Under the pieces are notes generated by a model. The model was not told where the DNA came from. It was given only the letters and a program-made list of their open reading frames with translations, and did no database searches. A DNA stretch of 26,566 nucleotides, taken from positions 1 to 26,566 of IMG/VR virus record IMGVR_UViG_3300027719_000042, one strand, 5' to 3'. Source of the DNA: a virus. The position numbers and the translations under genes are program-made. Shown here piece by piece: positions 1-26,566 of this stretch. The stretch's first letter is position 1, and each line of letters starts with the position of its first letter.

Positions 1-1
1 C

Positions 2-73
2 AAGAGCATCGGGCTATGGCACTTTGCCGGGAGCCTGGCAAAGGCGTTGGAATACGCGGGGAGGATGAAATGA
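2..73 (+). CDS. C-terminal end of an unknown small phage protein (partial)
   Basis: An open frame enters from the left edge and ends at the TGA at 71-73. It encodes about 23 residues ending in FAGSLAKALEYAGRMK. The stop overlaps the ATG of the next gene at 70, and its last codons (GGGGAGGATGAA) supply that gene's ribosome-binding site, so the two are probably translationally coupled. The same peptide pattern recurs in the tiny ORF at 529-597, which plays the same position-and-coupling role for the gene at 594. Function is unknown and the start lies outside the window. Confidence 0.5.
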   Translation, partial: KSIGLWHFAGSLAKALEYAGRMK

Positions 74-366
74 TAGATAAAACTGGAGGGCCTGCGTTTC
101 CGGCATTTATAAGCGGGCATACTGCGGTTGATTTAGTCAACTTTAATTCCACAAGCGGATTATCACTCCGCGATTATTTCGCGGTGCATGCTTCTGATGC
201 TGATATCGATGCGGTTCTTGACGAAAAGGGCAAAGTTGGATTTAAGGTATGGCGGTCTCAGGCTCGTTATATTTTTGCCGACGCCATGCTATATGCCAGA
301 AACTGCGAAGGTGGCGGGATTGATGGGATGACGTCCGACTACATGATAGAGGAGCGTGCAAAATGA
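70..366 (+). CDS. Small phage protein of unknown function
   Basis: This 98-residue protein begins MIDKTGGPAFPAF and contains SLRDYFAVHAS near residue 45, followed by an alanine-rich helix (ARYIFADAMLYAR). The combination of a GGPAFP start, an LRDYFA stretch and an ADAML helix is a recurring pattern in small hypothetical proteins of phages of Gram-negative bacteria; none has a firm function that I know of. The ATG at 70 is chosen over an in-frame ATG at 16 because a strong GGGGAGGATGAA lies just upstream and the stop of the preceding frame overlaps it. The gene overlaps the next one by ATGA at 363-366. Confidence 0.7.
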   Translation: MIDKTGGPAFPAFISGHTAVDLVNFNSTSGLSLRDYFAVHASDADIDAVLDEKGKVGFKVWRSQARYIFADAMLYARNCEGGGIDGMTSDYMIEERAK

Positions 367-542
367 GCTTAACTCATATAGAACTTATTGGTTCCGATAA
401 AAATGATTCTATTACAATTCTAGTCAATAGAAAATCAGGAGTTTATTCCATAGCTTCAAAAGGTGAGTTTTTTGGAATGATAAAACGCTTAAACGTTTGT
501 GATCATGATGACGACTGGGAGGATAGCCATGATATCACTTGA
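363..542 (+). CDS. Small acidic protein of unknown function
   Basis: A 59-residue frame starts at the ATG overlapping the previous stop (ATGA) and ends at the TGA at 540-542. It starts MSLTHIELIGSDKNDSITIL, reads like alternating beta strands, and ends in a strongly acidic tail (CDHDDDWEDSHD). Base composition is distinctly AT-richer than its neighbours, which suggests a separately acquired gene. There is no recognisable family. Its existence rests on the coupled start, the lack of stops and its placement in a run of coupled small genes. Confidence 0.55.
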   Translation: MSLTHIELIGSDKNDSITILVNRKSGVYSIASKGEFFGMIKRLNVCDHDDDWEDSHDIT

Positions 543-597
543 ATACGCGGGGAGCCTCAAGCGGGCCGTGGAAATGGCGGGGAGGGTGCAAATATGA
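529..597 (+). CDS. 22-residue leader-like peptide, homologous to the end of the upstream partial gene
   Basis: The ATG at 529 follows a good ribosome-binding site (GGGAGGAT). The frame encodes MISLEYAGSLKRAVEMAGRV plus two residues and ends at the TGA at 595-597, overlapping the next ATG at 594. The pattern AGSL..A.E.AGR matches the C-terminus of the partial gene at 2-73. The DNA is also similar: GAATACGCGGGGAG occurs at 50-63 and again at 541-554. It may be a truncated duplicate kept as a translational coupler for the downstream gene. Whether the peptide itself does anything cannot be told. Confidence 0.4.
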   Translation: MISLEYAGSLKRAVEMAGRVQI

Positions 598-884
598 GCG
601 AGCATACCAAAGGGCCGTGGACTGATTACGGATATTCTACTGGCGATATTTATGGCACATGGCCAGACGATGGAAGTTACCATCAACCTATTATTGAGTG
701 TGACAGCGGAGTATATGGCCCATATGGAGCTGATCGTTCGCTAATTTTATCCGCGCCGGATATGTACGAGGCGCTGAAAGAGGCGTTGGCAGTTATCAGA
801 CATGATGGGCATGAAACTGGCGTAGAGCGCGATGCTTACGACCTCATCGAGATGGCAATAGCAAAAGCGGAGGGGAAATCATGA
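594..884 (+). CDS. Small phage protein of unknown function
   Basis: This 96-residue protein starts MSEHTKGPW and ends with APDMYEALKEALAVIR and AKAEGKS. An N-terminal H-T-x-GPW segment and a C-terminal SAPDMYEALK / IAKAEG helix are a common signature of hypothetical proteins carried in phage small-gene clusters; I know of no established function. Its start overlaps the preceding 22-residue ORF (ATATGA) and a GGGGAGGG site lies upstream. Its stop overlaps the next start at 881. Confidence 0.75.
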   Translation: MSEHTKGPWTDYGYSTGDIYGTWPDDGSYHQPIIECDSGVYGPYGADRSLILSAPDMYEALKEALAVIRHDGHETGVERDAYDLIEMAIAKAEGKS

Positions 885-1039
885 GCACCTGCATATACTA
901 CCGCCATGGCCGATGCGACAATGCACAGCGATGCCAGTACAAGCTGCTCGCCAAGGACGGGGCTAGACAGTGCCAGAAATCAGGAGACCTGCCCGATATG
1001 GACAAGTCAAGCGAGCACTTCAAAAAGGTTGAGGATTGA
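881..1039 (+). CDS. Cysteine-rich small protein, possible zinc binder
   Basis: This 52-residue frame begins at the ATG overlapping the previous stop (ATGA) and ends at the TGA at 1037-1039, directly before a terminator hairpin. Cysteines at residues 4, 12, 18 and 31 have the spacing C-x7-C-x5-C-x12-C. The first three match a CCCH zinc finger, but the fourth ligand would be the distant C31 rather than a close histidine. Zinc or iron-sulfur binding is therefore plausible but unproven. It is the last gene of the left + strand operon. Confidence 0.55.
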   Translation: MSTCIYYRHGRCDNAQRCQYKLLAKDGARQCQKSGDLPDMDKSSEHFKKVED

Positions 1040-1045
1040 AACAAG

Positions 1046-1067
1046 GCCCGGCGTTGACCGGGCTTTT
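1046..1067 (+). terminator. Rho-independent terminator of the left small-gene operon
   Basis: GCCCGG (1046-1051), a six-base loop, and CCGGGC (1058-1063) are followed by TTTT. The hairpin starts seven bases after the stop at 1039. It lies between convergent operons and may also act on transcripts arriving from the - strand, where the following bases are moderately T-rich. Confidence 0.75.
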
Positions 1068-1070
1068 ATA

Positions 1071-1095
1071 TTCCCCCTGCCGGGATCGAACCGGC
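1071..1095 (-). other. tRNA 3'-end-like fragment (T arm plus acceptor strand), possible attachment-site core
   Basis: Read on the - strand, GCCGG, TTCGATC and CCGGC form a perfect five-base-pair T arm whose loop fits the TTCRANY consensus. It is followed by AGGGGGA, which looks like a 3' acceptor strand, and an A in the discriminator position. No matching D arm, anticodon arm or TCCCCCT 5' acceptor strand is found upstream, and no CCA follows, so it is not a working tRNA. Phage attP sites often carry just such a tRNA 3' end. It sits between convergent operons, a place where an attP could be tolerated. No integrase is visible in the window. Confidence 0.35.
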
Positions 1096-1142
1096 TGCCC
1101 CTGCGTCGATATGACTGGCATGATGCACGGCGGGGGCATGGT

Positions 1143-1436
1143 TCAGACTTTGATCTTGATAATCTTAATCTTGAGCATCCACGCTATCGCAATCTCGATC
1201 CGTGCACCGCGTGACCATATCCACCCCGGAAGGGCCGCCACGGCCTCGCATTTGAGCATAGCGGGGATATCTTCGAGCATATAGTCAATCCACTTCTTGC
1301 CGGGATGGTACGGTGATACGTCGAATGGGGATACCGGGTCGAAGCCTAGCCCTTGGATGATTATTCCCGCCTTGTCGAACGCTTCCCGGTTGAAGTCTTT
1401 ACGCCCGGTGATCGGGCCGGAGATGTAGATTTTCAA
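1143..1436 (-). CDS. DUF4406 (nucleoside 2-deoxyribosyltransferase-like) protein
   Basis: This 97-residue protein opens with MKIYISGPITG and has the later block ALPGWIWSRGARIEIAIAW. Both are hallmarks of DUF4406 proteins, which share the Rossmann-like fold of nucleoside 2-deoxyribosyltransferases. The conserved Glu in GARIE fits the family's putative catalytic site. The biochemical role of phage members is not settled. It is the last gene of the lysis cassette, ten bases after the holin stop, with a GAAAGG ribosome site. The C-terminus (LKIKIIKIKV) is unusual and is encoded by a locally repetitive stretch (GATCTTGATAATCTTAATCT on the + strand), so slippage may have reshaped the end. Confidence 0.8.
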   Translation of the reverse strand: MKIYISGPITGRKDFNREAFDKAGIIIQGLGFDPVSPFDVSPYHPGKKWIDYMLEDIPAMLKCEAVAALPGWIWSRGARIEIAIAWMLKIKIIKIKV

Positions 1437-1446
1437 TTGATACCTT

Positions 1447-1857
1447 TCAATGGTTCCCAGCTGTTCCTGTTTTCTTTTCGTATGATCGCATTCCCGAAAG
1501 CCCGAGTATTCCCGTGATAACCGGCCAAAGGTCTGACATATCGGCCTCGACTATCGGAATTCCGAATGCCTTGAGGATCGGGTTGACAAGATAAATCATC
1601 GCCACTACTACCACACCGAGCCAACCGAATGCGGGACGCCACCCCGCGACGAAGAAGCTCGCGCTTGACGCCTCGACCTTGTTTATCTCGGCCTGTGCGT
1701 TTCTGGCAGCATTCTCGAACTCGACCATCTTCAGTTCAAGTTCTGCCTTTTTCTCGGCGCTGATGTCTCCGGTGATCGCAGAGCGCATGTCGCCAGCGAA
1801 CTTGCCCGCGCCGGAAAATATCTCCCCTATTCCCTTCAGGTCTATGCCTACTCCCAT
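1447..1857 (-). CDS. Holin of the three-transmembrane (GTA holin) family
   Basis: This 136-residue protein has an amphipathic N-terminus and a charged helix (about 33-63). It then has the family-typical block FFVAGWRPAFGWLGVVVV (69-85), a hydrophobic span to about residue 98 and a final segment WPVITGILGLSGMRSYEKK (111-129). This matches the 'holin of 3TMs, for gene-transfer release' family (PF11351). Such proteins form lesions in the inner membrane and release the endolysin at the end of infection. It lies directly downstream of the M23 peptidase gene (9 bases) and upstream of the DUF4406 gene, as expected of a lysis cassette. Confidence 0.85.
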   Translation of the reverse strand: MGVGIDLKGIGEIFSGAGKFAGDMRSAITGDISAEKKAELELKMVEFENAARNAQAEINKVEASSASFFVAGWRPAFGWLGVVVVAMIYLVNPILKAFGIPIVEADMSDLWPVITGILGLSGMRSYEKKTGTAGNH

Positions 1858-1866
1858 GGTTTCCCC

Positions 1867-2325
1867 CTATGCTTCATACGCGATCATAACGCAGTTCCCA
1901 TACCCCGGATCGTTCTCCATGATCTTGACGACCTTCCCCGGCATGGAACGATTCCAGTATATTCGGAAGTGCTCGGCCGTCTGGTGGCGATCCTCCGGCA
2001 CGAGGTCAAAGGCGCAGTGAATCTTGTTATAGATTTTGAAGTATTCGATATCGGCGTAGAACGTGGTTATGAAACAATCGACTCGGAATAGCTCCTTGTC
2101 GATGAAAAGTACAAGCTGCTTTGCCGATGGCCGGGGGCTTCCGTTCGCCACGTCGTCAAGGGTATACCGGCCCTTCTGCTCTTCCTCAACAACGTCAAGG
2201 TGGAGATGCGCCCCGGACCCGCTCCCGGTGTTCCCCATGACGCCGATAATGTCGCCGCGGTGGATAATCTGGCCCGGACGTAGCGTCGTCTCCGCAAGGT
2301 GGGCCAAGCGGGATGTATAAATCAT
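1867..2325 (-). CDS. M23 (LytM-type) endopeptidase with circularly permuted domain order; probable endolysin
   Basis: This 152-residue protein would cleave peptidoglycan cross-links in the periplasm. Usual M23 domains run HxxxD, then a YAH block, then the GQxIGxxGxTGxSxGxHLHFE block. Here the protein begins with YTSRLAHL (H9), continues with GQIIHRGDIIGVMGNTGSGSG and HLHLD (H40, H42), and only then, near the C-terminus, has HCAFD (H103, D107) and PGYGNCVMI. All expected zinc and catalytic residues are present, but the HxxxD half comes last. The start is fixed by the ATGA overlap with the upstream gene and an AAGGAT site, and the stop by the frame, so the order is not a choice-of-start artefact. 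There is no signal peptide, so release would depend on the holin encoded next. The 50-100 linker is of unknown fold. Confidence 0.8.
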   Translation of the reverse strand: MIYTSRLAHLAETTLRPGQIIHRGDIIGVMGNTGSGSGAHLHLDVVEEEQKGRYTLDDVANGSPRPSAKQLVLFIDKELFRVDCFITTFYADIEYFKIYNKIHCAFDLVPEDRHQTAEHFRIYWNRSMPGKVVKIMENDPGYGNCVMIAYEA

Positions 2326-2639
2326 GTCTCTATCCTTGCCCGACCGAGTAGGAAATCGTCATATCGTATTTTTGCGTCTCGGGTTGTCTTTAGTGCCGCG
2401 TCTACGTTTCCATTGCAAATACCTTTTTGTGCTTCCAGGATGGCGATAAGCGCCTGCGTCTGCGGGCCTTGCATCTCCATAAGCGCGTTGACGGCTGGAA
2501 CCATCTGCTCGATTGCCTGCGATTCAGGGGATCGGATTGTAACCCGCTTTCGTACCGCCGTTGCCATAAGCCCGTATATTCCTGTCACGATAAGCCCGAT
2601 CAATACTCCAAGCGCTATGCTTATCAATCCAGAATCCAT
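2322..2639 (-). CDS. Single-TM lysis-cassette protein of unknown function
   Basis: This 105-residue protein has one N-terminal hydrophobic segment (about 4-27), immediately followed by a basic patch (VRKRVTIR). By the positive-inside rule the rest would face the cytoplasm. The soluble part is helical, with a QGPQTQALIAILEAQKG stretch. It is the first gene of the lysis operon and overlaps the M23 gene by ATGA. The topology argues against an inner-membrane spanin. A regulator of lysis or an accessory holin is possible, but no family is recognised. The start ATG at 2639 has a GGGGGTG site upstream and a promoter about 30 bases away. Confidence 0.65.
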   Translation of the reverse strand: MDSGLISIALGVLIGLIVTGIYGLMATAVRKRVTIRSPESQAIEQMVPAVNALMEMQGPQTQALIAILEAQKGICNGNVDAALKTTRDAKIRYDDFLLGRARIET

Positions 2640-2671
2640 GCAGGCACCCCCAATAGTATCGTACTCGCTCT

Positions 2672-2700
2672 AATATACTCCCGATGGTACCGTCGCGCAA
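2672..2700 (-). promoter_or_regulatory. Sigma70-type promoter for the lysis operon
   Basis: On the - strand, TTGCGC (2700-2695) and TATATT (2677-2672) are separated by 17 bases and lie just upstream of the first lysis gene (start 2639). The -10 is good and the -35 moderate. It fires away from the early + strand promoter at 2716, forming a divergent control region. Confidence 0.55.
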
Positions 2701-2715
2701 TATGCTATTTAGGGC

Positions 2716-2747
2716 TTGCAATGTAATCAAGATTGTGATAATGTAAT
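2716..2747 (+). promoter_or_regulatory. Early promoter P1 with operator-like repeats
   Basis: TTGCAA (2716-2721) precedes a TAATGT or GATAAT -10 around 2737-2744 at near-optimal spacing. AATGTAAT occurs twice, at 2720-2727 and 2740-2747, exactly 20 bases apart (two helical turns). TTGCAATGTAAT fits the TTGYAATGYAAT pattern found on the opposite strand at two other early promoters. It drives the ribbon-helix-helix gene at 2819, which suggests autoregulation. Confidence 0.55.
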
Positions 2748-2767
2748 GGCCTCTGATTTCTAACATA

Positions 2768-2798
2768 CCCGCGCATGGTCGTTGGCCCTCTGCGCGGG
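2768..2798 (+). promoter_or_regulatory. 5'-UTR hairpin before the ribbon-helix-helix gene
   Basis: CCCGCGCA (2768-2775) pairs perfectly with TGCGCGGG (2791-2798). Inner bases GGTC and GGCC extend the stem. It is followed by CTTTTG and then the GAAAGGGG ribosome site. It could be a weak attenuator or an mRNA-stabilising structure for the early transcript. Confidence 0.45.
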
Positions 2799-2818
2799 AA
2801 CTTTTGAAAGGGGATACC

Positions 2819-3001
2819 ATGGGAACAGTTACGAAAAGCGATAGCGGAGAGAAGCTCGTCGAGAGGATCGTGGTCCTGACCACCGTCGACCAGAAGGCCC
2901 GGTTTGTGGCCATGTGCGGCTTGCGTGGGATCAATCCGAGCGAGCACGTGCGCGGGCTCATCGAGGCCGACATAGCGGCGTTCAAGGCCAAGAAGAAGTA
3001 G
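2819..3001 (+). CDS. Ribbon-helix-helix (CopG/Arc-like) DNA-binding protein
   Basis: This 60-residue basic protein fits the ribbon-helix-helix pattern. It has a beta strand ERIVVLTT (about 15-22), helix A VDQKARFVAMCGLRG (about 23-37), a turn INPSEH and helix B VRGLIEADIAAFKAKKK (about 44-60). Such proteins dimerise and bind short palindromes through the paired beta strands. The ATG at 2819 is preferred over an upstream TTG at 2804 because GAAAGGGG lies at the right distance. It is the first gene from early promoter P1, and the 13-base near-palindromes at several early promoters are plausible targets. A toxin-antitoxin antitoxin is an alternative, but no toxin gene sits beside it. Confidence 0.7.
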   Translation: MGTVTKSDSGEKLVERIVVLTTVDQKARFVAMCGLRGINPSEHVRGLIEADIAAFKAKKK

Positions 3002-3007
3002 CCGACG

Positions 3008-3298
3008 ATGGTCAAGGACAGACTCGAAGATCAGGCCGAGCATCCCCGCGACCATGCGGCGGATGCCCTGGCCGTTGACGTTTTTGCTCTGGACATGAAG
3101 CGCAAGCTCGCGGCGAACGTCCATAAAAAGCACTGGGACGAGGTTCCCATGATCTACCTTTATCAGCGGATGCTCGAAGAAGAGGAAGAGCTTTATACCG
3201 AGCTCAAGGAAGGCAATGTCCAGTCGATCATCGACGAAGCCGCCGACGTTGCCAACTTCGCCATGATGTTGGCAGACCGTGCCCGCCGTGGCCTTTGA
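3008..3298 (+). CDS. MazG-like nucleotide pyrophosphohydrolase-type protein
   Basis: This 96-residue protein carries the MazG-like features MLEEEEELYTELKEG (about 54-68), a glutamate cluster that would bind magnesium, and IIDEAADVANFAMMLADRA (about 74-92), where EAADVANF is the second metal-binding helix. Phage relatives of this all-alpha NTP pyrophosphatase family are thought to hydrolyse nucleotides or alarmones; the substrate cannot be read from sequence. The start at 3008 has only a weak AAGAAG site, and a start at M30 (3095) would remove part of the N-terminus. The gene overlaps the VRR-NUC gene. Confidence 0.7.
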   Translation: MVKDRLEDQAEHPRDHAADALAVDVFALDMKRKLAANVHKKHWDEVPMIYLYQRMLEEEEELYTELKEGNVQSIIDEAADVANFAMMLADRARRGL

Positions 3299-3659
3299 CG
3301 ATCCGCTCGAAGCGGCGATACAGATACAGCTCGTCGAATATCTTTCGCTCGTGGCCCCGCAAAGGGGCTTTTTGGTCTTCGCCGTTCCAAACGAGGGCAT
3401 GGGCAAGGCTCAATCAGGCGCCGGAATGGGCCGCATGATGAAGCTGCGCCGCATGGGTCTACGTTCAGGCGTTGCCGACCTTGTTATCGTCAAGGATGGC
3501 CGCACCTACTTCCTTGAGATGAAGCGGCGCAATGGGAAGCAATCGGTGAACCAGTTATATTTTGAGGCCGACGCGATCCGGGCGGGGGCAGAATACGCCG
3601 TGGCGCATAGCTTCGACGAGGCGGTTAACGTCCTGAAATCATGGCTAATAATCGCTTGA
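3279..3659 (+). CDS. VRR-NUC domain nuclease
   Basis: This 126-residue protein matches the single-domain VRR-NUC family (PF08774), PD-(D/E)XK nucleases common in phages and related to the FAN1 nuclease domain. It shows an N-terminal glutamate helix (EAAIQIQLVEYL), FAVPNEG (34-40), GVADLVIV with D67, FLEMK with E80 and K82, and Q92. It would cleave DNA junctions or flaps, probably in recombination or replication. The start appears to be GTG at 3279, with GTG at 3288 an alternative; no ATG lies upstream in a sensible position. It overlaps the MazG-like gene by 20 bases, and its stop lies inside the -35 box of the next promoter. Confidence 0.85.
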   Translation: MPAVAFDDPLEAAIQIQLVEYLSLVAPQRGFLVFAVPNEGMGKAQSGAGMGRMMKLRRMGLRSGVADLVIVKDGRTYFLEMKRRNGKQSVNQLYFEADAIRAGAEYAVAHSFDEAVNVLKSWLIIA

Positions 3660-3683
3660 CATTGCATTACAATGGTATATAAT
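3656..3683 (+). promoter_or_regulatory. Early promoter P2 (consensus sigma70) with 13-base operator-like site
   Basis: TTGACA (3656-3661) and TATAAT (3678-3683) are both perfect consensus, spaced 16. Between them lies ATTGCATTACAAT (3661-3673), the same 13-mer found at 7509-7521. It drives the membrane protein, transglycosylase and zinc-ribbon genes. A promoter this strong would need repression, and the spacer site is well placed for it. Confidence 0.8.
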
Positions 3684-3700
3684 GATGGCAAGGAGCGAAT

Positions 3701-4144
3701 ATGATAGTCAACATCCTGATTCTTGCTGTAGCGGCGATCTTCTCCGCCTACGTAATCTACTCGGCCTGTCGCAAGTACATTGGCCGCAACCCGCAAGCCC
3801 CGAGCGCATGGACACGGCTCAAGGCGTGGTGGCCCGGTTTCGTCAAGCGGAACATAAACGACGATGATCCGTATGATGATGAAAGCCACGCGGCGACGAG
3901 ATACAGGCATGGCGATTATATTGACTGGGCAACCATACCGGATAAATATAAAGTAGTCGTACTTCAAGGACCGGGGTGGTATGCTGGTGAAGGCGCGGCG
4001 CGCATGTTTCAGGATATGACGCTTGTTTCTTGCGCCGATGATGATATGTGGGACGGGACGGGCGGGGATGACGTACCAGATGATGCCATCATCGGCCCGC
4101 TTCCCCCGTGGCGCGAATCGCTCCGCAAGAGGCCCGGGAAATGA
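3701..4144 (+). CDS. Membrane-anchored protein of unknown function
   Basis: This 147-residue protein has an N-terminal hydrophobic segment (residues 2-22, IVNILILAVAAIFSAYVIYS). A basic and tryptophan-containing stretch follows, then a soluble part very rich in aspartate (NDDDPYDDES, CADDDMWDGTGGDD). There is no recognisable domain. The start has an AAGGAG site at good spacing and the stop overlaps the transglycosylase start (ATGA), so the two are co-translated and may work together at the membrane. It lies under the strong promoter P2, so early expression is expected. Confidence 0.65.
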   Translation: MIVNILILAVAAIFSAYVIYSACRKYIGRNPQAPSAWTRLKAWWPGFVKRNINDDDPYDDESHAATRYRHGDYIDWATIPDKYKVVVLQGPGWYAGEGAARMFQDMTLVSCADDDMWDGTGGDDVPDDAIIGPLPPWRESLRKRPGK

Positions 4145-4614
4145 AGCCCCTTGCCCTGTTGTTGCTTCTCGCCTGTATCCCTATTCACGCCGAGCAAGCC
4201 CGGTCGTTTTCAATCTACGACGCGGCGGTGTTGGGCACGGACATACCGGCCGAGCTGTTCCGGGCGCTTGCCATGGCCGAGAGCGGAGAGCGAGACAGCG
4301 CGACAGGCGACGACGGGGCGAGCATCGGGCGGTTCCAGCTTAACGAAAGGTTCAGGACCGAGCGGGTCAGGCTATACGGGGAGTACGATCCACGCGACCC
4401 GATACAGGCCGGGCGCGTTGCGGCGCAGATACTACAGGCGCATTACGAGCGGTTCCATTCGTGGCCGCTTGCTCTGACCGCCTACAACGCCGGGGCCGGT
4501 TACACGATCAAGCACGGTATACGATGGGCCTACGTGGATCGGGTCCAGATGATGCTTGAACGCATAGGATCGCGGTTCCAGATTATCACATGTGCACGGG
4601 GAATAATCATATGA
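4141..4614 (+). CDS. Lytic transglycosylase (SLT family), probable lipoprotein
   Basis: This 157-residue protein would cleave the glycan strands of peptidoglycan. It starts with a signal sequence MKPLALLLLLACIPIHAEQA. LLAC gives a lipobox with C12, while IHA-E could instead be a signal peptidase I site. The SLT signature is complete: AMAESGE with catalytic E47, GRFQL (63-67, equal to the usual GLMQL), and ALTAYNAGAG (111-120). The start ATG overlaps the previous stop. A secreted or lipidated transglycosylase in the early region, far from the lysis cassette, is unusual. It might remodel the wall during infection, act in superinfection exclusion, or assist lysis. The family call is firm, the role is not. 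Confidence 0.85.
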   Translation: MKPLALLLLLACIPIHAEQARSFSIYDAAVLGTDIPAELFRALAMAESGERDSATGDDGASIGRFQLNERFRTERVRLYGEYDPRDPIQAGRVAAQILQAHYERFHSWPLALTAYNAGAGYTIKHGIRWAYVDRVQMMLERIGSRFQIITCARGIII

Positions 4615-4862
4615 GCAAGAGCCGCAAGAAAACCGCTGCGATCCTGTACCCGCCTGACGTTTCCGAGCGGCCGCAAGAATACTGTCACGGCAAGCTCTGC
4701 CTGTCGGAACGCGAAGCCCACGCGAGGATCAATGGCACCAAGCGGCGGCAACATAGCAACTCGTCGAAGATGATCCCGAAGCGTGTCTATCTCTGCCCCG
4801 ATTGCGGATGCTACCACTTGACTCACTTGGCAAAGTATGACGAGCCGTATGATTACGATTGA
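4611..4862 (+). CDS. Small zinc-ribbon protein
   Basis: This 83-residue basic protein starts at the ATG overlapping the previous stop, with GGGGAA upstream. It has EYCHGKLCLSEREAHARI (C at about 25 and 30) and, near the end, RVYLCPDCGCYHLTH. The pattern 'x-Y-x-CPxCGxxHLT' is typical of small phage zinc-ribbon proteins of unknown role. The two cysteine pairs could jointly bind one zinc. It ends with an acidic tail (KYDEPYDYD). The stop overlaps the -35 box of promoter P3. Confidence 0.7.
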   Translation: MSKSRKKTAAILYPPDVSERPQEYCHGKLCLSEREAHARINGTKRRQHSNSSKMIPKRVYLCPDCGCYHLTHLAKYDEPYDYD

Positions 4863-4887
4863 CGGCTTTATGATATTGTAATACAAT
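4859..4887 (+). promoter_or_regulatory. Early promoter P3 with perfect palindrome over the -10
   Basis: TTGACG (4859-4864) and TACAAT (4882-4887) are spaced 17. ATTGTAATACAAT (4875-4887) is a perfect palindrome about its central A and covers the -10 box, the arrangement of a repressor operator. It lies 20 bases before the helicase-methyltransferase start. Confidence 0.75.
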
Positions 4888-4906
4888 CACGCTACAAGGA
4901 GATTAT

Positions 4907-7474
4907 ATGCTACAGATTCAGCTTCCCGATTACATAGACTTTTTGAAGTCTAAAATCAAGATCGCGCCTGATACCGGCATAGAGTTCAAGCCGGAGGATG
5001 TCAACCCGATCCTCAAGCCGCACGAGCGCGACAGCGTGCTATGGATGACAAAGGGCGGACAGCGTGCGCTTTTTTCCAGCTTCGGACTTGGCAAGAGCCT
5101 TACGCAACTTGAAGCCTTGCGCCTCCTGATGTCAAGGTCGGAAGGGAAGGCGCTCATCGTCGCACCGCTCAACGTGGTCCCCGAGTTTATCAATGATTCC
5201 ATGTTCCGGGGCCCATCGTTTGAGAAGGAAGCGGCGCGGCAGGGCCTTGACCTTGACAAGCTCCGCATTGACTTTGGCGTTCCCATCGAATACGTCAGGA
5301 CGCAATCGGAGGCAGAGGCGTCTCCGTGCCGCATCGTGATAACGAACTATGAGCGGGTCCGCGACGGCGATATCAACCCGGCATGGTTCACGGCTGTCAC
5401 ACTGGATGAGGCGTCAGTACTCCGCTCTTACGGATCAAAGACGTATCAGGAGTTCTTGCCTAAGTTCCAGCAGGTCCGGTACAAGTTCGTTGCCACAGCT
5501 ACCCCGTCGCCTAACAAGTACAAGGAGCTTATCCACTATGCGGGCTTCCTTGGCATCATGGACACCGGGCAGGCACTTACCCGGTTCTTCCACCGCGATT
5601 CGACGCAAGCCAACAACCTGACCTTGTATCCGCACAAAGAGAAGGAATTCTGGTTCTGGATTTCAACATGGGCGCTGTTCATAACGAAGCCTTCCGACCT
5701 TGGATACGACGATGCCGGCTACGACTTGCCCCCGCTGAACGTCATCTATCACATGGTCAACGTCGATCACGCGACGGCCGGAATTGAGGACGACGGGCAG
5801 GTGAAGATGTTCAGGGACGCCGCGCTCGGGCTCCGCGACGCATCGAAGGAGAAGCGCGACAGCATCGGTTCCCGCATCGACAAGATGCTCGCTATCATTG
5901 AGGACGCTCCGGCCGATCATTTCATCATCTGGCACGACCTGGAGGACGAGCGCCGGGCTATCAAGAGGGCAGTACCGGAAGCTGCGGAGGTCTACGGCTC
6001 GCAGGATTACGAGAAGAATACCGAGATAACCAAAGCCTTCAAGGACGGCACCGTCAAGTATCTGGCCACTAAGCCGGACATGAGCGCCCAGGGCGGTAAC
6101 ATGCAGTACCATTGCCACAAGTGCATATTCCTTGGCATCGGGTACAAGTTCAATGATTTCATACAGGCGATCCACCGCATTTATCGGTTTATGCAGGATT
6201 ATCCGGTCGAGGTGCATATCATCTACGCCGAGAGCGAGCAGGCTATCCTTGAAACGCTAAAGGCGAAGTGGGAGCAGCATAACTACCTCGTCGGGGAGAT
6301 GACAAAGATTATCCGCGAGAATGGCCTTGCGTCAACAAACGTCCTAGACAAGCTGTCGCGGACGATCAGCTTCAACCGCGAGGAAGTAAAGGGCCAGTAT
6401 TACACTTCCATACTGAATGACAATTGCCTTGAGGTTCCAGGATGGGCGGACAATTCCATCGACCTTATCCATACCTCTATTCCATTCTCCAACCATTACG
6501 AGTACACGCCGACGTACAACGATTTCGGGCACAACGAGGATAACCGTAAGTTTTTCGAGCAGATGGACTACTTAACCCCGCACCTCTTGCGCATCCTGAA
6601 GCCGGGCCGCGTCTGCGCCGTTCACGTCAAGGACAGGATCCTGTTCGGCAACGCCACGGGTACGGGAATGCCGACCGTTGACCGATTCAGCGACGCGACC
6701 GCGGACCACTTCGAGCGCCACGGCTTTATGTTCATGGGCCGCATTACCATCGACACGGACGTGGTTCGAGAGAATAATCAGACGTACCGGCTCGGCTGGA
6801 CAGAGCAGTGCAAGGATGGGACCAAGATGGGCGTCGGCTGCCCGGAGTACATCCTCCTGTTCCGCAAGCTCCCGAGCGACCTGTCGCGCGCCTACGCCGA
6901 TGATCCGGTTGTCCACGACAAGATGGACTATACCCGCGCCCATTGGCAGATTGACGCCCATTCGCATTGGAAGTCATCGGGCGACAGGCTCTTGATGCTG
7001 GAAGAACTACGGGCTACGGAAGTATCCGAGCTTCAAGCCAAGTATCGCCAATTTTCACGCGAGAATCCGTACAACTACCGCGATCACGTCAAGCTCGCGG
7101 ATGACCTCGAAGAGGATGGAAAGCTCCCGGCTTCGTTCATGGTTGTCGCTCCCGGATCGGAAAGCCAGTGGATATGGGACGACGTGAACCGGATGCGGAC
7201 GCTGAACGGCGATCAGGCGCGGAAAGAGCTTACAATGCATATCTGCCCGCTACAGTTCGATATTGTCGAGCGCATCATTGAGAGGTTTTCAAACAAGGGC
7301 GAGCTGGTATTCGATCCATTCGCAGGGCTTTCAACCGTGCCGTACATGGCCGTGAAGATGGGCCGTCGCGGGATAGGAACAGAGCTTAATCCTGAATCGT
7401 GGCATGACGGTCTTGTATATCTGAAGGCGGCGGACATGGAAGTCTCGGCCCCGACCTTGTTTGATTTCAGTTGA
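4907..7474 (+). CDS. SNF2-like helicase fused to an N4/N6-type DNA methyltransferase
   Basis: This 855-residue protein has two parts. Residues 1-460 form a superfamily 2 helicase/translocase: Walker A GLGKS (60-64), Walker B LDEAS (166-170), TATP (197-200) and an HRIYR arginine-finger motif (423-427). Residues 500-840 form a methyltransferase in the beta-type order. The catalytic-motif region NSIDLIHTSIPFSNHYEY comes first (S524-I-P-F527, where SPPY or DPPY is usual). The SAM-binding DPFAGLSTVPYMA (803-815) with GRRGIGTELNPE follows. Likely role: modification of phage DNA, perhaps while translocating, to evade restriction. The start has a perfect AAGGAG site. No partner nuclease or specificity subunit is seen nearby, which argues against a complete restriction system. 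Whether SIPF is active is open. Confidence 0.85.
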   Translation: MLQIQLPDYIDFLKSKIKIAPDTGIEFKPEDVNPILKPHERDSVLWMTKGGQRALFSSFGLGKSLTQLEALRLLMSRSEGKALIVAPLNVVPEFINDSMFRGPSFEKEAARQGLDLDKLRIDFGVPIEYVRTQSEAEASPCRIVITNYERVRDGDINPAWFTAVTLDEASVLRSYGSKTYQEFLPKFQQVRYKFVATATPSPNKYKELIHYAGFLGIMDTGQALTRFFHRDSTQANNLTLYPHKEKEFWFWISTWALFITKPSDLGYDDAGYDLPPLNVIYHMVNVDHATAGIEDDGQVKMFRDAALGLRDASKEKRDSIGSRIDKMLAIIEDAPADHFIIWHDLEDERRAIKRAVPEAAEVYGSQDYEKNTEITKAFKDGTVKYLATKPDMSAQGGNMQYHCHKCIFLGIGYKFNDFIQAIHRIYRFMQDYPVEVHIIYAESEQAILETLKAKWEQHNYLVGEMTKIIRENGLASTNVLDKLSRTISFNREEVKGQYYTSILNDNCLEVPGWADNSIDLIHTSIPFSNHYEYTPTYNDFGHNEDNRKFFEQMDYLTPHLLRILKPGRVCAVHVKDRILFGNATGTGMPTVDRFSDATADHFERHGFMFMGRITIDTDVVRENNQTYRLGWTEQCKDGTKMGVGCPEYILLFRKLPSDLSRAYADDPVVHDKMDYTRAHWQIDAHSHWKSSGDRLLMLEELRATEVSELQAKYRQFSRENPYNYRDHVKLADDLEEDGKLPASFMVVAPGSESQWIWDDVNRMRTLNGDQARKELTMHICPLQFDIVERIIERFSNKGELVFDPFAGLSTVPYMAVKMGRRGIGTELNPESWHDGLVYLKAADMEVSAPTLFDFS

Positions 7475-7521
7475 CATTGTTGCAATGCCCGCTTGCAATA
7501 TGTCGGGCATTGCATTACAAT
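7471..7521 (+). promoter_or_regulatory. Early promoter P4 with inverted repeat and operator-like 13-mer
   Basis: The best promoter is TTGCAA (7493-7498) and TACAAT (7516-7521), spaced 17. An 11-base-pair inverted repeat, TGCAATGCCCG (7481-7491) and CGGGCATTGCA (7504-7514), encloses the -35 box. ATTGCATTACAAT (7509-7521), identical to the site in P2, covers the -10. A further TTGACA stands at 7471. It drives recT. The inverted repeat could be an operator or the end of the methyltransferase mRNA. Confidence 0.7.
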
Positions 7522-7538
7522 CTATACAGGAGGACAAT

Positions 7539-8546
7539 ATGGGAAACGAGAACGGCCTAATCGCAATCGTCAATAGCGATTACGTCAAACAGCGGTTTAC
7601 GGAGGTCATGGGCGAGCGGTCGGCGGCGTTCCTTGCGTCGATCCTGAACGCCACCAGGACGAACCCGGCGCTCAAGGATTGCACCCCGCAGTCGGTAATC
7701 GCGTCGGCAATGGTGGCGGCTACGCTTGATCTGCCTATTGACGGGAGCCTTGGATTCTCGGCGCTCGTGCCGTACCGCAACAAGGGCCAGATGGAGGCGC
7801 AGTTCCAGATCATGACGAAGGGCTTCGTGCAGTTAGCGCTTCGCACCGGCCAGTACAAGGCTATTAATGTCGGGCCGGTATTCGCCGACGAGTACCATGG
7901 CGAGAATCCGATAACCGGCGAGGTGGACATCCGGCCCGTCGTCGGAGGGATACGAGAGCAGACCGACATATCGCTGGCCGTCGGGTATGTGTGCTACTTC
8001 AACCTCGTGAACGGGTACGAGAAGGTAGCCTATTGGTCGATGGATCGCATCCTGGCCCACGGCAAGCGGTACTCCAAGAGCTTCGGAAATGAATACGGCC
8101 TATGGAAGACGAACCTTCCCGCGATGGCCGCCAAGACGGTACTCAAGAATACCCTGTCCCGCTGGGGCATCCTGTCCACGACGATGCAGATGGCAGTAAA
8201 GTTCGATCAGGCTGTAGCCCGCGACTACTCCAAGGGCCCGGCGGAGATCGAGGCGAACTACGTGGACAGCATCGAAGGTGAAGAGATCCCACCGGACACC
8301 CGCGACCCTGAAGATATCCTGGCCCCGCCCGCCGAGACTGCTCCGGTTCCAGCCGAGAAGCCCGCCGGGAAGAAGGCCGGGAAGCTCGCCGACATCAAGC
8401 TGGCGCTGATCGACTACAGCGAATTCGACGAGACGCCGGAGGCCATCAGGACCGAGATCGACAAGGCGCTCAAGAGCCACCCGGAAGATTCAGTCATCCT
8501 CGGGGCGCTGCTGGCCAAGGTTCAGGCGGCGGTTGACCGCAAGTAA
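7539..8546 (+). CDS. recT: RecT-family single-strand annealing protein
   Basis: This 335-residue protein anneals complementary single strands and promotes strand invasion in phage recombination. The RecT core covers about residues 1-235, with the hallmark LGFSALVPYRNKG (71-83), QFQIMTKGFVQLALRTGQY (88-106) and a later PAMAAKTVLKNTLSRWG block. A proline- and alanine-rich linker then leads to a roughly 60-residue C-terminal domain (GKLADIKLALIDYSEFDE onward) not part of the usual core. The start at 7539 follows a perfect AGGAGG site; an upstream in-frame start at 7461 would overlap the promoter and is rejected. The coiled-coil protein and RecB-like nuclease downstream are likely partners. Confidence 0.92.
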   Translation: MGNENGLIAIVNSDYVKQRFTEVMGERSAAFLASILNATRTNPALKDCTPQSVIASAMVAATLDLPIDGSLGFSALVPYRNKGQMEAQFQIMTKGFVQLALRTGQYKAINVGPVFADEYHGENPITGEVDIRPVVGGIREQTDISLAVGYVCYFNLVNGYEKVAYWSMDRILAHGKRYSKSFGNEYGLWKTNLPAMAAKTVLKNTLSRWGILSTTMQMAVKFDQAVARDYSKGPAEIEANYVDSIEGEEIPPDTRDPEDILAPPAETAPVPAEKPAGKKAGKLADIKLALIDYSEFDETPEAIRTEIDKALKSHPEDSVILGALLAKVQAAVDRK

Positions 8547-8553
8547 CAATCAG

Positions 8554-8571
8554 GCCCGGAGCGATTCGGGC
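8554..8571 (+). terminator. Hairpin after recT (weak terminator)
   Basis: GCCCGGA (8554-8560), a GCGA tetraloop, and TTCGGGC (8565-8571) form a seven-pair stem including one G-T. It is followed by TTGACTTATT, which is only partly T-rich and is itself the -35 region of promoter P5. It probably ends or slows the recT transcript while P5 restarts transcription. Confidence 0.5.
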
Positions 8572-8599
8572 TTGACTTATTGCCATATGGTATTATAAT
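8572..8599 (+). promoter_or_regulatory. Early promoter P5
   Basis: TTGACT (8572-8577) and a perfect TATAAT (8594-8599) are spaced 16, upstream of the coiled-coil gene at 8627. It resembles P2 in the run ATTGC...ATGGTAT.ATAAT but does not contain the complete 13-base palindromic site, so it may be regulated differently from P1-P4. Confidence 0.75.
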
Positions 8600-8626
8600 A
8601 GCTTTATCTTGATTCAAGGGGGATTT

Positions 8627-9295
8627 ATGGACAATTTCGACAAGGAAGCGGAAGTAGTGGCGCTGTCGCTACGGAGCAAAGTGGACGCTCTGGAAGTCGT
8701 CGATCAGGGAAGCTACGACCTGGCCAACGCGATCAATAAACAGGCGTATGAAGGGCGCAAGGCGTTTCATACGTGGTTCGATCCCATCGACGAGGCGAGC
8801 AAGCGCCAGCGTCAGGCCACCATCGCGCAGGGCAAGAAGATCGACGACCCGTTCGACTACGTTATCAAGGTAACGGGATCGAAGGCCGCCACGTGGATGC
8901 GTGCCGAGAAGGCGAAAGCGGACGAGGTGCGGAGGATCGCGGAGGAAGCGGCACGGCGCGAGGCTGAAGAGGCGCAGATACGCGCCGCCGAATCATTGCA
9001 GGCAGAGGGCTTATCGGCGGCAGCGGAAGCCGTCCTTGACGCTCCCGTCGTGACTCCGAAGGTCGAGGTCGCCATGCCGGAGAAATCCGACGGCGTGTCA
9101 TACCGTGACGTATGGAGCGCGGAAGTAACGTGCCTGTCCGAGCTGGTCAAGGCCGTTGCCGCTGGTACCGCTCCGCTGAACGCAATTCAGGCGAACGAAT
9201 CCTATCTCGGCCAGTGGGCGCGGATGTCCAAGGGCACCGAGTCACTCCCAGGCGTTAAAGTCCAGAATACGCCGATTCAGACGAGGAGAGTTTAA
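8627..9295 (+). CDS. Coiled-coil protein of the recombination module
   Basis: This 222-residue protein has a predicted helical N-terminal part and a long charged alanine-rich coiled coil (about residues 90-140, RAEKAKADEVRRIAEEAARR and on). Its C-terminal part has VSYRDVWSAEVTCLSELVKAVAAG and ends LPGVKVQNTPIQTRRV. Proteins of this build recur beside recT and exonuclease genes in phages and are thought to take part in recombination or nuclease control, without a defined activity. The ATG at 8627 is chosen because of the GGGGGAT site. The stop overlaps the next start (TAATG). Confidence 0.65.
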   Translation: MDNFDKEAEVVALSLRSKVDALEVVDQGSYDLANAINKQAYEGRKAFHTWFDPIDEASKRQRQATIAQGKKIDDPFDYVIKVTGSKAATWMRAEKAKADEVRRIAEEAARREAEEAQIRAAESLQAEGLSAAAEAVLDAPVVTPKVEVAMPEKSDGVSYRDVWSAEVTCLSELVKAVAAGTAPLNAIQANESYLGQWARMSKGTESLPGVKVQNTPIQTRRV

Positions 9296-9513
9296 TGATA
9301 ATTGATACACTATCATATAGCGATATGGAGCCGTGTGTTATATGCGGCAAGAATCTAGGGAAGAAAAGGCCAGTTGCTCAAATGGTAATGGACGAAGGCA
9401 ATGACAATATCGAAGTTTTATTTGCCCATAATGATTGCCTACATTCTATTATGGATGGTGATATGGGTATTAAGGTTTCAGATTTGAAACACAAAAGGAC
9501 TATAAAGAAATGA
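9295..9513 (+). CDS. Small putative zinc-binding protein
   Basis: This 72-residue protein has CVICGKN (C14, C17) and, about 28 residues on, FAHNDC (H45, C48), a CxxC...HxxC set that could hold one zinc. The rest is unremarkable and the C-terminus is basic (LKHKRTIKK). It is clearly AT-richer than the flanking recombination genes, suggesting separate acquisition. It is coupled on both sides (TAATG at its start, ATGA at its end), so it is made together with the nuclease. No family is assigned. Confidence 0.6.
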   Translation: MIIDTLSYSDMEPCVICGKNLGKKRPVAQMVMDEGNDNIEVLFAHNDCLHSIMDGDMGIKVSDLKHKRTIKK

Positions 9514-10097
9514 CCTTCAACCCCGACCTCCACGAATACAGCGAGGACGACGGTACACCTATTCCGTCCGTGACTCAAGTGCTCAAGGCGGCCGGGGTTA
9601 TTGACGACCGATGGTTTACCGCCGAGTCAAGGGACAAGGGCAGCGCGGCTCATAAGCTCTGCGAGCGGTACGCGGTGGGCCACCGTGAGGACAAGCATGG
9701 CCGCCCGTTGCGCGATCTTCCCTATGTCAATGCCTTCGCGCAGTGGGTAGACGACTATCACCCGTGGGCTATCGATACCGAGTGCATGATCTACCACCGG
9801 CTCCACGGTATAGCCTACGCTGGCACGTTCGACCTTCGGGCATTGATCGACGGCAAGCGCGTATTGATCGACCTAAAAACAGGGGCCAAGTCTAAGACCC
9901 ACGCTGTCCAGCTCGCTGCCTACTCCATGGCTAGGATGGTTGACAAGTCGGGGAGGGTTACAGACAATTTCGTCAACCCCGACAAGTGCGCAACGCTGTA
10001 CCTCAAGGCGGACGGATCGTACAAATACAATCCAATCCCCGGCGCAAGGCTCGTCGAGGCGATACGGGAGTTCAAGGAGTATTTATGCGTGAAATAA
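9510..10097 (+). CDS. RecB/Cas4-like PD-(D/E)XK exonuclease, likely RecT partner
   Basis: This 195-residue protein shows the RecB-like nuclease motifs in order: KGSAAHKLCERY with H48, an acidic residue E91, GTFDLRA with D108, VLIDLKTG with D121 and K123, and QLAAY (134-138). Such enzymes resect double-stranded ends so that RecT can load on the single strand. The neighbourhood (RecT, coiled-coil protein, this nuclease) supports that pairing. The start overlaps the previous stop (ATGA). The end overlaps the YopX-like gene by 13 bases. The usual phage partner of RecT is RecE or a YqaJ-type nuclease, and this one is shorter. Confidence 0.85.
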   Translation: MTFNPDLHEYSEDDGTPIPSVTQVLKAAGVIDDRWFTAESRDKGSAAHKLCERYAVGHREDKHGRPLRDLPYVNAFAQWVDDYHPWAIDTECMIYHRLHGIAYAGTFDLRALIDGKRVLIDLKTGAKSKTHAVQLAAYSMARMVDKSGRVTDNFVNPDKCATLYLKADGSYKYNPIPGARLVEAIREFKEYLCVK

Positions 10098-10546
10098 AGT
10101 TCAGGGCTTGGGATGCTGTTTTGAATATTTATGGAGAAGTAATAAGACTTGAAAAACCTGATAGTGAAATTGATAAAGCATACTATAGACATACTGGAAG
10201 GGTGTCTCTTATCAATCTAAAAAACGATCAAGATTGCGGCTCGTGGGGCCGGTGGCTTGAAAAAGTAGTTCTCGAACAATTCACCGGCCTCCTCGACAAG
10301 AACGGCAAGGAGATTTACGAGGGGGATATAGTTAAATATAAAATAGGGTATAAAATCAGTGATCCAGATGAAATACCCGAGGATATTGTGGACACAATAT
10401 CGACCGTAATATATAAAGATGGTGAGTTTTCCCCGCGTTGTCATGGATTTTATCCAGATGATTATTGGTATGGATACAAATATTATGACATGGAAGTAAT
10501 CGGCAACATCCACGAGAACCCGGAGCTATTGGAGGGGAAAAAATGA
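10085..10546 (+). CDS. YopX family protein
   Basis: This 153-residue protein begins MREIKFRAWDAVLNIY and has QFTGLLDKNGKEIYEGDIVKYK (about 77-98) and a closing MEVIGNIHENPELLE. All are characteristic of YopX proteins (PF09643), small phage and prophage proteins of unknown biochemical role. The ATG at 10085 has AAGGAG upstream; an earlier in-frame start at 9986 lies inside the nuclease gene and is rejected. The composition is AT-rich except for the conserved GLLDKNGKEIYEGD stretch. The stop overlaps the next start (ATGA). Confidence 0.88.
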   Translation: MREIKFRAWDAVLNIYGEVIRLEKPDSEIDKAYYRHTGRVSLINLKNDQDCGSWGRWLEKVVLEQFTGLLDKNGKEIYEGDIVKYKIGYKISDPDEIPEDIVDTISTVIYKDGEFSPRCHGFYPDDYWYGYKYYDMEVIGNIHENPELLEGKK

Positions 10547-10734
10547 AAATCTGCGCGATGGTAGACCGCTCGGCTGGAAATGAATCAGTCGGCGAGATGT
10601 GGACGGAGACGGCGGTATTCGATGATCAAGCGACGCTGGCCGACGTCTTCGCATGGACTCGCGATACTAGTAGCGCATGGCCAAATTACCGCGTCAATGT
10701 CAGGCTGGCCGTTCTTCAAGAGCCGAAGGGGTGA
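10543..10734 (+). CDS. Small protein of unknown function
   Basis: This 63-residue frame begins at the ATG overlapping the YopX stop, with GGAGGGG upstream. The sequence MKICAMVDRSAGNESVGEMW continues with FDDQATLADVFAW and ends RLAVLQEPKG. No domain, signal or membrane segment is visible. The good ribosome site and tight coupling support it as a real gene. Confidence 0.55.
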   Translation: MKICAMVDRSAGNESVGEMWTETAVFDDQATLADVFAWTRDTSSAWPNYRVNVRLAVLQEPKG

Positions 10735-10736
10735 AT

Positions 10737-10925
10737 ATGGGCATAACACGAATGAAAGTAACCGGACGTAAAGGTATGGGCAATATCACGCTATCGATAG
10801 GAAATGATGGGAAACAGACTATTCATGCTACCGGGAAGATGGCCGACATGATAGCTCGCGGCATGGCGCGCGATCTTGACATAGAGAAGATCGAAGCGCC
10901 GCAAGATATCACCAATGGAGATTAA
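10737..10925 (+). CDS. Small protein of unknown function
   Basis: This 62-residue protein starts at the ATG at 10737 after AAGGGGTG. It appears to hold beta strands (MKVTGRKGMGNITLSIG) followed by a helix (MADMIARGMARDLDIEKIE). It is not a family I recognise. It overlaps the ribbon-helix-helix gene at 10915 by 11 bases, so the two may be made together, an arrangement compatible with a regulator and partner pair but not proof of it. Confidence 0.55.
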   Translation: MGITRMKVTGRKGMGNITLSIGNDGKQTIHATGKMADMIARGMARDLDIEKIEAPQDITNGD

Positions 10926-11100
10926 ACTACCGCCCGAACTTGACTCGGCCATGGTCGAAGAGATCGCCATGAAGCCCGGAATGGACAAGCGAAGCTACGT
11001 TTTGCAGGCGATTCGGCACCAGATAGCGGCGGACCGTGGATACCGGGAAAGGGCCGACAGGAAGCGCTCGGAACGCCCGGCGTCTACTTTTACGGATTAG
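10915..11100 (+). CDS. Second ribbon-helix-helix-like protein
   Basis: This 61-residue protein reads MEIKLPPELDSAMVEEIAMK then GMDKRSYVLQAIRHQIAAD and a basic tail rich in R and K. A short strand (EIKLP), helix (ELDSAMVEEIA) and helix (KRSYVLQAIRHQI) fit the CopG-like ribbon-helix-helix fold. It is therefore a probable small DNA-binding regulator. The ribosome site is weak, suggesting translation coupled to the overlapping upstream gene. It is the last gene of the early operon. Direct repeats TATCGAT at 11119 and 11129, just downstream, are a possible but untested binding site. Confidence 0.6.
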   Translation: MEIKLPPELDSAMVEEIAMKPGMDKRSYVLQAIRHQIAADRGYRERADRKRSERPASTFTD

Positions 11101-11116
11101 CCGTATACCATAGATT

Positions 11117-11140
11117 GCTATCGATTGTTATCGATATAGC
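11117..11140. repeat. Small repeat cluster in the convergent intergenic region
   Basis: TATCGAT occurs at 11119-11125 and 11129-11135, ten bases apart, framed by GCTAT and ATAGC in inverted orientation. It lies between the last early gene and the bidirectional terminator. It may be a binding site or chance; nothing else is seen in this 100-base gap besides the terminator. Confidence 0.35.
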
Positions 11141-11150
11141 GAGCCAATAG

Positions 11151-11187
11151 AAACGGCCCTACCTATTGCAAGGCGGGCCGTTTTCTT
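11151..11187. terminator. Bidirectional terminator between early and late operons
   Basis: AAACGGCCC (11151-11159) pairs with GGGCCGTTT (11175-11183); inner CCT/AGG pairs extend the stem. The + strand side is followed by TTCTTTATT, and the - strand side runs into the complement of AATAG, so both convergent transcripts can stop here. Confidence 0.85.
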
Positions 11188-11203
11188 TATTCTATCGGGA
11201 TGA

Positions 11204-11815
11204 CTACGGGTAGAGCATTCCCGCCACGAGGTACGTCGTTCCACCGTCGGCCATCACCTGCAATTCGTAGATGGCCTTGCGGGACAAGTATTCCTCTTCA
11301 GTTGCCGGATGTTCCTCGTACTTGATCGATCCGTCGAAGACGTAGACAAGATACAGGGCGTACTCCTCGTATGCTGGCCGGTCATCGATGATGACTACCG
11401 GAGGAGGAGGCACGCGGTCAACGTACAGGACTCCACCGTCGGCTATAGCCTGAATACGCCATATTTCGCGCCGGTCCGCTATGTCGGATCGAGGCCAGTC
11501 GAGATATTCCTTGATGATGTCATGGGTATCAGGCGCGGCAATGTAAGCATCGGCCGGAGGAGCTTCCTCGATAGGCACGATCTCCTCGCCCTCGATGACA
11601 AAAAGCTGGTCATCGGTATGCGCAAGGTTGTATTCCTCCGCATAGTCGGCATAACTCTGGATCGTGGTGACGGCCTTCGACCTTGCCACGGTTCCTTCCT
11701 GAACTATTTCCCATGCGGAGTTGTACAGGCGGACGTTCGGCACGTCCATGGGAACCTGCGAGCACGAGGCTAGAACGACGGCCAGCAGGATCATGATTAT
11801 CGATTTACGGTTCAT
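11204..11815 (-). CDS. Lipoprotein with internal repeats, last gene of the late operon
   Basis: This 203-residue protein has an N-terminal signal MNRKSIIMILLAVVLASC whose LASC lipobox predicts lipidation at C18. Two similar units follow: IWRIQAIADGGVLYVD (about 118-133) and IYELQVMADGGTTYLV (about 182-197), each preceded by an acidic and arginine-containing helix. A related unit, LYELEAANRGGAWVAY, lies in the neighbouring small ORF. A proline run (PPPPVV) separates the units. The start has a strong GAGGAGGT. A phage lipoprotein at the end of the late operon could be a superinfection-exclusion or lysogenic-conversion protein, or a virion or lysis accessory. None of these is established here. 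Confidence 0.7.
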   Translation of the reverse strand: MNRKSIIMILLAVVLASCSQVPMDVPNVRLYNSAWEIVQEGTVARSKAVTTIQSYADYAEEYNLAHTDDQLFVIEGEEIVPIEEAPPADAYIAAPDTHDIIKEYLDWPRSDIADRREIWRIQAIADGGVLYVDRVPPPPVVIIDDRPAYEEYALYLVYVFDGSIKYEEHPATEEEYLSRKAIYELQVMADGGTTYLVAGMLYP

Positions 11816-11990
11816 CTGTGACCTCCTCGGGTACAGGGAAAGTATACGGCACTTCCCCATTGTACGCAACCCACGCGCCGCCACGGTTGGCCGCTTCGAG
11901 TTCGTACAGCGGCCAGTCGCGGGCCATTTCGTCGTCGGTCAATTCGTTGGCGTGTGCTATCTCGGTCTCATTGTGCAAGCATACAAACAT
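11805..11990 (-). CDS. Small protein between tail fibre and lipoprotein genes, with shared repeat motif
   Basis: This 61-residue acidic protein starts at 11990 after TAAGGAG, ten bases past the tail-fibre stop, and overlaps the lipoprotein gene by 11 bases. LYELEAANRGGAWVAY (about 28-43) matches the repeat found twice in the lipoprotein downstream, with the same spacing from the aromatic residue to the GG. It has no signal peptide. Small genes right after a tail-fibre gene are sometimes fibre-assembly chaperones, but no such family is recognised here. Confidence 0.55.
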   Translation of the reverse strand: MFVCLHNETEIAHANELTDDEMARDWPLYELEAANRGGAWVAYNGEVPYTFPVPEEVTDEP

Positions 11991-12000
11991 GGCTTACTCC

Positions 12001-13215
12001 TTACGGTATGTAGACTGCGCCCCAGGTATAGGCGTACTGGCCTGCGGTGCGGGGGTCCGTGGTTTTGCCGGTGCGGGGGGTGCCGTTGGTGCCGTCGGTG
12101 ATAGGGTTGCCAACATTTGCCGGCAGTGAATCGGTGGCTCCAGCTCTTCCCCCGGAACCAACGCGATTATGCCCTACGTTGTTAGCTGATGGCCCTTCTA
12201 GCCAGTCGTGCCGGTGAGCTTGCCCTCGATCCATTTTCCTAAACCCGCCAACAACCTCCCCGCCTGCGTCCCCTGCGGCTACTCCTACAAATCCAGCAAT
12301 GCGTAAAAGTCTAGCTGTCGTAGCGGCCCCTGCCACTCGGTAGGTGTAACACGTCGCCACCTGTGCGCCTGCTGGAGGGTTGACGGAGACGGTCAACGTA
12401 CGCGCTACTGCATCGGCTCCGGTGATGACGTAATCAACGTTGGCTATCGTTATCGTCCGCTGTTGCGTAGCGTCGGCATAGGTAGCCCCGTTGAGGAAGT
12501 TTGCAATCTCGCCGCCGAGTATGTAGTTTGAAACAATGGCATCATTGATGATAAGCGATATGAGCGCGGTATCGCCGACTCCGAAGGTTATCACCGCTCC
12601 GGCTACCGTTACGTTGTGGTCGGTTACGCCAAGGACACTCGCGGGCTGGTTGCGAAGTTCCGTGACAAGGCTCGGCCAATGCGCGGCGAGTATATCTTGG
12701 TTGACGTTTCGAGGTACGGCCGGGAATGACGCGCTCGGTGCTTTCAATGTCTCGGTCAATACCAGCTCGCCGAGTACGTGACTATTCTGGATGACGAATT
12801 CGGTTGTGGCAAGCTGGCCGGTAACGGTCGACAGCGCTGCGGTCGGGGCGGTAGGGACTCCGGTAAGGGTCGGGCTGGCTATGTCCGCCTTGAGCAGCAA
12901 TCCATTCTGTACTGCCGTCAATACGTCGATGACGTTCAGGTTCGACAGAATCACAATGCCATTCTTGTCCCGTACCAGGATCGAGAAATCTCCAGGAGCC
13001 GCGTACAAGAATCCCGCCGCACCGTTGCGAGAAGGGTAGCCGCGGGTCGTGCGGATGTTCGTAGCGGGCATCGTCAACGCTTCGTCCCAATACGCCTGAC
13101 GCGGATTGGACAGCGGGTTGAGTCCGGCTATACCTAAGTCGATGTAGCCGTTTTCCAGCGGCAAGCCGTCGGTATCGGTGAATACCGGGAAGGGCGTGTT
13201 TACCAGTGTTGCCAT
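12001..13215 (-). CDS. Tail fibre/tailspike with P22-type head-binding domain
   Basis: This 404-residue protein would recognise the host surface. Residues 1-105 match the P22 tailspike head-binding domain: VNTPFPVFTDTDGLPLENGY, then an NPRQAYWDEALTMPA block and a final FSILVRDKNGIVI. SPTLTGVPTAPTA (about 114-126) is the short fibre repeat also seen in many tail fibres. The C-terminal third is glycine-, asparagine- and threonine-rich (GQAHRHDW, NVGHNRVGSGG, GTNGTPRTGKT) and ends AYTWGAVYIP, like a collar or fibre tip. There is no long parallel beta-helix, so enzymatic capsule or LPS cleavage is not evident. It follows the ejection-protein genes as in P22. Confidence 0.85.
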   Translation of the reverse strand: MATLVNTPFPVFTDTDGLPLENGYIDLGIAGLNPLSNPRQAYWDEALTMPATNIRTTRGYPSRNGAAGFLYAAPGDFSILVRDKNGIVILSNLNVIDVLTAVQNGLLLKADIASPTLTGVPTAPTAALSTVTGQLATTEFVIQNSHVLGELVLTETLKAPSASFPAVPRNVNQDILAAHWPSLVTELRNQPASVLGVTDHNVTVAGAVITFGVGDTALISLIINDAIVSNYILGGEIANFLNGATYADATQQRTITIANVDYVITGADAVARTLTVSVNPPAGAQVATCYTYRVAGAATTARLLRIAGFVGVAAGDAGGEVVGGFRKMDRGQAHRHDWLEGPSANNVGHNRVGSGGRAGATDSLPANVGNPITDGTNGTPRTGKTTDPRTAGQYAYTWGAVYIP

Positions 13216-13221
13216 GTGTTC

Positions 13222-15606
13222 CTACCTTTCCAGTTCTTTCATTTGGCGTTTAGCCTGAACCTGATCCCCGACTGCTTCGGCCGCCTTTGCCGTTACCGCT
13301 GATAGTATCCATGTATCAAGCTGATCGGTTGCCATAGGCAATTTCACCGTCTTGGCGAACGACTGGAACGCGCCGGATCGTGCAAGCGCCTTTGCCTGCG
13401 CCGGGGTTATTGTGTCGGTTTTTCCGGCGTTGACGATCAAGTCCTGGAACTCGCTGCTCCTGAACAGTTTCCCGACGGCTTCCAGTTTTGCCTTTTCTCC
13501 GCGTGTCAGAGATTCTACAATCGCGCTTGATATTCCAGCGCCAGTCGACGCTCCGAACACTCCACCGCCAAGACCGCTACCGATTGCGGCTCCTCCGGCC
13601 GCGACCGCCCCTCGGCCTATTACACTACTGAGCGCCTTCTCAACGAGGTTCTGCGCCGTCAAGCCTTGCAATAGCGCCTGATTCGCTTTACCTGTTGATA
13701 GCACTGCGGCCCTTGCGTCGGTCAATCGTTTCGATACTTCGTACAAGTCACGGAGTACGGCGTCCGATTCAGGGCCGAGATTCTTGACGACTTGCTTGTA
13801 TACTTCCTTGTTCGCCCGTAGCCCTTGGTACATCTTGGCGAACTCGGAGAACCCGAATTGTCCCTTGGTTGCCCCTGCCCCGGAACGCGCGATTGAAGCA
13901 AGAGCCGTCGCTGTGACTTCTTTTTTCAGGTCGTCCGGCACCGAGTCCATGAGGCGGGTAAACTCTCCCGTTCCGCCCTTGGCCGAAGACGTTATAGCCA
14001 TCCGCATCTTGTCCGCTATTGAACCGGAAAAGTCCTTGCCGAATAGATCGACTATTTTCTTGCCTATCTCTCGCTCTTTGCCGTACATGAGATTGGCGGA
14101 AATAAGTTGTTCCTTGAGTTCAGGGCTTCCAATGTTCCCCACAGTGTCAAGCTGATCCTCGGCAAGCGATCCGTACAGGCGCTTGAGCGCTCCGGCTTCC
14201 ATGTTGCCATACGGCGAGTCTTTCTTGGCTATCGCCTGCCCGATAAGATTCTTTTCGCGCTGTAGCCGGCCATATGTCGTAGTAGGATCGGCCACCATGT
14301 CGAGGAGCTTCTTTTCTTGCGGGGACATTCCATCTGCCCCGACTTCAGTAGCTATATCGGCAAGTAAAGCCTTCGTGCTGTCAAACGTCGCCGGCGTGGA
14401 TTTCGGGACGGCCGCGTCGATCTCGTCGTATATCACCGTTGCGGCGTCTTTCAATTCTTTCTTGGCCGCCATGAGCGAATCCTTGACGCGGGCAGACGCA
14501 ACCGCAGGAGCCGGTGCACCTTCGATGAAGGTCGCCCCAAACTCGTCAAGCACTTGGTCCGCACGCTCGACGGAATTCTTTACCGTTCCGCGCCACGCGG
14601 CTTCTTCCGTGCCTCCTACGATGCTACGGCCAAGCCCTGCGGCAGACCGTACCTGCTCGTTGTCCGAGAATACATCGGCGGGAAGTTCTATTTCAAGCCT
14701 GCGTGCTGCCTCGCGTGCCTGCGGATTTATTGCTGCAAGTTCGGCGACTGTTTTCTTGGCAACCTTGTCACCCGATGCGGCTTTGCGGATGACGTTTCCG
14801 ATATCATCCTCTGATTGAGTCGCGGCTGTTTTTATAGCGGTTGCTGGTGAAGCGAGGCGGGAGGCTCCGATACCGGCCCCGAGTCCGATGGCCGCCTGTG
14901 CAAGAGGACTCGCCCCCTGCTGCTCGGCTACTTTCGAGGCCCCCATTGAAGCGGCCGATCCTGCAAGGTCGGAGGCGGGATTAAAGGCAAGGGTTCGACC
15001 TATGGCGGCTATCTTGGAAGGGTCAGCGGTTGCCGCGAGCGCCGTTGAAGGCCCGAACGTCGCGCCAAGTTTCACTGGTGCACTCAACGCCGCGCCAGTT
15101 CCCAGCCCCGCCGCGCTTGATCCAAGCCCCATGGTCAGCGACTCTAGAACTTCCTGCGCCTTCGTCTGCGGATCCTTTACGCCCAACTTTGCGAACATAG
15201 CCTCGATGCCTTGGCTCGGCGGTAACTGCTGATATTCTTCAGGTAGTATTTTGTTTACTAGCGCGGTCAATGGGTCCCATACCATGGTCGGAAGCGACAT
15301 TGCGCCTTTGACGAATCCACGCGCGGCGACTCCGGCATTCTGTGGAAGCTCGGCTATCGCCTGCCCGGCTATCTGTAAAGGCGTGGGTTTCGGAGCTTCT
15401 ACCGCCGCGCTCGGGGCCTGTCGCGCTGCCGCCGATAGCATGGCCTCTTCTCCGCTAGGCTGTGCGCTAAACGTTCCGGTCGTCTGGCCGGCCGCTTTCA
15501 TCTGCTTGTACTGCTCATACAAACGCGGATCGTTTTTCGGCACGTCTTCGGGGATGCCGGTTATGAGCGTCCCGTCCTTGGCCTTGTAGGTATATGTCCC
15601 GCTCAA
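13222..15606 (-). CDS. Large internal virion/ejection protein (P22 gp16-like position)
   Basis: This 794-residue protein has alanine- and glycine-rich hydrophobic stretches (around residues 170-250 and 660-710) and long helical segments. The C-terminus is helical and charged (GDQVQAKRQMKELER). These features and the position after the gp7-like and gp20-like genes fit the third ejection protein of P22-like phages, which crosses the host envelope with the DNA. P22 gp16 has 609 residues, so this one is longer. No transglycosylase motif was found. It overlaps the upstream gene by ATGA and is followed six bases later by the tail-fibre gene. The name rests on position and composition rather than a clear motif. 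Confidence 0.65.
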   Translation of the reverse strand: MSGTYTYKAKDGTLITGIPEDVPKNDPRLYEQYKQMKAAGQTTGTFSAQPSGEEAMLSAAARQAPSAAVEAPKPTPLQIAGQAIAELPQNAGVAARGFVKGAMSLPTMVWDPLTALVNKILPEEYQQLPPSQGIEAMFAKLGVKDPQTKAQEVLESLTMGLGSSAAGLGTGAALSAPVKLGATFGPSTALAATADPSKIAAIGRTLAFNPASDLAGSAASMGASKVAEQQGASPLAQAAIGLGAGIGASRLASPATAIKTAATQSEDDIGNVIRKAASGDKVAKKTVAELAAINPQAREAARRLEIELPADVFSDNEQVRSAAGLGRSIVGGTEEAAWRGTVKNSVERADQVLDEFGATFIEGAPAPAVASARVKDSLMAAKKELKDAATVIYDEIDAAVPKSTPATFDSTKALLADIATEVGADGMSPQEKKLLDMVADPTTTYGRLQREKNLIGQAIAKKDSPYGNMEAGALKRLYGSLAEDQLDTVGNIGSPELKEQLISANLMYGKEREIGKKIVDLFGKDFSGSIADKMRMAITSSAKGGTGEFTRLMDSVPDDLKKEVTATALASIARSGAGATKGQFGFSEFAKMYQGLRANKEVYKQVVKNLGPESDAVLRDLYEVSKRLTDARAAVLSTGKANQALLQGLTAQNLVEKALSSVIGRGAVAAGGAAIGSGLGGGVFGASTGAGISSAIVESLTRGEKAKLEAVGKLFRSSEFQDLIVNAGKTDTITPAQAKALARSGAFQSFAKTVKLPMATDQLDTWILSAVTAKAAEAVGDQVQAKRQMKELER

Positions 15607-16904
15607 AAGTCACCTCCCACTATCGGCTCTGGGACCGATGCTGTACCGCCTGACTCCGGCTGATACGATGCTACGCTTTTCGGATATTCACGCTGGAGAC
15701 CGGCAAGGTCAAGGCTATTGATCTTAACCGCCTCGCCGGGGAACCTTGAGACTATATACGCTTTGAGCGCCGCTACGTCGTCGATTGGCGCGGATGTAGC
15801 TGCCTCCCCTGCTTTCGGTTTATCCTGCGCCATTGTACCGAATACGTTGTCAGGATTAAGCCCGTAGTTTTTAACTATCGATCTCACGCCTTTGAGCTGA
15901 TCTTCGGCTTGTTTTTTCGCATTTTCCATGAAGCTTTTTGAAAGTGTAGCAAATTCGATGCGTTGGCCAGGTGTAAGAATATCTCCTGTAGTTGGCTTTT
16001 CTTTCAATACTTTGAGCTGGTCTAGTAAACCTCCGGATTTTGATGCCGCCTGATAATCCTGCTCTGTAACGATACCAGGACTTAACTGGCGCATGAATGC
16101 GTTAACTATTGCCAAGTCTCCTACACCATTTCCCATGTCCGCGCCTGATTTAATATTATTAAATGCCGTCTGCGCCGCCAGCATTGAAGCCATGCGAGTA
16201 TTAACCGTATTGTTGAGCTGTATTTCAATGGAGACTATCTTTTCAGGAGTAAGCCCGCCGTGAGCTTTCAGGCTGGCAAGATCGTTGCCTATTGCATCGA
16301 TCTCCGCCTTCGCGTCCGCTCTCGTTGTCTCCCGATATTTCGCGTATGCGTCCATTGCATCCTTGCCACCGGGCATGCCCGATATGGTAGTCCCGAACGT
16401 AACCGCGACCATCCCCGGCCCTTTGTCGCCGGCGTTGAACATTTCGATCATCGACTGATACTTTTTGGCGCTGTCCTCGTCCTTCGCGTTCAAGGCCGCA
16501 TTCCTGCGCTCTTCCAGCAGATTAAGCCCGGCCTTGGGATCGCCGGAAGTAAGACCTGCGAATATCCGCATGGACTCATTGAGCGCGGTCTGTTGCTGTT
16601 CGGTGTCGACCATTCCCCACGTCTTGATTATTCTTTCGCTGTTCGCCGGATCGAGCATCGCCAGTCTGTTGTAATTCTCCCACGTCGGGATCGCTATGGC
16701 CTGTTCGTACAGTCCTTTGATTTCAGCGTCCCGCGCCGACTTCTGCTCTGCCGCGATTCGCGCATCTTCCGTAGCCTGCTGAGACGCGAGACGCTGATCG
16801 CGGAACTGCCCGAGCTGTGCGAGCTGGCCGCCCATCTGGAGCATCTGCTGTATCGAGTCGGACGGATTGATGAATCCGGCGGTGTAGTTTATCGGAGCTG
16901 GCAT
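15603..16904 (-). CDS. DNA ejection/internal virion protein (P22 gp20-like position)
   Basis: This 433-residue, helix-rich protein starts MPAPINYTAGFINPSDSIQQ and has a glutamine- and alanine-rich coiled-coil-like N-terminal part (LAQLGQFRDQRLASQQATED). It is probably one of the three pilot proteins packed in the head and ejected with DNA; P22 gp20 has 471 residues. The ATG at 16904 overlaps the previous stop (TGATG); an upstream in-frame start is only a frame extension through the gp7-like gene and is rejected. The stop overlaps the next start. Confidence 0.65.
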   Translation of the reverse strand: MPAPINYTAGFINPSDSIQQMLQMGGQLAQLGQFRDQRLASQQATEDARIAAEQKSARDAEIKGLYEQAIAIPTWENYNRLAMLDPANSERIIKTWGMVDTEQQQTALNESMRIFAGLTSGDPKAGLNLLEERRNAALNAKDEDSAKKYQSMIEMFNAGDKGPGMVAVTFGTTISGMPGGKDAMDAYAKYRETTRADAKAEIDAIGNDLASLKAHGGLTPEKIVSIEIQLNNTVNTRMASMLAAQTAFNNIKSGADMGNGVGDLAIVNAFMRQLSPGIVTEQDYQAASKSGGLLDQLKVLKEKPTTGDILTPGQRIEFATLSKSFMENAKKQAEDQLKGVRSIVKNYGLNPDNVFGTMAQDKPKAGEAATSAPIDDVAALKAYIVSRFPGEAVKINSLDLAGLQREYPKSVASYQPESGGTASVPEPIVGGDF

Positions 16905-17539
16905 CAGAATACCCCCAGTTTGTTCAGGCCGTACAAGCCGGCGTATTGTGCCGCTGTGTTGAACGGAGCCGCCGCCGCCTGTCCTAGTGCAAGCTGTCCG
17001 CCTGCCACCGCTGCGCCCTGCTGCCCGAGAAGGTCGGCAACCTGCGCCCCGCTCTGTATCCCTGCCGCGCCTACGCCAGCCGCCGAAGCCTGCCCCATTT
17101 GGGTAATCCCCCCGAGCCGTCCATACTGCTGATTGATAAGGTTTGAAAGCATCTGCGGCCTGAACTGTGCAAGTGCGCTTTGCGTATTTCCGCCGCGGAG
17201 TCCTCCGGTCGCCGAGCCCTGCTGGAGTATGGCGTTCTCGCCCTGCTGTGTCATCGCCAGCATTTCCGGGCTTGCGCTTATCCCCTCGATGGCGGCCCTC
17301 TGCGCATCGGCACCGTTCAATCCCGCGAGGTCCTGCTGCGCCGTGAGCGATTGATTGCCAGCCTGAACGTATGGATTGAGAAGCGCCTGCATGGCGTCGA
17401 ACTGTCGGCGGGTTTCGTCTATGCCACCCTGCGCCGCCTCGGCCTGAGTATCGGCGGCCTTGTCTGCTGAATATGCGTTTATGACGGATGATACAATAGT
17501 CGCCCCGCCTACTATGGCACCTGCTATCAATGCGCTCAT
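16904..17539 (-). CDS. DNA transfer/ejection protein (P22 gp7-like)
   Basis: This 211-residue protein starts with a hydrophobic glycine-rich segment (ALIAGAIVGGATIVSSVIN), as in P22 gp7 (229 residues), whose N-terminus is processed. It then has ALLNPYVQAGNQSL, QQGENAILQ, SATGGLRGGNTQSALAQFRP and a long G/A/Q-rich tail. This pattern is widespread in podovirus 'DNA transfer' proteins. It is probably carried in the head and ejected into the host envelope. It overlaps the cupin gene stop by ATGA. Confidence 0.75.
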   Translation of the reverse strand: MSALIAGAIVGGATIVSSVINAYSADKAADTQAEAAQGGIDETRRQFDAMQALLNPYVQAGNQSLTAQQDLAGLNGADAQRAAIEGISASPEMLAMTQQGENAILQQGSATGGLRGGNTQSALAQFRPQMLSNLINQQYGRLGGITQMGQASAAGVGAAGIQSGAQVADLLGQQGAAVAGGQLALGQAAAAPFNTAAQYAGLYGLNKLGVF

Positions 17540-18030
17540 GCGGTTGCCTCCAGTTCGTTCTTCGCCAATATGTCGAGTATATCATCAGGCGGGGGAACAG
17601 TGATATGATCCCATAAATCATCAGGCTCGCGCAACTCGTCCGGGTTCGCGTGGAACGTCGTCACGGTCGTATCTTCGAGCGCCAGCCCGAGCCGCTTCGA
17701 TCCCGCCTTGCTTGCCGCCATGAATCCGGCTTTTGCTTCTATCGGTTCGTCATCGGTTGTAATCAATATCCGCCCGGTGCGGACAATGAAGAAGCATTCA
17801 TCTTTATGAACCGCCCCGGTCAGCATGACGCCCGCCGGGATGGTGATGCTACGGGCATAGATACCATGCGCGAACTGATGGTCCACCGGCATTTCAACCT
17901 GCGGGAGCGTAAGCAGATATTGTTCGATGCGGTAGATAGGCAGGTGATTAGGGTTTACGCCTGTCTCGCATTTGGTTGTGACGCTATTTGCTTCCAATGT
18001 TCCTGCTCCCCAAAGTGTCAAGTTGAACAT
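17536..18030 (-). CDS. Cupin-fold phage protein
   Basis: This is a protein of up to 164 residues. Its middle (about 55-125) reads like a cupin barrel: ITIPAGVMLTGAVHKDECFFIVRTGRILITTDDEPIEAKAG, a run of short strands with G and P turns. Such single-cupin proteins occur in podovirus late operons next to ejection genes; their role is unknown. The ATG at 18030 has no ribosome site and overlaps the upstream gene by 47 bases. A TTG at 17997, after GGAGCAGGAACA, is an equally good start. Only the N-terminal eleven residues depend on this choice. Confidence 0.7.
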   Translation of the reverse strand: MFNLTLWGAGTLEANSVTTKCETGVNPNHLPIYRIEQYLLTLPQVEMPVDHQFAHGIYARSITIPAGVMLTGAVHKDECFFIVRTGRILITTDDEPIEAKAGFMAASKAGSKRLGLALEDTTVTTFHANPDELREPDDLWDHITVPPPDDILDILAKNELEATA

Positions 18031-18673
18031 GCAATTGCAACATCGGTATCCACGGATTATTGGTCGGTGCCGCTCCGACGGCCGCCACTCTTTTCAAGCG
18101 TGCGACCACGTGACTTCCTATCTTGATTGCAGGCGTGAAGCTCGTCAAGTTCACAATCATCATCGTCTTGCTCGGAGTATTGGCCGGTATCAAGATGTCC
18201 GGCGTGGTGAATACTGCTGGCCACGTCCATACGCCATTGACATCGGCATATCCGTATTCAAGCTCGAAGCGCACGTATTTATTCGCAACGTCAAGTCCGT
18301 TTGTCGTCAGGTGCAAATGCCAGAATACTTCCGAGCCTTCCTTCCAGCTATGAATCATCTCCTGTGATTCGCATACGTTGTAATCATTCACGGCCCATTG
18401 TGGCATGGATATATTGCCATTGATGACCGCAAGCGATGGGATACCGGCGGCAACCGTCCTGACGATTATCGGAAAGTCGATGTCTACCCACGGATTGACG
18501 CCGTATTCCCATTGCTGCGTCGTCGCGTTGTATTGAAGCAAGTCAAGGTCGCGGCTGTTCCCGAGCAGCACGGTATTGAGCAGGGCGACGAGCTTCTCGA
18601 ATTCCTTGATGCTCCTGAAATCCTTGAACGCTTCCTGAAGCTGTGGGCGGGAGAACGATAGTTGTTCGCTCAT
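17984..18673 (-). CDS. Virion-associated protein of unknown function
   Basis: This 229-residue protein starts with a helical segment (ALLNTVLLGNSRDLDLL). It continues with a beta-rich body holding WVDIDFPI, MIHSWKEGSEVFWHLHLTTN, YVRFELEYGYADVNG and SHVVARLKRVAA, and ends IPMLQLHVQLDTLGSR. The body segments recur in proteins from many podovirus late operons, usually annotated as hypothetical or tail proteins. It overlaps the gp10-like gene by ATGA, the place where P22 carries its tail needle (gp26) and gp14. It has no long coiled coil like the needle, so it is not a clear gp26. Confidence 0.6.
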   Translation of the reverse strand: MSEQLSFSRPQLQEAFKDFRSIKEFEKLVALLNTVLLGNSRDLDLLQYNATTQQWEYGVNPWVDIDFPIIVRTVAAGIPSLAVINGNISMPQWAVNDYNVCESQEMIHSWKEGSEVFWHLHLTTNGLDVANKYVRFELEYGYADVNGVWTWPAVFTTPDILIPANTPSKTMMIVNLTSFTPAIKIGSHVVARLKRVAAVGAAPTNNPWIPMLQLHVQLDTLGSRNIGSK

Positions 18674-20070
18674 ACCGTAAGGGGCTCTATCCCCATTTCA
18701 AGCCGCGCCACCGAAATCAAGGCCCGGCTGTCGCCAGTGAACCGCTGGATGCGCCAGTTTGACAAGTGCCCCTGGTGCCACCACGAAAGCCGGCGGGTAC
18801 GGTCGCCGAGCATCCCGACCTTGATCGGCCGGTCATGGCTCCACGTCATGCCGTCGACAGAATAGCTTGTTGAGATGTATGGATCTTCACCGGCTTCGAC
18901 GCGCCCGGTCAGGCAGACAAGTTCCAGCATGTTAATCAAAGCCCCGTGGCCTTCGTTGTACGCGATCCCCGTGCCGAACTCCCACCGGCACACCTCGCCG
19001 AAGTGCCGCGCCGTGTTCGCGTCCATGTAGCCGTAGTCGTTGGTCTGTGAATCGCACACAAGCCATTTCTCATAGCAGTATACGAGGTCGACAGCCCGGT
19101 ACTTCTCGAATCCGACCTGCGAGCTGGTCAGGAAGTACCATACCGGCTGTCCGATGGCCTTTGACGCCTGAAGGTCATATACCATCGTCCGGTCGGGAAG
19201 TCGTACCCATAGATGTTCGTGCCCCGCGTGGAGCCGAGATTCAAGAACGACGGCCGCAAGTTCGGCGGCGGTGTACTGCAAGAGGATCGTATCGATCTCG
19301 CGGGTACTTAACTTCTGCGTGCTGCCGAGTACGCCGAAGTATATCCCCGGCGCCTCGTTCCGGCCCGAGCCGATGAACGCGATGTACTCCGCGAAGATGG
19401 CCGCCGCATAGGTTCCAACCGCTCCCTTTTGGAGTTGCGCTCCGTTTATGCGGCTGAACGGAAATCCTGTCCCGCCGACGTTCTGGAAGAACTCGATAGT
19501 GTACCGGTTGACCGCGCATATTTCGTTGCGGAGTTTCAGCACGGTCACGATTGGATCGGGGTCAACTTCCGAGCTTCCATACTTGAGCGGGTCCACGCTG
19601 AACGGGTTGGCAAGGTCGGTCACGACAAGGAATTCGCCGTCGGTCGTCATGAAGTAGCCGTCTACCCATACGACTGACAGCGCCGTGCCAAGATCAGCAT
19701 CAACTACCTGCTGGAGCAGTACACCGTTCCAGTAGTACAAACGGCCGCCTGACGTTATCGCCAGCCGATCGAACGAATACGCGAATGAGCACTGACCGCC
19801 CGCTCCAACGTCGCCGAGCACCGTCTCGACTCCGAGCGCGTTGACGCTGACGAGCTTTGTACCCATGACGCGATACAAGACGTCGTTCCAGTTTATGCCG
19901 CCGCGCGATGTTCCCGCGCTTGCCCCAAGGCTGATGGCACCTTCAGCCGGCCTCAGATATCCCGCGCTGATTCCCGTCTCTTTCGGCACGGGTACCATAT
20001 TGACAGGGTATGAGGTTCGGAAGTCTGCGGCGTCGTCGGTGAAGATTCCGCTCAGGATGGGGACTTGCAT
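18670..20070 (-). CDS. Packaged DNA stabilisation protein, P22 gp10-like (tail hub)
   Basis: This 466-residue protein closely matches the P22 gp10 family (472 residues in P22). The opening MQVPILSGIFTDDAADFRTS and the following YPVNMVPVPKETGISAGYLRP are the family's hallmark. A WD-like, beta-propeller-type sequence follows, with repeated YYWNG, VVWVDGYFMTTDGE and YTIEFFQNVG blocks. It binds below gp4 to close the portal channel and carries the needle and tailspikes. The start at 20070 is preferred because family members begin at MQVPILS; an in-frame start at 20142 would add 24 arginine- and serine-rich residues from the upstream gene. Confidence 0.92.
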   Translation of the reverse strand: MQVPILSGIFTDDAADFRTSYPVNMVPVPKETGISAGYLRPAEGAISLGASAGTSRGGINWNDVLYRVMGTKLVSVNALGVETVLGDVGAGGQCSFAYSFDRLAITSGGRLYYWNGVLLQQVVDADLGTALSVVWVDGYFMTTDGEFLVVTDLANPFSVDPLKYGSSEVDPDPIVTVLKLRNEICAVNRYTIEFFQNVGGTGFPFSRINGAQLQKGAVGTYAAAIFAEYIAFIGSGRNEAPGIYFGVLGSTQKLSTREIDTILLQYTAAELAAVVLESRLHAGHEHLWVRLPDRTMVYDLQASKAIGQPVWYFLTSSQVGFEKYRAVDLVYCYEKWLVCDSQTNDYGYMDANTARHFGEVCRWEFGTGIAYNEGHGALINMLELVCLTGRVEAGEDPYISTSYSVDGMTWSHDRPIKVGMLGDRTRRLSWWHQGHLSNWRIQRFTGDSRALISVARLEMGIEPLTV

Positions 20071-20071
20071 C

Positions 20072-20629
20072 TTACGGGAGTACCTGGAACACGATGTCGA
20101 ATGCAATGTTCCCGACCGATGCGACCGCGCCCTGGATGACACGGATGCCGGTTCCGGGCTGGACTTTCAGGCGGCCATTAATTCCCGGCTGTGCGCCTTC
20201 AACCATGTTGCTGCGGAAGTACGTCGGCAGGGCGGTTTCCTCGGTGAATATGGAATTGAATCCGAGTACCGCACCCGCTGTCGCCCCGCCACCAGGTGCG
20301 AGCCTCCCGGATATTCCTACACGCAAGGGAGCCTGTGCCGTGTCCATGCGAGTGAAGATCATTTCCGTGAGCGTTGCGCTGTCAAGCGTGGCCGCCGTGC
20401 CTCCCGTACCGATAGCCGTGGTCCGGGTCAGGTACAAGTCTACCGCGAGCGTCCCGACGACGGCTACGGCACCGGAGGCGATAGGCACGACGCTACCGAT
20501 CTCAATGGTTTTGTCAGATCCGTTCCAGAGGTCGAAATAGACCTTGTTGGCTCCGGCGGCGGCGGGCGGTACGAAGAGCTTGAACAGCTGGCCTTCGGGG
20601 TCCATTTTATCGGTTTTCATGGTCAACAT
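20072..20629 (-). CDS. Late-operon structural protein of unknown function
   Basis: This 185-residue protein starts MLTMKTDKMDPEGQLFKLFV after a strong AAGGAGG. It is beta-rich and alanine- and glycine-rich, with repeated short strands (GSVVPIASGAVAVVGTLAVDLYLTR). It lies between the gp4- and gp10-like genes, where it would be placed if it is a neck or head-completion accessory. No family is recognised. A second methionine at codon 4 is an alternative start. Confidence 0.55.
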   Translation of the reverse strand: MLTMKTDKMDPEGQLFKLFVPPAAAGANKVYFDLWNGSDKTIEIGSVVPIASGAVAVVGTLAVDLYLTRTTAIGTGGTAATLDSATLTEMIFTRMDTAQAPLRVGISGRLAPGGGATAGAVLGFNSIFTEETALPTYFRSNMVEGAQPGINGRLKVQPGTGIRVIQGAVASVGNIAFDIVFQVLP

Positions 20630-20642
20630 GGTTATGGCCTCC

Positions 20643-21104
20643 TTAGCCTATTCGATACCAGATATTGAGCGTGGCGTCGTATTTGAGCGTGAAAAACTTG
20701 TCTGCGGCATCGAGTAGCAGAGTTTCCACTACTCCCACCGTCGCACCGTTTCCGGCAATCGTCAACGCGGCAATGGCCTGAGTGCAGTTGCAGATGAATA
20801 GCTGCTTGTCGCGGAGGCTACCCATAGCCGGGAGGGTTATTGTCAATGTAGCAAGCCCGCCCGCCGGGGTGATGATGAGATGCGTGTTTTCGTCGTCGTC
20901 GTTGACAAGGACGTTCCCTCCAGCGAGAGGGGCGCTGTACTGCGTGTTTGCTTCCAGCATCCCCGATACCGTGTTCGCCTGAATCCACGCGAGGAGGTCG
21001 GACAGCGAGAAGCGGCGCGAGTCGCCTTTGGCCGGATCGTAGACCGGTAGGCTTTGGCTTGCTCCCGGAGCCGTGGCGGTCAACTGATTGATCTGTATAC
21101 CCAT
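20643..21104 (-). CDS. Beta-rich virion accessory protein, possibly neck or tail fibre
   Basis: This 153-residue protein starts MGIQINQLTATAPGASQSLP followed by FSLSDLLAWIQANT. The N-terminal pattern 'IxQLP/TATxxxxxSxxLPVYDxxxxxTxxxSLxxL' is typical of small fibre-like virion proteins. The second half is a beta-rich domain (VLVNDDDENTHLIITPAGGLATLTITLPA). It follows the gp4-like gene by 11 bases and a GGAGGCCCGAG ribosome site. The exact location in the virion is unknown. Confidence 0.55.
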   Translation of the reverse strand: MGIQINQLTATAPGASQSLPVYDPAKGDSRRFSLSDLLAWIQANTVSGMLEANTQYSAPLAGGNVLVNDDDENTHLIITPAGGLATLTITLPAMGSLRDKQLFICNCTQAIAALTIAGNGATVGVVETLLLDAADKFFTLKYDATLNIWYRIG

Positions 21105-21115
21105 GCTCGGGCCTC

Positions 21116-21586
21116 CTAATTGAAATCGAGAGTAGTATCAGGCCCGGCCACAAGGTCATCGGTCGGCTCGGGAAGGAACGGATCGTCAAAGGATTTATTG
21201 CCAGCACCAGCGGGCATGGCGGGAAGTTTCATCTCGGCGGGCATCGAAGCGCGGGCAAGGATCGTGTTCAGTGCGTGCCGTGCCGTAACTTTCGTTTCGA
21301 TGTTCACCTGCTTGCCGTATGACGGGGCCATACGAAGCGCGAGGTTGGTAATCACGGCTTCCCATGCGGCGTCTGGCAGGTTCGAGTCGTCGTCGATGTC
21401 GGAACCGGAAGGATCGTCCGGTACGGGATATCCAAGGCGCAAGCCTCGCGTATTCCATTCGGCCATCATCGAGTCCAGTCGGCGCAAGGCGAGCTCGCGC
21501 TGTTCAGGCAACAGGTCGAACGCATACGACGCCAGCCCTATCTCGGCCATCGCCGCTTCTACGAGCTGGCGCTTCGTGTAGCTCAT
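21116..21586 (-). CDS. Head-to-tail adaptor, P22 gp4-like
   Basis: This 156-residue protein matches the P22 gp4 family (166 residues), which binds the portal and starts the tail. The opening MSYTKRQLVEAAMAEIGLAS is followed by EQRELALRRLDSMMAEWNTRGLRLGYPVP and LPDAAWEAVITNLALRMAPSYGKQV, all typical. P22 gp4 also has weak peptidoglycan hydrolase activity; no catalytic motif is claimed here. The start overlaps the upstream stop (ATGA). Confidence 0.9.
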   Translation of the reverse strand: MSYTKRQLVEAAMAEIGLASYAFDLLPEQRELALRRLDSMMAEWNTRGLRLGYPVPDDPSGSDIDDDSNLPDAAWEAVITNLALRMAPSYGKQVNIETKVTARHALNTILARASMPAEMKLPAMPAGAGNKSFDDPFLPEPTDDLVAGPDTTLDFN

Positions 21587-21882
21587 TTATCTACCTTGGC
21601 GGGGCGTCCGCGCTTAGGCAATCCGGTTATACCGGGTGTTGCCTCGCTTTCCATTCCTGCCGTTGGGTATGGTAATTCATGGCGCTGAGACTGGAACCTG
21701 TCAACGTCGAGCGCTTCCTTGGCTACGGTCATCGCTTCGAGCGCTTCGGGTATGCTATCGCAGTATCCGGCGTCAAGCGCGGCCTGATGTTCTTTTCCAT
21801 TCTGCACGGCTTCATAGTCGTATGTCCCGCCGTTGCACTTGTTCGCGCCGGGGCAGATAAAAACCAATCTCGGATATTCCAT
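21583..21882 (-). CDS. Small late-operon protein with an AT-hook-like tail
   Basis: This 99-residue protein has FICPGANKCNGGTYDYEAVQ and EHQAALDAGYCDSIPEALEA. The latter resembles the 'xxAxADGWxxTPxEA' stretch of small phage proteins found near the portal and adaptor genes. The C-terminus is GLPKRGRPAKVDK, in which RGRP is the core of an AT-hook that binds the DNA minor groove. It could contact packaged DNA at the head vertex; this is inference. The start has a CAAGGGGAAC site and the stop overlaps the gp4-like start. Confidence 0.6.
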   Translation of the reverse strand: MEYPRLVFICPGANKCNGGTYDYEAVQNGKEHQAALDAGYCDSIPEALEAMTVAKEALDVDRFQSQRHELPYPTAGMESEATPGITGLPKRGRPAKVDK

Positions 21883-21899
21883 GTGTTCCCCTTGAAAAT

Positions 21900-21919
21900 G
21901 GGCGGGATTGCTCCCGCCC
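21900..21919 (-). terminator. Hairpin after the second coat-adjacent paralogue
   Basis: GGGCGGGA (21900-21907) pairs perfectly with TCCCGCCC (21912-21919) around a four-base loop, GCAA when read on the - strand. On the - strand it follows the stop at 21926 and is followed by ATTTTC. It looks like a partial terminator or an mRNA 3'-end stabiliser. The stem is almost the same as that after the coat gene. Confidence 0.6.
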
Positions 21920-21925
21920 TGATTG

Positions 21926-22558
21926 CTATGCGAGTCGATAGGTCACGAACGTATCGGCCGCCGTCTTGCGGGTCCGGTACATGGCAGTATTCGCCGGAGC
22001 ACCGTTCGCGGATACCACGATAGGCGCTCCGATAATGGTATGATCCGCTCCAGCCTGAAGGATGGTGATGGTGTCGGCGGCGGCGGCGCTGGCGTTTATG
22101 AGCGCCCAGTCTACCGACTCGTCAACGGCCATCTCAAGCGCGGAGTCAAGAGTCGCTCCGGCGGGCAGCGTATAGTTCTGAGTCGCGCCGGCGGCATGGG
22201 TACCGACTATCAGCCCCGAGAGAAGCCCGGCTGGCGTGATGTTCGCCGTTACCGTCATCGCCGTCGGAGTTGACTGCCTGCGCTGGCCGACGTTTTCGAG
22301 AATCACCGCCGTGACTCCGGTAGCGTAGAGCGCTTCGGCTTCGCCAGCCTCGATACCGATGGTCGCTCCAGCGGCGAACACGGCGGATCGATACTCGGTA
22401 TCGGCTGGAACCTCGGCCAGAAGGTCCCACTCTTCGACGAGGTTGGGCGCTCCGGCGAGGTTGTAGACCTTGATGGACTCCCGCGAATACGTGGCTATCC
22501 GGTCGCCAGCATCCACGAGAACCCTTGCAAGCCCATAGGGAGGGACATAGATAGACAT
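21926..22558 (-). CDS. Virion-operon protein, paralogue 2 of a tandem pair (possible head decoration)
   Basis: This 210-residue protein is related along its whole length to the gene just upstream (22570-23175). Shared blocks include GDRIATYSRESIKVYN, DTEYRSAVFAAGA, IEAGEAEALYATGVTAVILENVG, the ALEMAVDESVDWALIN segment and the end MYRTRKTAADTFVTYRLA. The body is beta-rich with many A, T and G residues. The position just after the coat gene suggests a head-surface or decoration role, but no family is assigned. The ATG at 22558 has AGGGGAGGGAACC upstream; an in-frame start at 22729 runs back through the other paralogue and is rejected. Confidence 0.65.
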   Translation of the reverse strand: MSIYVPPYGLARVLVDAGDRIATYSRESIKVYNLAGAPNLVEEWDLLAEVPADTEYRSAVFAAGATIGIEAGEAEALYATGVTAVILENVGQRRQSTPTAMTVTANITPAGLLSGLIVGTHAAGATQNYTLPAGATLDSALEMAVDESVDWALINASAAAADTITILQAGADHTIIGAPIVVSANGAPANTAMYRTRKTAADTFVTYRLA

Positions 22559-22569
22559 GGTTCCCTCCC

Positions 22570-23175
22570 CTAGCCGAGCCGGCTGGTTACAAACGTATTC
22601 GCTGCGGTCTTGCGGGTCCTGAACACGGCGGACGAGGTGAGCGCCACGACGCCCGAGCCTTCGAGGGTATGGGTAGCGGCGGCGGTCACAGTGAAGGCAT
22701 TCGCGCCTCCGGTATTGATCACGGCCCACTCGAAGGACTCGTCGATATCCATGTCGAGCGCGGCGTCCATGACGGTTCCGGTGTCAACCGTGGCGACGAC
22801 GGCACCGGCTCCCGTGGCCGAGGTCACGATACCAGTGGCCATGAGAAGCGCGGTCAGCGTTCCGGTCGCGTTAAGCGTGCCGGGGGCGGGCTGTGCGCGG
22901 CGACCGATGTTCTCGGTGATGACGGCGGTCACTCCGGCGGCATAGAACACGTCGGCGGGACCGGCTTCGATGCGAAGCACGGCACCCGTGGCGAACGCCG
23001 CAGAGCGATATTCGGTATTGGCCGCTACGGCCTGGAGCAGGCTGAACGTGGCCGGGAAGTTGGGAACTCCAAGGCGCTGGTACACCTTTACCGGGGCGCG
23101 GGACCATACCGCCACGCGGTCGGCGGCGGCTACGGTCAGCTCGATAAGCCCGTTTGCAGGAAGTCTATTGGACAT
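22570..23175 (-). CDS. Virion-operon protein, paralogue 1 of a tandem pair (possible head decoration)
   Basis: This 201-residue protein starts MSNRLPANGLIELTVAAADR, and its start has AAGGAGACTGAGCC upstream. Conserved with the neighbour are VWSRAPVKVYQ, NTEYRSAAFATGA, GVTAVITENIGRRAQP, ALDMDIDESFEWAVIN and VFRTRKTAANTFVTSRLG. It is beta-rich, with no membrane or coiled-coil segment. The gene follows the coat gene after a hairpin. Two tandem copies that have diverged suggest two related subunits on the head; this is inferred from position only. Confidence 0.65.
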   Translation of the reverse strand: MSNRLPANGLIELTVAAADRVAVWSRAPVKVYQRLGVPNFPATFSLLQAVAANTEYRSAAFATGAVLRIEAGPADVFYAAGVTAVITENIGRRAQPAPGTLNATGTLTALLMATGIVTSATGAGAVVATVDTGTVMDAALDMDIDESFEWAVINTGGANAFTVTAAATHTLEGSGVVALTSSAVFRTRKTAANTFVTSRLG

Positions 23176-23200
23176 GGCTCAGTCTCCTTGCTTGTAAGCA

Positions 23201-23220
23201 GGGCGGGTTTTACCCCGCCC
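23201..23220 (-). terminator. Hairpin after the coat gene
   Basis: GGGCGGG (23201-23207) and CCCGCCC (23214-23220) form a perfect seven-pair stem with a six-base loop, immediately after the coat stop at 23227. There is no T run on the - strand, so it is more likely an mRNA-stabilising or attenuating structure than a full terminator. Confidence 0.55.
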
Positions 23221-23226
23221 CGTTGG

Positions 23227-24486
23227 TTAGAACAGGATGATTCCGTTCATCTCAGGCTGCTTGTTCACAACGCCGTACAGCGTGTCGAGCCTGTATTTCG
23301 TGCGCATCGTGTTGATGTCATACTGTTTCTGCATGACAAGTTCGATGCCCTGGTCCGTGGTCGCACGCATGACGGAGGCGCCGGAGTCGGACGGAACCGC
23401 ATAGCGGCCGGGAAGGATCTCGATGGACTCTTTGTGCCAGAACGGGTTGGCCGCGCGAATCGCGGTGTTCAGCCATACGATGGCCGAGTTGGCCGCCGGG
23501 GTCCGCACAAAGCAATTCTGGTACTGGAGTTCGGGATCGGTGCCGCCCTGGCCCGATATGATCGGGGGACAGATGACGGCGGTGTTCGCTGCGCCTACGC
23601 TGATGATGCGGAAGGTCTTGAGCACGCCAGTGGGCTGCTTGGTGATGTGATGCACTGATTCAACAGTAGCGATGGTAAAGCAATCGCCAGCAACAACGTT
23701 GGCGTTCGCGGAGAACGTGACGGTCTGGAATCTGTTGTCAACGTTGGCGCGTTCGCCGGTTGCGGCCACGTTGGTAGCCTGCGGAACGTATACGTTGCCA
23801 CCGCCCGCGAGCGTTGAGATGGTGATAGCGCCACCAGCCGCCGCGAGAAGGCGAACGGAGTAGTCGAGCTTGAACGTATCGAAGGACGCGATGCGGCCGA
23901 CGTAGGCACGCTCGTAGGCGGTCAGGGACTTGCCTATCGGAGAGTCGGCGCGGTTGGCGAGGTTGGCGGCCATGCCGTTGTAATCGCGGGTTGAGAGCGC
24001 GAGGTAGCGGTCATAGTCGGGGATGCCCTGCTCGTTCATCACGGCTTCGATGGCGGCCACGTCGGTGAATCCGGTAGCGGCGGCAGCGATGGCCACGACT
24101 AGCGAACCCTGAAGGGCGGCCACGTCCATGACGGAGCGGTTGATGTCAGATGCAAGTTTCTGCCGGGCAGCTTCGCCGAGCCTGTTCTCCTGGAGGGCGT
24201 CGCGCATCTCGGTAGCCGTCATCACCCACGGGACCGACTTCGAGAAGCCGATGGTCGCGGGGACGGAGAGCTGCGTGCTGTCCTTGAAGTTCAATGTCTG
24301 GTCGGTGCCGTCGAAGCTCTGCGCGATGTATGGCTCTGGCCGCCAGATGACGTTCCCCGCCCGCTCCATCATGCTCTGGTCGGTGTTGTATACCGCCACG
24401 TTGCGGGAGAGTACGAGCGCGTCCTGGAATCCTTCAAGGATATCCTCGAACGCTACCCTTTCCTCTTTGCTGAATTCGTTAGCCAT
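23227..24486 (-). CDS. Major capsid protein, P22 coat (gp5)-like
   Basis: This 419-residue protein closely follows the P22 coat family (430 residues in P22, HK97 fold with an extra inserted domain). VAVYNTDQSMMERAGNVIWR and the following PEPYIAQSFDGTD are the family's N-terminal hallmark. FSKSVPWVMTATEMRDALQE and NRSVMDVAALQGSLV continue the pattern. The region of about 230-330 (VYVPQATNVAATGERANVDN, FSANANVVAGDCFTIA) corresponds to the inserted telokin-like domain. It assembles on the scaffold encoded next. It has its own promoter at 24633-24661 and a 3' hairpin, matching the need for hundreds of copies. Ribosome site GAGG. Confidence 0.93.
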   Translation of the reverse strand: MANEFSKEERVAFEDILEGFQDALVLSRNVAVYNTDQSMMERAGNVIWRPEPYIAQSFDGTDQTLNFKDSTQLSVPATIGFSKSVPWVMTATEMRDALQENRLGEAARQKLASDINRSVMDVAALQGSLVVAIAAAATGFTDVAAIEAVMNEQGIPDYDRYLALSTRDYNGMAANLANRADSPIGKSLTAYERAYVGRIASFDTFKLDYSVRLLAAAGGAITISTLAGGGNVYVPQATNVAATGERANVDNRFQTVTFSANANVVAGDCFTIATVESVHHITKQPTGVLKTFRIISVGAANTAVICPPIISGQGGTDPELQYQNCFVRTPAANSAIVWLNTAIRAANPFWHKESIEILPGRYAVPSDSGASVMRATTDQGIELVMQKQYDINTMRTKYRLDTLYGVVNKQPEMNGIILF

Positions 24487-24632
24487 GGTAAAACCTCAAA
24501 AAGCAAGATTAGAAGCGCCTCCAACGGAGGTCCATTCACATCTCACCCTTTGAGGCCGGGCGGTTGGCATTGTATCCTGCCGGTTACGGTCGGCGTGCCG
24601 GTTCAATCAAAAACAAAACAGGTCAATACCAA

Positions 24633-24661
24633 AGCATATCCCGATATCATGTCATTGTCAA
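24633..24661 (-). promoter_or_regulatory. Promoter and leader of the coat gene
   Basis: On the - strand, a perfect TTGACA (24661-24656) and TATGCT (24638-24633) are spaced 17. It overlaps the scaffold stop codon. The 171-base gap to the coat start (24487-24657) is the longest in the late operon and otherwise holds a short hairpin, CCTCC AAC GGAGG (24518-24530). No gene is seen in it. Confidence 0.7.
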
Positions 24662-25470
24662 GACTTGGATTTAGACCTCTTGTACGCCACGACTTTGCTG
24701 AAATCGCCGGTCTTGCTGGCTTCCTCGCGGAGCCGTTCGAGAGTGCTGTCGATGGTTCCCGATGGGCGCGAGTTGCCTGATATGCGGCCCTCCGGCTGTG
24801 TCGCCGGTTTCCTTGTCGATACTTTCAACTGGTCCTCCAGCTTTGCTATGGCGAACGCGAACTTGACCGGGTCCTTGATCGCGCTGATTTCCTTGGCCTT
24901 CGCCTCGTTCTTCCCGAGCGCGTAGATAAGCAGCGCCGGATCTGCCGCGCCGTGGACGATGATGCCCTGCTGCGTCTGGTCGAGCACTTCCTTGACGGAC
25001 GCCTCGGCCTCGTCGAAGTCGTCGGCCTTGAACGTGGCCTTGGCTTCCTGATAGGCTTCAAGCTTTTCGGCCCATGACTTCTCGGCCTTATCCGCCTCTG
25101 CCTTGGCCTGCGCTGCCTTCTCGTCTGCCTTGCGCTTCCGCTCGTACCACGAGGCTACTGCCGCCTCGTATTTGTCGGTATCGTAGTCAAGCGCCTGTAG
25201 CGTCGGCTTGGCACCGACTTCCGGCTCTTTCTGCGCGACCTCTTTTTCCTCGAGCCTCTTGCGCGTTTCCCGGAGTTCCTTTTCGAGCTCGCGGTTCCGC
25301 TCCCGCACTTTCTTCACCCATACCGGCGCGGGCTGATTCTCTTCCGGTTCCGGCGCGGCCTCGTCGCCGATGGTCACGATAATCTGTTCCTTCGGCTCTT
25401 CCTGCGTTGCGGTCCTTTCCTCGGCGGCGGCTTCGGCTACCGGCTCGACCTTCTTCTCTTCGTCTGCCAT
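24658..25470 (-). CDS. Phage scaffolding protein
   Basis: This 270-residue, highly charged protein has an acidic N-terminus (residues 1-50) and long helical coiled-coil-like segments (RERNRELEKELRETRKRLEE, about 56-75, and KAEADKAEKSWAEKLEAYQE, about 122-141). A segment containing DPVKFAFAIAKLEDQLK follows, and the C-terminus is basic (VVAYKRSKSKS). This fits P22-type scaffolds (gp8, 303 residues), whose basic C-terminal helix-turn-helix binds the coat and whose body is released from the head. Its position just upstream of the coat gene supports the call. Ribosome site GAGAAGGGG. Confidence 0.88.
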   Translation of the reverse strand: MADEEKKVEPVAEAAAEERTATQEEPKEQIIVTIGDEAAPEPEENQPAPVWVKKVRERNRELEKELRETRKRLEEKEVAQKEPEVGAKPTLQALDYDTDKYEAAVASWYERKRKADEKAAQAKAEADKAEKSWAEKLEAYQEAKATFKADDFDEAEASVKEVLDQTQQGIIVHGAADPALLIYALGKNEAKAKEISAIKDPVKFAFAIAKLEDQLKVSTRKPATQPEGRISGNSRPSGTIDSTLERLREEASKTGDFSKVVAYKRSKSKS

Positions 25471-25514
25471 GATGTGTCCCCTTCTCCGTGGATATCAAGC
25501 GCCCACGGGATGCG

Positions 25515-26213
25515 CTAGAATGACGATATAAGCATCAGGATATCGGCCTCTTCCTTGTCCCGGTCCCTGATTGCCCGGTGCGATTTAAGCCGCGCAGACT
25601 GGCCAGGTGTCAACGCCGTCTGCATTCCCATAACCACGTAATCCGGTCGCCGCTCCATCTTTCGCAACGGCTTGGCCGGTTCGATCCTTGCACTCGCCGA
25701 TACCGTTACGCGCTGGACAGGTGCCGGAGCCTCTTGCCGTCCCTTCGTCTTGATCGCGTAGATCGGCGGGTAGTACAACCATGCGCCGCGCGGCCCGTTC
25801 AGTACTCTCGGATTCGCTCCCGGAGTGAACTCGGCGACAATCGCTTGACTCGGTGCAGGTAAAGATTCTACTATAATGCAATCAATAGCCGTCTGTAAAG
25901 TCGATGACTGCGACGGAGTTGGCAACGTCTCCGCGACGGATACCGGAATCGAAGTTCCGGCCGCTGCCGCTTGCGTCGGGGTTGGCATTGTCTCGGCGAT
26001 TGTTACCGCAATGCTTGTCCCGGCGGTCGCGGATTGCGAAGGCGCTGGCATTGATTCAGCAACGGTGATAGAAAATCCAGCGGGAGGAGCGGCCGCAACG
26101 GTTAGATACTCACCGGCAATATAAAGCTGAAGCGGCGTTGACAGGGTTTCAACCTGCCTGCGCCGCCTTGTGACTAGCTTTAATGCTCTGCCGCCTAATA
26201 GACTAGTTTTCAT
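25515..26213 (-). CDS. Late-operon protein with four 21-residue tandem repeats
   Basis: This 232-residue protein has a basic N-terminus (RALKLVTRRRRQ), then four tandem repeats of exactly 21 residues between about 48 and 131. Each contains the pattern [IV]xE[ST][LM]PxPxQ (SITVAESMPAPSQ, VTIAETMPTPTQ, VSVAETLPTPSQ, CIIVESLPAPSQ). The C-terminal 100 residues are basic and include AWLYYPPIYAIKTKGR. It overlaps the upstream gene by ATGA and precedes the scaffold. The P-x-P-x-Q repeats suggest an extended rod or linker, perhaps a head fibre; this is inference. No family is recognised. Confidence 0.65.
   Translation of the reverse strand: MKTSLLGGRALKLVTRRRRQVETLSTPLQLYIAGEYLTVAAAPPAGFSITVAESMPAPSQSATAGTSIAVTIAETMPTPTQAAAAGTSIPVSVAETLPTPSQSSTLQTAIDCIIVESLPAPSQAIVAEFTPGANPRVLNGPRGAWLYYPPIYAIKTKGRQEAPAPVQRVTVSASARIEPAKPLRKMERRPDYVVMGMQTALTPGQSARLKSHRAIRDRDKEEADILMLISSF
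25821..26072 (-). repeat. Coding tandem repeat, 63-base period
   Basis: Four 63-base units encode the 21-residue P-x-P-x-Q repeats of the preceding gene. The spacing is invariant (AE or VE at residues 52, 73, 94 and 115), while the DNA units have diverged, so the array is old rather than a recent expansion. Confidence 0.75.
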
Positions 26214-26566
26214 CCGTTAGCTATTTCAATTTCCCATGCGGGGAGCGCGGACGCGGTGCTGTCAGGCTGGACGAATATTCCGAGCGCAGAGTCCGCGAAT
26301 ACTTCCGGCATCCCCGTGCCGTACAAGTCGCGTTGCTCCGAGTACCCCGCGAACGGGATACGCATATAGTGCAAGGGGCGGACGATCAGGACATTGAACG
26401 TGCCTACGGTTGAAATAGTAGACGTAACGCCGGTAATAGCCTTGACGCCTGAACCGTTCGCCAATGGCAAACGGAGACACCGCCCAATGATAGGGGCAAC
26501 ACCGGTTGCTATTGTGCCGGTTGTCTGCGCGGCGTTATTGCCGTCAACGTAGGTCACGGCTATCGT
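26210..26566 (-). CDS. C-terminal part of a late-operon protein of unknown function (partial)
   Basis: The frame is open to the right edge and ends at the TGA at 26212-26210, which overlaps the next start (ATGA). The 118 visible residues are beta-rich. They read TIAVTYVDGNNAAQTTGTIA, then ITGVTSTISTVGTFNVLIVRP, and end SALPAWEIEIANG. A GTG at 26557 is not taken as the start because the frame continues upstream without a stop and no ribosome site can be judged. It precedes the repeat protein and the scaffold, so it is probably a virion protein. The portal and terminase should lie further upstream. Confidence 0.6.
   Translation of the reverse strand, partial: TIAVTYVDGNNAAQTTGTIATGVAPIIGRCLRLPLANGSGVKAITGVTSTISTVGTFNVLIVRPLHYMRIPFAGYSEQRDLYGTGMPEVFADSALGIFVQPDSTASALPAWEIEIANG

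Follow-up and report, generated by a model that had tools for sequence, protein, structure and literature searches.

The window, that is, the whole stretch of DNA analysed, comprises 26,566 nucleotides of a viral record (IMG/VR IMGVR_UViG_3300027719_000042, positions 1 to 26,566). It encodes coat, head closure and DNA transfer proteins and is therefore a fragment of a P22-like short-tailed phage, whose capsid protein is 65% identical to that of the related P22-like phage MW202867. The following genes are considered here:

1447..1857, minus strand: holin (GTA_holin_3TM and phrog_3427, E 7e-22 and E 8e-14), directly downstream of the peptidase gene
1867..2325, minus strand: circularly permuted M23 peptidase gene, 152 amino acids (from the open reading frame, its homologues and a dN/dS of 0.095)
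2322..2639, minus strand: small protein with an N-terminal membrane segment, lysis-cassette partner, upstream with a 4-nt overlap (from the sequence; weak match to phrog_9428)
4108-4614, plus strand: SLT transglycosylase-domain protein (Pfam E 8e-13), apparently with a signal peptide
4907-7474, plus strand: 855-residue protein, most of which matches phage DNA helicase families (phrog_16)
13222-15606, minus strand: DNA transfer protein
18670-20142, minus strand: head closure protein
23227-24486, minus strand: P22-like coat protein

The peptidase gene lies on the minus strand, a point omitted from the preliminary description, and starts at an ATG (2323-2325) joined to the upstream stop codon by an ATGA overlap, which confirms the start originally assigned; its stop codon (1867-1869) falls just ahead of the holin gene start. 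No recognisable signal sequence is present in the protein, whose elements are, in the order in which they are encoded (all on the minus strand):

2185..2322: residues 2-47, the half that is C-terminal in canonical M23 (YTSRLAHL ... GDIIGVMGNTG ... HLHLDVV), encoded first (PF01551 positions 45-92; hhalign)
2299..2301: codon of H9, which corresponds to His329 of lysostaphin, the catalytic histidine of YxHL (invariant in 11/11 homologues; structural alignment to 4qpb)
2200..2208: H40-L41-H42 codons, HxH motif (both histidines invariant in 11/11)
2077..2184: residues 48-83, new connection between the two canonical termini (C to N), a linker with two short helices (family alignment; AlphaFold2)
1873..2076: residues 84-151, the half that is N-terminal in canonical M23 (FITT ... 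HCAFD ... GKVV ... GYGNCVMI), encoded last (profile tests)
2041..2043: Y95 codon, candidate oxyanion tyrosine by analogy with lysostaphin Tyr270 and LytM Tyr204 (invariant in 11/11; PMC9662197)
2005..2019: H103-C-A-F-D107 codons, HxxxD zinc motif (H and D invariant in 11/11)
1945..1956: W124-N-R-S127, family signature (WNR invariant in 11/11, S in 10/11)
1894..1905: G141-Y-G-N144, last strand (family alignment; profile of the C-terminal part)

Homologues with the same order, for which a search of viral databases had been proposed, were found there: the final set holds 11 proteins, each on its own IMG/VR metagenome contig, and the ten besides the window protein are 40-90% identical to it. Peptide-pattern searches initially gave only the close copies, on a contig identical to the window over 7.3 kb (L001) and, at 90% identity, in another metagenome (L002); the distant relatives were obtained by searching the DNA of viral contigs for GYGNxVxI followed by an in-frame stop, and further members were added by alignment-based searches. 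The nine members beyond the 90% copy are 40-59% identical at the amino acid level. In all 11 the linear order is YxHL, HxH, HxxxD, GYGN, and none has the order of described M23 members (HxxxD, GYGN, YxHL, HxH); although all 11 match PF01551 at E <= 0.01, the swapped order therefore places them as a permuted variant and not as ordinary members.

The profile tests agree with this arrangement. Pfam recognises only residues 3-50 of the native protein as Peptidase_M23 (profile positions 45-92, 43.6 bits against a gathering score of 28.7), and the rejoined protein scores higher, 54.5 bits over positions 21-92, in a comparison that had been set beforehand as a test. We also built an HMM from viral M23 domains of canonical order, 58 in all. 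Against it the native protein splits into two domains in reversed order, a second-half match of 51.0 bits followed by a first-half match of 5.2 bits, and the rejoined protein scores 67.3 bits. When residues 51-152 were shuffled 20,000 times, no shuffle attained the score of the rejoined protein or that of the first half. Rejoining raises the best-domain score in 11/11 members, by 6.8 to 29.0 bits; the corresponding rotation of the 58 canonical domains lowers the score of every one, by 50 bits on average. The initial proposal, with the second half of M23 first and the first half last, is thus borne out. For the separate halves, hhalign of residues 2-47 against 55 canonical domains gives P 7e-16, and in glocal alignment ITT, HCAFD and GYGN of the window protein fall on their canonical counterparts.

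The HxxxD stretch of the window protein is weak by itself (117 of 400 partial shuffles scored equally well), and becomes firm because the family supports it. When a profile of the C-terminal part only (residues 82-152) was searched against 5,897 ORFs, of which M23 ORFs make up 3%, the best 30 hits outside the family were all M23, and in 56 of the 57 M23 hits within the top 60 the match lay upstream of HxH; the rank of some loci in this test is favoured by their having been picked by the GYGN pattern, which does not apply to L017, L018 or L107. Hhalign of the C-terminal part built from two sequences aligned only 23 columns, and because the two M23 halves resemble each other, MAFFT misplaced canonical N-half and C-half fragments when these were aligned with the window protein, a problem solved by the true family alignment.

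The gene context indicates that the protein is most likely an endolysin, because it occupies a lysis-cassette position beside the holin, and because a Peptidase_M15_4 protein annotated as endolysin occupies the same slot in MW202867 (small membrane protein, endolysin, GTA-type holin), although that enzyme belongs to a different peptidase family. The putative endolysin role advanced from the outset is thus supported. A protein similar by eye to the upstream membrane protein occurs in another member (L211), small membrane proteins are also found near other members, Rz-like matches lie near L209 and L211, and overlapping spanin-like pairs were seen by eye at L207, L097, L101 and L204; the spanins suggest diderm hosts. 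The SLT protein at 4108-4614 is a possible second cell-wall or lysis enzyme, and its domain and apparent signal peptide also leave some room, though little, for a reading in which this protein is the lysis enzyme and the permuted M23 is active in entry, as a virion-associated enzyme, or in another step. The placement of the gene between a small membrane protein and the holin, the occupation of that slot in MW202867 by an M15 peptidase, and the membrane proteins and spanin-like pairs adjoining other members all argue instead for a lysis function.

The permuted chain is predicted to fold as a single unit. AlphaFold2 run on the 11-member alignment gives one confident compact domain (pLDDT 93.0, pTM 0.88; only 29 pLDDT from two sequences), in which a strand at residues 2-12 opens the chain and two more, 130-139 and 143-151, lead up to the new C-terminus; the chain stops 8 residues past G141-Y-G-N144, in the hairpin through which canonical M23 continues. 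Order-dependent structure searches match M23 structures over one half only (52-64 residues): lysostaphin 4qpb over 64 residues at 2.5 A (model 1..77 to chain 321..384), and the LytM domain of DipM (7qrl) over 52 columns. The offset to 4qpb places H9, H40 and H42 on His329, His360 and His362, provided that no gap intervenes. Weak full-span matches (Z about 4) are to barrel-sandwich-type domains (NusG, RNA polymerase, NqrA), and Foldseek gave no match with E <= 0.001 in PDB and BFVD. The linker, for which 50 residues had been proposed, is shorter, about 36 residues (48-83), and conserved, with Q70, F74, D76 and F80 invariant in 11/11. These data bear on a domain-swapped or trans-complementing form, in which halves of two chains would pair and the active site would lie between the molecules of a dimer: the linker is long enough for this in principle and a monomer prediction is compatible with it, but the compact, confidently modelled monomer, and the conserved linker positions expected of a packed connection, make it improbable.

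In the permuted protein, H9, H40, H42, H103 and D107 lie where the preliminary description had placed them, and all five are invariant across the 11 proteins, down to 40% identity, together with Y95, W124-N125-R126, G130 and G141-Y142-G143. In lysostaphin the zinc ligands are His279, Asp283 and His362 (PMC4286107), and in M23 enzymes the first histidine of HxH and an upstream histidine act on water (PMC9662197). H9 sits 31 residues ahead of H40, matching the second catalytic histidine about 30 residues before HxH in the definition of Peptidase M23 (PMC9662197). By analogy H42 would be a zinc ligand and H40 catalytic, and the five residues are inferred to converge on one predicted zinc site. 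A catalytically dead LytM-like regulator of the EnvC/NlpD type, activating another hydrolase, is accordingly hard to credit: regulatory roles are known for degenerate M23 folds (PMC9662197) and an SLT-domain protein that could be such a partner is encoded nearby, but degenerate members have lost the catalytic motifs, whereas here every zinc ligand and the two catalytic histidines are kept in all 11 members.

An assembly artefact, a frameshift or a decaying gene fragment, for which nothing speaks beyond the unusual order itself, is refuted by the homologues, with eleven contigs (among them that of the 90% copy with the same ATGA junction), the further contig identical over 7.3 kb, tight gene junctions and a dN/dS of about 0.095 in place of the assembly error that had been a concern. 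This ratio comes from the comparison of the window with the 90% copy (dN 0.054, dS 0.57; third codon positions account for 42 of the 58 differences), and shows that the permuted M23 gene is under purifying selection. The permuted order is conserved and looks like that of a real rearranged enzyme, not a broken gene. The upstream gene of the 90% copy (48-374; phrog_937, hemolysin-like) is not the one found in the window (2322-2639), yet each has the 4-nt overlap; a module boundary thus coincides precisely with the start codon of the permuted M23 gene.

We therefore consider it very probable that the locus encodes a circularly permuted zinc endopeptidase of the M23 (LytM/lysostaphin) type acting as a phage endolysin. 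Its chain would begin at the strand bearing the YxHL histidine, pass through the HxH strand and, via the conserved linker of about 36 residues, reach the canonical N-terminus and HxxxD, and end just past the GYGNxVxI strand, the hairpin between GYGNxVxI and YxHL being opened and the old termini joined. The fold would close as one domain in which, as in lysostaphin and LytM, H103, D107 and H42 would bind zinc and H40 and H9 would activate water. The enzyme would accumulate in the cytoplasm, be released by the neighbouring holin, and then cut peptidoglycan cross-links; the holin dependence, the hydrolysis and the bond cleaved are proposed from the context and from the canonical enzymes.

With canonical M23 (PF01551; lysostaphin, LytM, ShyA and phage M23 endolysins) the family shares homology of both halves, HxxxD, HxH and the upstream histidine, and it differs in the swapped halves, the conserved 36-residue linker, the WNR(S) signature, which was not seen among the canonical M23 domains examined, and the break in the GYGNxVxI/YxHL hairpin. 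Two canonical-order relatives, L107 (IMG/VR 3300031973_001073) and L148 (Ca. Peribacteria), align end to end with the N-half (ITQxY..PxYY..F..GHxGLDLVP..YGNxVxI), but have HxxxD before HxH. A quick tree places the 11 rejoined sequences together (SH-aLRT 85) with these two as neighbours (92 and 86), the support being modest; the permuted topology is most likely of single origin. A more speculative proposal is that a single ancient permutation founded a lasting phage lineage whose opened hairpin, conserved linker and WNR(S) insert alter the shape of the substrate groove or act as a gate on activity, and so confer a control or substrate range not available to canonical M23 enzymes.

No permuted M23 was found in Pfam, PHROGs or the structure searches, nor was a case of a permuted M23, LytM, lysostaphin or endolysin found in the literature searched, in line with the earlier remark that no described permuted M23 lysin was known. 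INPHARED phages searched by tblastn with three members gave partial matches only; in GTDB genomes a first short-peptide-pattern scan found no permuted member, and a second gave first-half matches only, among the best 80. The other viral M23 loci examined (L008-L012, 58 domains, L107, L108, L118 and L122) are of canonical order. A tblastn match over residues 13-109 to a Gordonia phage lysin A, which seemed to have the same order, proved to be canonical M23. The nearest precedent among cell-wall peptidases is provided by the NlpC/P60 clades (YaeF/Poxvirus G6R, LRAT-like) that are circularly permuted (PMC6403190), likewise in a cell-wall-peptidase superfamily with swapped catalytic residues, but of a cysteine peptidase fold unrelated to M23. 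Circular permutations are also known in the barrel-sandwich hybrid fold group (HABAS and related domains), the kind of fold weakly matched over the full span by the model (PMC11515920); these domains are not enzymes of M23 type, and the available part of that source describes no permuted M23.

M23 peptidases have been widely studied as antibacterials. Their fold is described as very conserved (PMC9662197), and the family provides a natural permutant in which, judging by conservation, this fold would close and work with new termini and a broken hairpin, and hence a natural template for studies of M23 topology and folding. It also offers a clear example of a phage lysis gene in which a circular permutation has become fixed, with L107 and L148 at hand for comparison. 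Since order-dependent sequence and structure searches see only half of such enzymes, these are likely annotated as fragments.

Elsewhere in the window, a lipoprotein-like protein (VRLYNSAWEIVQEG ... QSYADYAEEYNL) encoded at 11204-11884 (minus strand), distant from the M23 gene, is alike by eye to one in L211 (4936-5637), where it lies just upstream of the M23 gene. The C-terminal third of the protein encoded at 4907-7474 matches DNA methyltransferase families. Finally, a 19-nt stretch is common to the holin gene (1570-1588) and the helicase gene (4999-5017; blastn E about 0.003-0.006), possibly by chance.
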